A stretch of DNA of 64,000 nt, from NCBI RefSeq assembly GCF_003946265.1, contig NZ_RHNO01000001.1:1-64000 (forward strand). Reading direction: 5' to 3'. Position numbers and translations under genes: made by a program. Position 1 is the first letter of the stretch; each line of letters begins with the position of its first letter. Positions 1 to 64,000 of this stretch are shown here, piece after piece. This stretch comes from Levilactobacillus yonginensis. Its GTDB lineage: Bacteria > Bacillota > Bacilli > Lactobacillales > Lactobacillaceae. The notes beneath the pieces were generated by a model, which worked only from the letters and a program-made list of their open reading frames with translations, had not been told where the DNA came from and ran no database searches.

Positions 1-110
1 ATACCGCGGTGAAGCCGCTTAATCAAATCTACAAAAATTATAGTATTTCATCCGTCAACTTGACAGGGACTAGTACACACGGTCATTCCCGTGAACCATC
101 ACGTCCTTAT

Positions 111-695
111 TTAATAGGCTAGTCCATTCACGTTAGCCCGCCGCGTCTTATTGGAGGTCCAAGCTGGTACCTTCACAACGCCTAAAACCTTGTCCTTATT
201 AACGAATCCCCAGTAACGGCTATCGTTAGACACGCTCCGGTGGTCACCAAGCACAAAGTACTTACCCTTAGGAACAACCGTGGTGCCATTACCCCAACCA
301 TTACTCTTCTGCAGACTAGCTAAGGTCCAGTTACCGGTCCCAGCATTCCGTTCGGATTCGCTGATAAAACTCTGCTTAATTTTCTTCTTATTCACGTAGA
401 TGTAGCCATTCTTACTCGTAACCGTATCACCTGGTAACCCAATGACCCGCTTAACGTAATTGGTATTTGCCTTAGCAGATGGGTCCTCACCATGGGCGTC
501 AAAAACGATGACACTCAGGTGTTTAACCTTCGATTGCTTAAAGGCAAAAACCTTTTCGTTATTTTGTAGGTTTGGTTCCATGGATGGCCCGTCGACCCGC
601 ACCCGGGTAAAGACGAACTGTTTGATGGCAAAGGCGATAGCCAGCCCGATAATCACGGGGATGATCCAACTCATGACTTCCTTTAATACTTTCAT
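111..695 (-). CDS. lepB: Signal peptidase I (type I, S26)
   Basis: Membrane-anchored serine protease that removes signal peptides from Sec-exported proteins. One N-terminal membrane segment (about residues 9-28) is followed by the catalytic box DGPSMEP with Ser38. The Lys82 general base sits in YVKRVIGLPGD, and the conserved GDHRSVSNDSR box is near the C-terminus. About 194 aa, a normal length for Gram-positive enzymes. I start at the ATG at 695 because AAGGAG lies 7 nt upstream; a longer frame to 749 lacks a ribosome site. It is transcribed away from the next gene and stands alone. The family assignment is secure; its specific substrates are unknown. Confidence 0.95.
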   Translation of the reverse strand: MKVLKEVMSWIIPVIIGLAIAFAIKQFVFTRVRVDGPSMEPNLQNNEKVFAFKQSKVKHLSVIVFDAHGEDPSAKANTNYVKRVIGLPGDTVTSKNGYIYVNKKKIKQSFISESERNAGTGNWTLASLQKSNGWGNGTTVVPKGKYFVLGDHRSVSNDSRYWGFVNKDKVLGVVKVPAWTSNKTRRANVNGLAY

Positions 696-880
696 GATGA
701 GGCTCCTTATGTTCAGAAATATTAATATACTGTTATCATACACCCGCAACGAAATCAGACAACCGGTTCCGTTTTTATGGTCGAGTCTAATCTTACCATT
801 TACTGGCTAAAACCCCCATGCTTTTTCCCAAGTTTATTTTAAATGTTACGAAAATGATATCCCTCGTAGAAAAACTGAGC

Positions 881-909
881 TTGCAAATTCGTTTTTTTCC
901 AGCAATAAT
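881..909 (+). promoter_or_regulatory. Predicted sigma-A promoter for the Bcr/CflA exporter
   Basis: TTGCAA at 881-886, a 17-bp spacer, then AATAAT at 904-909. A transcript from about 916 would carry a roughly 120-nt leader containing the inverted repeat at 940-982. Prediction from sequence only. Confidence 0.5.
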
Positions 910-939
910 GGACAAATACATAACGAATAGCCATTTCAT

Positions 940-982
940 CCGCTGGACCGCCATTCTGCCCGACAGAGTAGCGGTCCAGCGG
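940..982 (+). promoter_or_regulatory. 12-bp perfect inverted repeat in the leader of the exporter gene
   Basis: CCGCTGGACCGC at 940-951 and its exact complement GCGGTCCAGCGG at 971-982 enclose a 19-nt loop. There is no T-run after it, so it is not an intrinsic terminator. It lies in the 339-nt gap between lepB and the exporter, downstream of the predicted promoter and 52 nt before the TTG start. It could be an operator for a dimeric repressor or a leader hairpin. Confidence 0.6.
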
Positions 983-1034
983 TGGTTTGTGCCATCATTA
1001 ATTTCATAATATCTCTAGAAAGGGCTGACAGTCT

Positions 1035-2228
1035 TTGAATTCTACACACTCACGACAGCGTCAAATCTGGCTAACCTTACTCCTGGGAACCGTTAGCGCA
1101 ACGGGTCCCCTGGCTATCGACCTTTATTTGCCGGCCCTACCTCAAATGAAAGTTCAGTTCGCAACCAACGCTTCCCTCATGCAGCTCAGTATCACGGCCT
1201 GCCTGATTGGTCTGGCCCTATGTCAACTGATTGCGGGGCCGCTGTCTGACCAATATGGCCGCCGTAAACCACTAATCACTGGTTTTATCATCTTCGGCCT
1301 GGTCTCACTAGCAATGGCCTTTATCCATTCGATTGGTCTCCTAATTGGCCTCCGGTTCATTCAGGGGCTGGCTGGGGCCACTGGTCAGGTACTCGCTCGG
1401 GCAGTGGCTCGGGACCTCTTCTCTGGTAAAAAGCTGACGAAGTTCTACGCCCTCCTCAATACCGTCAACGGTGTTTTTCCCATCATCGCCCCCATTATTG
1501 GTGGCTTCATGATTCGTTACGTTGACTGGCAAGCCATCTTCATCCTGCTAGCCGTAATTGGCTGGGTCATCGCCCTCGCCGTTGCCTTTGGCCTCCGCGA
1601 ATCTCTGCCAGTTGCTGACCGTCAAACGGGTGGGTTCCACACGTCCCTGTTGTCGATGGGCAGCCTGCTGATCAAACCGGCTTTCTGGCCGTTGATTCTC
1701 GCAACGGGTCTCGTTTACGGTGCCCTGTTCAGTTATATTTCTGCGTCGACCTTCGTCTTCCAGACCGGCTTCGGCATGGCTCCGCAAATGTTTAGTTTAC
1801 TCTACGCCTTTAACGGGCTCGGAATCGTTGTCGGGAGTAATCTCCCCGGGCAACTGGCTGGGCGCTTCTCTAACCGGCAACAGGTCACGACCCTGTTGAC
1901 GTTGGCTGCGCTAACCAGTCTGATTCTAATCGGCTCACTGCTCTTCCCCGCCAACGTCTGGCTAGTGAGTGGCTTGATTCTCATTCTTGTAATTTTAATT
2001 GGGGCCCTCCTCACTTTGACCGTCACCATTATCATGGACCAGGCTACTAGCAACGCCGGTGGCGCATCAGCTGTCATTGGTCTCTCCCAAAATGCCTGTG
2101 GGGGCTTAGCCTCACCACTGGTTGGTCTAACCGGTAGTTCCTACGCGGCAATGGCTGTCATGCTATTCATTTGTAACGTGGGCGCCCTTGGACTCGTCAA
2201 AGTGCAAGGTAAACTCGCCAAAGCTTAA
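1035..2228 (+). CDS. MFS drug-resistance exporter, Bcr/CflA family
   Basis: Twelve-helix major facilitator protein of 397 aa, predicted to export small toxic compounds by proton antiport (Bcr/CflA, DHA1 family). The loop 2-3 signature GPLSDQYGRRKP (about residues 69-80) is motif A. The early LAIDLYLPALPQM stretch is typical of Bcr/CflA proteins. The start is TTG at 1035, supported by AGAAAGG about 10 nt upstream and by the conserved N-terminus. It is monocistronic, with a leader inverted repeat upstream and a terminator directly downstream. Substrate unknown. Confidence 0.88.
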   Translation: MNSTHSRQRQIWLTLLLGTVSATGPLAIDLYLPALPQMKVQFATNASLMQLSITACLIGLALCQLIAGPLSDQYGRRKPLITGFIIFGLVSLAMAFIHSIGLLIGLRFIQGLAGATGQVLARAVARDLFSGKKLTKFYALLNTVNGVFPIIAPIIGGFMIRYVDWQAIFILLAVIGWVIALAVAFGLRESLPVADRQTGGFHTSLLSMGSLLIKPAFWPLILATGLVYGALFSYISASTFVFQTGFGMAPQMFSLLYAFNGLGIVVGSNLPGQLAGRFSNRQQVTTLLTLAALTSLILIGSLLFPANVWLVSGLILILVILIGALLTLTVTIIMDQATSNAGGASAVIGLSQNACGGLASPLVGLTGSSYAAMAVMLFICNVGALGLVKVQGKLAKA

Positions 2229-2234
2229 ACGACT

Positions 2235-2263
2235 GCTCTCACCCATCCGGTGGGGGCTTTTTT
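2235..2263 (+). terminator. Intrinsic terminator of the exporter gene
   Basis: Nine-pair stem (GCTCTCACC with GGTGGGGGC, including G-T pairs), 5-nt loop, then six T. Confidence 0.85.
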
Positions 2264-2347
2264 GATCGTTCATTTAGCCATAACCAGTTCTGCCATAACA
2301 AAAAGAGCGATTGACAACCATCGACCGCCCCGCTACCTTAACCAGGT

Positions 2348-3325
2348 TTACCACATGTATTCAATTGGATCTTTAATATATTTATCGTAAACATCCGTGA
2401 CAATGGCCATCTGTTGGCTGGTCAACGGTTCAGCGTCCGCAGCAATCGTGTTCCGTTCAATCTGGTTAGGCGTGCTAGCCCCCGGAATAACGGCGGAAAC
2501 AGCGTCAAACATCAAAATATAACGCAAGGCCGTGGTTGCCAAGTTATCCGTCCCCAATCGTTCCTTCAATTCATTGGCGGCCTTAACCCCCGTTAAGTAG
2601 TCGACACCAGAGAACGTCTCCCCTTTGCTAAAGAGCTCACCATTCCGGTTAGACATCCGATGATCATTGGGCTCAAAGTGCGTGTCCGCCGTAAACTTCC
2701 CAGTCAACAGGCCACTAGCCAGGGGGACCCGTGCCAAGATTCCCACGTTAGCCTGCTTAGCTAGATCAAAGAACAACTTAGCGGGCCGTAACCGGAACAT
2801 GTTGAAGATAATTTCGACACTGGAGATGTCGTAATCCAGCGACTTAATGGCTTCCTCAACCCGTTCAACACTGACACCGTAGTTAGCGATTTTCCCTTCC
2901 TGCTTGAGATCATCCAACGTTTTAAACGTTTCTGGTTGGTAGTACACGCTCATTGGTGGGCAGTGCAGCAATACCTGATCAAGCGAATCGACTTGCATGT
3001 TCTGCAGGCTCTCTTCAACGTATCGTCTGATAAACTTGGGACTAAAATGTTCCACTGACAGGGGCATTTCCTTGCGGCCGACCTTGGTTGAATAGTGGAC
3101 GTCGGGGTGGCGTTTGATGAACTGACCGAGCACCTTTTCACTTAACCCATCCTGGTAACCATCGGCGGTATCAAAGAAGTTGACGCCATGGTCATAGGCG
3201 GCCTCTAGCGTCTCACTAGCATCCTTTTCACTAAATGGGGCACCCCACTTGCCACCGAGTTGCCAAGTCCCCAACGAGACTTCACTGATGTTATAACCCG
3301 TCTTTCCTAATGTTCTAAATTTCAT
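2348..3325 (-). CDS. Aldo/keto reductase
   Basis: NADPH-dependent reductase of carbonyl compounds with a TIM-barrel fold, 325 aa. The catalytic tetrad is visible: Asp in FFDTADGYQ (about residue 52), the following Tyr, Lys in YSTKVGR and His in LLHCPP. The C-terminal cofactor segment VIPGASTPNQIERN is typical of the family. It is divergent from the MerR regulator at 3422, and its promoter has the 19-bp spacer with an operator palindrome expected for MerR activation. It is therefore probably induced by the regulator's ligand, perhaps an electrophile or aldehyde (inference). Confidence 0.93.
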   Translation of the reverse strand: MKFRTLGKTGYNISEVSLGTWQLGGKWGAPFSEKDASETLEAAYDHGVNFFDTADGYQDGLSEKVLGQFIKRHPDVHYSTKVGRKEMPLSVEHFSPKFIRRYVEESLQNMQVDSLDQVLLHCPPMSVYYQPETFKTLDDLKQEGKIANYGVSVERVEEAIKSLDYDISSVEIIFNMFRLRPAKLFFDLAKQANVGILARVPLASGLLTGKFTADTHFEPNDHRMSNRNGELFSKGETFSGVDYLTGVKAANELKERLGTDNLATTALRYILMFDAVSAVIPGASTPNQIERNTIAADAEPLTSQQMAIVTDVYDKYIKDPIEYMW

Positions 3326-3355
3326 ATTTATTAACCTGCCCTTCTACTTGTTTCT

Positions 3356-3386
3356 AACATACCACTTGAAGTACACTTCAAGTAAA
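3356..3386 (-). promoter_or_regulatory. MerR-type promoter of the aldo/keto reductase with operator palindrome
   Basis: On the minus strand: -35 TTTACT (3381-3386), spacer of 19 bp, -10 TATGTT (3356-3361). An over-long 19-bp spacer is the hallmark of MerR-activated promoters. Inside it lies ACTTGAAGT, two bases, ACTTCAAGT (3364-3383), a 9+2+9 perfect palindrome. The divergent merR gene begins 38 bp away. Confidence 0.8.
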
Positions 3387-3421
3387 GTAGTTTCTCTATC
3401 AAAGAATAGGACGGATAAATA

Positions 3422-3838
3422 ATGACCGAATTAACCATCTCCGAAGTTGCCAAGGCGTATAACCTGGCCCCCTCGACCCTCAGATATTATGAACGCCTAG
3501 GGTTGATTCCTAACGTCCAGCAAAGGGGCAACCACCGCGTCTACAACGAAGCTAATCTTGAAAAATTAAACAGTATCATTTGTTTCAAAAATTCTGGCAT
3601 GAGCATGAGTGAGCTTCAGACCCTGTTGAGCTATCAGGAAACCGGGGACGACCTGAACGAGATTTTAAACGTTCTGAATGAACACGCCATCAGTGTGGCC
3701 CAGCAGCTGACCAAGCTCAAGAAGTATCAACGACATATCACACAAAAGGTGGCCTTCTATTCAGCCATCAAAGAGGCCGAAGCTAAGGGCGACCCGCGAC
3801 CAGACTGGGCGGATTATAAACCGACTTACGAAAAATAA
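3422..3838 (+). CDS. MerR-family transcriptional regulator
   Basis: 138-aa regulator with an N-terminal winged helix-turn-helix (ISEVAKAYNLAPSTLRYYERLGLIP, about residues 6-31), the wing region (HRVYNEANLEKL) and a long C-terminal helix for dimerisation (about residues 80-120). There is no cysteine pair for metal binding at the C-terminus. It resembles the small MerR proteins that accompany aldo/keto reductases in lactobacilli. It probably controls the divergent reductase through the palindrome at 3364-3383 and may regulate itself from the same site. Confidence 0.9.
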   Translation: MTELTISEVAKAYNLAPSTLRYYERLGLIPNVQQRGNHRVYNEANLEKLNSIICFKNSGMSMSELQTLLSYQETGDDLNEILNVLNEHAISVAQQLTKLKKYQRHITQKVAFYSAIKEAEAKGDPRPDWADYKPTYEK

Positions 3839-3843
3839 TATGT

Positions 3844-3877
3844 ATAAAAATAGGACCTAAAAATTGCTTTCAGGTCC
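3844..3877 (-). terminator. Intrinsic terminator of the condensation-like gene
   Basis: GGACCT and AGGTCC (3853-3877) form a 6-bp stem with a T-rich tract on the minus-strand side. It lies between the convergent ends of merR and the next gene. Confidence 0.55.
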
Positions 3878-3883
3878 AACCGA

Positions 3884-5092
3884 TTACGCCTCGTGGCTCC
3901 ACTGTGTTAACTGAGCCACGACGTTTTTTAAAATTTTAATGCCTAATTGATAGTCGGGTTCGGACCCCATCATCCGAAAAGCCAACGTCCACGCATCGTG
4001 ATACACGCTGACTGTCAATTGAAAATGCGGCATTGTCCGATAAGCACCGGCAAAGTAAATCTGGGTAACGGTGATTCCAGAGAAGTTGAGCCGCGTATGA
4101 TCAATGTGACCGAAGTTCGCAAAGGAAATGGCCGCCTGAGGCCGATGTTTCCCAGCTAACCGCCGCACCAACTGTGGTGGCAAGGCTCGACTCATCCGAT
4201 TGATTTCTACTAGGGGCGGTAGGTAGGCTAATTCATCACGCATTTGCGTGACCGTCGCCTGCGTCCGCTGAACCACGGCCCCTAAGGTATCACCATCCTT
4301 AACCGTCATGGCCACGGGCATTTCACTGGTCAAGTTGGCTACCTGAACAATGTTCGTTGCCGCCACCGGTCCGTGTAATCGTAAATCAACCTGATACGGG
4401 ATGACTAACCGTTTTTCACCAGTCAAAGCAAATAACGCGAGCGCGTAAGCAGAAAGGAGCACAGCATTCATCGTGACCCCCTGCTCACGCGCTTTTTGCC
4501 GGAGTAACCGGCTCTCGACTCGGGGAATAGTGGCTTCACCACGGTGATGGTGAATGTCCCCACTCAACTGTGGGAAAGCTTCCTTCGCATTATCATGCAA
4601 GAGTGGCAACGCCCGGTGCGGATGACGCAAGTGTGCTAAAATTTTACGCACACTACGCTCATTCGTGAAATTCGTTAAGTCCTGACCATCATATGCTGCA
4701 GCCAGGAGATACAGGTAATGTTTGAATCCTTCTCCATCAGCCAGCAAACGACTCATTGCCAGTCGTAGTTGATCATAGGCAGCATAGTGAATCACTTGAA
4801 TTTTTAACTGTGGTCCCGCTAGGACGTCGAGTTGAACGCGGCCGGGATCATGACTAGCAGCATATTCTTCTACCACATCTGTTGCCACGTCCGGTTCAAC
4901 TTCAAATCGGTTCCATTTCAAATTATACCGACCCAAAATCTGGGGAACCACCGTTTGAGTCGTCTCAATCGCTTCTTGTAACCGTGCCAAATCAATGGGG
5001 TGCGTCAAACTCAGTGTACATTCAAGCAGTGGATACGTCTGTGCCGTGTCCAACGTTGGCATCAAATCTAACGGTTCACCGTGGTAAATCAT
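3884..5092 (-). CDS. Condensation-domain/acyltransferase-like protein of unknown function
   Basis: 402-aa soluble protein with the outline of the CoA-dependent acyltransferase superfamily (NRPS condensation, alcohol acetyltransferase and PapA-like proteins). The active-site HHxxxDG motif appears as SRLLADG (about residues 114-120), so the catalytic second His is replaced by Arg. The later DFGWG-like motif appears as SFANFGHID. It may be a non-catalytic or altered member. I start at ATG 5092 because AAGGAGGGG precedes it by 6 nt; the ATG at 5113 is upstream of that site and has none of its own. A -10-like TATACT lies at 5122-5127. No biosynthetic partners adjoin it. Confidence 0.6.
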   Translation of the reverse strand: MIYHGEPLDLMPTLDTAQTYPLLECTLSLTHPIDLARLQEAIETTQTVVPQILGRYNLKWNRFEVEPDVATDVVEEYAASHDPGRVQLDVLAGPQLKIQVIHYAAYDQLRLAMSRLLADGEGFKHYLYLLAAAYDGQDLTNFTNERSVRKILAHLRHPHRALPLLHDNAKEAFPQLSGDIHHHRGEATIPRVESRLLRQKAREQGVTMNAVLLSAYALALFALTGEKRLVIPYQVDLRLHGPVAATNIVQVANLTSEMPVAMTVKDGDTLGAVVQRTQATVTQMRDELAYLPPLVEINRMSRALPPQLVRRLAGKHRPQAAISFANFGHIDHTRLNFSGITVTQIYFAGAYRTMPHFQLTVSVYHDAWTLAFRMMGSEPDYQLGIKILKNVVAQLTQWSHEA

Positions 5093-5269
5093 GCAACACC
5101 CCTCCTTACTCATTTATCCATAGTATAGCAAGCCAACTGACCGACCTCTAGGAATTCGCTGAGTCATTGTGAAAAATTAATAGTCCTGTAATCTTTGCCA
5201 GAGTCGCCGGGATGCACGGACTCTGGTAGAATAGAGGGAGACAAATTAACTGATGAGGTGAAGCTTTTG

Positions 5270-5791
5270 ATGAATCGAACCACGCCCGTGTCCTGCAACG
5301 CCACCCTAATCGTGACCAGTCACCGGGTTTTTCAACCAGATTTAAACGAACATGAATCCGTCTTTGGCGGTAAGATTTTGTCGCTAGTAGATGATAGCGC
5401 TTCCGTGGCCGCTGTACGACTGACCCACAAGACGGTGGTCACAGCCTCCTTTGACCACGTTAGTTTCCTAGAACCCTTCCATTTAGATGATTCCATGTTC
5501 TTGGAAGCCTATGTAACTGGGACGGGAACTCGTTCCCTAGAGGTCTTCGTTAAAATTATCGGCGAAAATCTCACGACCAGTGAACGCTTCGTTGGCTTCA
5601 CATGCTTCATTACCTACGTCATTGAGGACTCCCGGTCAACGCAACCACTGCCACCGGTCAAACCCGTCACAGAGGAACAACGTTACATTGTCTCGGGTTA
5701 CGAGAAGCGTACCGCGCAACGTAAACAACGTCGGGCAGAACAAGCCAGCCTGAACCATCACGTTTCAACTGAATTCCCTTGGCCTCTTTAA
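5270..5791 (+). CDS. Hotdog-fold acyl-CoA thioesterase
   Basis: About 173 aa, a YciA/BFIT-type hotdog thioesterase that hydrolyses acyl-CoA thioesters. The core begins VTSHRVFQPDLNEHESVFGGKILSLVDD in its usual order (near residues 14-41): the N-E-H pair, the GG(K/L) turn and the conserved Asp at the start of the long helix. The lysine/arginine-rich C-terminal tail is beyond the fold. Start ATG 5270 follows GAGGTGA at a good distance; TTG at 5267 is an alternative. The terminator and a parS-like site follow at once. Confidence 0.82.
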   Translation: MNRTTPVSCNATLIVTSHRVFQPDLNEHESVFGGKILSLVDDSASVAAVRLTHKTVVTASFDHVSFLEPFHLDDSMFLEAYVTGTGTRSLEVFVKIIGENLTTSERFVGFTCFITYVIEDSRSTQPLPPVKPVTEEQRYIVSGYEKRTAQRKQRRAEQASLNHHVSTEFPWPL

Positions 5792-5807
5792 TGTTTCACA
5801 TGAAACA
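5792..5807. other. parS-like site 1 (ParB/Spo0J binding)
   Basis: TGTTTCACATGAAACA matches the parS consensus TGTTNCACGTGAAACA with one central change. It starts directly after the thioesterase stop codon. ParB binding here would mark the origin region for segregation and SMC loading. Confidence 0.8.
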
Positions 5808-5811
5808 TTCT

Positions 5812-5854
5812 GAGTTCGTTGTCACACCTCGTAGGTGCGCTGACGAACTTTTTT
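5812..5854 (+). terminator. Intrinsic terminator after the thioesterase gene
   Basis: AGTTCGT/ACGAACT outer stem with an inner CACC/GGTG pair, then a run of T. It overlaps the stop codon of the convergent GNAT gene. Confidence 0.7.
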
Positions 5855-6410
5855 AGTTTTCTGTTTCACGTGAAACAGCGCGCCATTCACTTGCTAAAAT
5901 CCCATATGAATAGAGATCCAACCAGTGTCCATCCTGAAAAATCGCTTCTCGATTGACCCCTTCTCTCGTAAAGCCAACTGCCTCGTAAGCGTGAATGGCC
6001 AAAGGATTATTGGCATTGACCTCCAAATTGACCTTATGGAGACCCAACTCATTAAATGCAAACGACAAGATTGTCTGAATGGCATCCTGCCCATAACCTT
6101 GCCCCCGGTCACTGACCACGGGTAAGGCGATTCCCATGGATGCCCGCCGATTTTTGAAATAGACGTTATTCAAAACGACTGATCCTAACAAGCCATCGTC
6201 CGCATTAGCCCGCACCATAAAGAAGTAGTGATCATCACTGTCCGGATCCGTTGCCCATTCTGCATACTCCTGCGCCGTCAGTGGGTGCAGGGCATCAGCG
6301 GATAGATTCCGCAACAGACCAGGCTCCCATTGGGTATCCTGCAACCACTCTGCATCCCCGTCTCTCATTTCTGTTAAATGAACCAACCGGCCTTGTACCA
6401 CATCTTTCAT
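5853..6410 (-). CDS. GNAT-family N-acetyltransferase (RimJ/RimL-like)
   Basis: 185-aa acetyl-CoA-dependent N-acetyltransferase. The acetyl-CoA pyrophosphate loop is DRGQGYGQDA (about residues 101-110), followed by the HKVNLEVNANNPLAIHAYEAVGF segment typical of RimJ/RimL-type enzymes that modify proteins or small amines. The start at 6410 is supported by GAGGGGG 8 nt upstream. The last codons (V-S-R-E-T) are a perfect parS site at 5862-5877, so the C-terminus is shaped by a chromosome-segregation signal. Substrate unknown. Confidence 0.88.
   Translation of the reverse strand: MKDVVQGRLVHLTEMRDGDAEWLQDTQWEPGLLRNLSADALHPLTAQEYAEWATDPDSDDHYFFMVRANADDGLLGSVVLNNVYFKNRRASMGIALPVVSDRGQGYGQDAIQTILSFAFNELGLHKVNLEVNANNPLAIHAYEAVGFTREGVNREAIFQDGHWLDLYSYGILASEWRAVSRETEN
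5862..5877. other. parS site 2, perfect consensus
   Basis: TGTTTCACGTGAAACA, an exact 16-bp parS palindrome inside the 3' end of the GNAT coding sequence and 54 bp from parS-like site 1. Confidence 0.92.
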
Positions 6411-6532
6411 TTCTGTGACCCCCTCGGTGTTTTCTCCACTGTACCATACGGTTACAATGAAGGGTCAAAATAGTTGGCGATTGACCAAACTTCCTCTATA
6501 CTAATCACAATTCAAAAGGAGGACGATTTTTT

Positions 6533-7180
6533 ATGAAAATTACAATTATTGGCGCCACCGGTATGGCCGGTAGCGCACTGGTTGCCGAGGCACTCAAGCG
6601 GGGGCATCAAGTAACCGCTCTGGCCCGCTCCACTGAAAAATTGGCCGCCTTACCCACGAACCCTAATCTTACGACCCGAGCCGTAGACGCCTTTGGTGTC
6701 ACCGCCGCTGACTTACAGACGGCCGACGTCGTGGTCGACGCTTTCGCCACGGCTCCAGCTCAGGCTTACCTGCACGTAGACTTAGCCGCTCACCTGGTCC
6801 ACGTTCTCCGCGAAACAACAACGCCGCGCTTAGTCTTCATTTTAGGCGCTGGTAGCCTTCTCACGGGTGATGACCGCCACTTGTTCGTCAACGATATTGC
6901 AAAGGATCCCCATGCCGCTAGCTTTATCAGTGTCCCTCAGAATCAACTGAAGGAACTCAACTTCCTCCGCGAAGTTGAGGACGTCAACTGGGTCGGCGTT
7001 TCTCCCGCTGCTAATTTTCACCCTGGAGAAGCTACCGCAGCACTTTTGGGCGAAGACGACCTGCTCTTCAATGCGCAACAAGAATCGGGTACTTCAGCTG
7101 GTACGATGGCCGTTGCCATCTTAGATGAAATTGAAGACCCACAACACCATAATAGTCGCTTCACCGTAGCCGATAAGTAA
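6533..7180 (+). CDS. NAD(P)H-binding Rossmann protein (NmrA/atypical SDR-like)
   Basis: 215 aa with an N-terminal dinucleotide-binding fold: IIGATGMAGSALV (about residues 4-16) is the glycine-rich loop of extended/atypical short-chain dehydrogenases. The YxxxK catalytic pair is not evident, as in many NmrA-like sensors or flavin-reductase-like members. GGAGG lies about 10 nt before ATG. Monocistronic, with a strong terminator. Function is not predictable beyond NAD(P) binding. Confidence 0.8.
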   Translation: MKITIIGATGMAGSALVAEALKRGHQVTALARSTEKLAALPTNPNLTTRAVDAFGVTAADLQTADVVVDAFATAPAQAYLHVDLAAHLVHVLRETTTPRLVFILGAGSLLTGDDRHLFVNDIAKDPHAASFISVPQNQLKELNFLREVEDVNWVGVSPAANFHPGEATAALLGEDDLLFNAQQESGTSAGTMAVAILDEIEDPQHHNSRFTVADK

Positions 7181-7187
7181 GTTTCTG

Positions 7188-7218
7188 ACGCTCGCCGTTT
7201 CTTCGGCGGGCGTTTTTT
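7188..7218 (+). terminator. Intrinsic terminator
   Basis: Ten-pair stem ACGCTCGCCG/CGGCGGGCGT followed by six T. Confidence 0.9.
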
Positions 7219-7281
7219 GGTATGCTAGTCGTTGATTATGCATAGACACTGTCTGAAACTTAATAGAAAGTTGCGATTACA

Positions 7282-8625
7282 TTGAAAACTAAATTATCCG
7301 GTCGCGAGTTACTCATCATTGGGATGATGCTCTTTGGCCTCTTCTTCGGTGCCGGTAACCTGATTTTTCCGGTCTTCTTGGGACAACAGGCTGGGCATCA
7401 CGTCTGGACGGCAGTTATTGGCCTGTTGTTAACGGGAATTGGCCTGCCACTCCTAGGGGTCGCAGGTATCGGCTTAACTCGTAGTGAGGGGGTCTTCGAC
7501 CTAGCAACGAAGGTCAATCGACCGTTTGCCTACGTCTTCACCATCCTCCTTTACCTCACCATTGGACCGTTCTTTGCTCTGCCACGACTGGCGACGACGT
7601 CCTTCCAAATTGGTTTAGCACCCTTTGCCAGTCAGGGGGCCCAACCCGCTGTTCTGGCTATTTTCTCCGTGATTTTCTTCTTCACCGCTTGGTGGCTGGC
7701 TCGAAATCCCGGCAAGCTCATGGTCTACGTTGGGAAATGGCTGACGCCAACCTTCCTAATTCTACTAGGTATCCTGTTGCTTGCCGCCTTTATCAAACCT
7801 ATGGGGGGCTTTGCCGCCGCTGCCCGTGGCACCTACATTACCGAGCCAATTCTCAGTGGGTTCACCGAGGGCTACAACACCATGGACGCCCTCGCCTCAC
7901 TGGCCTTTGGTATCGTCATCATCAATAGTATTCGTGCCCTTGGCGTCACTGAACCCGGCCAAATTGCCCGTGACGTCATTAAAGGGGGGACGATTAGTAT
8001 CGTCCTCATGGGCCTGATCTATACGCTGCTAGCCTTAATGGGAACCATGAGTGTTGGGAAATTCTCACCAGCCGCCAACGGGGGCATCACCCTGGCTCAG
8101 GTGGCCGCCTATTACTTCGGTACCTTTGGTAACGCCCTGTTGGCATTGATTGTCATCATTGCCTGCCTCAAGACGGCTATTGGCCTGATTTCAGCCTTTG
8201 GGGATACCGTGCATGAAATGTTTCCGCGGATACCCTACGCTGCTTTGATTGCAGCGGCCAGCATCCTGCCCTGCTTGTTTGCCAACATTGGACTGACCAA
8301 GCTCATTACCTACTCAACACCGGTCCTCATGTTTCTCTACCCGCTGGCCATCGTGTTGATCTTCTTAGCAGTTCTATCACCGATTCTGGGAACGTCCCGT
8401 TGGTTATTTGGAACCAGCACCCTGATTACCTTAATTCCAGCCATCTTCTCCGCAGTAGCCGCCTTACCGGCTAATCTGCAGCAAACCGGTTGGGGTCACG
8501 CAATAATTAGCCTCAACGACCGGTTACCCTTTGCAGCAGCTGGGTTTAGCTGGGTTGTCCCAGCACTACTAGCCATTGCCCTTGGCTGGCTACTTGGTCG
8601 TCTGTTTGACAAATCAGTGGGTTAA
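7282..8625 (+). CDS. brnQ: Branched-chain amino acid carrier (LIVCS family)
   Basis: Sodium- or proton-coupled importer of Leu, Ile and Val, 447 aa with about 12 membrane helices. The N-terminal LLIIGMMLFGLFFGAGNLIFP signature (residues about 10-30) is diagnostic for BrnQ. The start is TTG at 7282, placed by the conserved N-terminus; the upstream AGAAAG is a weak and distant ribosome site, so expression may be modest. No T-box or other attenuator is visible upstream. Confident at family level. Confidence 0.93.
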   Translation: MKTKLSGRELLIIGMMLFGLFFGAGNLIFPVFLGQQAGHHVWTAVIGLLLTGIGLPLLGVAGIGLTRSEGVFDLATKVNRPFAYVFTILLYLTIGPFFALPRLATTSFQIGLAPFASQGAQPAVLAIFSVIFFFTAWWLARNPGKLMVYVGKWLTPTFLILLGILLLAAFIKPMGGFAAAARGTYITEPILSGFTEGYNTMDALASLAFGIVIINSIRALGVTEPGQIARDVIKGGTISIVLMGLIYTLLALMGTMSVGKFSPAANGGITLAQVAAYYFGTFGNALLALIVIIACLKTAIGLISAFGDTVHEMFPRIPYAALIAAASILPCLFANIGLTKLITYSTPVLMFLYPLAIVLIFLAVLSPILGTSRWLFGTSTLITLIPAIFSAVAALPANLQQTGWGHAIISLNDRLPFAAAGFSWVVPALLAIALGWLLGRLFDKSVG

Positions 8626-8734
8626 CTGACAATCCAATGGTTTTATCTCCCCTTTTACCCCAACTTCTGTTAAAATAAGAGCAAGCTATAACCAAAATCT
8701 CATACTCTCATTTAAACGAAACGAGGTAATTCGG

Positions 8735-9001
8735 ATGACCGATACAAAGTACCCAGTCACCCCGCTTAAAATTGGCGTACCAATTCTGACGGTGGTGCTC
8801 TTACTAGCTATGTTATTTCTTCAAGACCCCGTTACTGTCGCGTTTTTATGTTTTAGCTCACTAATTACTGCTATGCTTCACTTTAACGTCTTTGAAAGTA
8901 CTGCTGACAAGAGTCCTTTGAACCGGATCGACCTTGGCATTCAAGTTGCCTTTCTGGTTCTATCCGTCGTCCGGGCCTTGGCCATGGGCGGTCACCCTTA
9001 A
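8735..9001 (+). CDS. Small membrane protein of unknown function
   Basis: 88 aa with two or three hydrophobic segments (about residues 13-28, 34-48 and 68-82) and a short polar linker. GAGGTAA precedes the ATG by 6 nt, and a clear terminator follows at 9007, so it is a self-contained gene. I do not recognise the family. Confidence 0.75.
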   Translation: MTDTKYPVTPLKIGVPILTVVLLLAMLFLQDPVTVAFLCFSSLITAMLHFNVFESTADKSPLNRIDLGIQVAFLVLSVVRALAMGGHP

Positions 9002-9006
9002 CAGCT

Positions 9007-9047
9007 AGGTTTCGCTATCCACCAACGGATAACGGAACCTTTTTTTA
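9007..9047 (+). terminator. Intrinsic terminator
   Basis: Long imperfect stem AGGTT..CG..TATCC / GGATA..CG..AACCT followed by eight T. Confidence 0.88.
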
Positions 9048-9114
9048 TGCCTAGATTTTACCTAGCGTCAAACTATGCTAAACTCTGGTAAACCACCTTG
9101 AAAGGACCGTAACC

Positions 9115-9804
9115 ATGCTAAAATACGCTATCTTCGACCTCGATGACACCCTGCTTGATTTCACCCGCGGCGAAAATGAAGGCATTACCCATTTGCTAAA
9201 AAAATACGGCGTGACTGATATTCAAGCTGGATTTAAGACCTACCTGAATATCAATCACGCCGTCTGGCAAGCTATTGAGCAAGGCGCCCCCCGTGAGCAA
9301 TTACTAAATGAGCGGTTCACGCGAACCTTTGCTGCCATGGGCCTAGCTGTGGATGGTGCCACCGTCGAAGAACAATACAACGTCATTCTCGACCATAATT
9401 ACTATATCCTAGCTGGTGCGGACTCCCTATTACAAACGCTGCGGGCCGCTGGACTGACACTCGTGGTCGCCACCAACGGTACCAAATCCATCCAGTTGAA
9501 CCGCTTAAATGGCTCCGGCCTCCGCCAACACTTTGATAGCCTCTTCATTTCTGAAGATATCGGCTACACTAAACCAGACAGTCGTTTCTTTGCACCTATT
9601 TTTCGCCATTATCCAGACCTCACATCAGCGAACACCCTAATGATCGGTGACCGCCTCCAGTCTGATATTTTGGGTGCACGCAACGCTCAGCTCCACAACG
9701 TTTGGTTCAATCCGCAGCATCACGTCAACCAGCTCGACTTCCAACCAACTTACGAAGTAACGAGCTACCGGGACCTCCAACAGCTGTTACTCGCAGAAGT
9801 CTAG
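9115..9804 (+). CDS. yjjG: HAD-family pyrimidine 5'-nucleotidase, YjjG-type
   Basis: 229-aa haloacid dehalogenase-type phosphatase that dephosphorylates (non-canonical) pyrimidine nucleotides. Motif I is FDLDDTLLDF (residues about 7-16, nucleophile and acid Asp), motif II VVATNGTK, the motif III lysine lies in ISEDIGYTKPD, and motif IV is MIGDRLQSDI. The helical C1 cap falls between motifs I and II, as in YjjG. Its TAG stop shares the palindrome CTAG with the stop of the convergent antitoxin-like gene. Confidence 0.9.
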   Translation: MLKYAIFDLDDTLLDFTRGENEGITHLLKKYGVTDIQAGFKTYLNINHAVWQAIEQGAPREQLLNERFTRTFAAMGLAVDGATVEEQYNVILDHNYYILAGADSLLQTLRAAGLTLVVATNGTKSIQLNRLNGSGLRQHFDSLFISEDIGYTKPDSRFFAPIFRHYPDLTSANTLMIGDRLQSDILGARNAQLHNVWFNPQHHVNQLDFQPTYEVTSYRDLQQLLLAEV

Positions 9805-10052
9805 CCCCATTCGACCTGATCGGTCCGCAAATTGGTCAGATTGATGCGACTATTTTGCTTAATCGGTGCTGCTGGTGCCTCTAAGAAAGCCAATTCGGAC
9901 AAGGCCTGCCATTCCTGCAAAGGTAAAACTACGGCCGCGTGCTCATCCCGTTCGTCCGTCGGCGTAATCAAAATAGTTTCCTTAAGCTGATGGACCGCTG
10001 ACAAAATTTCTAGAAAGTCTTCCTGTGCCGCTACTGGTGAATATTGTTTCAT
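9801..10052 (-). CDS. Phd/YefM-like antitoxin-type protein, orphan
   Basis: 83 aa. The N-terminal part follows the Phd/YefM pattern: a short helix (QEDFLEILSAVHQ), then a beta strand ILITPTDERDEHAAVVLPLQEWQALSEL. In the family this is the DNA-binding dimer, with a disordered toxin-binding tail. No RelE/YoeB or Doc toxin follows, because the downstream side is the convergent yjjG. It is therefore either an orphan or a regulator derived from an antitoxin. The start is supported by AGGGGGAG upstream. Family assignment is from pattern only. Confidence 0.6.
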   Translation of the reverse strand: MKQYSPVAAQEDFLEILSAVHQLKETILITPTDERDEHAAVVLPLQEWQALSELAFLEAPAAPIKQNSRINLTNLRTDQVEWG

Positions 10053-10072
10053 GTTAAAACTCCCCCTTAAAA

Positions 10073-10116
10073 TTAAAAACGCCCGTTAGCGCAGTTGAAG
10101 ACTAACGTTAACGGGC
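10073..10116 (-). terminator. Intrinsic terminator of the 10137-10526 gene
   Basis: GCCCGTTA/TAACGGGC 8-bp stem with a T-rich tract on the minus strand. Confidence 0.8.
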
Positions 10117-10136
10117 AGCGATTCATTTAATGTATT

Positions 10137-10526
10137 TTACCGGTATGGTGACCCCAGCAACGTTCCCAACAACACCGCAGCCAATAATAATTGACTACTA
10201 GTAAAGTACCACGCTTGACGGCGACCTAACGCCCGAACGGCACTAGGATACTGCCGTTGGCGACGCTCCACGCCAGCCATGACAACTGCTATCAAATCAA
10301 CCAATAACAGTAGGCCAACGACGCGTGCATTCAGCCAGGCCGGTTGCCAGAGGCCCACTACCACGTAGCTAAGGCCCACGTATAACAACCCGTGATAGAG
10401 AAATCGATTGCGGCTGACCCGCTCCGATGTGACCGCTTGTTGTTGCACTGCTCGTAACAATCGCTGATGTTGCCAGTGACTGCCTAACGTTAGCAGCACC
10501 CCGAAACTCAACAGACTTGTGTACAT
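10137..10526 (-). CDS. Membrane protein of unknown function
   Basis: 129 aa with about four hydrophobic segments (roughly residues 1-16, 46-62, 68-86 and 108-124) and basic connecting loops. AAGGGGAG lies upstream of the ATG, and it has its own terminator. I do not recognise the family. Confidence 0.7.
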   Translation of the reverse strand: MYTSLLSFGVLLTLGSHWQHQRLLRAVQQQAVTSERVSRNRFLYHGLLYVGLSYVVVGLWQPAWLNARVVGLLLLVDLIAVVMAGVERRQRQYPSAVRALGRRQAWYFTSSQLLLAAVLLGTLLGSPYR

Positions 10527-10856
10527 TGTAAAAACTCCCCTTGTTTCAAGTAATGCCCCGACATCACTTGCCCCGATATTAGATGGCTCTGGGAATATTT
10601 TACCAGACTTCGCAACTAAATGATTAGCTACGCAAAGTCAGTGGTACCCTGCTTACTGATAAATAAGCTGCACCACCGTTTGTTGCCGTTATCTAGGGGT
10701 GGCGTAATCACTTGCCAGCCAACCGTTTAACGTTGTCTCACTACATCCCCTACCTTACCGAAGTTATGTTGAAATCTTGCAAAGAATCAGTAAAGATTGT
10801 GTGTCCCTTTTATTAATATATTAATATCACGTGTTAATTAATAATTATTAATAATT
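10527..10856. other. Gene-free stretch with an AT-only island
   Basis: No coding sequence is seen. The last part (about 10813-10860) is almost purely A/T apart from one CACGTG. It abuts the mnmG terminator. Such a tract could be bendable or easily melted DNA, but I see no specific site in it. Confidence 0.5.
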
Positions 10857-10890
10857 AAAAAAGGACTGAGACAACTGTCTCAGTCCTTTT
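10857..10890 (-). terminator. Intrinsic terminator of mnmG (works on both strands)
   Basis: GGACTGAGAC/GTCTCAGTCC 10-bp stem, 4-nt loop, flanked by A-run and T-run. Confidence 0.9.
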
Positions 10891-10908
10891 GTGCTACTTC
10901 AGCCAACC

Positions 10909-12819
10909 TTAATCGACCTTAGCAATTTTTCCCTGTTCAATGTAGACACTCAGGATAGCAATATCGGCAGGATTGACCCCACTAATACGGCTGGCCTGTG
11001 CCAACGTTTCTGGTTGAATTTTCTTCAGCTTCTGGTGTGCCTCAGTTGCGAGACCATCAATGGCATCGTAATCGATCTTGGCTGGAATCGCCTTGGCTTC
11101 CATCCGCTTCAGCTTGGCCACGTTCTCTTCGGCCTTCTTGATGTAACCAGCGTACTTCAGGGAGATCTCGATCTCCTCAACGATGTGCCGGTCTAACGGT
11201 TGGTCTGGCGCTGGCATGAACCGCAACAACGTTTGGTAGTCCACGTATGGCCGCCGCAAGAAGGCAGCTGCTAGCACGCCATCCTGCAGGGGCTTGTCAC
11301 CGTGGCTCTGAACAAACGCGTTGATGTCATCCCCTGGCTTGATACGAATGCTGTTTAACCGGTCAATTTCGGTCTTGAGCATCGCTTTCTTAGCCAAGAA
11401 GGCCTCGTAGCGTTCATCACTGATCAATCCCAGCTCATGGCCCTTAGCAGTCAAACGTAAATCAGCATTATCGTGCCGCAAAATCAAACGATATTCGGCC
11501 CGACTCGTCAACAGGCGGTATGGTTCGTTAGTCCCCTTGGTGACCAAGTCATCGACCATTACACCAATATAGGCGTCAGAACGCTTCAGCGTGAAGCCAG
11601 GCTTGCCCTGAGCCCGTAAACCGGCGTTGATTCCGGCTAACAGTCCTTGACCAGCAGCTTCTTCGTAGCCGGATGTTCCGTTTGTTTGTCCAGCCGTAAA
11701 CAAGTTCTTCAGTGGTTTCGTCTCCAGGGTTGGCCGTAATTGATATGGTGAAACGACATCGTATTCGATGGCATAACCCGGCCGCATCATTTGGGCATCT
11801 TCTAACCCTTTGATGGAATGCAAAATCTTCTGTTGAACTTCTTCTGGCATCGACGTTGATAGTCCCTGAACGTACCATTCATCAGTCTTACGACCTTCTG
11901 GTTCAAGGAAGAGTTGGTGCCGGGGCTTGTCAGCAAACCGAACGATTTTGTCCTCAATGGATGGACAGTAACGGGGGCCAACCCCCTCGATCACACCGGT
12001 GAACATGGGTGCTCGGTCTAAGTTTTCTCGAATAATATCATGCGTTTTGGCGTTCGTGTAGGTCAACCAGCATGACAACTGATTCTTCAGATCCAGGTAG
12101 GCACTGTCGGGCGTGGTGAAACTAAAGTGGTTAGGTTCCACGTCGCCGGGCTGTTCTTCCGTTTCATCGTAATGGATCGTATTGCCATCAACCCGTGGTG
12201 GCGTCCCGGTCTTAAACCGTTCCAAGTCGAAACCGTACTTAGGCAGGTTCGCCGTCAGCTTAGTCGCTGGTTGCGAGTTGTTAGGCCCGGAAGAGTACAT
12301 TAATTCACCAATGATGATTTTACCGCGGGCAGCCGTTCCAGCCGCAACGACCACAGCCTTGGCACTGTAACGGGCCCCCGTATTAGTGATAACACCGTGA
12401 CAGACGCCATCTTCCACGATTAAATCATCGACGATTCCCTGCCGCAAAGTCAGGTTAGGTTCGCGTTCCAAGGTGTGCTTCATTTCAGCGTGGTAAGCGT
12501 GCTTATCTGCCTGTGCTCGTAAGGCACGGACAGCTGGGCCCTTCCCCGTATTGAGCATCCGCATCTGAACGTAAGTCTTGTCGATGTTTTGGCCCATCTC
12601 GCCACCTAAAGCATCAATTTCACGGACAACGATCCCCTTGGCTGGACCACCCACGGATGGGTTACATGGCATAAATGCCACCATATCAAGATTGATCGTC
12701 ATTAACAGGGTCCTATTCCCCATCCGAGCGGCGGCTAAGGCTGCTTCACTACCAGCGTGACCGGCACCAACGACGATAACGTCGTAGTCCTCTCCGGGAT
12801 ATTGCTTTACTTCAGTCAA
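10909..12819 (-). CDS. mnmG: tRNA uridine-5-carboxymethylaminomethyl modification enzyme MnmG
   Basis: FAD-dependent subunit (GidA) of the MnmE-MnmG complex, which installs the (carboxymethyl)aminomethyl group on wobble U34 of several tRNAs. 636 aa, normal length. The FAD dinucleotide fold is [22 protein letters not shown] (residues about 13-34). The MnmG signatures [14 protein letters not shown] and [18 protein letters not shown] are intact. It follows mnmE by 63 nt, and the two are almost certainly one transcript. Confidence 0.98.
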
Positions 12820-12882
12820 GATTCTTTCCCTCCATGTCCGGTTACACCTGCGTATAACCAGACGGTCTTATGTGTTTTATTG

Positions 12883-14277
12883 TTATTTACCTAAACAGAA
12901 CTGACTAAACAGCTGATCTAACAATTCATCTTGGTAGCTGTCCCCGGTGATTTCACCTAACAGATCCCAGGCACGGGTCATATCAATTTGAACCAAGTCG
13001 ACAGGCATCCCCGCCGCAATCCCGTGTTGGACGTCATCCAACGCCGCACTGGCTTGATGGAGCAGCCCAATGTGCCGAGCGTTCGTGACCATCACGGTGT
13101 TTTGACTAGACTCGATTCCTTCATCAAAGAACAGGTGGGCAATGGTCGTTTCCAACTCATCCATCCCGGTGCTCTGCAGGATCGAGGTCCCAATCAGCGG
13201 ACTGTCACCAGCCGCTACCTTAACCTCGGCCATGTCGAGCTTCTCTGGCAGGTCCGTTTTATTTAAAATTAAAATGCGTTGGGTGTCAGCCGTGGCCTTC
13301 AAAAGTTCACGGTCCTCAGCGGTCAACGGTTCACTCGCGTTCAGCACCAACATGACTAAGTCAGCCGTATTGATGGCTTTCCGTGAGCGTTCGACCCCAA
13401 TTTTTTCGACCTTATCCTCAGTATCTCGGATACCAGCCGTATCGATCAATTTCAAAGGCACGCCCTTAACGTTCACGTATTCCTCAATCACGTCACGGGT
13501 AGTCCCAGCAACGTCGGTCACAATCGCCTTGTCCTCATGTAAGAGGTGGTTCAACAGGCTCGACTTCCCCACGTTTGGCCGACCCACGATGGCAGTAGCC
13601 AATCCTTCACGTAAGACCTTCCCCTGCTTCGCCGTTGAAAGTAAGACCTTGATCTGCTTTTGAACCTCTTGGGCCTTCTCTAGCAGCATCTTAGTCGTCA
13701 TCGTTTCCACGTCATCGTATTCAGGGTAGTCAATATTAACTTCCACTTGAGCCAAAGCATCTAGGATATCTTGACGCAAGTTACGAATCAATTTAGACAA
13801 GTCTCCGTCTAATTGGTCTAAAGCTACCTTCATTGACTTGTCCGTTTTTGCCCGAATCAAATCCATCACAGACTCTGCCTGTGTCAAATCGATTCGGCCA
13901 TTCAGGAAGGCGCGCTTGGTGTATTCACCGGGTTCAGCCAACCGTGCACCGTAGCTCAAACACAACTGGAGAATCCGGTTCGTGGCCACAATTCCTCCGT
14001 GACAATTGATTTCAATGATGTCTTCCTTGGTGTACGTCTTTGGTGCCCGCATCACGGTCGCCATGACTTCATCAACCTCTTCGCCATCTTCAGGGTCAAT
14101 GATGTGACCGTAGTGAATCGTGTGACTCGCTGCCTTAGTCAGATTGGCGCCCTTAAATAGCTTAGCGGCAACGCTAAAGACTTCCTCACCGCTCAACCGA
14201 ATAATGGAGATCCCCCCCTCACCAGGTGGGGTAGAAATTGCTGCAATCGTATCAAACTCTGTTGTGGTGACTGCCAT
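12883..14277 (-). CDS. mnmE: tRNA modification GTPase MnmE
   Basis: Homodimeric GTPase partner of MnmG in U34 modification, 464 aa. It has an N-terminal tetrahydrofolate-binding domain, then a helical domain with an inserted G domain. G1 is [10 protein letters not shown]3 is DTAG, and G4 is NKTD. The C-terminal FCLGK carries the conserved catalytic Cys. RBS AGGAGG lies before the ATG at 14277. First gene of the mnmE-mnmG pair. Confidence 0.98.
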
Positions 14278-14566
14278 GAGTCATCCTCCTTTGATTTAAA
14301 AAATCATTTTAACTACTGAATAATCATCGCGATATCTTGATCACGACGTCCTTATGAACGGGAAACCATCCCCCTTATCAGGGACAACGGCCACCCGCTA
14401 CCACACTCTTTCAACCCGGGCGTATCATTTAACGCCATAAAAAAAAGCACCCACTCCACGCCACCTAACTCTGCGCGGATAAAGTACTTTCACTACTTTA
14501 TCGTAAACTTGATAAGAATGATTGTCTTCACTATAAGGGCAATCACGTCATTTGTCAAACAGAAAC
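14278..14566. other. mnmE leader/intergenic region with inverted repeat
   Basis: 289 nt between jag and mnmE. It contains GATAAAGTA/TACTTTATC (14478-14502, 9-bp arms, 7-nt loop) and, on the minus strand, a run of eight T about 30 nt further on that is not directly preceded by a matching stem. This may be the jag terminator region in an unusual form. No gene is seen. Confidence 0.45.
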
Positions 14567-15364
14567 CTATGCCGGTTCAATCACAACGGCCCGGTGCGGT
14601 TCTTTGCCCGCAGAATAGGTCGTCACGTAGCGATTCTTAGCTAGCACAGCATGAATCTGTTTCCGTTCAAACGATGGCATAGGGTCCAAATAAATGGGCT
14701 TACCAGTCGCCACGACCTCCCGAGCCGTATTCTCAGCCAAACGGGTCAGGGTCACCGTTCGCCGTTCCCGGTAGCCCGCAACGTCCAGTTCAATATCAAC
14801 GTGTGCGGCCCCGTTATGGTTCAAGAACAGCTGAGCCAGACTCTGCAAGGCGTTGATGGTCCGACCGTGCTTACCAATCAGTAACCCCTCTTTGTCCGTC
14901 GTAAACGTCAAGCGGACCTGCCGGTGAGCACTGCTCTCGACCTCCAGGGAGGCGTCGATCCCCAGCTGCTCAACAATGGTCGCTAGGTAGTCTTGCACGG
15001 CATCTACGGCCGCTTCACGCTGCTGACGTCGCTCTTCTGGCGTAACCGTCGGCTGTTCTTCAGTCGTCGTTGGGGCAACTGGGGCAGTAGCTACCGCTTC
15101 ACCCGCCGGCTCAGCCGTTGGTGTTGATGCGTGAGCTACCGAATAAGTTGCTGCAGTTGAATTTGCCGCTTTCACCGCTTGCTTTTCTTCCTCAGCCACG
15201 GGCTTTAACACCACATCCACCATGGCATCACGGCGACCAATTCCTAGTAGACCCTTACGCGGGGTTGCTACGACCTTAATCGCGACCTGGTCCCGTTCAC
15301 AGTTCAGCGCGGCCAGTCCCGCGGCAATCGCTGCTTCTTCCGTTTTCCCCGTAAAGATCGTCAT
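14567..15364 (-). CDS. jag: RNA-binding protein Jag/KhpB
   Basis: 265 aa with three recognisable parts. A Jag_N domain (about residues 1-50, VVATPRKGLLGIGRRDAMVDV) is followed by an Ala/Thr/Pro-rich linker (about 65-115), a KH domain (about 120-190, LLIGKHGRTINALQSLAQ) and an R3H domain (about 195-260, with R..H in RKQIHAVLAKNR). KhpB binds RNA with KhpA and influences cell division and elongation in Gram-positives. Its usual place next to yidC is kept, but here 556 nt with repeats separate them. GGAGGAA lies before the ATG. Confidence 0.93.
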   Translation of the reverse strand: MTIFTGKTEEAAIAAGLAALNCERDQVAIKVVATPRKGLLGIGRRDAMVDVVLKPVAEEEKQAVKAANSTAATYSVAHASTPTAEPAGEAVATAPVAPTTTEEQPTVTPEERRQQREAAVDAVQDYLATIVEQLGIDASLEVESSAHRQVRLTFTTDKEGLLIGKHGRTINALQSLAQLFLNHNGAAHVDIELDVAGYRERRTVTLTRLAENTAREVVATGKPIYLDPMPSFERKQIHAVLAKNRYVTTYSAGKEPHRAVVIEPA

Positions 15365-15489
15365 CGTTCATTCCTCCGTATCGTTTTCGCTAAAATTCAG
15401 TATACCATACTGCCCCGACACAACTAGCCATTGTCCTGATAAAAAATGGCTGGTCAGAAGGACAATTACGTACTCCCGCCTGACTAATT

Positions 15490-15529
15490 GCCAAATATGG
15501 GCTGGAACGGTGCGGGCCATATCTGACGG
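15490..15529 (-). repeat. RE1 repeat, short remnant copy
   Basis: On the minus strand this segment reads CCCGCACCGTTCCAGCCCAT followed by ATTTGGC. The 3' end of the RE1 copy at 54202-54333 is the same apart from one base. It is closed by CAGATATGG/CCATATTTG, so it folds as a stem-loop on its own. It lies 120 bp upstream of jag. Confidence 0.65.
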
Positions 15530-15650
15530 TCCCCTCGGCTCACACAGCATTTTGCTGACAACTAAATCCGGTATATATATTATCGGCTAGCCGTTATGAG
15601 GAACGTGAGTGACCCTTTCAGCAATATTTTAGACTGAACCTTAATCAAAG

Positions 15651-15829
15651 CCGGAGGATGCCAGGGATGCAGCCAGCTGTGGTGGTGGCGTTAACTGGTG
15701 GTTTCTACCAGTTTACACCACGGGCGACTTTGAAGACACACGGGCTTCGTGGCTTCAAATCGAGCGAGAAGACTGTTGGGCTTACCAGCCTGAAGCGTCC
15801 TCACAGCAGGCGAAATCCCTGGCAGCCGG
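15651..15829 (-). repeat. RE1 repeat, full copy A (candidate structured RNA)
   Basis: About 179 nt, homologous to 54202-54333. Terminal stem GCCAGGGAT/ATCCCTGGC closes the element. Inside are an 8-pair stem (GAGGACGC with GTGTCTTC), a hairpin TTTGAAG/CTTCAAA and a 7-bp hairpin AACTGGT/ACCAGTT found only in this copy. The core CTCGCTCGATTTGAAGCC is identical in both copies. It lies past the yidC terminator, and no ORF explains it. I do not recognise the family. Confidence 0.7.
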
Positions 15830-15868
15830 AGTGCGACCACTTTAGCTTTCAACCCATAATTAGGCATA

Positions 15869-15902
15869 AGAAAAGGGCCTGGAATGAATTCCCAGGCCCT
15901 TA
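15869..15902 (-). terminator. Intrinsic terminator of the rpmH-rnpA-yidC operon
   Basis: AAGGGCCTGG/CCAGGCCCTT 10-bp stem with T-rich tail on the minus strand. Confidence 0.88.
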
Positions 15903-15920
15903 AAATGCATTTATGTTTAA

Positions 15921-16763
15921 CTATTTACGCTTACTTTGCTTAGCACGACGAACAGCCTTTTTAACTGCCCGATCATGCGCGGCCTTTTCCCGGTTCTTCA
16001 CGTCGCGCTCTGCTTGAATCTTCCAGGGGTTCTGGATAAGCAAGGTTTGCCCAACTTGGAAAATGTAGGAAACGGTCCAGTAAAGTGACAGTGATGAGGC
16101 CACGTTCAGGGCAGTGAAGAAGACCACTACCGGCATCCCGACAACCATCATCGTGTTCATTGAACTGGACTCTGGGGCGGACTTCGTGGTTAACCACGAA
16201 CTAGCGAACGTTGCCAATGCGGCCAGGATCGGTAGGATGAAGTACGGGTCCTTGTGACCAAGTTGCAGCCATAAGAAACTCCCAGTACGTAATTCTGCCG
16301 TCCGCCAAATGGCTTGATACAGCGCCCAGATAATGGGCAATTGCACAACAGCTGGTAAACAACCCAACATAGGATTGATACCGGCTTCCGAGTACAGCTT
16401 TTGCTGCTCAGTCTGCAATTTCTGCATCGTCTCGCGATCCTTAGACGAATATTTCTTTTGCAGTGCTTTGAGTTGAGGTTGAACCTCTTGAGTCTTCCGC
16501 ATGCTTCGCGTTTGGAAGATCATCAATGGCATCAAGATAATCCGAATGATTACGGTAAAGATAATGATCCCAATACCGTAACTTCCACCGAACAAGTCGG
16601 CCAACCAGATAATCGCCCGGGAGAAGTTCAAGACGATCAGACCGTCCCACAACCCAGTACTTTGATTGGTGATTGGCTTGTTGCTACAAGCAGAAAGGAT
16701 AAAGACCAAACTCACAATGCCCAACATAAGTAGGGTACGTTTGTACTTTTTGACGTTTTTCAC
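15921..16763 (-). CDS. yidC: Membrane protein insertase YidC/OxaA
   Basis: 280-aa insertase that integrates membrane proteins alone or with SecYEG. The N-terminus is a lipoprotein signal with lipobox LSAC (Cys about residue 26), normal for Gram-positive YidC. Five helices follow, with the hydrophilic-groove Arg in IIRIILMPLMIFQTR, and a basic C-terminal tail for ribosome contact. The start is GTG 16763, two bases after the rnpA stop, with GAGGAA overlapping the end of rnpA, which implies coupled translation. Confidence 0.96.
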   Translation of the reverse strand: MKNVKKYKRTLLMLGIVSLVFILSACSNKPITNQSTGLWDGLIVLNFSRAIIWLADLFGGSYGIGIIIFTVIIRIILMPLMIFQTRSMRKTQEVQPQLKALQKKYSSKDRETMQKLQTEQQKLYSEAGINPMLGCLPAVVQLPIIWALYQAIWRTAELRTGSFLWLQLGHKDPYFILPILAALATFASSWLTTKSAPESSSMNTMMVVGMPVVVFFTALNVASSLSLYWTVSYIFQVGQTLLIQNPWKIQAERDVKNREKAAHDRAVKKAVRRAKQSKRK

Positions 16764-16765
16764 GT

Positions 16766-17122
16766 TTATTCCTCGCTAAAGTTGGAATCCAACAGTTTGG
16801 CTAGCTTCAACACGTGGATCATGCTGCTTTTCGCGTCGGGCATGGCAATGCCATCGGCTCGGGGACGAGCAATCACGAGAAAGTCCACATCCTGCTTGAG
16901 GTAGGGCTTTAACTCGAGGAGACTCTGCCGAATCCGACGTTTCACCCAATTACGGTGAACGGCGTTACCAATTTTCTTCCCGACGGAAATGCCGACCCGA
17001 AAGTGCTTCTGGTTAGGCTTTTCCATTGAGTACACCACGAATTGCCGATTGGCGACTGAATTCCTGGTTTCAAAGACCTGCTGAAATTCCGCTTCTTTCT
17101 TAATGCGGTAAGATTTTCGCAT
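16766..17122 (-). CDS. rnpA: Ribonuclease P protein component
   Basis: Basic 118-aa subunit of RNase P that helps the RNA subunit cleave pre-tRNA leaders. The RNR signature appears as [16 protein letters not shown], with the N-terminal [17 protein letters not shown] motif typical of the family. I start at ATG 17122, with GGAG six bases upstream; the two in-frame ATGs before it overlap that ribosome site. Sandwiched between rpmH and yidC in the standard order. Confidence 0.97.
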
Positions 17123-17183
17123 GTGCATCTCCAAAATTCTCGATTTACAGTCCGTGAGGGATTGGTGATCCAGTCACCCCGCA

Positions 17184-17218
17184 GATAAAATAAAAAGACC
17201 ACTGAACCATCAGCGGCC
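17184..17218 (-). terminator. Terminator-like hairpin between rpmH and rnpA
   Basis: GGCCGCTGA/TCAGTGGTC stem (two G-T pairs) overlapping the rpmH stop, then TTTTTATTTT. It probably gives partial termination so that L34 is made in excess over RnpA. Confidence 0.7.
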
Positions 17219-17352
17219 TATGCAGACAATACTTTACGTCCCTTTTGACGGCGACGTGCTAATACTTGACGGCCATTGCTAGTGCTCATGCGCTTGCGGA
17301 AGCCGTGGACACGTGAACGGTGACGTTTCTTTGGTTGGAAAGTACGCTTCAT
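17218..17352 (-). CDS. rpmH: 50S ribosomal protein L34
   Basis: 44-aa, highly basic protein beginning [21 protein letters not shown], the invariant L34 sequence. The start at 17352 has GAGAGGAG upstream; an in-frame extension to 17415 is not coding. Transcribed away from dnaA across the origin, as in most Firmicutes. Confidence 0.98.
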
Positions 17353-17528
17353 CGTAAAAACTCCTCTCTTAACTATGACTATATTTTCATCTGGGAGTCC
17401 CAGACTTGGATACATCTAGTAAATGCATTTCCTGAACATATTAGCATAAAAACGGCTGGATTGAAATAGCAAGTTTCGATTTCATAGAAAAAGTTGTTCC
17501 CAGTAAAATTTGTTTCATGCACTTTGCT

Positions 17529-17798
17529 TGTGGATAACTCTAATATCTAGAAAAAGTTATTTCGGACTTGGCCACCGAGTTATCCACCGTTCCACAGGCT
17601 GTTAATTTTTAAAAATTGGGTTTTGTTAATTCTGTGGATAACTTGTGAAACACTTGTTGCTATGCGGTTATCAGAGAACAGACTTCTGTGCATAACTAAA
17701 ACAAAGGAAAACTATCCACAGATTCTCACAAGCCTGTGGAAAACTCTATTCACTTCCTGTGAAACAATTATTCACAGGCTCCAATACCCTGTGGAAAA
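17529..17798. other. oriC: oriC part 1: DnaA-box cluster upstream of dnaA
   Basis: About eight DnaA-box-like 9-mers (TTATCCACA and near variants, both strands) at 17529, 17580, 17633, 17687, 17712, 17735, 17768 and 17790, in an AT-rich gap between rpmH and dnaA. The last box overlaps the likely -35 (17792-17797) of the dnaA promoter, whose -10 is TACACT at 17815-17820. DnaA can therefore repress its own gene here. Confidence 0.92.
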
Positions 17799-17896
17799 CT
17801 TTTTTTCTTCATGCTACACTGGATTTACGTTTTCTTTTGGGGAGACTATGCCCAATTGATAAATGAGCATCTAAACTAAAATAGGGGGATACATCA

Positions 17897-19255
17897 GTGC
17901 CAGACATGTTAACTTTGTGGACTGATATCAAGGCGTTGTTCGAAGAGAACAATTCCAAGACGGCCTACGCGACTTGGATCGAAACAGCCAAGCCGATTGC
18001 CCTCGAAGGCAACAAATTAACGTTGGAACTCCCATCACCCCTGCATCGTGATTACTGGACCCATCAACACCTGGACCAGCAATTGGTAGAATACGCATAC
18101 CAAGCCGCTCACGAAGATATTCAGCCCGTCCTTATTTTGGAAGGGGAGCGTCAGCAACAAGCGACGCTCAAAGCCAAGACCGCGACTCCTGGAGAAGCGG
18201 CCTCAACGGAACCAACGCCAACCTTTATGAAGGAAACGGCGTTGAATTCGCGCTACACGTTTGACACTTTCGTTATCGGAAAAGGTAACCAGATGGCCCA
18301 CGCAGCGGCCCTGGTCGTCTCAGAAGAACCCGGCGTGATGTACAATCCGCTATTCTTCTATGGTGGCGTTGGTTTGGGCAAGACCCACTTGATGCACGCG
18401 ATCGGCAACAAAATGCTTGAAGATCACCCGGACACCAAGGTTAAATACGTGACTAGCGAGGCCTTCACGAACGACTTCATTAATGCGATTCAAACTCGGA
18501 CGCAGGAGCAGTTTCGACAGGAGTACCGTAACGTTGATCTGCTACTGGTCGATGATATTCAGTTCTTCGCTAATAAGGAAGGAACCCAAGAAGAGTTCTT
18601 CCATACATTTAATGCACTTTACGACGATGGCAAACAAATTGTTTTGACGTCCGACCGTCTGCCTAACGAAATTCCTAAGCTACAGGACCGGTTAGTTTCC
18701 CGGTTCGCTTGGGGATTGTCCGTAGACATCACGCCACCAGACCTCGAAACGCGAATTGCCATCTTACGTAATAAGGCGGATGCCGATCAAATCGACATCC
18801 CCGATGACACACTCAGTTATATCGCCGGTCAAATCGACTCCAACGTGCGTGAACTTGAGGGCGCTTTAGCCCGTGTTCAGGCTTATTCGCAACTCATGCA
18901 TCAGCCGATTACCACCGACCTGGCAGCCGAAGCGCTCAAGAGTCTGAACCTCGCCAACGCTAGCGACGCCATCACCATTCCCTTGATTCAAGATAAAGTC
19001 GCCACCTATTTTCACGTCTCACTCAAAGACTTAAAGGGTAAAAAGCGGAAAAAGGCGATTGTGATGCCCCGGCAGATTGCCATGTATCTCTCACGCGAAT
19101 TGACCGAAGCATCCTTACCACGGATCGGCAATGAATTTGGCGGAAAGGACCATACTACCGTCATCCACGCCTACGACAAAATTGCGGACTCCTTAAAGAC
19201 TGATCCTGAACTACAAAAGGATATCGATAGTCTGAAAGAAGACCTCCATCGTTAG
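17897..19255 (+). CDS. dnaA: Chromosomal replication initiator DnaA
   Basis: 452-aa AAA+ initiator that binds DnaA boxes and melts oriC. Domain I (1-80), linker (about 85-115), AAA+ domain with Walker [14 protein letters not shown] and Walker [10 protein letters not shown], and the C-terminal DNA-binding helices ending [20 protein letters not shown] (DnaA signature). Start taken as GTG 17897, 8 nt after AGGGGGA; ATG 17906 is possible. Flanked on both sides by DnaA-box clusters. Confidence 0.98.
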
Positions 19256-19260
19256 GAGGG

Positions 19261-19309
19261 GATCGTCTGAGTCTAGCGACTAAAGTTACGGACTCACGAC
19301 GGTCTTTTT
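19261..19309 (+). terminator. Intrinsic terminator of dnaA
   Basis: GATCGTC-TGAGTC with GACTCA-C-GACGGTC, one bulge, followed by five T. It separates dnaA from the second origin half. Confidence 0.75.
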
Positions 19310-19351
19310 GTGACCGATTGGGGTATCATGAGAAGTAGCAAGCCCACGGTG

Positions 19352-19480
19352 TGTGGATAAAAAAGAATAACCCTTGAAGTTTTCCACAAGTTATCCACAG
19401 GTGGAAAACCGTAACTGCTTAGTAGTTTCTCAAAGTTATCCACAGAATACACCGCTCTACTACGGCTACTATTTTTTTCT
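19352..19480. other. oriC: oriC part 2: DnaA boxes, DnaA-trio and unwinding element
   Basis: Boxes at 19352-19360 (reverse), 19380-19388, 19391-19399 and 19436-19444. Twelve bases after the last box comes CTACTACGGCTACTA (19457-19471), which matches the DnaA-trio pattern described for Bacillus, then a T-rich run and AT-rich DNA (19472-19496). This order (box, trio, AT-rich) is that of the duplex-unwinding site, so strands should open just upstream of dnaN. Confidence 0.88.
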
Positions 19481-19527
19481 TTTAATTAAGTAAATAACCC
19501 GCACCACGAAAAAGGAGTGTCCAATCT

Positions 19528-20667
19528 ATGAAATTCTCAATTAACCGGGCTGCGTTCATTAAGGAATTGAATAACGTCTCCCGGGCCATCTCTTCCAAGA
19601 CCACGATTCCCATTTTGACGGGATTAAAAATCGTTGCGAGTGACGCTGGGTTACTTTTAACCGGATCTAACGCAGATATTTCTATTGAAACGTTGATTCG
19701 TGCTGATGACCCAGACATTGGCTTAGCCATTGATGAACCTGGTTCCATTGTCTTAACGGCTCGCTTCTTTAGTGAAATCGTTAAACGATTGCCTGAAAAA
19801 GATATGACCGTAACCGTTAAAGACGGGTTTCAAACGGAAATTACTTCTGGTTCAGCCGCTTTTAACATTAACGGGCAAGATGCAAATAACTATCCGCACT
19901 TACCAGAGATCGATGCCGCTGATTCAGTCGTCCTTTCTGGTGCTGTCTTCAAGGAATTGATCAGTCAGACCGTTATTGCCGTGTCCAACCAGGAAAGTCG
20001 ACCAATCTTGACCGGGGTTCACTTTGTCTTAGCAGATAACCAATTCTTGGCTGTCGCCACGGACAGTCACCGGTTGAGTCAACGCCAGATTGAACTGCCA
20101 ACGCCTAGTGAAGCCTCATTTGACGTGATTATTCCAGGGAAGAGTTTGACTGAACTCTCACGGATGATCGGGGATGACGATGCTGATGTGAAGATGCAGT
20201 TCTCTGAAAACCAAGTTCTGTTCTTATTGGGTGATACCTCCTTTTACTCACGTTTGTTAGAGGGAAACTATCCCGATACCTCACGGCTGATTCCTAAAGA
20301 TGCCTCAACGACCGTCGAATTCGAAGCGCCAGAATTATTGGCAGCCGTCGAACGGGCCTCTCTGTTGTCTCATGAATCACGGAACAACGTGGTTAAATTG
20401 ACGCTGACTCCCGCAGACAATCAGGTCACGATCTTCAGTAACTCTCCTGATGTGGGGAACGTTGAAGAAGAATTGGCACCTAAGGCTCTGGATGGGGAAG
20501 ACCTTGAAATCTCCTTCAACCCTGATTACATGAAGGATGCGCTCCATTCATTTGGTCAGGCGACGATTCGGGTGGCCTTCACCTCAGCTTTGCGACCATT
20601 TACGTTGGTCCCAACCGAAGATACGAGTAACTTTATTCAACTGATTACGCCAGTCCGGACGTTCTAG
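19528..20667 (+). CDS. dnaN: DNA polymerase III sliding clamp, beta subunit
   Basis: 379-aa processivity clamp; three clamp subdomains of about 125 aa each and the C-terminal PTEDTSNFIQLITPVRTF ending typical of the family. AAGGAG lies before the ATG at 19528. It follows the unwinding element and has its own terminator, so it is transcribed apart from recF. Confidence 0.98.
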   Translation: MKFSINRAAFIKELNNVSRAISSKTTIPILTGLKIVASDAGLLLTGSNADISIETLIRADDPDIGLAIDEPGSIVLTARFFSEIVKRLPEKDMTVTVKDGFQTEITSGSAAFNINGQDANNYPHLPEIDAADSVVLSGAVFKELISQTVIAVSNQESRPILTGVHFVLADNQFLAVATDSHRLSQRQIELPTPSEASFDVIIPGKSLTELSRMIGDDDADVKMQFSENQVLFLLGDTSFYSRLLEGNYPDTSRLIPKDASTTVEFEAPELLAAVERASLLSHESRNNVVKLTLTPADNQVTIFSNSPDVGNVEEELAPKALDGEDLEISFNPDYMKDALHSFGQATIRVAFTSALRPFTLVPTEDTSNFIQLITPVRTF

Positions 20668-20700
20668 ACGAACGACTTGGATTACATCGCAGTTTAAGAA

Positions 20701-20734
20701 AGGGTCTGAGGCACAGGTCTCAGGCTCTTTTTTT
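20701..20734 (+). terminator. Intrinsic terminator of dnaN
   Basis: AGGGTCTGAG/CTCAGGCTCT 10-pair stem (two G-T) and seven T. Confidence 0.88.
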
Positions 20735-20761
20735 GTCGCTGATTTCAGCTCACCGGAATGT

Positions 20762-20840
20762 GTGACAGAAAGCAGCTAGCTCCGAGTAGCAAATAAATGG
20801 TGCCTGAGATTTTTGAGAGGGTTCAGCCACGGTCTGTCAC
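20762..20840 (+). repeat. RE3 repeat, copy a
   Basis: Bounded by GTGACAGA and TCTGTCAC (8-bp arms). Its distal part TTGAGAGGGTTCAGCCACGG resembles that of the copy at 56550-56601. It sits in the 511-nt dnaN-yaaA gap; the remainder of that gap (20841-21143) is AT-rich and shows no gene. Confidence 0.45.
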
Positions 20841-21143
20841 CCGCGAATTTTGCGAATTGGTCCAGGTAAACACTCACGGTGGATGAAGCCTTGCAAACTA
20901 AGTGAAAACTGGCTTTATTTTGTCGTAAAATTAGTACTTGCGTGCGCAATTAATGCCTATTTTCGGCTAATAAACGGCAAAAGCTGGATTTGAGCACAAA
21001 AAAAGGCATATTTTGATATAAGCGGGTTCTTTTTTGTTCTGAGCAAATTTAGTGGCTTTTTACCAAAAATATCATAAACGCCCTAAATCGGCTGAGAACG
21101 CAAAAATAAGGTGGTCAACCTGTACCTTTCGTTTAAAAAGCGG

Positions 21144-21149
21144 TATAAT
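21144..21149 (+). promoter_or_regulatory. -10 element of the yaaA-recF-gyrB-gyrA transcript
   Basis: Perfect TATAAT 30 nt before the yaaA start; the -35 region (about 21121-21126) is weak. Confidence 0.55.
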
Positions 21150-21178
21150 ATAAGAGAAGAAAATTAAGGGGTGAAATT

Positions 21179-21406
21179 GTGAAAAAAGAAGTTTTCATTG
21201 ACACGCCCTACATCACTTTAGGCCAGTTACTCAAGGAAGAATCCATTATCAGTACTGGCGGCCAAGCCAAGTGGTATTTACGCGAAAACACCGTAAATAT
21301 TAACGACGAGCCGGACAACCGGCGTGGCCGTAAGCTGTATCCTGGTGATACGGTGGAAGTGCCTGATACGGGATTGTTTTTTATACGCTCAAAGCAGGGT
21401 GAATAA
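21179..21406 (+). CDS. yaaA: S4-domain RNA-binding protein YaaA
   Basis: 75-aa S4-like domain protein found between dnaN and recF in most Firmicutes; linked to ribosome assembly. The S4 core is [32 protein letters not shown] (about residues 11-42) with the VEVP ending. Start GTG 21179 after AAGGGG. Its TAA stop overlaps the recF ATG by one base, so translation is coupled. Confidence 0.93.
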
Positions 21407-22560
21407 TGTATTTGCAAGAGTTGCAGCTGCAGCATTTTCGGAACTATCCAACGGCTGATTTGCAGTTGGGGCAGGGCATTAATGTCTTGCTTGGTGAAAA
21501 TGCGCAAGGCAAGACCAATCTATTAGAGGCAATTTACGTGCTGGCGTTAACGCGCAGTCACCGTACCGCCAATGACCATGATTTGGTCAATTGGCAGGCC
21601 AAAACGGCCAAGGTCAGTGGCCGTGTCGTTAAATCTGCCGGCACGGTGCCGTTAGAGCTCACATTTTCACGCCAGGGGAAGCGCGCCAAGGTCAATCATT
21701 TGGAGCAAGCCCGGTTGTCTCAATACGTGGGACAGCTCAACGTGATTTTGTTTGCACCGGAAGACCTTGCCATTGTTAAAGGTGCCCCGACCGTTCGGCG
21801 GCGCTTCATGGACATGGAATTTGGTCAGATGAATCCGCGGTATCTCTACAACTTGAGCCAGTACCGGACGTTGTTAAAACAGCGAAATCGGTACCTAAAG
21901 GATCTCCAGCACAAGCAAAAAAAGGACCTCCTTTTTTTGTCTGTCCTGTCGGATCAGTTAGCAGCGTTCGGGGCGGAGATCATCATGGCGCGGTTGACGA
22001 TGCTGAAGAAATTGGAGCATTGGGCGCAAGCCATTCATGCTGAGATTTCGCAGCAACGTGAAGAGCTGACGTTTCACTACGCCACGCAGGTGGCTGACGA
22101 CCAGTTAACGGACGCCAAGACCATCTGTGATGCGCTGACCGCGCTCTACGCGAAGCAGCAGGAAAAAGAGCTCTATCAGGGCACGACCTTGGTTGGTCCT
22201 CACCGTGACGACCTGCATTTCCAGGTTAACGGGAAGAACGTGCAAACGTTCGGGTCACAGGGCCAACAGCGGACAACTGCATTGAGTGTCAAACTTGCCG
22301 AGATTGATTTGATGAAGGAAGAGACTGGCGAATACCCAGTCTTATTGCTTGATGATGTACTTTCAGAACTGGATGATGCTCGTCAAACGCACTTATTGAC
22401 GGCGATTCAGGACAAGGTACAGACGTTTATCACTACCACCAGTTTGAGCGGCATCACGCGCAAACTGATCAAGGACCCGACCATTTTTCACGTGGCCGAT
22501 GGGACCGTGGTGGCGGATGGGTCGCCCGAACAAGGCGATGCAGCAACAAAGGAGGATTAG
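21406..22560 (+). CDS. recF: DNA replication and repair protein RecF
   Basis: 384-aa SMC-like ATPase that helps RecOR load RecA at gaps. Walker A is [15 protein letters not shown] (about residues 32-46), signature motif [19 protein letters not shown] and Walker [14 protein letters not shown] in the C-terminal third. Coupled to yaaA upstream and 3 nt from gyrB downstream. Confidence 0.97.
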
Positions 22561-24507
<1,947 letters not shown>

Positions 24508-24538
24508 TGTGTGTTAGGGAAGAACGGAGGGTAAAGAT

Positions 24539-27088
24539 TTGGCTGATCAAGATTATTTAAGTCGGATTACCGACGTTGACCTTTCACAAACGATGCGGAC
24601 ATCCTTCTTGGATTACGCAATGAGCGTGATTGTTCAACGGGCGTTACCAGACGTGCGGGATGGGTTAAAACCCGTTCACCGTCGGATTTTATATGATATG
24701 CATGAACTGGGAATTACTCCCGACAAGCCATTCCGGAAATCAGCCCGGATGGTTGGGGATGTTCTTGGTAAGTATCACCCCCATGGTGATTCGGCTGTGT
24801 ACGAATCCATGGTGCGGATGGCCCAAGACTTTTCGTACCGCTACATGCTGGTCGATGGTCATGGGAACTTTGGTTCCGTCGATGGTGACGGAGCCGCTGC
24901 CATGCGGTATACCGAAGCGCGGTTAAGTAAAATCGCGATGGAAATGCTGCGTGACATCAACAAAGATACGATTGATTTTCAAGATAACTATGACGGTAGC
25001 GAACGGGAACCCGTTGTGCTGCCATCACGGTTCCCGAACCTTTTGGTCAACGGGGCTTCCGGGATTGCCGTGGGGATGGCAACCAACATCCCACCTCACA
25101 ACTTAACGGAAGTTATCAGTGCTTTGCACATCTTGATGGACAACCCCGATGCCAGTTTGGCTGAGTTGATGGAGGCCTTGCCAGGTCCTGACTTCCCAAC
25201 CGGTGGGATCGTTATGGGTAAGGCAGCCATTCGCCGGGCTTACGAGACCGGGAAGGGCACCATTACCTTGCGGGCTAAGGTCGACATTGAGGAAGAAAAG
25301 AACGGGAAGCAACGCATTGTGGCCACGGAAATTCCGTACATGGTCAACAAGGCTAAGCTGATCGAACGAATCGCTGAATTGGCCCGGGACAAGCGAATCG
25401 AAGGCATCACGGATGTCAACGATGAAACCGACCGGACGGGGATGCGAATCGTCATTGACGTTCGTCGTGACGCCAGTGCTGAAGTCATTTTGAACAACCT
25501 GTACAAGATGACTTTGATGCAGACCTCCTTTGGGATCAACATGTTGGCCATCGTTAACGGTGCGCCAAAGGTCCTGGGGTTAAAGGCCATCTTGCAGTAC
25601 TACCTGGAATTCCAGATGGAAGTTATTCGTCGGCGGACCGCCTTTGAATTACGGAAGGCTGAAGCCCGGGCCCACATCCTGGAAGGGTTGCGGATTGCCC
25701 TGGACCACATCGATGCCATTATTACGATCATCCGTCAGTCACAAACGGCGGAAGTCGCTAAGAATGAATTGATGACGCGTTACAGCCTGTCAGATAAGCA
25801 ATCGCAAGCCATTTTGGACATGCGGTTAGTTCGTTTGACCGGTTTGGAACGTGAAAAGGTCGAGAAAGAATACAACGAAGTGATGGCTAACATCAAGGAT
25901 TACAAGGAAATCTTGGCATCCAAGGATCGGCAACAAGCCATCATCTACCAAGAACTATTAGATATTCAAAACAAGTTTGGCGACGCTCGGCGGACTGAAT
26001 TAATGGTCGGTGAAGTGTTGAGCCTGGAAGACGAAGATTTAATCGCTGAAGAAGACGTTGTGGTCTCATTGACGCATAATGGTTACATCAAACGATTACC
26101 AACGTCTGAATTCAAGGCACAAAACCGTGGTGGTAAAGGGGTCCAAGGTATGGGCGTGCACGATGATGATTTCATCGAACACCTTGTAGCGACCTCCACC
26201 CACGATATGTTGTTGTTCTTTACGAACACCGGGAAGGTTTACCGGATGAAGGGTTACGAAATCCCTGAATACGGTCGGACTGCCAAGGGGATTCCTGTGA
26301 TCAACTTGCTGGGAATCAACAACAACGAGCACGTACAGGCCGTTATTAACGTCGCTAACCCTGGTGAAAACGAAGATAGGGATATCTTCTTCACCACGGT
26401 ACAAGGGACCGTTAAACGGACGCCTGTGGACGAATTTGCCAATATCCGAAGTAATGGTCTGAAATCCATCAACTTGAAGGAAGATGACGAATTGATCGAC
26501 GTGGACATCATCAATGGTGATGCCAACATGATCATCGGGACCCATTTGGGTTACGCCGTCAGCTTTGCTGCTCAGGATGTTCGGTCGATGGGTCGTTCCG
26601 CAACTGGTGTCCGGGGGATTCGCTTACGGGACAGTGACTATGTCATTGGTGCCAGCGTGCTCAAACCAGACAGTCACGTGTTTGTCATTTCCGAAAAGGG
26701 TTATGGGAAGCAAACGGCTGCTAGCGAGTACCCAATCAAGGGCCGTGGCGGTAAAGGAATCAAGACCGTTAACGTGACCGAGAAGAACGGGCCGTTAGCT
26801 GGATTGACCACTTTGGACGGTGACGAAGACTTAATGTTAGTCACCAATAAGGGTGTTATGATCCGGTTCAGTGGTGCCGACGTTTCCGAAACGGGACGGG
26901 CAACCTTAGGGGTTCACCTGATTCGTTTGGCCGACGATACAGCTGTGGCAACCATGGCTAAAGTTGACAAGGAAGATGACACGCCGGACGAAGCCGCTGC
27001 TGATGGAACTGCTGCTAACGAGGAGACGCCGTCAACTGACGAAGCCACTCAAGTTACCCCAGATTCTGACGCACCAACTGAAGATTAA
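24539..27088 (+). CDS. gyrA: DNA gyrase subunit A
   Basis: 849-aa DNA-cleaving subunit. The catalytic Tyr lies in [11 protein letters not shown]. The quinolone region [10 protein letters not shown] keeps the Ser and Glu of susceptible enzymes. The beta-pinwheel C-terminal domain contains the GyrA box ([11 protein letters not shown]). An acidic, low-complexity tail of about 35 residues ends the protein, as in many lactobacilli. Start TTG 24539 with GGAGGG upstream. Last gene of the yaaA-gyrA transcript. Confidence 0.98.
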
Positions 27089-27097
27089 ATAATCTTG

Positions 27098-27132
27098 TAA
27101 AGGGACCTTACCAACTGGTGGGGTCCTTTTTT
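27098..27132 (+). terminator. Intrinsic terminator of gyrA
   Basis: AAAGG(G)ACC/GGTCCTTT stem with one bulge and an inner CCA/TGG, then six T. Confidence 0.8.
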
Positions 27133-27372
27133 GCGTGCTCATTTGGCTAAAGATAAACGATAGTCTTGGAAATGTGCATTGGGATGAACGAGCGTTAAAG
27201 CTGATGTTAGTCAACTTTGGCTCCCAGAAAGTCGTCCGTTATTGGCAGGAAAAATAAACCTTACAAGGCGATTAGTTTTGGTGATATACCATTGTATGAT
27301 TTCACCGATATTCCGCAAAATGAAAACATATATTAATTATTGAATAGCATGTACTTTTCTTCGCGACCATGT

Positions 27373-27408
27373 TATAGTGACTTTAGACAGATAGGCGGAT
27401 GTGTTACA
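27373..27408 (+). promoter_or_regulatory. Promoter-proximal element of LPXTG gene 1
   Basis: TATAGT (27373-27378), 4 nt, TTAGACAG, 7 nt, GATGTGTTACA (27398-27408). The same blocks with identical spacing precede LPXTG gene 2 (29449-29484). The -35 is poor, suggesting that an activator is needed. Confidence 0.65.
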
Positions 27409-27428
27409 AAAGTGAAAGGGGTATTACC

Positions 27429-29270
27429 ATGAGTAAAAGGTTGGGGAACAGCTCAAAACAAAAATTGGCAACCTTGGCATTACTAGGTGCCGTGGCAGGA
27501 CTAGGCTACCAAATCGACGTTGCTCAGGCGGATACAGCGGCAACACCCGACCAACAAGCACCCAAGACGACGGTAACTTCACCGGCGGAAAAGACTAATC
27601 AGCTTCAGGATAAGTCGGCTACACTAGGTCGTTCACAGGAAGAACCATCTCAAAATAAATCCGGTAACGTTGAGAAGACACAAGCGGGTGAGAAAACCGA
27701 ACCGCAACCAGAAAAAACGCCAGCAGCATCAGCACCTCAAGCACCGGCTACTCCCGAACAGACAACTCCAGACAAAGTAACCACACCGGCTAAGCACGAT
27801 GCGCCACAGCCAGCTAATCTAGATGTTGCGCAACCACAGCAACCAGCTAAGCAAGCAAGAATGGCAGCACCGGTAGCACCCGTTGATGTTCAGACTGGCG
27901 TTTGGGGCACCAGTAAGTGGACGCTAAATGATCAGGGCACGATGACGATTTTTGCTGGGACGCTGGGCAAGGCGTTTAACCAATTTGACAGCGCTAACGA
28001 CAACATTTTTGGTGCCACTAAGGTGGTCTTTGATGGCACCGCTGGTAAAATTGTTTTGCCGGCTAACGCGAATTCTTTGTTTGCTAGTTTTGAAAAGGTG
28101 ACCGCCTATGAAGGGCTGGATAACGTTGACACCAGTCAAGTTGCGGTGATGAACAATCTCTTTGCTGAGAACCTGGCGTTGACTAGTATTGACCTCAGTA
28201 GCTGGGACTTCAGCCACGTTTCCAACGTAAGTTATCTGTTTGCTGGGCAATCACCGGCCATCTTGGAAGAGATGCAGTTAAAGAGTGTCAAATTAGGCAA
28301 GAGCTTCAATGCTGCCATCAATTTAACGGGGATGTTCCAGAACGCCACGAACTTGACCGACGTGGATTTTGCAAACTGGGATCTGAGCCATGCCTTGAAT
28401 ATTCAAAATATGTTAAGTGGCACTGGTTTCAGTACATTAGACGTCAGTGGTTGGCATGTTGACCGCGTGACGGCTACACGGGATGCTTTCTCCAATATGG
28501 CTAATCTGACCACCATTAACTTGGGCGACTGGCAGACCGGTAAAGTGGGGAACGCGATTGGGATGTTTAGAAACGACCCACTATTGACACAACTTAATTT
28601 AACCAACGTTGGTGGTCAATACATCACTAACCTGTTAGACGGAACTACCGGATTATCGCAGCTCGTACTGGGACCGAATACCGTACTGGCCAATGATTAC
28701 GGCAACGTAGCATTGCCAGCAGTTCAAGTGAATGACGACTACACGGGGCTCTGGCAATCGGTTGAAACGGGCGCTACTTACACGAGTGATGAGCTAGTGG
28801 CGACCTACGACGGCGCAACGATGGCCGGCACTTACGTTTGGCAGAAGACGGCACCTAAGCCAGTTACACCGGTTGATCCTGGGACCCCGGTAAATCCAAG
28901 TACGCCAGATGTTGTGACGCCGGCCCCAACTCCGGAAGCGCCAACGCCGGATATCGTTAACGGCGGGGATGCAGCCACCATTGACGACGGTGCGGCAGAT
29001 ACGGTTGCACCTAAGAAGAATGTGAAAGCTGCTCCAGTAACGCCGACGGTTAAGGCATCTGGCCAAGCTGTCAAAGGCACTCGTGCAGCGGTAGCCACAA
29101 CTACGATGCCAACCGCAGCGCCGGCCGCTTCCAAGACGCCGGCACCACAGGCTACACAACAAGCAACGTTGCCCCAAACTGGTGAACAAAAGTCAAGTTG
29201 GTTAGCTGTCGTGGCGGGTGCGCTCAGCATGAGCTTACTTGGCGCACACTGGTTCAAACGACAAGATTAA
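27429..29270 (+). CDS. LPXTG cell-wall-anchored surface protein with DUF285/BspA-like repeats (paralogue 1)
   Basis: 613 aa, predicted secreted and sortase-anchored. The signal peptide ends near AQA (about residue 36). A Pro/Thr/Gln-rich region follows (about 37-150), then a leucine-rich DUF285-type domain with units such as LTSIDLSSWDFSHVSNVSYLF (about 155-450). A Pro-rich stalk leads to the sorting signal LPQTGEQ, membrane helix and KRQD tail. DUF285 proteins are often adhesins, but its ligand is unknown. I start at ATG 27429 after AAAGGGG; an in-frame ATG at 27399 lies within the shared promoter motif. Tandem paralogue of 29503. Confidence 0.9.
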   Translation: MSKRLGNSSKQKLATLALLGAVAGLGYQIDVAQADTAATPDQQAPKTTVTSPAEKTNQLQDKSATLGRSQEEPSQNKSGNVEKTQAGEKTEPQPEKTPAASAPQAPATPEQTTPDKVTTPAKHDAPQPANLDVAQPQQPAKQARMAAPVAPVDVQTGVWGTSKWTLNDQGTMTIFAGTLGKAFNQFDSANDNIFGATKVVFDGTAGKIVLPANANSLFASFEKVTAYEGLDNVDTSQVAVMNNLFAENLALTSIDLSSWDFSHVSNVSYLFAGQSPAILEEMQLKSVKLGKSFNAAINLTGMFQNATNLTDVDFANWDLSHALNIQNMLSGTGFSTLDVSGWHVDRVTATRDAFSNMANLTTINLGDWQTGKVGNAIGMFRNDPLLTQLNLTNVGGQYITNLLDGTTGLSQLVLGPNTVLANDYGNVALPAVQVNDDYTGLWQSVETGATYTSDELVATYDGATMAGTYVWQKTAPKPVTPVDPGTPVNPSTPDVVTPAPTPEAPTPDIVNGGDAATIDDGAADTVAPKKNVKAAPVTPTVKASGQAVKGTRAAVATTTMPTAAPAASKTPAPQATQQATLPQTGEQKSSWLAVVAGALSMSLLGAHWFKRQD

Positions 29271-29293
29271 TTAAGAAAGATAATTTGTAAACC

Positions 29294-29328
29294 AAAAGGC
29301 GTTGGAATCCTTGTTCCAACGCCTTTTT
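29294..29328 (+). terminator. Intrinsic terminator of LPXTG gene 1
   Basis: AAAAGGCGTTGGAA/TTCCAACGCCTTTT, a perfect 14-bp stem, then T-run. Confidence 0.92.
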
Positions 29329-29347
29329 GGTGCCAATTTAGTTAGAA

Positions 29348-29363
29348 TGTTTCCCATGAAACA
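29348..29363. other. Degenerate parS-like site 3
   Basis: TGTTTCCCATGAAACA, two differences from the parS consensus, in the gap between the two LPXTG genes. Weaker than the other sites. Confidence 0.4.
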
Positions 29364-29448
29364 TGGTTCGCGTGAGAAACTAATTCGACAATCAGTAAAA
29401 TCGGCACTTAATTGATTCGTATGGGTAGATTTTTGGTCATTTCGCGCC

Positions 29449-29484
29449 TATACTATTGTTAGACAGTTTGACTGATGTGTAACA
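29449..29484 (+). promoter_or_regulatory. Promoter-proximal element of LPXTG gene 2
   Basis: TATACT, 4 nt, TTAGACAG, 7 nt, GATGTGTAACA; same block spacing as at 27373-27408, while the surrounding sequence differs. Confidence 0.65.
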
Positions 29485-29502
29485 TGTTTAGGGGGATTAA
29501 TC

Positions 29503-31659
29503 ATGACCAAAAAGTTGAGGAACGCGACAAAAACAAGGTTGACAACCTTAGCAATCATGGGGGCCATCGCAGGGGTTGGTGTCCAGGTGAATACGGCATA
29601 TGCTGACACAAATGTAAGCGCAAACAATTCTGACAATCAGGTCAGTGATTCAGCAGTCAGCACGGCTAACGACACAACGAAACAATCAGCAACTCTAGCT
29701 AGTTCACAATCAAAACCAACTAACGAAGAAGATACTCAGAAAACGTTAGCTAAACCGACTAGCGACGCTGTGCCAGAACCGGTAACGCCAGCGGCCGATA
29801 AGCCAACCACCACCCCTGCTCAACCAGCAGGGGCAACTGGTGAATCGACGACCAAGCCAGTGGCAACGGTCACGACGTCGACACCCAAGAAAGTGGTCGG
29901 TGAGGAACAGGCTGCGCCCAAGGTTGCTCAGGTTAACCGGGGCAAGATGGCTCGAGCGATGGCGCCCGTTGCGCCAGAGAGCCTCGCGGATACTGCGGCG
30001 GCAGCCCCAACGATTGTTAAGACGGGGATGTCTGGGACTAGTAAATGGACGATGGATAGCGATGGCGTGATGACCTTTTATGCTGGGACGCTAGCCAACA
30101 TCGGGCGGTACCATAGTGCCACTAAAGTCGTTTTTGATGGTAGTCAGGGGAAAGTTGTCCTGCCAGCAAACTGTCTGATGTTGTTCTGGGACTGGGAAAA
30201 CGTGACGGCGTTTGAGGGGATGGACAACGTCGATGCCAGTCAAGTTAAGAACATGACGCAGATGTTCAGCCAGGACTTCGCCTTGAAGAGCTTGGATCTC
30301 AGCAGCTGGGATCTGAGTAATGTGACGGATATGACCGAGGCCTTTAGTGGCCGCACCTATGATCCAGAGACCAATACAAACTACAAGATGGGACTGGTTG
30401 ACCTTAAATTAGGGACGACTACCAGCAACGTGAAGACCATGGATTCGATGCTTTTCAACGATGATGCTTTAACCACGGTCGATGCGGCTGACTGGGACGT
30501 CAGCAGTTTGACCTCAGCCGCTTCACTATTTTATGGGACCGCCATTGCTAACCTGAACTTATCTGGCTGGCAGACCAGTAATCTGAAATCGTTGAGTGGA
30601 ACCTTTGCTAGTATGCCAAACCTGACATCATTTGACGGGAGTAACTGGGATACCAGCAGTGTCGCTATCTTCGTTCAGGCCTTTGAAGGGGATCCATTAC
30701 TGACGACGGCTAAGGTCAGTGATTGGGACGTTTCTGGTGGCAGTCAGTTCACGAGTATGTTCCACAATGATCCGTCGTTGGCTACGCTGGACTTGAGCCA
30801 ATGGCATCCCACGATTAACTACATGATCCGGATGTTTGCTGGAGACACGGCCTTAACGAAATTAGATCTCTCTGGGTTTAACTTGGCGGCCGTGGACGGT
30901 GATCACGTTAATGAGGCCTTAGATGGGACAACTGGGTTGCAGGAATTAATTTTAGGACCGAATACACATCTGGGAGACACAACGACTGGTAATGTGTTAT
31001 TACCAGACCTCCCCGTGACGGACGTTTACACGGGCCTCTGGCAAGCAGTTGGGACTGGAACGGTTGATAAGCCTAACGGTGCCACCTTCACAAGTGCACA
31101 ACTTAATACCGGTTACGATGGTAGTACCATGGCGGACACGTACGTTTGGCAAAAAGTGGCGACCCCAACTGACCCTGACACTAATCCCGGTGGTGGGGGC
31201 AATACTGGGACGCCGACTGAACCGGAAACGCCGGCCCCAACGCCGGAACCAGATACCAATACCAATGAAGGCGATAAGTTTTCTGGCGGCAATGGTGCCA
31301 ACGTAGGGAGCACAACGGTTAAAAAACCGACAACCAAAGCACCGGTTAAGCAAACCAAAACCAAGAAGAATCAGTCAGAAGTTGTGATGAGCGGGTCAGC
31401 GGCTAAGATTCGCAACCGAACTGCTGGTCAGGCCGCAATCGTGAACGGTTTAGCAGCCGTAAAGGTGGGCCATGGCACGCAGCAGCCAGGGCAGCAGCAA
31501 CTGAGTGCACAGCCAAAGTCATCGTCAACTGCAACGCAGCAACGGGCGGCCACGACCTTGCCACAAACCAACGAACAAAAGTCGAGTTGGGTTGCCGTAT
31601 TAGCAGGCTTCCTGGGACTAAGTTTGTTGAGTATTCACTGGTTTAAGCGGCAAGATTAG
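29503..31659 (+). CDS. LPXTG cell-wall-anchored surface protein with DUF285/BspA-like repeats (paralogue 2)
   Basis: 718 aa with the same plan as its neighbour. The signal peptide ends near AYA (about residue 34), a Thr/Pro/Ala-rich linker follows (35-165), then a longer DUF285 array (about 170-510; units such as LKSLDLSSWDLSNVTDMTEAF), a Pro/Glu stalk with a short Gly-rich stretch, and the sorting signal LPQTNEQ with hydrophobic helix and KRQD. The Asn at the fifth position is tolerated in the LPQTxE motif used by lactobacilli. AGGGGG precedes the ATG. Probably a duplication partner of gene 1. Confidence 0.9.
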   Translation: MTKKLRNATKTRLTTLAIMGAIAGVGVQVNTAYADTNVSANNSDNQVSDSAVSTANDTTKQSATLASSQSKPTNEEDTQKTLAKPTSDAVPEPVTPAADKPTTTPAQPAGATGESTTKPVATVTTSTPKKVVGEEQAAPKVAQVNRGKMARAMAPVAPESLADTAAAAPTIVKTGMSGTSKWTMDSDGVMTFYAGTLANIGRYHSATKVVFDGSQGKVVLPANCLMLFWDWENVTAFEGMDNVDASQVKNMTQMFSQDFALKSLDLSSWDLSNVTDMTEAFSGRTYDPETNTNYKMGLVDLKLGTTTSNVKTMDSMLFNDDALTTVDAADWDVSSLTSAASLFYGTAIANLNLSGWQTSNLKSLSGTFASMPNLTSFDGSNWDTSSVAIFVQAFEGDPLLTTAKVSDWDVSGGSQFTSMFHNDPSLATLDLSQWHPTINYMIRMFAGDTALTKLDLSGFNLAAVDGDHVNEALDGTTGLQELILGPNTHLGDTTTGNVLLPDLPVTDVYTGLWQAVGTGTVDKPNGATFTSAQLNTGYDGSTMADTYVWQKVATPTDPDTNPGGGGNTGTPTEPETPAPTPEPDTNTNEGDKFSGGNGANVGSTTVKKPTTKAPVKQTKTKKNQSEVVMSGSAAKIRNRTAGQAAIVNGLAAVKVGHGTQQPGQQQLSAQPKSSSTATQQRAATTLPQTNEQKSSWVAVLAGFLGLSLLSIHWFKRQD

Positions 31660-31673
31660 AAAAGTCTATTTGA

Positions 31674-31711
31674 TAGGGCGATCATCCAGAAATTGAGATG
31701 GGCGTCCTTTT
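31674..31711 (+). terminator. Intrinsic terminator of LPXTG gene 2
   Basis: AGG-CG-CATC / GATG-CG-CCT interrupted stem followed by TTTT. Confidence 0.65.
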
Positions 31712-31863
31712 AGTTTGGTCAATTTTTTTGGGCGGGAAGGCGAGATGTTTTACGATTAAATTTGTATTTAATATTTTCTTTATTGTAAATAGTTTAACGG
31801 GTTTACTTTTTTGGCGGGATTTGCTACTCTGGGAGTAACTTATTTACGGATGAAAGTGGGGCG

Positions 31864-32670
31864 ATGGGTGTCATGGCGGATGATTTATCACAGGCTGGCC
31901 AGTTACTAGGTCGCGGCTTGCGAGCGCGGCGGTTGGAGTTAGGAATCGCACAAAATGTTTTGGCGACAGGTCTGTGTGCCCAGTCGCTGATCAACAAGAT
32001 TGAACAGGGGCGAGGAATCCCCAATGCCATTTTGTTAACCCAACTTTGTGAGCGTCTACGGTTACCCATGAAGCAGGCGTTGCGTCAGAACTATCCGATT
32101 CGTCGTCAGCCAACGTTTAGTCGTAAGGTCCACAAGTTATACCAGGCCGGCCGCTTCGCTGAGGTGGTGGCCTACATGGACGATTCCGACCTACTGCCCA
32201 CGCTAAAAACGGATGAGGACTTAAAGACTTATTATTACTACTATGGTTGGGCCCTCTATCAGGCAACTCAGGAGTCGACAGGTGCGTTGCAACACGTTCG
32301 GACAGCCTTGACGATGATGGTGCCCCAGCGGCCGACCCAGTATCGGTCGTTGGAGGTTTTACTGATTGCGGTGGAAAATTATTTGGTAGCGGCCAGCCAA
32401 CCCGGAAACTTTGAAGGCTTTGAGCGAGCACTAGCCATTATGCAGACGGAGCGGGTCATGGATCCTGATGAAAATTTAAATGTCGTTTTCTATCAGTATG
32501 CGCAGGTCTTGTTGCAGCAGGGTCAAGTCAACCGAGCTGTTCAGACCATTAGTGCAGGTGTTAACTGGGCGACCTCCCACGATTCACATTACCTGTTGGC
32601 TGACGATTACACCTTGTTAGCGCAGGCTTATCTACAGGCTCATCAAAGTATGGCCGTTGCGCAAAGTTAG
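31864..32670 (+). CDS. HTH-TPR transcriptional regulator (Rgg/RRNPP-like)
   Basis: 268 aa. An N-terminal XRE-type helix-turn-helix (about residues 14-66, RARRLELGIAQNVLATGLCAQSLINKIEQGRGIP) is followed by an all-helical region resembling TPR repeats. This is the layout of Rgg/PlcR-type regulators, which respond to short peptides. Start at ATG 31864 or ATG 31873; both have a G-rich ribosome site. It lies just downstream of the two LPXTG genes in the same direction, so it is the obvious candidate to control them. No pheromone gene is recognisable nearby. Confidence 0.72.
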   Translation: MGVMADDLSQAGQLLGRGLRARRLELGIAQNVLATGLCAQSLINKIEQGRGIPNAILLTQLCERLRLPMKQALRQNYPIRRQPTFSRKVHKLYQAGRFAEVVAYMDDSDLLPTLKTDEDLKTYYYYYGWALYQATQESTGALQHVRTALTMMVPQRPTQYRSLEVLLIAVENYLVAASQPGNFEGFERALAIMQTERVMDPDENLNVVFYQYAQVLLQQGQVNRAVQTISAGVNWATSHDSHYLLADDYTLLAQAYLQAHQSMAVAQS

Positions 32671-32728
32671 GACAGGTGTGGACTAATGAGAAGCACTGCA
32701 GCAATTGTTGAGTAGAAAGACGGTCACC

Positions 32729-32758
32729 GGTGTCTGGGATGTTCTCGGACGCCTTTTT
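32729..32758 (+). terminator. Intrinsic terminator of the HTH-TPR regulator
   Basis: GGTGTCT/GGACGCC stem with G-T pairs, five T. Between here and 32937 (rest of a 387-nt gap) nothing else is visible. Confidence 0.75.
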
Positions 32759-32937
32759 GATAGTGAGGATAGTTAAGTAATTTTTTGACGATGTTACCAC
32801 GGGTGGAAGGCCCTGTTCGGCATAGTCCAGGGCCAGAGAAATTTAAATAGCAGAAATTTTCAATTTTTCAAAAAACAACGAGAACTTTGCGTAGTTAATC
32901 CTTGTAACGTCAGCAACACCCGTCGGTCGGCCCCGAT

Positions 32938-33057
32938 TTGCTTAACTGCTACGTTTATGCTATACTACTAGCTTGTGAGTATCTGGCTTACGCTAGTGTC
33001 TCTCCTTGCTTCCGCATTGCAGCGGGGGCCTGAAGTCCATAAGGAGGTGTAACATTC
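32938..33057 (+). promoter_or_regulatory. rpsF-ssb-rpsR promoter and leader
   Basis: TTGCTT (32938-32943), 17-bp spacer, TATACT (32961-32966). The roughly 85-nt leader carries a hairpin CTTCCGC/GCGGGGG (33010-33029). S6:S18 autoregulatory leaders are known in front of rpsF; I cannot align this one to the consensus with certainty. Confidence 0.6.
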
Positions 33058-33354
33058 ATGGAATCTACTAAATACGAAATCACCTACATCATTCGTCCAG
33101 ATCTTGACGATGCTGCGAAGACCGCTCTGGTTGAACGCTTCGACAAGGTACTGACTGATAACGGTGCAGATATGATCAGTTCAAAAGACTGGTCAAAGCG
33201 TCGGTTCGCCTACGAAATTGGCGGCTTTAACGAAGGTATTTACCACATCAACCTGGTTAACGCTACTGATGACGCAGCATTGAACGAATTCGACCGTTTG
33301 GCTAAGATCAACGACAGTATCTTACGTCACATGATCGTTAAGCGCGAAGACTAA
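33058..33354 (+). CDS. rpsF: 30S ribosomal protein S6
   Basis: 98 aa, typical S6 ([17 protein letters not shown] at the N-terminus, [23 protein letters not shown] centre). Partner of S18 in the platform of the 30S subunit. AAGGAGGTG lies upstream. First gene of rpsF-ssb-rpsR. Confidence 0.98.
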
Positions 33355-33394
33355 ATTCAAAACTAACTATATGTAGAGAGGGAGTTATTCAGCA

Positions 33395-33970
33395 ATGATC
33401 AACCAAGTAGTACTTACTGGCCGACTGACACGGGATGTTGACTTACGTTACACCCAAAGCGGTGCTGCTGTTGCCACATTCACGCTGGCCGTTGATCGGC
33501 GGTTCACCAACCAACAAGGTGAACGGGAAGCTGATTTCGTAAGTTGCGTCATTTGGCGTAAATCCGCGGAAAACTTTGCTAACTTCATGCACAAAGGTTC
33601 TCTTTGTGGGATCGAAGGACGCATCCAGACCCGGAATTATGAAAATCAACAAGGCCAACGTGTTTACGTGACCGAAGTTGTCGTTGAGAACTTTTCGTTC
33701 TTGGAACCCCGTTCGAGCAATCGTAACGCGGGTGGCAACGCCGGTGGTAATTACAATGGTGGTTCCGCGAATAACGCTCCTCAAAATCAGAATCAAAATG
33801 CCAATCCGTACACGAGTGGGAATCCGACACCGTCGGCCCCATCTGCGCCTACGAACTCGAATCCTAACCCGGTCAATAACAACCAAGGTAACGCTGGGAA
33901 CAACTCAGCTGATCCGTTTGCGAACTCCGGCGATTCAATTGACATTTCCGATGATGATTTACCGTTCTAA
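33395..33970 (+). CDS. ssb: Single-stranded DNA-binding protein
   Basis: 191 aa: OB fold (residues about 1-110, [20 protein letters not shown]), a flexible Asn/Gly/Pro-rich linker (about 112-178) and the acidic tip DDDLPF that recruits replication and repair partners. In its usual place between rpsF and rpsR. Confidence 0.98.
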
Positions 33971-33997
33971 TCTCAAATAACGAGGAGGGAAATTTTC

Positions 33998-34237
33998 ATG
34001 GCAGGACAACGTCGTGGCGGCCGTCGCCGTCGGAAGGTTGACTTTATTGCAGCCAACCACATCGAATACATTGATTACAAGGATACTGACTTATTACGTC
34101 GGTTCATCTCTGAACGGGGTAAGATCTTACCTCGCCGGGTTACTGGTACTAGTGCCAAGAACCAACGGAAGTTAACCATTGCTATCAAGCGTTCACGGAT
34201 TATGGGCTTAATGCCTTTCGTCAGTGAAGAAGGTTAA
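33998..34237 (+). CDS. rpsR: 30S ribosomal protein S18
   Basis: 79 aa, basic; conserved S18 core [45 protein letters not shown] upstream; strong terminator downstream. Binds next to S6. Confidence 0.98.
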
Positions 34238-34246
34238 TAAAGAATT

Positions 34247-34283
34247 AGACCTAACTACAGAAATGTAGCGGGTCTTTTTTTTT
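34247..34283 (+). terminator. Intrinsic terminator of rpsR
   Basis: AGACC..CTAC/GTAG..GGTCT stem and nine or more T. Confidence 0.88.
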
Positions 34284-34393
34284 ACCCATTTTTTGTGATT
34301 GTGAATTGATAATCCCTTTATGTAGCCTGTTTTCAGAACAATTCACAAGAAAAGAAAACGGAAATTGACCAAAACTTTCACAAGATATCTTAC

Positions 34394-34592
34394 TTGCACC
34401 CTTAACTAAATCGGGGCATACTCTGGTCATAAGCTTAATCACAGGCCAGGATTAGGTCAGTAAATCATGGGGGAGACGTCCACCCGTAACTACTGGAATC
34501 TCACGGTAAGCGCCAGTCATATGGCAGGTTACCTGTTCATTCGCACCTAGTTGATTAGAATGAAACCTTTCTTAAGGATGGAGGTATTTTCA
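34394..34592 (+). promoter_or_regulatory. gldA promoter and long structured leader
   Basis: TTGCAC, 17-bp spacer, CATACT (about 34394-34422). The predicted leader is about 165 nt and contains several short hairpins, including GCCA/TGGC (34512-34525) and TACTG/CGGTA. It has no terminator. It matches no riboswitch consensus I know. Confidence 0.45.
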
Positions 34593-35702
34593 ATGATTAC
34601 GGCATTTGCAAGTCCTTCGACATACGTTCAGGGTGATCAGTTACTACAACACGCGGCGCGCTACATCGCACCATTTGGGGATCATGGGCTCTTGATTGCG
34701 GATGATATTGTTTGGAAACTGATTGGTGAGCAGTTCTACCAATACTTGACCGCTGATGGATTGGAAATCGAACATATTTCATTTAACGGGGAAAGTTCAC
34801 CGGAAGAAATTGAGCGGATTCAGGGTATCGGTGAGCAAAAGGATGCCAAGTTCGTCATTGCGCTTGGTGGTGGCAAGACCAACGATACGACCAAGGCCGT
34901 TGGTGACCGGCTCCACGTTCCAGTGGTCATCGTGCCCACACTGGCTTCGAATGACTCACCTTGTACCCGGTTGAGTGTTATTTACTCCGCTAACGGAGAA
35001 TTTCTGAAATACCAATTTTACGATAAGAACCCAGATTTAGTTCTGGTAGATTCCTCCGTGATTGCGGGTGCACCCGTTCGGTTCCTGATTGATGGGATTG
35101 CCGACGCGTTATCGACTAACGTAGAAGCACAGACCGTGGCGCGGGCTCGGGCGACAACCTTACTCCCATTGCAGACTGACCAAACAGCTGCCGGAATTGC
35201 TTTGGCCGAGAAGTGTGAAGAATTACTGTTCAAATACACGGATCAAGCGGTGGCGGCTGCTCAGGACCACGTGGTGACGCCAGCGTTATCCCACATCATT
35301 GAGGCCAACATCCTATTGAGTGGGGTGGGTGCCGAAAGCTCCGGCTTAGCGGCCGCGCACAGTTTCCAAAATGGGTTGACCGCGCTGTCTGGTGACGTGC
35401 ATAAGCTTTCACACGGGCAAAAGGTCTCCTTCGGAACGTTAGTCAACTTAGTCCTGGAAGGGGCGACTGACGACCAGTTCCGGCGCTACCTGGAGTTTGA
35501 AGCGGCATTAGGCTTGCCAACCACTTTGGCCGACCTCCACCTGGAAAATGTGAGTGACGAAGACCTGTTAAAAGTGGCCACCTTGACTACGCAAAAGGGC
35601 GAGACGATCCACAACATGGGCTTCCCCGTAACGCCACGAGACGTTCTGGCAGCCATTAAGGCAACCGATAGTCTGTCACGGAAAATGCAAGGATTGGCTT
35701 AA
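34593..35702 (+). CDS. gldA: Glycerol dehydrogenase, iron-containing alcohol dehydrogenase family
   Basis: 369-aa NAD-dependent, metal-dependent enzyme oxidising glycerol to dihydroxyacetone (or reducing related ketones and diketones). The NAD loop is ALGGGKTNDTTKAV; SNDSPCTRLSVIY and the metal-binding HSFQNGLTAL and HGQKVSFG segments match GldA. Start ATG 34593 with GGAGG 9 nt upstream; earlier in-frame ATGs lack one. Monocistronic with a long leader and a shared bidirectional terminator. Confidence 0.92.
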   Translation: MITAFASPSTYVQGDQLLQHAARYIAPFGDHGLLIADDIVWKLIGEQFYQYLTADGLEIEHISFNGESSPEEIERIQGIGEQKDAKFVIALGGGKTNDTTKAVGDRLHVPVVIVPTLASNDSPCTRLSVIYSANGEFLKYQFYDKNPDLVLVDSSVIAGAPVRFLIDGIADALSTNVEAQTVARARATTLLPLQTDQTAAGIALAEKCEELLFKYTDQAVAAAQDHVVTPALSHIIEANILLSGVGAESSGLAAAHSFQNGLTALSGDVHKLSHGQKVSFGTLVNLVLEGATDDQFRRYLEFEAALGLPTTLADLHLENVSDEDLLKVATLTTQKGETIHNMGFPVTPRDVLAAIKATDSLSRKMQGLA

Positions 35703-35717
35703 TTAAAGGCAAGCATT

Positions 35718-35774
35718 AAAAAAGCAATGCGTCAGCACTGGGGGTCGGATCCCATGCGAACGCATTGCTTTTTA
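35718..35774. terminator. Bidirectional terminator between gldA and the amidohydrolase
   Basis: AAAAAGCAATGCGT and ACGCATTGCTTTTT, perfect 14-bp arms around a 27-nt loop, serving both convergent genes. Confidence 0.93.
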
Positions 35775-35781
35775 ACGAGGT

Positions 35782-36966
35782 TTAGAACTCGCGGTGACCG
35801 CCAAGGTAGACTTGTTTGTCTGCCTGAACCACGTTGGCGGTGTCAGCGAGGGGGTCCTTCTTAAGGACTTGGAAGTCGGCGAATTTGCCAACTTCAAGGG
35901 TGCCGTATTCATCGGCAACCCCTAATAATTTAGGGGAGTTCAACGTTGAACACTGGTAGGCTTCAGCGTTGGTCATGCCTAACTTGGTGAGTAAGCCAAA
36001 TTCCTCGGGCGTCTTATCGAAACCGTTGTAAGGGGTACCCGCGTCGGTCCCACAGGTGAATTTGACGCCTAACTTGAAGGCTCGCTTCATGTTAACGTAG
36101 GTATCGTCTAAGGCGTCGGCGGCCTTCTTCACTTCCCAGTCAGGGAGGTCACCGTTACCAAATTCTGGGATGACCCATTCGGCAATCAGGGTTGGGGTGA
36201 GGTAGGTGCCCTGTTTAACCATTTGCTTGGCTTCAGACTCGTTGACGTAGAAGCCGTGTTCGATGGAATCAACGCCCGCATCCAAAGCATTTTGGATACC
36301 GGGGTTCCCCTCGGCGTGGGCAGCGACGACGCGACGCTTATGGTGGGCCTCTTCAACGGCCACGTGCATTTCGGCTACGGATAATTGGGCGTCTTCCATG
36401 AAATCGTTAGGTGTCATGACGCCACCAGTGGCCATGACTTTGACACTCTCAGCACCATTCTTGAAGGCGGTTCGGACGGCCTTACGCATCTCATCGGGTG
36501 AGTCAACGGCGTGCCCACCAGTTGCGGAATCACCGTGGCCGCCAGTCATAGAGAAGGCCTTGCCGGAGGTCAGCATCCGGGGAGTGTGTGGGAGTTGACC
36601 GGTCTTTTGCAGGCGCTTGAGTTTCACGTCAACGTCGTAATCGTTCCCGCAGCCGCGGACGTAAGTTACCCCGGACTTTAAGAGTGCTTGGAGGTTGGTC
36701 CAGGCAAAGACGGAGACTTCGGATTCGGAGTTGTGACTCCCGTTCAGCGCTAAAGGATTGGCTGAGACGTGGGTGTGAACGTTGAAGAATCCTGGCATGA
36801 CGTACTGACCGCCTAAATCAACCTGTTCATCGGCCTCAGCGGGCGTGCCCTGCCCGCGGTCGACTAATTTGCCTGTTTCCGTATCGACGGTGAACCAGGC
36901 GTCGGCTTCATTCTGATCGGTGGTGCCATCAAATAAGGTGAAGTTAAAGAAAGTTTTTTTGCTCAT
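35782..36966 (-). CDS. Metal-dependent amidohydrolase (imidazolonepropionase/prolidase-like)
   Basis: 394-aa TIM-barrel hydrolase. Metal ligands are visible: HxH in NVHTHVS, the likely carboxylated Lys in SVKVMATGG, His in AAHAEG and SIEHGFY, and Asp in CGTDAGTP. This is the arrangement of binuclear amidohydrolases that include Xaa-Pro and Xaa-Arg/Lys dipeptidases. AGGAGG precedes the ATG. It lies 73 nt behind an oppA-like gene on the same strand with no terminator between, so both should be under the T-box at 38690. A role in cleaving imported peptides is inference. Confidence 0.85.
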   Translation of the reverse strand: MSKKTFFNFTLFDGTTDQNEADAWFTVDTETGKLVDRGQGTPAEADEQVDLGGQYVMPGFFNVHTHVSANPLALNGSHNSESEVSVFAWTNLQALLKSGVTYVRGCGNDYDVDVKLKRLQKTGQLPHTPRMLTSGKAFSMTGGHGDSATGGHAVDSPDEMRKAVRTAFKNGAESVKVMATGGVMTPNDFMEDAQLSVAEMHVAVEEAHHKRRVVAAHAEGNPGIQNALDAGVDSIEHGFYVNESEAKQMVKQGTYLTPTLIAEWVIPEFGNGDLPDWEVKKAADALDDTYVNMKRAFKLGVKFTCGTDAGTPYNGFDKTPEEFGLLTKLGMTNAEAYQCSTLNSPKLLGVADEYGTLEVGKFADFQVLKKDPLADTANVVQADKQVYLGGHREF

Positions 36967-37039
36967 ATGTGTTTCCTCCTATATTTTAAGTGACTCATTT
37001 CGTTATTGGTGGTTACGAGTATGTTGCTAGTGGCATCGT

Positions 37040-38644
37040 TTATTTCCAGTAAGCGTATTGGTATTTAGCATCGTGCAGGAGCGTGTAGGTCAGACCGCCC
37101 ACCTTGCTGGAGACCAACTTAGCTTCTGAAGGTTGGTAAACGGGGATGTAGCCTTTGACTGCCATTAAGCGCTTGTCGGCGGCCATCAGACCGTTGTAGC
37201 GTGCCAAACCAGTCTTACTGTTGGCGTCGTTCAGCAATTCGTTGAACTGATCGTCGTTCCAACCGGTGAAGTTCACGGTGTTGGTCTTGGCAGCTAGGCT
37301 GAGGTAATCAGAGGCGTCCAACCAACTGCTGGACCAGCCGGTAAGGTTTAGTTCAAATGTCCCGGCAAAGTCACGAGCGACGTGTTGGGCGTGAGGGATT
37401 GAGGTCACGTTGACCGTCAAGCCCTTAAAATTCTTCTGCATAACTGATTGCAGGTAGGTGCCAACGTGTTTGTCATCATCGGTATCATCGGTCAGAAGGT
37501 TTAACGTGACCTTAGTCTTCCCAGTTTCCTTGAGGTACTTGGCCCAGTATTCCTTAGCCTTAGTGACGTCTTGAGGTAACAGGTTGCCAACTTGAGCGGC
37601 CATATCTTGACCAGTCTTGGGATTGGCTTGATCACCACGAGGAACGGCGCTTAGCGCTGGCTTGGAGCCATCTTGAAGGACCTTGTTGGTCAACGTTGAC
37701 CGGCTCATGACGAGTGAAACAGCTTGACGCAGGTTTTCTGAATCCGTTGCTTTCTTCTTACTGTTGACGTAAAGGTATTGCAACCGGCCTAACAAGTGGG
37801 TGTGAAGCTGCTTGTCGTTAGCATTGGCCCGGACGTACTGGCCACTAACCGTGGTTTCTTGGATCTTACCGCTCTTAAAAAGATTGGAAGCGGTGCTTTC
37901 GTCCTTGGTGACGGATACGGCGACTTTCTTGATCTTAACGTTCTGAGCGTTCCAATAATGGGTGTTCTTCACGTAAGTCCATGAGGAATTACTACCAGTC
38001 CAGCCAACCAGCTTGTAGGCACCATTGCTGACGGTCTTAGCGGCGCTAGTCCCGTACTTCTGCCCGTATTTCTGAACGGCGTCGGTGTTCAGTGGATAGT
38101 AACCAGCGACTAAGTCATCGAAGTAGGGAACCGCCTTAGTTAATTGAAATTGGAGCTTAGTTTTGCTTAACGCCTTGACCCCTAATTTATCAGGGGTGTC
38201 GGTGCCTTTCTGAACGGCATCGTAGTTTTTAAAGGCACTCAGGAGACTGGCATATTGGGCCTTGGTCTTGGGGTCGACCCACCGTCGCATGGAAGTCACG
38301 AAGTCTTGAGCGGTAACTGGTTGGCCGTTGGACCACTTGGCATTCTTCCTTAACGTGAACGTGTAGGTCTTACCATTGTTGGTGGGTTTAACCATCTTGG
38401 TGGCGACGCCGGCGGTTAATTTGCCGGCTTTGTTATAGGTATAGAGGCCTTCCATTGTTTGGGTGATGACGTTACCACTATTGGTATCGGTCGACTTGTT
38501 TGGGTCGGCGGTGGCGGGTTCACTGGCCAGCGTGACGTTTAACGTTTTGTTCTTGTTGGTCGTATTCCCAGATGCTTGACCACAGGCACTGAGAGTGACG
38601 AGTAATAATAAAGATGCGGGCATTGCCCAAACTGAATGTTTCAT
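37040..38644 (-). CDS. OppA-like oligopeptide-binding lipoprotein (paralogue 1)
   Basis: 534-aa extracellular solute-binding protein, SBP family 5, which captures oligopeptides for an ABC importer. Lipoprotein signal with lipobox LSAC (Cys near residue 21), then LNVTLASEPATADPNKSTDTNSG and the family landmarks KNAKWSNGQPVTAQDFVTSM. No permease or ATPase genes are nearby, so it must use a system encoded elsewhere. Start ATG 38644 because AGGAGG is 9 nt upstream. The TTG at 38653 would leave no spacing. The start codon is inside a parS-like palindrome. Close paralogue of 51388-52998. Confidence 0.92.
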   Translation of the reverse strand: MKHSVWAMPASLLLLVTLSACGQASGNTTNKNKTLNVTLASEPATADPNKSTDTNSGNVITQTMEGLYTYNKAGKLTAGVATKMVKPTNNGKTYTFTLRKNAKWSNGQPVTAQDFVTSMRRWVDPKTKAQYASLLSAFKNYDAVQKGTDTPDKLGVKALSKTKLQFQLTKAVPYFDDLVAGYYPLNTDAVQKYGQKYGTSAAKTVSNGAYKLVGWTGSNSSWTYVKNTHYWNAQNVKIKKVAVSVTKDESTASNLFKSGKIQETTVSGQYVRANANDKQLHTHLLGRLQYLYVNSKKKATDSENLRQAVSLVMSRSTLTNKVLQDGSKPALSAVPRGDQANPKTGQDMAAQVGNLLPQDVTKAKEYWAKYLKETGKTKVTLNLLTDDTDDDKHVGTYLQSVMQKNFKGLTVNVTSIPHAQHVARDFAGTFELNLTGWSSSWLDASDYLSLAAKTNTVNFTGWNDDQFNELLNDANSKTGLARYNGLMAADKRLMAVKGYIPVYQPSEAKLVSSKVGGLTYTLLHDAKYQYAYWK

Positions 38645-38652
38645 GTGAAACA
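38637..38652. other. parS-like site 4 spanning the oppA start codon
   Basis: TGTTTCATGTGAAACA (minus strand reads TGTTTCACATGAAACA), one change from consensus. It lies between the ribosome site and codon 3 of the oppA-like gene and includes its ATG. Confidence 0.75.
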
Positions 38653-38690
38653 ACCTCCTAGATTCAATTGATTAGAAGTGATTAGCGGAG

Positions 38691-39010
38691 AAATAAAAAG
38701 CACCCCTACAGAAAATGTTTCTCTGTAAGGGTGCAGTTCGCACGGTACCACCTTAGTTTTTGCTACTCAAAAAGTAGCCTTATCTATGAACGGCGGGCTC
38801 CTAGAGGACGAGCCTCAAAAGCTAGGAACTTTTGGGAAACGACCACTCCCGCGATTCACTGCATTGATAACGGATGCTTCCGGTATAAACTTACTTGAAT
38901 TTCAGCTAACAGCTCCGAAGGGATGTTCATGCTAAGAATCTTGACCCGCTCTCACTTAACCGGGCTCGCTGACAAGATCGTTCAGCACTACTGGACTTCA
39001 TCATCACTTT
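38691..39010 (-). promoter_or_regulatory. T-box leader of the oppA-amidohydrolase operon, predicted Ile-specific
   Basis: Minus strand. The T-box sequence AAGGTGGTACCGTGCG is at 38739-38754. The terminator stem GCACCCTTACAGA/TCTGTAGGGGTGC with T-run is at 38691-38734. Stem I starts at AGTAG (38988-38992), with helix TGCT/AGCA. Its 3' side reads TGAAC-ATC, placing specifier ATC (Ile) at 38922-38924 by analogy with the GAA-N-codon layout of known T-boxes. Uncharged tRNA should allow read-through. Confidence 0.88.
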
Positions 39011-39363
39011 TTAATTTTCTAATCAATTGTTAATAATTGCTAGTTTAGCACCGAAATTTGTTTTGTCAACGGTGAATTTGAAAAAAAGGCGCGCCATTTT
39101 TAGTGGTGGTTAGTCGAGGGTCTACAGGAAGTATGGTTGGGTGGTGCGGGACAAGTGTGATAGTAGCAGCAATGTAAGCGGTAACGTGTGGCGGCTAATT
39201 TTCCGGACCATTCACTGGATACGTGAGGTAGTTTGGGAGTCAGCAAAATTTATTTCTAACGATGGTTGCCAGTATTTTTAGGCTAGTTACCCGGTAAAAC
39301 CGGCCCCAGGAGGTTGGAAAATGAGAAAGACGGCAGATGCTGATGGCAAAAATGTTGATTATC

Positions 39364-39399
39364 AAAAACGAGGCCGGGAAAAATTCCGACCTCGTTTTT
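39364..39399. terminator. Bidirectional terminator-like hairpin
   Basis: AAAACGAGG..GG/CC..CCTCGTTTT. On the minus strand it follows the small membrane ORF ending at 39439. Between 39011 and 39363 I see no gene. Confidence 0.8.
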
Positions 39400-39438
39400 A
39401 TATTCTGTAGTGTAAGAAATTTTGGTGGAGAATTGGTT

Positions 39439-39660
39439 TTAGTCGTTGCCTGATCCAAGCCAGCGACGAGAACTTACCCAGTTGGCAATCTCGACAGCAA
39501 CCGCCACGCTGATGATTAGGATGATAAGCGTGAAGACGATGCTGATATTGTTACTTACTAGGAGAAACCCTGATAGTCGACCCAATAGCATAAAGAGGGC
39601 AAAGCTAGTGATTAGAAAGGTGGGTAACCAAATGATTAAACGCGTGAGTAAGCTAAGGAT
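39439..39660 (-). pseudogene. Small two-helix membrane protein ORF with ATC in place of a start codon
   Basis: An uninterrupted 73-codon frame encodes a plausible membrane protein: helices about residues 8-28 (RLIIWLPTFLITSFALFMLL) and 40-58 (ISIVFTLIILIISVAVAV), then a polar tail ending GSGND. A perfect AGGAGG (39669-39674) stands exactly 8 nt before the codon at 39660, where a start is expected, but that codon is ATC. No ATG, GTG or TTG occurs in frame between the upstream stop and residue 24. Either a recently lost start, a sequencing error, or a rare ATC start. A terminator follows. Family not recognised. Confidence 0.6.
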
Positions 39661-39867
39661 AAGGATGACCTCCTGACTGATTGGAAACCAAGCTTAGCAT
39701 AGGAAAATTGAGGAGACAAGCAGAATAACGCTAGCATAATTGAATAAATATGGCGCATTGCATAGCTAATATTTATACACGTTAATGGATTATTATTAAT
39801 CACGGCAATCCAAATGAAATCAAGGCGTTTATCAACCAAATAGGTGACGTGGCAGACTGAATAGCCT

Positions 39868-39883
39868 TGTTTCACATGAAACA
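39868..39883. other. parS-like site 5
   Basis: TGTTTCACATGAAACA, one central change from consensus, in the gene-free stretch 39675-40063, where nothing else is seen. Confidence 0.8.
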
Positions 39884-40063
39884 GCAGAACCTGGTTAGAG
39901 AATGCTAAGTGGTTCAAGCCAGTGATTGGTGAGCGATATTAAGGGAAAAATCAGTTGCAGTCGCCACTGGATTGAGAATAACAAACGATTCAAGGCCCTT
40001 TACTACTATCTCAAGGAAAAGCTTGCTACACTTAGGATATTCATAGTCAGGAGATGGTTATTT

Positions 40064-40528
40064 ATGCAATCCAGAATTATTCCCAGCTTTGCCTTTGAAA
40101 GTGCCAAGGAGGCCTTGGCCTATTACCAAACGGTCTTTGGTGCCACAGATGTCTATCGCTTTAGCCCACAACCAGAGCAGGCCAAGCAGTTTCACCTGCC
40201 AGCAGATGCCGACCTAGAGAGTCTGACGATTCATGCTGGATTTACAGTACTGGGCATGAGCTTTCAGTGTGCCGATAGTTTTCGGGGTCCCGTTCAGTCA
40301 TCCAATCAGGTGGATATGATCTTAGATATCAATGGTGATGATACCGCTAGTGTTGAAGCAGCGGACGCTTTTTATCAGCACTTGGTTGCCTCAGGCGAAG
40401 TGACGATTGATATGCCATATGAGGAGCAGTTCTGGGGTGGTAAAATGGGCCATTTCACTGACAAGTACGGTATTTCTTGGATGCTTCACGTGATGCCCTG
40501 GAGCCAAATCAAGGACCCTAATCAATAA
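40064..40528 (+). CDS. VOC-family (PhnB/glyoxalase-like) protein
   Basis: 154 aa; single vicinal-oxygen-chelate domain pair of the PhnB type: IIPSFAFESAKEALAYYQTVFGATDVYRF at the N-terminus and GHFTDKYGISWMLHV at the C-terminus. Members include glyoxalase and antibiotic-binding relatives, but most PhnB-like proteins have no known substrate. Start ATG 40064 with CAGGAGA upstream; an in-frame extension to 39926 lacks one. Confidence 0.85.
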   Translation: MQSRIIPSFAFESAKEALAYYQTVFGATDVYRFSPQPEQAKQFHLPADADLESLTIHAGFTVLGMSFQCADSFRGPVQSSNQVDMILDINGDDTASVEAADAFYQHLVASGEVTIDMPYEEQFWGGKMGHFTDKYGISWMLHVMPWSQIKDPNQ

Positions 40529-40566
40529 ACCGGTTCTGACCCGTAATATAGGATATTTGCCAATTG

Positions 40567-40604
40567 AAAATAGCGACCATGACACTTTCATGGTCGCTAT
40601 TTAT
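40567..40604. terminator. Bidirectional terminator
   Basis: AAATAGCGACCATGA and its complement, a perfect 15-bp stem with a 5-nt loop, between convergent genes. Confidence 0.9.
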
Positions 40605-40643
40605 TGTCGTGGTTAAAAACCGGCTGACGGGTTGCGATGCAAA

Positions 40644-41405
40644 CTATGCCGTATACTGATTGATCACGGCCACTAGGGTAGCTGCGGCATTGGGTAAGCC
40701 AACCCGTTGATTGTAGTAGTCGGCAAAACGGGAATCATGCGTGTACATTTGAGCCAAGCCACGGTGAGCGACTTGCGAGTAGTTGTTCCACGTGAAACAT
40801 AACCATTGCCGATGGCACTCGTAGACTCGTCGGGCGGCTTCACTCGTGAGATCACCCGTTGTGGCGACCATTTTGAGAGCAGTAAATAGCTCAGCCTCGG
40901 TGGCCTGCATGTCGTGGTACTCGGTTTCACTTAGGTTGGCAAACCGGTGTTGGCTAGCCATGACGGTTTCTTTTCCATATAATTGACGCGCTTCCACACC
41001 AAAGGCCTGCTCGTTGTCAGCGAGTTGTTCCTGTTTAAATGTGGCAAATTTTTCTGAATCAGTCATCTGAGGACCTCCGTTACGGGCCGCTAGGGTGCGG
41101 TCCAAAGTATTCAGCAAGGTTGTGAGGTGTTCGCGCTCCGCGGCCAACTGGGCCCGTTGCGTAGCTAATGCGGCCGTCTGGACGGCGCGGGGCTGGTCGA
41201 GCAGTTGTTGAATGGTGGTCAGTTCGAATCCAAACGTTTGAAAATAACGAATCAGTTGGAGCCGGTCCACGGCAGCCTCACCGTATTCACGGTAGCCGTT
41301 ATGAACGTTGCGGTTAGCGGGTAATAGCTTGATTTGGTCATAGTAGCGTAGGGTCCGAGTGCTGACACCAGCTAAACTGGCTAACTGTTGAATACTGTAG
41401 GTCAT
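40644..41405 (-). CDS. MerR-family regulator with TipAS-like ligand domain
   Basis: 253 aa. N-terminal MerR helix-turn-helix (YSIQQLASLAGVSTRTLRYYDQIKLL, residues about 3-28), coiled coil (about 75-110) and a C-terminal TipAS-like domain (about 120-250), which in TipAL binds thiopeptide-like drugs. I start at ATG 41405, with AGGAGG 8 nt upstream; the GTG at 41414 overlaps that site. Its own promoter carries a MerR-type operator. Target genes are not evident beyond itself. Confidence 0.9.
   Translation of the reverse strand: MTYSIQQLASLAGVSTRTLRYYDQIKLLPANRNVHNGYREYGEAAVDRLQLIRYFQTFGFELTTIQQLLDQPRAVQTAALATQRAQLAAEREHLTTLLNTLDRTLAARNGGPQMTDSEKFATFKQEQLADNEQAFGVEARQLYGKETVMASQHRFANLSETEYHDMQATEAELFTALKMVATTGDLTSEAARRVYECHRQWLCFTWNNYSQVAHRGLAQMYTHDSRFADYYNQRVGLPNAAATLVAVINQYTA
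40784..40799. other. parS site 6 inside the TipAL-like regulator gene
   Basis: TGTTCCACGTGAAACA fits TGTTNCACGTGAAACA exactly; it lies within the coding sequence of the MerR gene. Confidence 0.85.
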
Positions 41406-41435
41406 GGCGACCACCTCCTGTCTTGCTTGTAATCT

Positions 41436-41466
41436 ACTATAGTGGTTGACGTAACGTCAAGGTCAA
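41436..41466 (-). promoter_or_regulatory. Autoregulatory MerR-type promoter
   Basis: -35 TTGACC (41461-41466), 19-bp spacer, -10 TATAGT (41436-41441) on the minus strand, with the palindrome TTGACGTAACGTCAA (41446-41460) filling the spacer. Confidence 0.8.
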
Positions 41467-41658
41467 CTGGGAATTTTTAATCATGCCTAAACCCTTGCCG
41501 TTCCCGTCATGACGCGGTTTATTGCGTCGGGTGGGTTTGTCATTACCCGCGAGTGTGATAAAATAAGGTTATTATTTGACACTTTTTGATCCCGTGAGTT
41601 TTTGCCCGGTACGGGTGGGTCAAAATATCTTTTCCAGATGAATCAGATGAGGAGCAAA

Positions 41659-43674
41659 ATGAATAAATTATTTTCACGAGCAAATGTGCCCGAGTTCTTA
41701 CAGAACCGGCGCTTGCGAGGCATTGCAATGATGACTGCCATACTGGCAATTCTTGGCATTGTGCTCTCGTTTCTGCTCAATTGGATTTTTGGGATCGTCG
41801 TTTTAGTTCTGGTGGGAATCGCAACGCTGATAGCATTTAATACGATGGCGGAAATTGGTGCCGATACGACGCAGTACATCTCTGATCTGTCCTTTCGAAT
41901 TCAGCAGGGTGAGCAAGAAGCGCTGCTGCGGATGCCACCTGGTGTGATTATTCTCGGGGAAAATGATCAGATTGAATGGGTCAATCCTTACTTACAACAC
42001 TACTTTGGTGATCAGGACGTCTTGAACCGCACGATTGGCGCGGTTGACACGGACCTGGCAAAGTTGGTGGAAGGTGCGGAGCCCCAGACCATGACGACCG
42101 TGAAATGGCGGGATAAACGCTTCACGATGTACGTTCAACCAGATTTTCATGCGATTTATTTGTATGACATCACCCATTACCAATTGATTCAGGAACAGTA
42201 CGATAATGAGAAAATTGCGATTGGGCAGATTTTCTTGGATAACTATGATGAAGTCACACAGTCAATGACCGACCAAGACATTTCTAATCTGAGAAATTAC
42301 GTCACGAATGAATTGTCGGCGTGGGTCCAACAATTTGATATGTACCTCAAGCAATTGGATGATGACCACTACTTCATTCTAGCCTATGCCAAATCGCTGG
42401 CCGGGATTGAAGCGGATAAGTTTAAGATTTTGGACACCATTCGGGAGAGTACGTCTAAGCAAAACTTCCCCCTGACCTTGAGTATGGGGATTGCGTACGG
42501 CGACCCTAACCTGAACAAACTGGCCGATCAAGCTCAGAGTAATCTGGACTTGGCACTCGGTCGGGGTGGGGACCAGGTCGTGGTGAAAGCCGCTGACCAG
42601 GAAGCCCGCTACTATGGTGGGAAGACGAACCCGATGGAGAAACGGACGCGGGTTCGGGCACGGATGATTTCACAAGCACTGCAAGAACTGATGAATGAAT
42701 CCGACCAGATCTTTGTTCAAGGGCACACCCAACCGGATATGGATTCGTTGGGAGCTTGCCTAGGGATTCGGCGGATTGCGAAGATGAATAATAAGAAGGC
42801 GTGGATCGTTCTCGACAAAGAGACCGTCCATTCCGACGTGCAACGGTTACTGGATAATTTAAAAGAATATCCGGACGTCGATGCCGCCATCATTTCACCG
42901 GAGGAAGCCCTGGAGAAAGCGACCGATCAGAGTATGTTGCTGATGGTTGACCACTCCAAGTCGTCGATCTCCATTTCGTCTGAACTCTATCACCGCTTGG
43001 AGAACCGGGTCATGATTATTGACCATCACCGTCGTGGTGAAGAGTTCCCTGAGAATCCACTGTTGGTCTACATTGAACCATACGCTAGCTCAACGTGTGA
43101 GCTGATTACCGAAATGTTTGAGTATCAGTCACAAGAGGGTGAACCAATCAATAAGCTGGAAGCTACAGCGATGCTGACGGGGATCTTCGTCGACACCAAG
43201 CACTTCTCGCTACGGACCGGGACGCGAACGTTCGATGCCGCCAGTTACCTACGGTCTGCCGGGGCGGACGCGATTCAAATGCAACAGTATATGAAGGAAA
43301 ATGTCGATAGTTACCTGCAACGCAACCACTTGATTGAAATGGTCGAGTTCGTCAACGAAGACATGGCGCTGATTGCTGGCGAAGAGGATCAAACCTATGA
43401 TCCCGTTACAGCTGCTCAGGCTGCCGATGATCTCTTAAACATGTCTGGTGTCGATGCGTCGTTTGTCATTACGCGTCGGGCCGATGGTCGGGTCGGTATT
43501 TCTGCTCGGTCGCTGGGTGAAATTAACGTGCAACTGTCCATGGAAGCCATGGGCGGTGGTGGTCACCTGTCGAACGCAGCTACGCAAATCAGCGACAAGA
43601 CGGTGGCTGAGGTCAAGCAACAGCTGATCGATATTTTAAATCATAGCGATGATCCGGAGGAATCGACGACTTAG
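41659..43674 (+). CDS. gdpP: Cyclic-di-AMP phosphodiesterase GdpP
   Basis: 671-aa membrane enzyme degrading c-di-AMP to pApA. Two N-terminal helices (about residues 12-55), a PAS-like domain, a degenerate GGDEF domain, then the DHH domain (QGHTQPDMDSLGA; MLMVDHSKSSI; IIDHHRRGEE) and DHHA1 with GGGGHLSNAATQ. All metal ligands seem intact. Start ATG 41659 with GAGGAG upstream. Followed by rplI and dnaB, the standard gene order. Confidence 0.97.
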   Translation: MNKLFSRANVPEFLQNRRLRGIAMMTAILAILGIVLSFLLNWIFGIVVLVLVGIATLIAFNTMAEIGADTTQYISDLSFRIQQGEQEALLRMPPGVIILGENDQIEWVNPYLQHYFGDQDVLNRTIGAVDTDLAKLVEGAEPQTMTTVKWRDKRFTMYVQPDFHAIYLYDITHYQLIQEQYDNEKIAIGQIFLDNYDEVTQSMTDQDISNLRNYVTNELSAWVQQFDMYLKQLDDDHYFILAYAKSLAGIEADKFKILDTIRESTSKQNFPLTLSMGIAYGDPNLNKLADQAQSNLDLALGRGGDQVVVKAADQEARYYGGKTNPMEKRTRVRARMISQALQELMNESDQIFVQGHTQPDMDSLGACLGIRRIAKMNNKKAWIVLDKETVHSDVQRLLDNLKEYPDVDAAIISPEEALEKATDQSMLLMVDHSKSSISISSELYHRLENRVMIIDHHRRGEEFPENPLLVYIEPYASSTCELITEMFEYQSQEGEPINKLEATAMLTGIFVDTKHFSLRTGTRTFDAASYLRSAGADAIQMQQYMKENVDSYLQRNHLIEMVEFVNEDMALIAGEEDQTYDPVTAAQAADDLLNMSGVDASFVITRRADGRVGISARSLGEINVQLSMEAMGGGGHLSNAATQISDKTVAEVKQQLIDILNHSDDPEESTT

Positions 43675-43743
43675 TTAATTGCTAAACGCGCCGTCTTAGC
43701 GTAGGATTAATATTATAGTTGGAATAAGTGAGGAGTGAACGAC

Positions 43744-44202
43744 GTGAAAGTTATTTTTATCAAGGACGTTCGCGGTAAGGGTAAGCGCGGGGAAATTAAG
43801 AATGTTCCCGATGGTTATGCCCAAAACTTCCTGATCAAGCGGGGATTAGCTAAGGAAGCTAACCAAGCCACGATGAGTCAGTTGAATGCCGAACGCAAAG
43901 CTGAACAACGGCGAGATGCCGAAGAATTGGCAGAAGCCAAGGACTTACAAAAGAAGCTAGAAGCCGACAAGACGGTTGTTGAAATCGTGGCTAAGGCGGG
44001 GGAAGATGACCGGTTATTCGGGTCCATTCCTAGTAAGCAAATTGTTCAAGCGCTGCAAAAGCAATTTGATTTAAAGATCGACAAGCGGAAGGTTGAACTC
44101 CCAGAACCAATTCGGTCTTTGGGCTTCACGAACGTGCCAGTCAAGCTTCACAGTGACGTGACTGCTAAGATTCGGGTTCACGTGGTTGCCAAGCAAAAAT
44201 AA
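43744..44202 (+). CDS. rplI: 50S ribosomal protein L9
   Basis: 152 aa; N-domain [30 protein letters not shown], long central helix and C-terminal RNA-binding domain ([14 protein letters not shown]). I start at GTG 43744 since GAGGAG is 8 nt upstream; the in-frame GTG at 43735 has no ribosome site. Terminator directly after. Confidence 0.97.
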
Positions 44203-44209
44203 ATATTTC

Positions 44210-44239
44210 AAAAGCCGCCCTATACAGGACGGCTTTTTT
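44210..44239 (+). terminator. Intrinsic terminator of rplI
   Basis: AAAGCCG-CC/GG-CGGCTTT stem with T-run. Confidence 0.88.
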
Positions 44240-44360
44240 CATGGAGCCAGTCATCGATGGAGGTAACTTATATTTCCCCCATCCTGGCTTACATGGTAAA
44301 ATGTAAGTTCAGAAGTCCGTTACGGTAGACAAAATTGAGTTAAGAGGTAATCAGTTAAGC

Positions 44361-45758
44361 ATGGATAACAACGTACTCACAGATCACACACCACCACAGA
44401 ACCTCGATGCCGAAAAGGCCGTCCTTGGGGCGATCTTTTTGAGTACCGACGCGTTGGTGGATGCCATGGAATATCTGTCCCCGGAAGACTTCTATCGCCG
44501 GGAACATCAGATTATCTTTCAGGCCATGATCGACCTGAACGACCGTGATGAAGCCATTGATGTGGTGACCATTACCGACCGATTGACGGCGAAAAACGAG
44601 CTGGACGACGTCGGTGGTGTGACCTACATCGCTGAGTTAGCGGGTTCCGTGCCTACTGCGGCCAACGCCACCTACTACGCTAAAATTGTTCAGGAAAAGG
44701 CCATTTTACGGCGGCTGATTCAGACGGCCACGAACATTGCGACGCAGGGTTATCAACAGGACGAAGATGTTTCGGACCTATTAGATAACGCCGAACGAGA
44801 TATCATGAGTGTGGCAGAAACGCGGAACCAATCTGGTTTCAAACCCATTCGTGATGTGTTAAATAACTCATTTGAAGAAATTAATAAGCTTTCCGAACAG
44901 GGTGACGTGATTACCGGGTTATCTACCGGTTACGCCGAGCTGGATAAGATGACGACTGGGTTACACGACGATGAATTAATGATTCTTGCCGCGCGGCCAG
45001 CCGTTGGGAAGACCGCGTTTGCCCTGAACATTGCGCAAAACGTGGGGACCAAGACGGATAAAACCGTGGCCATCTTTAGTTTGGAAATGAGTGCGGAATC
45101 GTTGGTCAACCGGATGCTGTGTGCGGAAGGGTCCATCGATGCCAACCATTTACGGACTGGACAATTGTCCGAAGATGAATGGCAGAACCTCATTGTGGCT
45201 ATGGGAAGTCTGGCCAAGGCCAACATTTATATCGACGATACGGCCGGAAATAAGATTACTGAAATTCGGGCTAAGTGTCGGCGGTTAGCAAAGGAAAAGG
45301 GTAACCTGGGGTTAATCGTGATCGATTACCTGCAACTGATCGAAGGGACCAACCACGAAAGTCGGCAACAAGAAGTTTCTGATATTTCACGGCAATTGAA
45401 GAAGTTAGCCAAGGAATTGCACGTACCCGTTATTGCATTATCCCAGCTCTCACGGGGAGTGGAACAGCGGCAAGACAAGCGCCCAGTGTTATCTGATATT
45501 CGTGAATCTGGATCAATCGAACAAGATGCCGATATCGTTTCGTTCTTGTACCGTGATGACTACTACGAGCGGGAAGGCGACGAAGACGGCGGTGGTGGTG
45601 ACAACAACAGTGACCCACGTGAAGAGGGCGACCAAGACGTCGGTGAGGTTGAAGTCATTATTGAAAAGAACCGGTCGGGTCCTCGGGGCACGGTCAAACT
45701 ACTTTTCGTTAAATCGTTCAACAAGTTCTCCTCGGTGGCTTATACACCGGAAGGGTAA
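44361..45758 (+). CDS. dnaB: Replicative DNA helicase DnaB
   Basis: 465-aa hexameric helicase (DnaC in Bacillus naming). N-terminal helical domain (NLDAEKAVLGAIFL), linker, RecA-like domain with Walker A AARPAVGKTAFALN, and LGLIVIDYLQLI. Between FLYRDDYYERE and VEVIIEKNR is an acidic Gly/Asp/Glu-rich insert of about 20 residues relative to Bacillus, common in lactobacilli; no intein. An RE2 hairpin repeat starts 6 bp after its stop. Confidence 0.97.
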   Translation: MDNNVLTDHTPPQNLDAEKAVLGAIFLSTDALVDAMEYLSPEDFYRREHQIIFQAMIDLNDRDEAIDVVTITDRLTAKNELDDVGGVTYIAELAGSVPTAANATYYAKIVQEKAILRRLIQTATNIATQGYQQDEDVSDLLDNAERDIMSVAETRNQSGFKPIRDVLNNSFEEINKLSEQGDVITGLSTGYAELDKMTTGLHDDELMILAARPAVGKTAFALNIAQNVGTKTDKTVAIFSLEMSAESLVNRMLCAEGSIDANHLRTGQLSEDEWQNLIVAMGSLAKANIYIDDTAGNKITEIRAKCRRLAKEKGNLGLIVIDYLQLIEGTNHESRQQEVSDISRQLKKLAKELHVPVIALSQLSRGVEQRQDKRPVLSDIRESGSIEQDADIVSFLYRDDYYEREGDEDGGGGDNNSDPREEGDQDVGEVEVIIEKNRSGPRGTVKLLFVKSFNKFSSVAYTPEG

Positions 45759-45763
45759 GAGCA

Positions 45764-45907
45764 AGAGTGCAGAGTCAGCCGCCTAGACTCTGAGCATTAG
45801 TGGAAATAAGGTTTCTGTTCAGCAACGCTGGACAGGGACCTTATTTTTGCTAAGCGGAGGAGTCTGGCTGACGGCGCACGTTTCAGAAGCCGCCAGAACG
45901 AACTGGC
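45764..45907 (+). repeat. RE2 hairpin repeat, copy a (3' of dnaB)
   Basis: AGAGTG, variable arm, core TAGACTCTGAGCATTAG, inner stem AAATAAGGT/ACCTTATTT, core TGCTAAGCGGAGGAGTCT, variable arm, then ACGTTTCAGAAGCCGCCAG. Folds as one long nested hairpin (GTCAGCC/GGCTGAC; AGACTC/GAGTCT; inner stem). Copy b at 52997 keeps the cores while its stems change in pairs. Confidence 0.75.
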
Positions 45908-46080
45908 CCGAGTTGAAATTATTCTTCTGCATAAAGCAATGTATAAAACGTTATACGCTGTATAAATTGAAAATGAACGGCTGAATTGCACGAAATATGA
46001 CTAAAATAGTGATGCCACACAACCCTTCCCCCCGTAAGGAAATAACGTCTTAAATAGTGACTATGTGCAAAATTCATAAG

Positions 46081-46183
46081 AGTGTGCCAGAAAGTTCACA
46101 CTTTCATCATATTTTCCAATTATTATATGAAGCATAGAAGTTAACCAGTAGGTTGCTTCTACCAAAGATTAACAATCTTTTTT
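46081..46183 (+). ncRNA. Candidate small RNA or orphan terminator region
   Basis: Hairpin AGTGTG/CACACT (46081-46102), a second imperfect hairpin (GTAG/CTAC, about 46147-46162), then AAAGATT/AATCTTT followed by T (46164-46183), terminator-like. No ORF. No good promoter was identified. Weak candidate. Confidence 0.3.
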
Positions 46184-46221
46184 CATGTACTCCTCCTCCC
46201 CTGGAATAATGAAAAAATAGT

Positions 46222-46292
46222 TAACGTCATTCTTATATAGTGACGTTACCCCTACTCCGATGACCATCGCTTTCCCCGAGCGGTGGTTTTTT
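46222..46292 (+). promoter_or_regulatory. Inverted repeat and terminator hairpin in the dnaB-GNAT gap
   Basis: TAACGTCA/TGACGTTA (46222-46248) brackets a TATAGT. It is followed by a 9-pair hairpin ACCATCGCT/AGCGGTGGT with six T (46263-46292). The -10-like element inside an inverted repeat suggests a regulated short transcript, but no gene is seen. Confidence 0.4.
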
Positions 46293-46321
46293 ATTTGCCA
46301 TTAATTTATCAACCGATAAAT

Positions 46322-46358
46322 GAAAAAAGACCTGAGACATTTTTCTCAGGCCTTTTTG
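46322..46358 (-). terminator. Intrinsic terminator of the GNAT gene (bidirectional)
   Basis: AAAAAAG-CCTGAG/CTCAGG-CTTTTT stem. Confidence 0.85.
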
Positions 46359-46412
46359 TATTTCCAATAAACCGGGTGTCAGAAGGTAACTGGCTACCCA
46401 TTTTGGGGAGAT

Positions 46413-46895
46413 TTAGCTTTTAATGAGTGATTTAACGTAGAAACGATCCATCGTTTGATGTACCGCGGTTTTTAAAGGTTTCGGCACCAGTTGGTAGTGC
46501 ATTTCCTCATAGAGGTGCATGGCCGGCTTCAACGCGTGGTGGGTTTCCAAATACATTTGTTGGTAACCAGCCTCGCGGGCCATGACTTCGACCGTTCGGA
46601 CTAATCGGTAGCCCACGCCTTGACCCTTGGCAGTGTCTGCTAGGTACAGTTTCTGGAGTTCCGCGATACCCTGATCAGGAAGGTACTCGGCAAAACCACC
46701 ACCGCCGAGGATTTCGCCAGCATCGTTGAGGGCGACTAGGTAGTCGCGCCCAGCTTGCTGGTAGAAGTCGCTGAGGTGTTCGAGGTCGTCGAAGTAGGCG
46801 GTCCCCGGGATGTCTAATCCGTTGGCCTTAAGGTTGCCGCGTAAGATTTTAGCTAACGCGGGATTGTCGGTTGATTGGATAAGTCGAAATTGCAT
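46413..46895 (-). CDS. GNAT-family N-acetyltransferase
   Basis: 160 aa with the acetyl-CoA loop AKGQGVGYRLVRTVEVMAREAGYQQMYLET (about residues 91-120) and the C-terminal ALHLYE-like segment (AMHLYEEMHYQLVPKPL). Resembles the small lactobacillar GNATs that share a TFGAGYFAE-like beta hairpin (GEILGGGGFAEY). Substrate unknown. Confidence 0.88.
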   Translation of the reverse strand: MQFRLIQSTDNPALAKILRGNLKANGLDIPGTAYFDDLEHLSDFYQQAGRDYLVALNDAGEILGGGGFAEYLPDQGIAELQKLYLADTAKGQGVGYRLVRTVEVMAREAGYQQMYLETHHALKPAMHLYEEMHYQLVPKPLKTAVHQTMDRFYVKSLIKS

Positions 46896-47034
46896 GGGTG
46901 AAGCCTCACTTTCTGAATAAATTCAACTTTTACTCTAGCATAGTTCGCGGGTCAATAGGGCATTTAGGTAAAATAAAATGACCGGTTGCATGCTGAGCGT
47001 GCCAACTGGTCAAAGAAGTTTAGCTGTTTAGTTA

Positions 47035-47050
47035 TGTTTCACATGAAACA
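47035..47050. other. parS-like site 7
   Basis: TGTTTCACATGAAACA directly downstream of the FMN-reductase gene, one central change from consensus. Confidence 0.8.
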
Positions 47051-47051
47051 T

Positions 47052-47585
47052 TTAGGCTTGATGCTGCTGCAGAATGTCGCGTAAACGGCGTACGCTAGCA
47101 GGCAACTCCGCCATCTTAGCAACGTCCGTGGGACCGTCTGCCGTAACGGTCGCCGTCCCTTGAAAGTCCATCTGTAACCAGTCACAGGACTCCTGAACGG
47201 CTTGGGTGATGCCGGTAGCCTTGGTGGTTGGTTCATCAGCACCAACGACTAGCAGGTAGAGACGTTTGCTAGCAAAAGGGAAGTCGTTAGTGAAGCTGTC
47301 AAACCAGCGGTCCATGAAGACCTTGAGTTGCCCGGTCATACCATACCAGTAAACTGGTGTTCCCAGCACAATGTCGGTTGCTTGAGCAAATTGGGCCATC
47401 AACGCTTCGTAATCATCGGTTAGGTCCTGTTGTGGATGGGCTGTGTCTCGGTAATCCTGAACGAAGTTGAGTTGGTGGTCGGCTAGATGAATGGTGCGAT
47501 AGGGTAAGTTAGTGAGCAGTCGATCGCCCAGAGTTGCCGTGTTGCCAGTCTTTCTGGGGCTGCCGTTGATCAGTAAAATTGTCAT
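47052..47585 (-). CDS. NADPH-dependent FMN reductase/flavodoxin-like protein
   Basis: 177 aa flavoprotein: the FMN-phosphate loop ILLINGSPRKTGNTATL (residues about 3-19) and GTPVYWYGMTGQLKVFMDRW (about 74-93) define the family of NAD(P)H quinone or azo reductases. AGGAGG lies 8-9 nt before the ATG. Divergent from the SDR gene at 47745, possibly a linked redox pair. Confidence 0.9.
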   Translation of the reverse strand: MTILLINGSPRKTGNTATLGDRLLTNLPYRTIHLADHQLNFVQDYRDTAHPQQDLTDDYEALMAQFAQATDIVLGTPVYWYGMTGQLKVFMDRWFDSFTNDFPFASKRLYLLVVGADEPTTKATGITQAVQESCDWLQMDFQGTATVTADGPTDVAKMAELPASVRRLRDILQQHQA

Positions 47586-47647
47586 CGTGGTGGTCCTCCT
47601 TAGGGACTAAGTGTAGGGAAAGCCGCGTAGAAATGCAATTGAAGCGT

Positions 47648-47744
47648 TTGACAAATTGGCTGGGGCCTCGTATAGTGTGCGGGGTTCAGGAAAAGTTCGT
47701 TCGGCATTGTCGAACCCCCATTTAAAATTGGGAGGTTTTGAACC
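47648..47744 (+). promoter_or_regulatory. Strong promoter and switch-like leader of the SDR gene
   Basis: TTGACA, 17 bp, TATAGT (47648-47676). In the leader, GGGGTTC (47681-47687) pairs with GAACCCC (47712-47718). Alternatively CCCCCA (47715-47720) pairs with TGGG (47729-47732), which would mask the ribosome site. The two pairings exclude each other. Confidence 0.6.
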
Positions 47745-48497
47745 ATGAAAACTGTAATTATTACCGGTGCCACGTCCGGGATGGGGCTCAGCGCCGTCAA
47801 ACTCTTTAGTCACCGTGGCTGGCGCGTTGTTCTGGCTGATTTAAACGCTGAAAAGGGGACCCAAGTGGTCGCAGACTTGCAGCAAGCGGGGTATGCCAAC
47901 CTCTTCTTTCACGCGACGGATGTTAGTCAGGCCGCTTCCGTTCACGCTTTAGCTACGGCCATTCAGGCCCAAGGTTGGGTCGTTGACAGCCTGGTAAATA
48001 ACGCTGGGATCTTTGTTCCGGGAATGCTCCACCAGGTCGATGAGGACGATTGGGACCGGATCATGGCGGTCGACGTCAAATCCATCTATCTGATGAGTGC
48101 GGCCTTTGTTCCCGGTATGATTGAACGGGGACACGGGACGATTGTGAACACGGGTTCCATTTCTGGGTTGCGGGGCGACTATAACATGGCGGCCTATAAT
48201 GCTGCCAAAGGTGCCGTTGTCAACCTGGTGCGCGCCATGGCGTTGGACTACGGGCAGTATAATATTCGCGTGAACAACGTGGATCCAAGTGCGACCAAGA
48301 CGCCGATGTTTATGGCCAACCCACCGGAGGTCGTGGCACAGTTTGAACAGGCTAATCCATTGAAAAGAATTGCCCAACCGGAAGACATCGCGCGGGTCAT
48401 GTATTTCTTGGCTAGCGATGAATCTGACCCAATCAACGGGGAAAACTTGCCGGTATCGGGTGGCTTGGAGCAGCATTCTGGCCAACCGGTTCAATAA
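47745..48497 (+). CDS. Short-chain dehydrogenase/reductase
   Basis: 250-aa classical SDR: TGATSGMG cofactor loop (residues about 7-14), NNAG (about 85-88), catalytic Ser in TGSISG and YNAAK (Tyr/Lys). Oxidises or reduces an alcohol/ketone pair with NAD(P)H; substrate not predictable. GGGAGG precedes the ATG. Strong promoter with a foldable leader. Confidence 0.93.
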   Translation: MKTVIITGATSGMGLSAVKLFSHRGWRVVLADLNAEKGTQVVADLQQAGYANLFFHATDVSQAASVHALATAIQAQGWVVDSLVNNAGIFVPGMLHQVDEDDWDRIMAVDVKSIYLMSAAFVPGMIERGHGTIVNTGSISGLRGDYNMAAYNAAKGAVVNLVRAMALDYGQYNIRVNNVDPSATKTPMFMANPPEVVAQFEQANPLKRIAQPEDIARVMYFLASDESDPINGENLPVSGGLEQHSGQPVQ

Positions 48498-48514
48498 ATT
48501 CACTGTTAGGTTGC

Positions 48515-48545
48515 GGGTCGGGAACGAAATCCCTGGCCCTTTTTG
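48515..48545 (+). terminator. Intrinsic terminator of the SDR gene
   Basis: GGG-C-GGGA/TCCC-G-CCC stem with mismatches, then T-run. Confidence 0.65.
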
Positions 48546-48611
48546 TTGTTCAATAAAGCTTGCTGGTTGAACCGCGGACCAGCTAGTAGCCAGTATCCCC
48601 CTCTTTCGGGG

Positions 48612-49328
48612 TTAAATGCGGGGCGCCAAAGCCGCAGTTAATGCGAGTAGTTGCTGCTCACCAATCTGCAGGTCAGTTGCACTAGCGGTGGCTGGCAGGA
48701 CGAGACTGACGCTGGCAATCACCTGACCACGGTGGTCGCGTAGACCGGTGGCAACACAGGCAATTTGGTGCGTCTGTTCGCCGTAGTCGTATGCCACGTT
48801 TCGCTGGCTGATGTCGGGGAGCTCGGCTCGTAATTGTTGGGCTAGTGGTGCGGCCAGGTTTGCTAAATAGCTGGCTTGAAAGTCAGCTGGGCTCACGCTA
48901 AGCAGTAACTTGCCAGTTGCCGTGATGGCCAATGAGTCGTCCTGTCCAGGCTGTGCTGACACGTGTTGGGGGTGGGGCGCCTCAATTTTGGCTAAGTAGT
49001 GTGCGCGGTCAGCTTGACGGACGGCGACGTGAACGGCCAGATTCTGATTGCTTGCCAGCTGTTGTAGGTCGGGGCGTAGTAGCCGGACCAGCTGGATGGC
49101 GGTGAGCGGTCGATTCCCAACCAACGCGGCCGGCCCCAGTGAATAGGCGGCAGTCAACGGATTCTTATAAAGGATGTGTTCGGCGACCAGCGTCGCCACT
49201 AGGCCGTAAATTGTGGTTTTAGGGAGCTGAAGCGCCTCCTGAATCTCGTGGAGGCTCGTTTCTGGTTGTGAGGCTAGCAGCCGACAGATGGCCGCGGCGC
49301 GTTGGACGGATTGAATGAGTTTTGTCAT
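48612..49328 (-). CDS. IclR-family transcriptional regulator
   Basis: 238 aa: winged helix (IQSVQRAAAICRLLASQPETSLHEIQEALQLPKTTIYGLVATL, residues about 4-46) and the IclR effector domain with ITATGKLLLS and the C-terminal GLRDHRGQVIASVSL. I start at ATG 49328 with AGGAGG 7 nt upstream; the frame continues upstream but without a ribosome site. Divergent from the MFS gene at 49417, which it probably regulates. Confidence 0.92.
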   Translation of the reverse strand: MTKLIQSVQRAAAICRLLASQPETSLHEIQEALQLPKTTIYGLVATLVAEHILYKNPLTAAYSLGPAALVGNRPLTAIQLVRLLRPDLQQLASNQNLAVHVAVRQADRAHYLAKIEAPHPQHVSAQPGQDDSLAITATGKLLLSVSPADFQASYLANLAAPLAQQLRAELPDISQRNVAYDYGEQTHQIACVATGLRDHRGQVIASVSLVLPATASATDLQIGEQQLLALTAALAPRI

Positions 49329-49416
49329 GGGATGACCTCCTAGATGTGGGGTGGTCACGTTCGCCCCACGAGTGCTAGAATAAAGCTTAACATCTTTTGA
49401 GAAAAGGAGGGGTTTT

Positions 49417-50592
49417 ATGCAAGAAATCCGTATCCGGTGGCTCCTACTGGGTGCATTGTTCAGTAGTATCGGCATGAGCTTTATTTGGCCGCTGACCACC
49501 ATTTATTTACATAATCGGCTGGGAACGTCGTTGACCGAGGTGGGAATCATCTTGCTGTTTTACTCCCTCGCCAATGTCGTGGGTAGTGTGTTGGGGGGGC
49601 GTTTGTTTGACCGCCTTAATCCTTACCATTTGACCATCGCTGGGGTATGCATGTCCCTGGTCACATTTGGCACGCTGGTCGTCACGCATGGCTGGCCAGC
49701 TTACCCAATCGCATTGGTCTTCCTGGGGTTTGCCTCAGGGTGGACGTTAACGATGGTCAATTCACTGGCCACGACCATTCATAGTCGCGATGGCCGGTAT
49801 ATCTTCAACATGTTGTACTTTGCGGAGAATCTGGGGATCGTGCTCGGGACTGCCATGGTGGGGTTCGTCTATACAACCAGCATTACGTTGCTGTTTGGAA
49901 TCGCCTTTGGCCTGTTCGTGGGTTTTCTCATCGTGGCCATCGTGTGCTACAAGGTCCCGGCCGTGGTGAACCGTAAAGTGGTGACCAGAGCCAAGACGAC
50001 CGTCCACATTGCGCTGCCCAACCGGCGGATCATGGCGACGTTCTTCATTTCATTGGTCATCATTTGGACGATGTATGAGCAGTGGGCATCGAACCTGTCC
50101 GTCTATATGACGGGGATGGGCATTCCAATGAAGGAATACAGTCTGTTGTGGACGTTAAATGCCGCGCTTATCGTGGTTTTCCAGGCAGGTCTGAACTGGT
50201 TAGCCAACTATGTTAGCAATCTCTACGTGCAGGTTTACGCCGGGATCTTCTTCGTGGCGTTGTCGTTTATCACGCTGATTTTTGCCAAGGACTACCTGCA
50301 CTTCGTCATTGCCATGGTGATTCTAACGATGGGTGAAGCAACTGCGTTTCCCGCGATTCCAGCGCTCGTTAACGACCTAACACCGACCGTAGTCAAAGGA
50401 AAGTATCAGGGGATGGCTAACGCCTGGGCGTCCGTTGGGAAGGCGCTGGGTCCGCTCTTCGGGGGACTGGTGATCGACCACGCTTCCTACACCGTGCTCT
50501 TCGTGGTAGCCGCTGCGGCCAACCTGATTGTCTTGGTCCTGACCGGGGTTGTCGTGACGGGAAACCAACGGCGTGTGGAAACTTATCGATAA
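49417..50592 (+). CDS. MFS transporter
   Basis: 391 aa, about 12 helices, single-component secondary carrier. Motif A-like GGRLFDRLNPYH (about residues 60-71) and a second-half WTMYEQWASNLSVYMTG segment of the kind found in YttB/MdtH-like exporters. AAAGGAGG precedes the ATG. Divergent from the IclR regulator; substrate unknown. Confidence 0.88.
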   Translation: MQEIRIRWLLLGALFSSIGMSFIWPLTTIYLHNRLGTSLTEVGIILLFYSLANVVGSVLGGRLFDRLNPYHLTIAGVCMSLVTFGTLVVTHGWPAYPIALVFLGFASGWTLTMVNSLATTIHSRDGRYIFNMLYFAENLGIVLGTAMVGFVYTTSITLLFGIAFGLFVGFLIVAIVCYKVPAVVNRKVVTRAKTTVHIALPNRRIMATFFISLVIIWTMYEQWASNLSVYMTGMGIPMKEYSLLWTLNAALIVVFQAGLNWLANYVSNLYVQVYAGIFFVALSFITLIFAKDYLHFVIAMVILTMGEATAFPAIPALVNDLTPTVVKGKYQGMANAWASVGKALGPLFGGLVIDHASYTVLFVVAAAANLIVLVLTGVVVTGNQRRVETYR

Positions 50593-50663
50593 GTTTTGGA
50601 CAACTTAGGTGTATAATGTCGCTAGAGGACTAAAACGCACATAGGGAAATCAGGGGAAAGCAC

Positions 50664-50936
50664 ATGAAAAAAAGTATTCGGGGAATCAGCGGTCTGTTGA
50701 TCGGTCTGGTTTTAGGCGCTTTTCTGTTCATTCAGGCACCTAAGAGCCAATCGACCGTGACCGACTCTGTGGTTCAACCGACATCTGGTCAAACAGCCGT
50801 TCAGCTATCAAATGGTGGCAAAGGCAAGGGTCACGTTGCAGTTAAGACGCAGACCACGACCAGTCAGGCGGGGAAGACCGTGAGTCGGCAGACAACGACC
50901 ACCACACAAAACCATCAACGTTGGACGCATAAATAA
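50664..50936 (+). CDS. Small exported or membrane-anchored Thr/Gln-rich protein
   Basis: 90 aa. A basic N-terminus and one hydrophobic segment (about residues 8-24) are followed by a Ser/Thr/Gln/Lys-rich tail of low complexity. No LPXTG or lipobox Cys, so it is either secreted after cleavage or anchored by its N-terminus. GGGGAAA upstream. Unknown function. Confidence 0.65.
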   Translation: MKKSIRGISGLLIGLVLGAFLFIQAPKSQSTVTDSVVQPTSGQTAVQLSNGGKGKGHVAVKTQTTTSQAGKTVSRQTTTTTQNHQRWTHK

Positions 50937-51066
50937 AAAAATTATCGCGATTATTTAGGGAATTTTCACGATTATTCATTTTGACCAGCCTACGGCGACG
51001 TGGGTTGGCCATTTTTTTACCCAGATACTCATAAAATATACATAAAAATGAATGTTTATAAAAGGA

Positions 51067-51356
51067 TTGACAGATAAAATGAATGATGATAAATTTAATA
51101 TCAATCAAGCAGACGTTAAACAGAAGAGTAGCTCGTGAGGGTTTGTTGAGCGAGTCCGGGCAGATGAAAGCCGGATCAAACCACACGAGTGAAGCGCATC
51201 TGGAAGTCGTAACGGTGAATGAAGTAGCCGTTACTGGTTCGTGTCCATTACCGCACGGAGAGTTCTAAGGAACTCCATGAGAGATAAAACAAGGTGGTAC
51301 CGCGAGTCGTTCGCCCTTGTTAGCCAGAGATGGCTGACAAGGACGGGCGACTTTTT
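51067..51356 (+). promoter_or_regulatory. T-box leader of the second oppA-like gene, predicted Arg-specific
   Basis: Promoter TTGACA, 17 bp, TAAATT (51067-51095). Stem I: AGTAG (51127-51131), helix CTCGTG/CACGAG (51132-51137 with 51184-51189), then TGAAG-CGC, giving specifier CGC (Arg) at 51195-51197. T-box AAGGTGGTACCGCG at 51291-51304; terminator stem from about 51305 to T-run at 51351-51356. The codon call is by analogy; GCA (Ala) would be the next choice. Confidence 0.9.
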
Positions 51357-51387
51357 TAGTGATAATCAATGATGAGGGGTAATTAAA

Positions 51388-52998
51388 ATGAAAAAATTAA
51401 TGGGATTAGGATTTGGATTGTTAGCAGTTGCTGCGTTGGCCGGTTGTGGGTCCACGCAAGCCAAGAGTGATGCGGATAAAGAATTGAACGTGACGATGGT
51501 GGGGAACCCTGCCACGGCTAACCCAGCTATTTCGGGTGATAGCAATAGTTCCAGCATGATTGCTCAAACCGAAGAGGGGCTGTACACGTTGAACGCCAAC
51601 GGGAAAGTCGTTGCCGGGGTTGCTGAAAAAGTGGTTAAGCCCACGAAGAATGGCACCGTTTATACGTTTAAGATCAAAAAGAATGCTAAGTGGGCCAACG
51701 GGGATGCCGTCACGGCTCAGGACTTCGTTACTTCCATTGACTGGCAGGTTAATCCCAAGTCTAAGTCGCAAGTAGCCAACAAACTGAAGTTCTTGAAGAA
51801 CTACGATGACGTTCAGAATGGGAAGAAGGCGCCTTCGGCTATTGGTGCCAAGGCTTTGAATAAGCAGACGTTACAACTGACGCTGTCCAAACCACAACCT
51901 TGGTTACCAGATATCTTGGCAACGGCCGTTTATCCAATCAAGACGAATTTATTTAATAAATATGGCAACAAGTATGGGACTTCCGCAGCTAAGACTATGT
52001 CCGAAGGGGCCTACAAGTTAGTCGGCTGGAGTGGGAGTGCTGATTCATGGACTTACGTGAAGAACGACAACTACTGGAACGCTAAGAATGTGAAAATCAA
52101 AAAGGTGGGCGTTCAGGTTGTGAAGGACCCAGGGACCTCAGCTAGTTTGTTCAAGTCTGGCAAGGTTCAAGAAACGGTTCTGTCAGGACAATACATCAAG
52201 CAAAATGCCAACAATCCAGAATTGAAGACGACGCTGAACAGCTCCATGCGGTTCCTGGAATTTAACGACAAGAAGACCGTGACGCACAACACCAAGGTTC
52301 GGCAAGCATTCTCCTACGTTGTGAACCGGAAGGCTGTGACCAAGAGCGTGCTGCAAGATGGTTCGACAGCGGCTAAGAGTTTGATTCCTTACGGCGATGG
52401 TAATGACCCAACTACTGGTAAGGATTTCTCACAAGACGTGGGTAACCTGTTGAGTTACAACCCTAAGAAGGCAACGCAACTGTGGAACCAAGCGAAGAAG
52501 GAAATGGGCATCAAGAAGGCTAATTTAGAGCTCCTGACGGCCGATACGGACGAACAGAAGCACGTGGCCCAATACTTACAACAACAGGCTCAAAAGTACA
52601 TGCCAGGGCTGACAATCACCATTAAGTCGATGCCACTGGCACAGCAGATTGCTAAAGGCGCTGCTGGAAACTTCGATATTGATTTGGACGGTTGGACCAC
52701 GGACTGGCGGGACCCATCAGATTTCTTACAAATGGCAGATGGCACCAGCTCAGTTAACTTCACGAAATGGAACAACGCCCACTTCAGTAATATGATGAAG
52801 GAAATCGACAACACGGCGAAGTACACCACGCAACAACGGTGGGACATGTTAAAGAAGGCGGATACGTACGTCACGGAACAGGCGGGCTTAGTCCCACTGT
52901 ACCAACAAGCCAAGGCACACTTAGTATCTAAGACGGTTGGCGGGTTGAAGTACACCATGATGAGTGATGCACAGTATAAGTATGCTTATTGGAAATAG
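51388..52998 (+). CDS. OppA-like oligopeptide-binding lipoprotein (paralogue 2)
   Basis: 536-aa SBP family 5 lipoprotein; lipobox LAGC (Cys about residue 20), then LNVTMVGNPATANPAISGDSNS and KKNAKWANGDAVTAQDFVTS. Closely similar to the product of 37040-38644 throughout, including the C-terminal MSDAQYKYAYWK ending. No transporter membrane or ATPase genes adjoin. Controlled by its own T-box, with a different predicted amino acid from that of paralogue 1. An RE2 repeat begins at its stop codon. Confidence 0.93.
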   Translation: MKKLMGLGFGLLAVAALAGCGSTQAKSDADKELNVTMVGNPATANPAISGDSNSSSMIAQTEEGLYTLNANGKVVAGVAEKVVKPTKNGTVYTFKIKKNAKWANGDAVTAQDFVTSIDWQVNPKSKSQVANKLKFLKNYDDVQNGKKAPSAIGAKALNKQTLQLTLSKPQPWLPDILATAVYPIKTNLFNKYGNKYGTSAAKTMSEGAYKLVGWSGSADSWTYVKNDNYWNAKNVKIKKVGVQVVKDPGTSASLFKSGKVQETVLSGQYIKQNANNPELKTTLNSSMRFLEFNDKKTVTHNTKVRQAFSYVVNRKAVTKSVLQDGSTAAKSLIPYGDGNDPTTGKDFSQDVGNLLSYNPKKATQLWNQAKKEMGIKKANLELLTADTDEQKHVAQYLQQQAQKYMPGLTITIKSMPLAQQIAKGAAGNFDIDLDGWTTDWRDPSDFLQMADGTSSVNFTKWNNAHFSNMMKEIDNTAKYTTQQRWDMLKKADTYVTEQAGLVPLYQQAKAHLVSKTVGGLKYTMMSDAQYKYAYWK

Positions 52999-53130
52999 AG
53001 TGTGGAAATAGGCGCTTAGATTCTGAGCATTAGCGTAAAACAAGCTTCAGACTGGATTTATTCAGTTTGGAGCTTGTTTTGTGCTAAGCGCAGGAATCTG
53101 CCTATTTCCATACGTTTCAGAAGCTGCCAG
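52997..53130 (+). repeat. RE2 hairpin repeat, copy b (3' of oppA-like gene 2)
   Basis: Starts AGAGTG overlapping the stop codon. Outer arms TGGAAATAGGC (53003-53013) and GCCTATTTCCA (53100-53110) are perfectly complementary. AGATTC/GAATCT, GC(A)TTAGC/GCTAAGC and AAACAAGCT/AGCTTGTTT follow inward. Ends ACGTTTCAGAAGCTGCCAG. Confidence 0.8.
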
Positions 53131-53320
53131 GCTCGGGATAGGTATCCGGAGACGAATGTTCTAAAACAGTAGAGGCTAAGCACAGGGACCTGCCCCAGGG
53201 AACACGTTTCAGAAGCTGCCAGGCTCGAGATAGGTATCCGGAGATGAACGCTCTAAGCCAGTAGAAGCAATATAGAGGAGCTTGTTTTGTGCTAAGCGCA
53301 GGAATCGACCTATTTCCACC
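53131..53320 (+). repeat. Tandem partial RE2 copies
   Basis: The 3' half of RE2b with its flank (GCTAAGC..AGG..ACGTTTCAGAAGCTGCCAG..ATAGGTATCCGG) is repeated in diverged form at about 53173-53262, and a third short copy (GAGCTTGTTTTGTGCTAAGC..CCTATTTCCA) is at about 53278-53319. Confidence 0.65.
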
Positions 53321-53395
53321 CCCAGCCAAGGGTAGTTAAGTCTGGAGACAATCCCAATAAACACCGCACCCAAGCGATCAAGCCCCAACAGTAAC

Positions 53396-53432
53396 CAAAA
53401 AAGCTGCCCCAGAACTCGGGACAGCTTTTTCG
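53396..53432. terminator. Terminator-like hairpin in the 53.0-53.8 kb gene-free stretch
   Basis: AAAAAGCTG-CCC/GGG-CAGCTTTTT. The rest of 53433-53835 has a hairpin GTTCGTC-CC/GG-GACGAAC (53578-53612) and an extended -10 (TGGTATGAT, about 53710) before the next gene. Confidence 0.6.
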
Positions 53433-53835
53433 GGTATCAGAATGAGGACCTAAGCATAGCTGGCAATCAGGACGACGTCAACGCCTTTCACAGATAAGCG
53501 CTTTTTTGCGCAAGAACAATCAGTAAATGCTACGAAAGCTGACATTCTAATTATCAAAGTAATAACTAGCGACATGAGTTCGTCACCAAGCTAAGCGGCG
53601 ACGAACTAGTCATCCTAACTAGCAAAAACAGTTATATAAGCAAGTTGTCGACAAGCTTTAGTTTTTTCATACAACTTAGTTCAGGGGCATAGTTATTGTG
53701 GGGTGACCATGGTATGATGTCTCCATGGGGAACTCGGGGATGAGTACAACCGGGACTGATTATGGGGTGATGGCGGTGGTTAATCGCTGTCAGATCAGGT
53801 TTCGGCGATGATGGATCATCGGAGGAGGTTGTGTG

Positions 53836-54072
53836 ATGGGTTTTCGGAAGATTCTAAGGGAGCAAGTAACCCAATCGGTTGACTTGTTAGAGATTTATCT
53901 GTTCTTTTTATTACCGGTATTTCTGTTTAAGGGAGCCGTTGATTTCATCACGCAAGGCCAGTTGTTCTGGCGAAGTTATGGACTCCTATTTATTGCTAGT
54001 GTGGGCGGATTCATCGTGTTATTTGCGTTGATTGACCTGGTAACGGCGCTGCATCATTGGTACCTGCACTAA
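53836..54072 (+). CDS. Small membrane protein of unknown function
   Basis: 78 aa with two hydrophobic helices (about residues 19-38 and 50-72) and an amphipathic start. GGAGGAGG lies 7-8 nt before ATG 53836; the GTG just before it is less well placed. A terminator follows at 54083. Not recognised. Confidence 0.7.
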   Translation: MGFRKILREQVTQSVDLLEIYLFFLLPVFLFKGAVDFITQGQLFWRSYGLLFIASVGGFIVLFALIDLVTALHHWYLH

Positions 54073-54082
54073 GCCATACATA

Positions 54083-54123
54083 GAAAAGCGGTCGTCACGG
54101 GTTAAACCGTCACGACCGCTTTT
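54083..54123 (+). terminator. Intrinsic terminator
   Basis: AAAAGCGGTCGT/ACGACCGCTTTT with inner CGG/CCG and one mismatch. Confidence 0.88.
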
Positions 54124-54201
54124 CATTTTGAATCAGAACTAAAGTTTGAAAGATGAATTAGTTGCTTCAATCCAGTATTAGTACTCTAAATTGAACGCAT
54201 T

Positions 54202-54333
54202 CCGGCGGCCAGAAATGTAGCCTGCTGTGGGGACGCTTCAGCCAAAGAACGGGCTTCTCGCTCGATTTGAAGCCACGAAGGAACCGCGTCTCCAAAGTCG
54301 CCCGCACCGTTCCAGCCCATATCTGGCGGCCGG
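54202..54333 (+). repeat. RE1 repeat, full copy B (candidate structured RNA)
   Basis: 132 nt. Terminal stem CCGGC..GCCAGA/TCTGGC..GCCGG with one G-G mismatch; internal GGGGACGC/GCGTCTCC; hairpin GGCTTC/GAAGCC around the conserved TCGCTCGATTT. The same core is present in copy A at 15651-15829 on the other strand. Confidence 0.7.
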
Positions 54334-54351
54334 TAAGGCGAAAAGATAGAC

Positions 54352-55356
54352 TTAGTGGAGCATGTCTTCCGTGTAGATGGTGTGGTCAGACACGTGTTCA
54401 AAGAGTTCGTGTCCGTTACTAGTATGGGTGTCGAGGAACATGCCTTGGCCGTCATTGATAACGTAGTATTTACCGGCGGCACTCTTACCCAACATGACCA
54501 GCACGTCTTCGCCGGGATGCAGGACCTCGCTGTCGGTAACGGCCATTTGCGTAGTCCCCCCTTGGGTGAAGGTGACCGTTGTCCCAGCGGCGGCGCCCTT
54601 AAACTTGTCCGAAACCTTTAACGTCTGGGTCGTGTAGTAATTCTTAGGGGCCTTATGGTGGCCAACACTCTTGGTGATGGTCCCTTCAACAATGGTGCCG
54701 GCGTCGTGGACCAGTCCTTCAACGCCATAAATACTGTTGGAATAGTCCTTAATGTGGTCGACGGAGAGGGATGGCTTGGCAGCGGAGGCCAGAGCCTTAC
54801 GCGTGGCGACAGGTGTGCTGTAGGCCTTCTTAACGCCACGAATATCAACGTTGCGTAGCGGCTGGACCCGGTTAGCCGGATTCATCACACTAACGGAGCC
54901 TTTAGCGTTGTGGCTGAGACCCAGAGCGTGGCCCATTTCGTGAATGGCGACGTTCGTCCGTTGCTTCTTATTGTATTTGTACTTTTTCAGAACGGAACGG
55001 TTCAGATACATGGCCGAACCAGTCTGGTGGCCGGCTTTGTCAAAGGACATGCCATTGTAGGCCATTCCGGTTGCGTTAATCCAGATACCAGAGGCCTTGC
55101 TGACGGTCGTGGTAAACGTTCGCGACTTTTTATTCTTGGTCGTGGACCACTTGAAGGCCTTGGATTTATTCCAAGCCTTACGAGCGGCCGTCCAAATGGA
55201 CCGGTAGTAAGTGCTGGTTGATTTGTTATAGTAGGAGGCTTTCTTACTAACGTAACGGTATTTACTGATGGGTGTCGGATTTTTAGTGGCAGCTGCGGCT
55301 GGCAGACTGGTCAGCAGGGCCAAGCAACTGGCGAACAGGACGACGGATTTTCTCAT
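54352..55356 (-). CDS. Secreted matrixin-like zinc metalloprotease
   Basis: 334 aa. A cleavable signal peptide (residues 1 to about 23, AAAA) is followed by a basic domain and the metzincin zinc site HEMGHALGLSH (residues 139-149), then SVMNP as the Met-turn. This is the M10A matrixin core. No Cys-switch propeptide is visible. The C-terminal half (about 195-334) is a separate beta-rich domain with HPGEDVLVMLG and is unassigned. Predicted to act outside the cell. Solitary gene. Confidence 0.88.
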   Translation of the reverse strand: MRKSVVLFASCLALLTSLPAAAATKNPTPISKYRYVSKKASYYNKSTSTYYRSIWTAARKAWNKSKAFKWSTTKNKKSRTFTTTVSKASGIWINATGMAYNGMSFDKAGHQTGSAMYLNRSVLKKYKYNKKQRTNVAIHEMGHALGLSHNAKGSVSVMNPANRVQPLRNVDIRGVKKAYSTPVATRKALASAAKPSLSVDHIKDYSNSIYGVEGLVHDAGTIVEGTITKSVGHHKAPKNYYTTQTLKVSDKFKGAAAGTTVTFTQGGTTQMAVTDSEVLHPGEDVLVMLGKSAAGKYYVINDGQGMFLDTHTSNGHELFEHVSDHTIYTEDMLH

Positions 55357-55479
55357 AGTGATGGATCCCCTCTAAGCTGTGGGGATAAACTAGTCGATAA
55401 AATAATTATCCGAGAAATAGTCCACTCCACTTATTTTTATTAAGCGTAATCCCCGGGGCGGGGACTTGTCCAGTCCAAA

Positions 55480-55707
55480 TCAACGCTTTAGTCGCCCATT
55501 TTTCTTCTGGTGATGACGCCAAATGGTTTCGACTAACCAGGAGAGAAAGAAGATAACGTTATAGAGGGCAAAGACGATACTGATCTGCACCACGTAGCGC
55601 GGCCAGAGAAAGTTGAGCAGCCAAAGAATGCCGAAGGGTAACTCGAGGAAATCTAAGGTTCTAACCCAGCGTGAATAGGAATCAAGAAATTTTGACGTAA
55701 ATCGCAT
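55480..55707 (-). CDS. Small membrane protein of unknown function
   Basis: 75 aa, two hydrophobic segments (about residues 20-36 and 42-60), basic C-terminus. AAGGAGG precedes the ATG. Not recognised; possibly co-transcribed from the YczE-like gene 110 nt upstream. Confidence 0.7.
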   Translation of the reverse strand: MRFTSKFLDSYSRWVRTLDFLELPFGILWLLNFLWPRYVVQISIVFALYNVIFFLSWLVETIWRHHQKKNGRLKR

Positions 55708-55818
55708 GATGGTGCCTCCTTAATAAATGTCAGTATACGCAGGTTGCACGGCCAAAAACAAATTTGGGGAAACGAAAAAAATCCGCTGACCAACTAGTGG
55801 TCAACGGATAAGGTTACT

Positions 55819-56463
55819 TTAATGAGAAACTCTAAAGTTGTGGTACAGGTGTGGCATGATGTGTTTGTCAGCGGCGGCGATGATGACTCCGTTAAAGATA
55901 ATGGAGTACAACGTCCCTACGTTGACGGAGTAAAACTGCCGGGTAGCGATGTAACAAACGGCGATCATGATGATCGGCGGAATGAAATCGACCAGTTGTG
56001 AAGCCGTGGCGCGCCCACCTAGGTACATGAACCGCAGGATGTTCGACGTGTCATCGTTGGGATGCATGATGAGGTTTGCTCGCTGATAGATGGAAATGGA
56101 GCTAGCAAAGATGGTGACCCCTACGATGCTGAGGAGCATGCGCCAACCTAAAGAAAGGTTGGGAACCCCCCATTTGCCAAACATGGAGACGAACACGTCA
56201 ATGAAGTAACTGAAACAGGAAATGAAGGCCACCTCACCCACGAATCGGGGGATGTCGATCTGGTGAATCAGAATCTGATTCAAAAGCGCGCTCAGAACCC
56301 CGACGATGAGGAGAATGACCCCCACGTTGCCGTGAATCCAGTAAGCGATGTTAACGGCCGCCGCGGTCCAAATCCCACTCCCAGCGTTAGCTGAAACACT
56401 GAGGGCGTTGCCGAAGGCGTTTAAGACCAGGCCAATCAAGAGAGCGACGACCCGGTAAGACAT
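55819..56463 (-). CDS. YczE/YitT-like integral membrane protein
   Basis: 214 aa with about five membrane helices. The opening VVALLIGLVLNAFGNALSVSANAGSGIWTAAAVNIAYW matches the YczE/YyaS pattern, where the first helix is followed by a small-residue-rich loop. Function of the family is poorly known (YczE affects surfactin production in Bacillus). The ribosome site is weak. Confidence 0.75.
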   Translation of the reverse strand: MSYRVVALLIGLVLNAFGNALSVSANAGSGIWTAAAVNIAYWIHGNVGVILLIVGVLSALLNQILIHQIDIPRFVGEVAFISCFSYFIDVFVSMFGKWGVPNLSLGWRMLLSIVGVTIFASSISIYQRANLIMHPNDDTSNILRFMYLGGRATASQLVDFIPPIIMIAVCYIATRQFYSVNVGTLYSIIFNGVIIAAADKHIMPHLYHNFRVSH

Positions 56464-56549
56464 GCAATTCTTCTGATGTTGCTGTTGGATAACGCATCAC
56501 CTCTGCAAGTTTCCGTTGCGGGTGTCATCCATATATGTAGGAAGTGTCG

Positions 56550-56601
56550 GTGAAACAGGCTTACTGTGGCGGCTTCTGAGGGGGTTCACGCGGCCTGTCA
56601 C
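56550..56601 (+). repeat. RE3 repeat, copy b
   Basis: GTGAAACAGGC and GCCTGTCAC arms around CTGAGGGGGTTCACG; shares the distal block with 20762-20840. The rc of its left half (TCAGAAGCCGCCA) also recurs at the 3' end of RE2. Rest of 56464-56702 shows no gene. Confidence 0.45.
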
Positions 56602-56702
56602 TGCTGTCTGGCCAAAAGAGGACATCACAGGTAGCGTGCAGGAACGTGAGAACTCACTATGAATAAACATGAGGTCAGCGGATATTTATTACCTCAGGGT
56701 AC

Positions 56703-56745
56703 AAAAAAATCAGCAACCACGAAGTTAGCTTCGTGAAAGCTGATT
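56703..56745 (-). terminator. Intrinsic terminator of tRNA-Lys
   Basis: AATCAGC..CACGAAG/CTTCGTG..GCTGATT stem and seven T on the minus strand. Confidence 0.9.
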
Positions 56746-56754
56746 AGTAAGTGA

Positions 56755-56827
56755 TGGGCAGTCAGGGGATCGAACCCTGGACCCACGGATTAAGAGTCCG
56801 TTGCTCTGCCAGCTGAGCTAACTGCCC
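56755..56827 (-). tRNA. tRNA-Lys (anticodon CTT)
   Basis: 73-nt cloverleaf: acceptor GGGCAG/CTGCCC, D-arm GCTC..GAGC, anticodon stem CGGAC with loop carrying CTT, T-arm CAGGGTTCGATCCCCTG, discriminator A. The 3' CCA is not encoded. It reads AAG codons. Single-gene unit with its own terminator. Confidence 0.96.
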
Positions 56828-57392
56828 ATATCGGTTATGTCGTATGTCTTCCATATCAACGAGAACTATCATATCATGAGGATTAGGGGGGCGCAACCCC
56901 TTTTTCGAAAAAAGTTGATTTTTATTCAAAAAAATTGCAAATTTCATAATGACGAAGGGGCGAAAAATCCCGGTTTACCGTGGTTATTTCCGAATCTTAA
57001 AAAGTTTTCGGAATTTTGCGGTTTTTTTGAAATTGGGCCAAATATGTTGGATTTTTCGAAAGCTCATCGCTAATTAATCGGCAATTTTTGCAAAAAAAAT
57101 TTTAAAATCAGCCAATTCTCCCAAATAATAGACAATTATTGGTGAATCTAGCAGGTAGCTCACTGAAAATAACCGGCTCAAAATTATTTCCCAGTTTGTT
57201 TATTTAACAAGTCGGGTGGTCAGCAGAGGTTGGCTGGCCATCCAAATCTGACGAAATAGAAATTAATCTTCGTAAAGAGATTGTGGTGAAACTGTTAGGA
57301 AGTCAAACGGCTAGTGAAATTGTAACCGCTGTCTTACTATCCACTAGGTGACTAATAGACTAAATGAGGCCATATGTTCATTAGAAAAGTGC

Positions 57393-57406
57393 ATTTCCCG
57401 GGAAAT
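57393..57406. other. Noc-type binding site
   Basis: ATTTCCCGGGAAAT, a perfect 14-bp palindrome identical to the Noc-binding consensus of Bacillus subtilis. It is in the otherwise featureless 56828-57465 stretch, 63 bp upstream of the wal operon promoter. Only occurrence in the window. Confidence 0.7.
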
Positions 57407-57465
57407 AACACGTTAAGGGAAGCTTAAATCCTTGATGTGCCTAGGCTGAAAGAAACTTCATGATG

Positions 57466-57721
57466 TGTTATAATTCAGGTAACGTTGTTCTCTCGGTACC
57501 GGAAATATCTCGGACCGTTCAACGTTACTTTTGAAAACATTTTGGGCCATCAGTTGTACGGTGGCCCGTTCTATCCTTGACTTTAAACGATGAACCAAAC
57601 TGTACATTAAAACGTAGTGGCCCCGTTGACGGTGGTAGTATGACACCCAACGGCCGGCCTGCCGGCAATCCTGCAATTGTCGGATTCATTTGTATTTCCC
57701 TTTAAGGAGGAAATTTTTATT
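57466..57721 (+). promoter_or_regulatory. Extended -10 promoter and long hairpin-rich leader of the wal operon
   Basis: TGTTATAAT (57466-57474) with a poor -35. The predicted leader of about 240 nt begins with AACGTTG/CAACGTT (57481-57526). GGGCCA/TGGCCC (57544-57567) and the nested CCGTTG-GGTG/CACC-CAACGG (57623-57653) follow. No T-run, so not classic attenuation. Confidence 0.6.
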
Positions 57722-58438
57722 ATGCCTAAGAAAATTCTCGTTGTTGATGATGAAAAGCCGATTACTGATATTATGAAGTTTAACCTTGAAAAAGAGGGTT
57801 ACGAAGTGGCCGTTGCCTACGATGGCGAGGCTGCGATTCAGCAGGTCGAAGAGGATAGCCCTGACTTGGTTATCTTAGATTTAATGTTACCTAAGGTCGA
57901 TGGCCTCGGGGTTGCCCGTGAGATTCGCCGGAAGCACGATATGCCAATCATTATGGTAACTGCTAAGGACTCTGAATTGGATAAGGTCGTTGGTCTGGAA
58001 GTTGGGGCTGATGACTACGTGACTAAGCCATTCTCTAACCGGGAGTTGGTTGCTCGGGTGAAAGCTAACCTGCGGCGGCAGGATACTGTCGCGCACGCCC
58101 AGCCAGAAGAACCAGAAAACCAAGATATTGAGATTGGTGATTTGACCATCCATCCTGAAGCTTATTCTGTTTCTAAGCGCGGCGCCAACATTGATCTGAC
58201 CCACCGGGAGTTTGAATTACTCCATTACTTGGCCCAACACATTGGGCAAGTCATGACGCGAGAACACTTGCTGCAAACGGTTTGGGGCTACGACTACTTT
58301 GGTGATGTCCGGACTGTGGACGTCACGGTTCGTCGGCTCAGAGAAAAAATTGAAGATGCACCGAGCCACCCAACTTGGCTGGTAACGCGACGGGGTGTGG
58401 GGTACTACCTGCGCAACCCAGATTCAGACCAAGCTTAA
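57722..58438 (+). CDS. walR: Response regulator WalR
   Basis: 238-aa OmpR-type regulator of cell-wall metabolism. Receiver domain with D9, D10, phospho-acceptor D53 ([12 protein letters not shown]), Thr in VTAKD and Lys in YVTKPFSN; C-terminal winged helix ([14 protein letters not shown]). AAGGAGGAA lies before ATG 57722. First gene of walR-walK-walH-walI-walJ-htrA. Confidence 0.97.
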
Positions 58439-58482
58439 GCTAGCGGCAACGCTAAATCTCGCATTGAGGAGTATGTGACTTC

Positions 58483-60339
58483 GTGAATAGTAAAATTAAA
58501 TTTTTCCAGTCGATTCACTTTAAAATCGCGCTGGTCTTCGCGCTACTCCTACTTTTAACGCTGGAGATCGTCGGTGCTGTGTTTGTGCGCCAGTTGGAGC
58601 GGCAGAACTTAAATACGTTTAAAGCCCAACAAGTCGTGCAAACCTATATTGGGAATCGGCTCTCAGATGAGCTGACGATGACGAACACCGTCAAGGGAAA
58701 TAAACAAATTAAATCAACGTTGTCGGAAATCAATAACACCAATAACGCTCAGATTCGGGTCATCGATAACAAAGGGACCATTCGGGGGACCAATGAAGTC
58801 GACAACCAAGGGGTCGTTGGGCAAAAGACGACCGATAACAACATTAAAAATGCCATCTACAATAACCGTGATGTGGTGCGGACGACGTATAATTCACAGA
58901 ACAATAGTCGGTACTACACCACCATTACGCGGCTGATTCGGACCCAGGGAAATAACAGCGAATTAGTTAGGGTTATTTCAATGCGCTCTAGCCTGGACTC
59001 GGTCTATCAAAATATCAATCAAATCACGCTGATTTACTTCTCAGCCACGTTTGTTGCGATTATTTTGGGACTGGTCATGGCGATTATTATTTCGCGAGCC
59101 ATTACCCGACCGATTGATGAAATGAAGAAACAGACGTTACGAATTGCCCGGGGGGACTACTCTGGCCACGTTCACGTGTACGGGAATGATGAACTGGGGC
59201 AACTAGCCAGTGCCGTCAATAACCTGTCCGTGCGGGTCGAAGAGGCTCAGGAATCCACTGAGTCTGAACGACGCCGGCTGGATTCAGTGATGTCTCACAT
59301 GACCGATGGGGTTATTGCCACCGATCGCCGGGGAAACGTCACGATTATTAACGAAACCGCCGGTAGCCTGCTCGACCAGGAGACGGACGATGCCGTGGGC
59401 AAGTCGATTCTGGACCTGCTCGACATTCGTGATGACTACACGTTGCGTGAACTGTTAGAGGACCCCGATGATTTGGTCCTGGACTTCTCAACGAAGGAAC
59501 ATGATCTAATTCTGCAAGCTTACTTCTCCCTGATTCAACGGGAGTCTGGCTTTATTTCCGGGTTGGTCTGTGTCCTACACGATGTCACCGAACAACAGAA
59601 GATCGATCAGGACCGGAAGGAATTCGTTTCTAACGTGTCCCATGAATTACGGACGCCACTGACCAGTGTGCGGGCGTACATCGAATCGTTGTCCGAAGGG
59701 GCCTGGAAGGACCCTGAGGTGGCGCCACAGTTCCTGAAGGTCACCCAAGAGGAAACTGATCGGATGATCCGGATGATCAATGACCTCTTAACCCTGTCAC
59801 GAATGGATTCTGGCACGCAAAAACTTGAACTAGAAATGGTTAACTTAAACGAACTCTTTAACTATGTCCTGGACCGCTTTGACATGATGTTGAAGCAAGA
59901 CGACCAGCCTAAGAAGACGTACACCATCAAGCGGGACTTCACGAAGCGGGACCTCTGGGTCGAAATCGACACGGACCGGTTCACGCAAGTATTGGATAAC
60001 TTGATGAATAACGCGATTAAGTATTCCCCAGACGGTGGGGTCGTAACGGCCCGCTTGCTGGAGACGCATAATAACGTCATTTTAAGCGTTTCTGACCAAG
60101 GTTTAGGGATTCCACGGGCAGATGTTCCCCGTATCTTCGACCGGTTCTACCGGGTCGATAAGGCCCGTTCACGGGCCCAAGGTGGGAGTGGGTTAGGACT
60201 TGCGATTTCTCGTGAAGTGGTCCAAATGCTGGGCGGCCGAATCTGGGTCGATAGTCGTGAGGGCCGTGGCTCCACGTTCTACATTTCCTTGCCTTACAAG
60301 CCGTACGATGAGGAGGATCTCTGGGATGAAGATAACTAA
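58483..60339 (+). CDS. walK: Sensor histidine kinase WalK
   Basis: 618 aa; TM1 (about residues 13-33), extracellular Cache-like domain (about 40-175), TM2 (about 180-203), HAMP, PAS (VMSHMTDGVIATDRRGNV), HisKA with phospho-His in SNVSHELRTPLTS, and ATPase domain (NLMNNAIKYSPDGG; GSGLGLAIS). Start GTG 58483. The 3' end overlaps walH by 14 nt. Confidence 0.97.
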   Translation: MNSKIKFFQSIHFKIALVFALLLLLTLEIVGAVFVRQLERQNLNTFKAQQVVQTYIGNRLSDELTMTNTVKGNKQIKSTLSEINNTNNAQIRVIDNKGTIRGTNEVDNQGVVGQKTTDNNIKNAIYNNRDVVRTTYNSQNNSRYYTTITRLIRTQGNNSELVRVISMRSSLDSVYQNINQITLIYFSATFVAIILGLVMAIIISRAITRPIDEMKKQTLRIARGDYSGHVHVYGNDELGQLASAVNNLSVRVEEAQESTESERRRLDSVMSHMTDGVIATDRRGNVTIINETAGSLLDQETDDAVGKSILDLLDIRDDYTLRELLEDPDDLVLDFSTKEHDLILQAYFSLIQRESGFISGLVCVLHDVTEQQKIDQDRKEFVSNVSHELRTPLTSVRAYIESLSEGAWKDPEVAPQFLKVTQEETDRMIRMINDLLTLSRMDSGTQKLELEMVNLNELFNYVLDRFDMMLKQDDQPKKTYTIKRDFTKRDLWVEIDTDRFTQVLDNLMNNAIKYSPDGGVVTARLLETHNNVILSVSDQGLGIPRADVPRIFDRFYRVDKARSRAQGGSGLGLAISREVVQMLGGRIWVDSREGRGSTFYISLPYKPYDEEDLWDEDN

Positions 60340-61621
60340 AGCATTCTTACCACTCGGGCTCACCATCGCCGTAGTGATCAGTGTGGCGTTGTCCGCCATG
60401 ATCTGGACGAATCCGGCTCAGTACGAGCGTAACCGCCAGCGTAGTTCAAATACGCCCACGACCGAGTTAAATTCCCGGCCGAAGAAGGACGTTTATTTGC
60501 CGACGCAGGTGGTGTACACCAACGGTAGTGGCAACCAGGAATTGTTGAATAACCGGAAAGTTAATTTGACCACGGAGATTCGCGAGGCCCTGTCCAAATG
60601 GGACCTGGGACGAGTTCGCCGGGTCGATGCTAAGTCCCAAGCCGTTTACATGAAGTTTTTGACGACCAAGAGTAGCATTCTCTTGTCCTACGGGGCACCG
60701 GTCAACATTAAACTGTTCAACACGGTGTTTAACAGCAACCTGACCCGCTCCGCCACCCAATTTTCACGGATTATGGTGCCGCTGGATAACTCCAAGCACA
60801 TCTACCTATTAGACGATAAGGATCAGGAAGTCTACCAGGTGACCGTGAAGAAGGGGAGTAACAAGCAACTGAACAAGATTCTGAAGGAAAATCTCTTTCG
60901 CATCGACATTAAGATGCAGTGGCTCAATGGCTCGGCGGTACCATACGTCTTGAACAACGTGACCGTGCAATCCTACAGTTACTTGGTCAACCAACAGTCG
61001 ACGGACTACTTTACCACGCGCCTCCTGAACAAGGGGGAGTCGACCAACGTTTCAGCCAAGAAGAACAAGGACAATACCATCTATAGTGATGGGGCGTCGC
61101 AACAGCTGACCGTCTACCACAAGAAGGGGACGGCGCTGTATGAAGACTACAGTGCGTTGCAAGCGTCGCTGAGCTTCAGCCAGGCGCTGAATGCTAGCTA
61201 TAGTGCGGTGAAGGCCGTGGGGATTCCAATGGAAAACTTGCGGTATTATGGGTACAACCACACGAACTCAACGGTCACGTACCGGAGCTTCGTTGAAGGG
61301 TTCCCTATCTTTAATCAAAGTAACTACGGGGCGGCGCGGGTTCAGATGCTGTCACAGGGTGTGCGGCGGTACTATTTCTCGCTGTACAGCTTGCAGGTCC
61401 CCGTGCCAACCGACAAGAAGTCCGTTTCGCTGCCTAGCACGCAGAGTGTGATTGACCAGCTAACGGCCGCCGGGTATAGTAAAAAGAAGATTGCGACCGT
61501 GCAACTTGGGTATCAGTGGCTGGCTTCGTCCTCATCGGATAAGGTCGTCAATCTGACGCCTACCTGGTACGTTTTCTACGACGGTAACTGGAAGACGTAT
61601 TCACAGATGCTGAAACAGTAG
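60326..61621 (+). CDS. walH: WalK-regulatory protein WalH (YycH)
   Basis: 431 aa; one N-terminal membrane anchor (about residues 7-25), then an extracellular region (YycH family, ending LTPTWYVFYDGNWKTYSQML). In Bacillus YycH and YycI bind WalK in the membrane and restrain it. Start ATG 60326 with GGAGGA inside walK. Translationally coupled. Confidence 0.92.
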   Translation: MKITKAFLPLGLTIAVVISVALSAMIWTNPAQYERNRQRSSNTPTTELNSRPKKDVYLPTQVVYTNGSGNQELLNNRKVNLTTEIREALSKWDLGRVRRVDAKSQAVYMKFLTTKSSILLSYGAPVNIKLFNTVFNSNLTRSATQFSRIMVPLDNSKHIYLLDDKDQEVYQVTVKKGSNKQLNKILKENLFRIDIKMQWLNGSAVPYVLNNVTVQSYSYLVNQQSTDYFTTRLLNKGESTNVSAKKNKDNTIYSDGASQQLTVYHKKGTALYEDYSALQASLSFSQALNASYSAVKAVGIPMENLRYYGYNHTNSTVTYRSFVEGFPIFNQSNYGAARVQMLSQGVRRYYFSLYSLQVPVPTDKKSVSLPSTQSVIDQLTAAGYSKKKIATVQLGYQWLASSSSDKVVNLTPTWYVFYDGNWKTYSQMLKQ

Positions 61622-61647
61622 GTCGTTAAAAAGGAGGGTGGTTTGGC

Positions 61648-62505
61648 ATGGATTTCCGCCGCATCGAATGGTTATTCCTAGTCGCGTTCATTGTCATTGA
61701 TATTTTCTTGTTCGTTGCCTTTCAAAGAGATACATCCGGGCAAACGGAGACGGCCTCGACGCGTTCGGCGGATAGCGATGCCACCATCGTCAAAGAAATG
61801 CGGTCCGACGATATCACCTTCAAGACGCCGTCGAAGGCCAGCAGCGAAGGCTACTACATTTCAACCAGTAACGACAGCAGTGTTAAAAATATGCTGACGA
61901 CGCTGAGTGATCAAACGGTTCGGTACCACGATGACGGTACGGTTGCGTCGACGTTTAAGACGCCCATTACGGGTATTGATGCCAAGCATCCGGATAAGAC
62001 GTTGGATACCGTGGTCAATAACGGCGCCATGATTTTGAACGGAACGAATTACTTCTACAATAAGCAGTTGTCCAGTCAGAACACCGTGGTCTACACGCAA
62101 CACGTGACGGACGGACAGATCTACTCGCGGTACGGTGAGATTCGCTTTAGTCTGACCAACGATGGCACGGTGACCGGCTACACGCAGGGCTACCTGTCAG
62201 ACGTGTCGACCTTACGTGAAAAGACGGAAACCATTTCCGAGCGGAAGGCGTTGATCTGGTTGTATCAGTACAATCAGATTTCGAATAACACCAAGATCGT
62301 GTGGACCAAGCTGGCGTACACCCGCTACTTCACTTTGAAGAACAGCAGCGTGTACATTCCGACCTGGGTCATTGCGGTCAAGGCCAACAGTGGGAACAAC
62401 GCCGGGGTCTTACAGCTGAAACACGTTAACGCGTTCACGGGGGCTATCTTGACCAACGACAGTAACGTGAAGACGGTCAGTGGGACCACGTCAACGAGTG
62501 ATTAA
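61648..62505 (+). CDS. walI: WalK-regulatory protein WalI (YycI)
   Basis: 285 aa; N-terminal helix (IEWLFLVAFIVIDIFLFVAF, residues about 5-25) and an extracellular YycI domain with repeated beta hairpins. AAGGAGG lies before the ATG. Partner of WalH. A terminator-like hairpin follows at 62521. Confidence 0.92.
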   Translation: MDFRRIEWLFLVAFIVIDIFLFVAFQRDTSGQTETASTRSADSDATIVKEMRSDDITFKTPSKASSEGYYISTSNDSSVKNMLTTLSDQTVRYHDDGTVASTFKTPITGIDAKHPDKTLDTVVNNGAMILNGTNYFYNKQLSSQNTVVYTQHVTDGQIYSRYGEIRFSLTNDGTVTGYTQGYLSDVSTLREKTETISERKALIWLYQYNQISNNTKIVWTKLAYTRYFTLKNSSVYIPTWVIAVKANSGNNAGVLQLKHVNAFTGAILTNDSNVKTVSGTTSTSD

Positions 62506-62520
62506 ACGCATGATGAATCG

Positions 62521-62549
62521 GGGGGCGGCCAGCTGGTTGCCCCCTTTTT
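62521..62549 (+). terminator. Terminator-like hairpin between walI and walJ
   Basis: GGGGGC/GCCCCC stem, five T. It would lower expression of walJ-htrA relative to walRKHI. Confidence 0.7.
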
Positions 62550-62627
62550 ACTTGGTTGCGGACGGCGTTAGTTACAAAGCCGGCCAGATGCGGTATGATA
62601 ACGGTATTGAATTTAAGGAGAGGTCGA

Positions 62628-63452
62628 ATGGACTTGCGGACAGAAACAACAGCAGATGACTTACGCATCAGTATTCTTTCCAGTGGGAGCACGGGTAACG
62701 TGGCCTACGTGGAGAGCCCTAACGAAAAGATTATGATCGACGCGGGACTGAGTGGTAAGAAAATTGAAAAATTAATGGGCGACATTGACCGCAATATGAG
62801 CGACGTCAACGCCCTCCTGGTAACGCATGAACATTCTGATCACCGCCAGGCTGTGGGTATTTTGGCGCGACGGTATGAACAACTGAACGTGTACGCCAAC
62901 CAGGGGACCTGGGATGCCATGTCTTCCAAGATTGGGAAGGTCGATTTGGCCCAGAAGCATATGTTTGCGCCGGACACGGTTCAGACGTTTGGGGACATCG
63001 ACGTGGAGAGCTTTTCCGTGTCTCACGATGCCGCTGAACCCCAGTTCTACGCCATCCACTACCATGGCAAGACCTTCGTCATCCTGACCGATACCGGCTA
63101 CGTCTCCGAGCACGTGGAGGGCGTCATCAAGGATGCCGACGCCTACCTGCTGGAATGTAACCATGACGTGGAAATGCTGCGGATGGGTGAGTACTCATGG
63201 CCACTGAAGCAACGAATCTTGGGTGACAAAGGGCACCTCTCCAACGAGGAAGGCGCCGACGCCCTGATGGACGTGCTGGGTAACCGGACCAAGAAAATCT
63301 ATCTGGGCCACCGGAGCCTGCACAACAACATGCAGTCGCTGTGTCACTTGACGGTTGCCTCCATGATGAAGAACCGGGATTTTGGTGTGGGTCACGATTT
63401 CCAGCTGATCGATACCAACCCCGAAGAGGCCACGCCCTTAGTTGCTTTATAG
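62628..63452 (+). CDS. walJ: Metallo-beta-lactamase-fold hydrolase WalJ (YycJ/VicX)
   Basis: 274 aa. Metal-site motif THEHSDH, later His and Asp in SHDAAEP and LTDTGYV, and YLGHRS at the C-terminus. YycJ-type nucleases act in DNA repair or coordinate division. I start at ATG 62628 with AAGGAGAGG upstream; upstream in-frame ATG has none. Confidence 0.94.
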   Translation: MDLRTETTADDLRISILSSGSTGNVAYVESPNEKIMIDAGLSGKKIEKLMGDIDRNMSDVNALLVTHEHSDHRQAVGILARRYEQLNVYANQGTWDAMSSKIGKVDLAQKHMFAPDTVQTFGDIDVESFSVSHDAAEPQFYAIHYHGKTFVILTDTGYVSEHVEGVIKDADAYLLECNHDVEMLRMGEYSWPLKQRILGDKGHLSNEEGADALMDVLGNRTKKIYLGHRSLHNNMQSLCHLTVASMMKNRDFGVGHDFQLIDTNPEEATPLVAL

Positions 63453-63599
63453 GTTAAGAAAGCGTAAATTTTAGGACTTGTGCATGAAATTATCAAAAAA
63501 AATTCACACTCACTCGCTATGATTAAGTTTATAAAATAAGCGGTTGAAGGTATTTTTCAACTGACGGATAAGGGAGGGTTCGCGCGTTAGCGCAATGTG

Positions 63600-64000
63600 A
63601 TGGATAACAACAATAATCAAAATAATGATAACAACCAAACAACTGATAATAACCAAGCAACTCCAACGCCTACTCCAGAACCACGGAAGAAGCGGGGCGG
63701 ACTGACTTTGACCAAGGTTGCCGTGACGGCACTGGTGGCCGGGCTACTCGGTGGGGGTGCCGCTTACGGTGGTATCACTTACATCAACAACAGTGGTCTC
63801 AACGATACGGCGGTACCTGCCGGGAGTAATAAGAGTGGGAATGCGTCGACCTCTAATGTGACGGTCAACGTGTCCAGCCAATCCACCAAGGCCTTTAACA
63901 AGGTCAAGGGGGCGATGGTCTCTGTTATTAATTTACAAAAACAAAGTAGTAGTAACAGTACGTTGGGCCAATTATTTGGCGAAGACTCTTCGGGCTCATC
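63600..64000 (+). CDS. htrA: HtrA/DegP-like serine protease, 5' part only
   Basis: The frame is open to the window edge (about 133 codons). An Asn/Gln-rich cytoplasmic start (NNNNQNNDNNQTTD) is followed by Pro-rich KKRGG, one membrane helix (about residues 38-60) and the beginning of the extracellular part (KAFNKVKGAMVSVINLQ), the usual HtrA pattern. The catalytic triad and PDZ domain lie beyond the window. ATG 63600 or the GTG just before it may start; AGGGAGGG is 21 nt away, with a GCGC hairpin between. Confidence 0.88.
   Translation, partial: MDNNNNQNNDNNQTTDNNQATPTPTPEPRKKRGGLTLTKVAVTALVAGLLGGGAAYGGITYINNSGLNDTAVPAGSNKSGNASTSNVTVNVSSQSTKAFNKVKGAMVSVINLQKQSSSNSTLGQLFGEDSSGS

Follow-up and report, generated by a model that had tools for sequence, protein, structure and literature searches.

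Two neighbouring genes for wall-anchored DUF285 proteins in Levilactobacillus yonginensis carry the same short, bipartite sequence at the predicted start of transcription, and comparison with relatives supports this sequence as a conserved cis-element of one adhesin-like subfamily. The element has about an even chance of being a DNA operator that lies over the transcription start of LPQT-anchored DUF285 genes and is read by a factor, encoded elsewhere, that blocks initiation. Both surface proteins and the type of regulator encoded beside them are ordinary; the new part is the cis-element, itself of a known kind.

Two adhesin-like genes and their promoters

The window, the whole stretch of 64,000 nucleotides that was analysed, has the gene order gyrB-gyrA, two DUF285 genes, a regulator gene (REG), rpsF and ssb, with housekeeping names assigned by eye. 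The closest named relative found is L. tongjiangensis, with 89% identity in gene 2. The features of the locus are as follows.

27350..27355, + strand: −35 hexamer of gene 1, TGTACT; 3/6 to consensus, 17-nt spacer
27373..27378, + strand: −10 hexamer of gene 1, TATAGT; carries a TG-N extension
27383..27408, + strand: start-site element, copy 1, TTAGACAG-N7-GATGTGTTACA
27429..29270, + strand: gene 1, 613-aa DUF285 (PARCEL-repeat) surface protein with LPQTG anchor; PF03382 and PF00746 above cut-off, TIGR02167, TIGR01167
29426..29431, + strand: −35 hexamer of gene 2, TAGATT; 3/6 to consensus, 17-nt spacer
29449..29454, + strand: −10 hexamer of gene 2, TATACT; read in the sequence
29459..29484, + strand: start-site element, copy 2, TTAGACAG-N7-GATGTGTAACA; one mismatch to TTANNCAG-N7-GNNRTGTYACA
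29503..31659, + strand: gene 2, 718-aa DUF285 surface protein with LPQTN anchor; PF03382, TIGR02167, TIGR01167, with PF00746 not listed
31773..31801, + strand: AT-rich element abutting the −35 box of REG; conserved at 19 REG promoters and unlike the start-site element
31864..32670, + strand: REG, 268-aa PlcR-like regulator with HTH and helical repeats (Pfam, profile, model, Foldseek)

The original prediction described a pair of LPXTG adhesin-like genes, and both products indeed combine DUF285 repeats with an LPXTG-type C-terminal sorting signal: PF03382 scores 69.1 and 95.6 bits in genes 1 and 2 (cut-off 25), and TIGR01167 scores 26.2 and 18.6 bits (cut-off 15.9). Homologues of the two genes are about 40% identical at the protein level. 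Like other DUF285/BspA-like (PARCEL-repeat) LPXTG surface proteins, they match PF03382, TIGR02167 and the LPXTG-type models above cut-off, and nothing in them is unusual for that group; it is the shared start-site element alone that is new here.

The two promoters are built alike, with TATAGT-4-TTAGACAG-7-GATGTGTTACA at 27373-27408 and TATACT-4-TTAGACAG-7-GATGTGTAACA at 29449-29484; TTAGACAG-N7-GATGTGTWACA begins 4 nt past the −10 box at both, which confirms the two copies with identical spacing noted at the outset. At up to three mismatches, 0.04 matches would be expected in the window by chance (dinucleotide shuffle), and two matches were reached in 0 of 100 such shuffles; at the same tolerance the 2.69-Mb genome holds the window's two copies only, with two matches for the reversed control pattern. 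The −35 regions are as poor as had been claimed, TGTACT and TAGATT each agreeing with TTGACA at three of six positions when scored by hand, and a promoter scan of the window called the promoter of neither gene. With the start placed from the −10 box, the motif also lies where it was said to lie, at or just after the start of transcription.

Conservation and anatomy of the element

Among the loci fetched from relatives, the element precedes 18 of the 20 genes of the LPQT-anchored DUF285 subfamily (defined by scoring 300 bits or more against the window proteins), versus 0 of 16 other DUF285 genes. Absence of the motif from DUF285-LPXTG loci of relatives had been named as the finding that would overturn the prediction; the subfamily retains the motif, whereas the 16 more distant members of the wider family are without it. 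The two subfamily genes that lack it are the second copy in L. huananensis (L124) and L127, the member that has diverged furthest. Elsewhere in the fetched loci the element is found in 1 of 439 upstream regions, which are neighbours and not a random genome sample because the loci were picked around REG, motif and DUF285 hits. This lone match overlaps the start codon of a REG gene (L102), and the close relatives L101 and L103 are without it.

Genome-wide searches give a similarly confined distribution. In 35 Levilactobacillus genomes, TTANNCAG-N7-GNNRTGTYACA has 13 exact matches, all at DUF285 subfamily genes. One-mismatch sites number 14 in the genus, two at the subfamily (one being copy 2 of the window) and 12 elsewhere, compared with 15 for the reversed control; the idea of further regulon members was rejected. 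Nine of the 12 were inspected and none was recognised by eye as belonging to a DUF285 gene: L133, L142 and L147 fall within a reading frame, L143 on the far strand of one and L140 within a long stop-free frame starting ahead of another gene, and at L134, L138, L145 and L148 there is no long overlapping frame. The remaining three (L146, L149, L150) closely match L148 or L147 in the words they carry. A slightly wider pattern has 15 exact matches in 301 genomes of the family, against 3 for its reversed control; ten are at subfamily genes, and of the five outside the genus, four fall within reading frames and the fifth precedes an unrelated gene. In the sequence searched, element-bearing subfamily genes were found in Levilactobacillus alone. 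The element is filed as a new cis-element of known kind with respect to the open-access literature, in which, among the matches listed, no paper deals with it.

The internal structure of the element was examined in an ungapped alignment of the 18 promoters, anchored on CAG-N11-TGTNACA, in which 100 columns were compared. The nine anchor columns are therefore invariant by construction; not built into the alignment are the facts that 18 of the 20 genes have the anchor letters and that none of the 20 has the reversed pattern. Over the 26 element columns, mean information is 1.27 bits versus at most 0.60 in non-overlapping blocks elsewhere, and over the 17 non-anchor columns 0.89 bits versus 0.59 or less for identically masked columns elsewhere, for an effective sample of 8 promoters (60% identity clustering), many of the 18 rows being close relatives. 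The base preceding TGT is a purine in all 18 rows, a G stands three bases ahead of that purine in 17 of 18, and ten element positions are identical in at least 17 of 18 rows, nine of them by anchoring. The N of TGTNACA is T, A or C, so that this arm stays palindromic. The motif quoted in the original prediction is thus conserved, but the core retained in relatives is smaller, CAG-N7-R-N2-R-TGTNACA.

The claim of fixed spacing fares similarly: it stands within the window but not in relatives, in which the gap between the −10 box (the nearest TATA(A/C/G)T or TACACT) and the element is 4 nt in 10 promoters, 3 nt in 2 and 0 nt in 6. Across the aligned promoters the −35 boxes are weak but alike (TGTACT, TRGAC(A/T) or TAGATT), and relatives have TGTACT, TGGACA, TAGACA, TGGACT or TAGACT at the gene 1 position. 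The paralogues also share, by eye, a TTAATTGTT-like stretch, TRGAC-like −35 boxes and a 17-nt spacer, as would be expected if no regulator were involved and the element were simply promoter and early-transcribed sequence that they inherited, possibly adjusted for promoter escape. Such an origin is very improbable, since at this level of protein divergence the spacer and leader have become scrambled while the ten element positions have not; moreover, conservation extends to the non-anchor columns, and a generic promoter signal would not be limited to one subfamily.

Most of the element falls within the predicted 5′ leader, shortly before the ribosome-binding site, and a signal carried on the transcript could accommodate its changing distance from the −10 box. 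The first ~25 nt of the mRNA might instead be read by a small RNA or an RNA-binding protein that controls stability or translation. However, the 18 leaders have no shared RNA fold (RNAalifold energy 0.0), and no Rfam family matches at the position of the element at the gathering threshold; neither hallmark of a structured RNA leader was thus found. In the gap-0 class, the C of CAG lies before the predicted first transcribed base, yet it is kept; with a start 7 nt past the −10 box the TTA ahead of CAG would be untranscribed as well, yet TTACAG-type sequence is kept in 6 of 6 rows (the C belonging to the anchor). An element that acts in the leader is therefore unlikely, and single-stranded sequence within it may still have a role at the RNA level.

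Several further candidates were considered and rejected. An antisense promoter (GTNACA on the reverse strand, 16 nt, TAAA(G/T)T in many copies) was ruled out by loss of the −10-like part in gene 1 of L099 and gene 2 of L095 and L100, where CAG and TGTNACA stay (by eye). An upstream ORF from the ATG in GATGTGT would, by eye, share the frame of gene 1 in the window, but gene 2 and gene 1 of L098 are in other frames. A conserved hairpin is unsupported by RNAalifold. WalR-type tandem sites have the form TGTWAH-N5-TGTWAH, and just one half-site is present in the element (by eye).

The neighbouring regulator

The HTH regulator predicted downstream of the two genes is a 268-aa HTH protein (31864-32670), the rest of which is predicted to be all-helical. 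Its HTH is of the Xre/HTH_3 type (PF01381, 26.7 bits, cut-off 23), and a Pfam TPR-type match falls under its cut-off. A family profile of 17 sequences, comprising REG and a second type, the unlinked paralogue REG2, matches PlcR over 2-242 (E 5.5e-14); the REG of the window alone matches PlcR with E 0.0018 over 13-136 only, ranked behind a designed DNA-binding protein. The AF2 model, built from four sequences, is mostly helical with a middling mean pLDDT of 67.6. In Foldseek its best match is PlcR (E 1.4e-3, TM 0.42), with no match below E 0.001; PlcR and ComR occupy ranks 1-6, and PrgX (13) and Rgg2 (16) follow amid unrelated helical-repeat proteins. Taken together, sequence and fold evidence suggest a regulator of the PlcR/RRNPP kind, and the resemblance to the peptide sensor PlcR is supported, with peptide sensing itself putative; in this respect the description of the neighbour as a peptide-sensor-type regulator held up.

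The natural comparison is with PlcR-PapR and other RRNPP quorum-sensing systems (PDB 2qfc, 3u3w; RRNPP_detector paper PMC10075063), with which REG shares an HTH_3 domain at the N-terminus, followed by a helical C-terminal part that is putatively PlcR-like; it differs in that no adjacent signalling-peptide gene conserved across the REG loci was found. RopB and the leaderless communication peptides of Firmicutes offer a second comparison, as PMC10518010 describes receptors with HTH and TPR-type domains in Gram-positives, including lactic acid bacteria, with ultrashort peptide genes near the receptor. REG differs here too: a scan around 17 of the 20 REG genes, reaching 250 nt upstream and as far as 450 nt downstream, turned up no short ORF that has a ribosome-binding site and is common beyond close relatives. 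A few are common to two or three close relatives only, among them a 40-aa ORF in L096 and L098 and two short ORFs in L093 and L094, one of which lies at the window's predicted terminator after REG (by eye). The distance from REG to rpsF is ~210 to 300 nt in REG-only genomes. With no peptide gene conserved across the REG loci, the proposal of quorum or peptide control of the module found no support.

It is important to point out that the distribution of REG is independent of that of the motif. REG is found in the gyrA-rpsF slot of 20 of the 35 genomes (a contig end truncates the loci L097, L098, L104 and L108 on one side), and the motif is present in 7 of these 20 and in 6 of the 15 genomes without REG (Fisher p = 1.0 over 35 genomes from hand-entered counts; G006, among the 15, is 72% complete). 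The co-occurrence expected of REG as reader of the element is therefore missing. L. senmaizukei (L121) and L. tangyuanensis (L122) have a motif-bearing gene in the slot and no REG. In L123-L126 the motif-bearing gene is outside the slot, and in L123, L124 and L126 it adjoins acpS- and alr-like genes, with no HTH gene recognised by eye beside it. In eight genomes that have REG (L101-L105, L107-L109), no DUF285 gene was seen between it and gyrA; L104 begins at a contig end, which leaves its upstream side unseen. Of the 20 REG genes, only that of L102 has the start-site core upstream, and none of the 26 REG2-type genes checked has it. In addition, motif-bearing species differ in the predicted recognition helix of REG but have a constant motif core; in L. 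tujiorum (L100), both motif copies are kept and the helix of REG is changed. Control of the module by its neighbouring regulator, as first proposed, finds no support in these counts or in the variation of the helix. A link between REG and the motif is unsupported; most probably REG is an independent regulator located in the same gyrA-rpsF slot.

The promoter of REG has an upstream sequence of its own, the AT-rich element; the 20th REG gene, L106, is without that promoter and was left out of the comparison. The AT-rich scoring matrices were built from REG promoters and score high there by construction. Beyond REG, the top scores among 448 upstream regions are at DUF285 genes (L122, L095, L121). 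At seven LPATG-type DUF285 promoters the best match is at −49 in five, with shuffle P of 0.003 to 0.11; at 19 subfamily promoters P is up to 0.05 in eight, five of them in REG-free genomes; and in the window P is 0.127 for gene 1 and 0.253 for gene 2. An AT-rich upstream stretch common to REG and DUF285 promoters is possible. A common AT-rich element read by REG at its own promoter and at genes 1 and 2 was rejected; the recognition helix of REG differs between clades with nearly the same AT-rich element.

A PlcR-like regulator might nevertheless read the start-site element, be it REG where present or the unlinked REG2, possibly under peptide control. Besides the nearly full-length likeness of REG to PlcR by family profile and by fold, an A-Q-S recognition helix is found in REG or unlinked REG2 of all 13 motif-bearing genomes: L. 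tujiorum has it in REG2 only (L100, L189), and G014 has it in REG (L099), its REG2 open frame apparently being without an HTH (L193). REG copies without the A-Q helix (L101-L111) are in motif-free genomes, L100 excepted, and the AT-rich matches at subfamily promoters point the same way. On the other hand, REG copies with an A-Q helix (L096, L097) are found in motif-free genomes, and REG2 is present in motif-free genomes too, so its presence says little. The PlcR box is the palindrome TATGNAN4TNCATA; the start-site element is not a PlcR box and does not track REG. Given also the changed helix of L100, the near absence of the core from REG and REG2-type promoters and the missing peptide gene, a PlcR-like reader is improbable. 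Distinctly unlikely is its more specific form, in which a +1 operator is read in trans by a widespread, unlinked PlcR-like REG2, the adhesins are repressed via a peptide-sensing receptor and REG is a diverged former partner.

A candidate operator over the transcription start

The preferred reading remains a DNA operator read by a factor from elsewhere in the genome. The element is conserved and overlaps the start predicted from the −10 box; its position over this start, its tolerance of a 3-4-nt shift and the kept base ahead of the start together favour a DNA site and a steric block. A downstream site that shifts in position would fit a repressor better than an activator, and the gaps of 0, 3 and 4 nt to the −10 box would be tolerated more readily by steric repression than by activation through contacts. 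The reader is probably a repressor encoded elsewhere, with position alone pointing to repression. In the proposed sequence of events, a transcription factor encoded elsewhere would bind the element and sterically block initiation or promoter escape, and the anchored protein would appear only upon release of the factor; the −35 boxes, weak but conserved, would limit the maximum rate to a modest level.

Several properties support the operator: the element is conserved, subfamily-confined and bipartite (CAG, 11 nt, TGTNACA), has no shared RNA fold, is placed just past the −10 box and is independent of the presence of REG. Against it stand the 2 of 20 subfamily genes without the element and the close relationship of many of the 18 rows.

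Repressor operators that overlap +1 form a general class in Firmicutes promoters. Like them, the element is short and bipartite and covers the start and the first transcribed bases of a weak promoter. It differs in its single 7-bp palindromic arm with an unrelated CAG, in its variable spacing from the −10 box and in that no cognate regulator was found here. With a TGTNACA palindrome this short and a CAG half that bears no likeness to it, the element does not resemble a classical two-fold repressor operator.

If the operator reading is true, the locus would illustrate that a regulator adjoining adhesin genes need not be the reader of their common motif. The element would then provide a sharp regulatory signature, searchable in genomes, for one wall-anchored family in food lactobacilli, and the two promoters in one strain would offer a clean experimental handle on the factor that switches these surface adhesins.

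The interval between gyrA and rpsF

Comparison of L093-L111 (loci carrying REG, the PlcR-like regulator gene) with L121 (L. senmaizukei) and L122 (L. tangyuanensis) shows that in Levilactobacillus the content of the gyrA-rpsF slot varies: it holds between none and three DUF285 surface genes, with REG present or absent. Other inserts, named by eye, also occur: L106, for example, has a ferric-reductase-like and an FMN-binding-like gene, and L110 has a nucleotidase-like one.

An AT-rich, ATTTAAATAATTGTATATGGTT-like element (window 31773-31801, with its equivalents in L093-L105 and L107-L111) directly adjoins the REG -35 box in the 19 REG promoters compared and is strongly conserved. Despite this conservation, the REG recognition helix varies from clade to clade. 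In genome G014, the unlinked PlcR-like paralogue REG2 (L193) apparently lacks the HTH in its open frame, in contrast to the other copies compared.

Start-site palindromes and a near-match

The LPATG/LPATS-type DUF285 genes positioned after gyrA in L096, L097, L098 and L099 carry in their promoters the palindrome GGTCTAGACC, one base past TATACT, and L106 has the related CTCTAGACC. GGTCTAGACC is a second start-site palindrome, distinct from the start-site element (CAG-N11-TGTNACA type) and belonging to a sister DUF285 subfamily.

One near-match to the start-site element is probably background:

G000:C34:108437-108462, (-), L148, one mismatch

It recurs in three close species, flanked there by an ATP-synthase-epsilon-like and a murA-like gene (names by eye).

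A T-box leader in the window

38724-39013, (-), T-box leader (RF00230, 101.4 bits)
37040-38653, (-), peptide-binding-protein-like gene (name by eye)

The leader lies upstream of this gene, which suggests that a component of a peptide transporter is controlled by amino-acid starvation.
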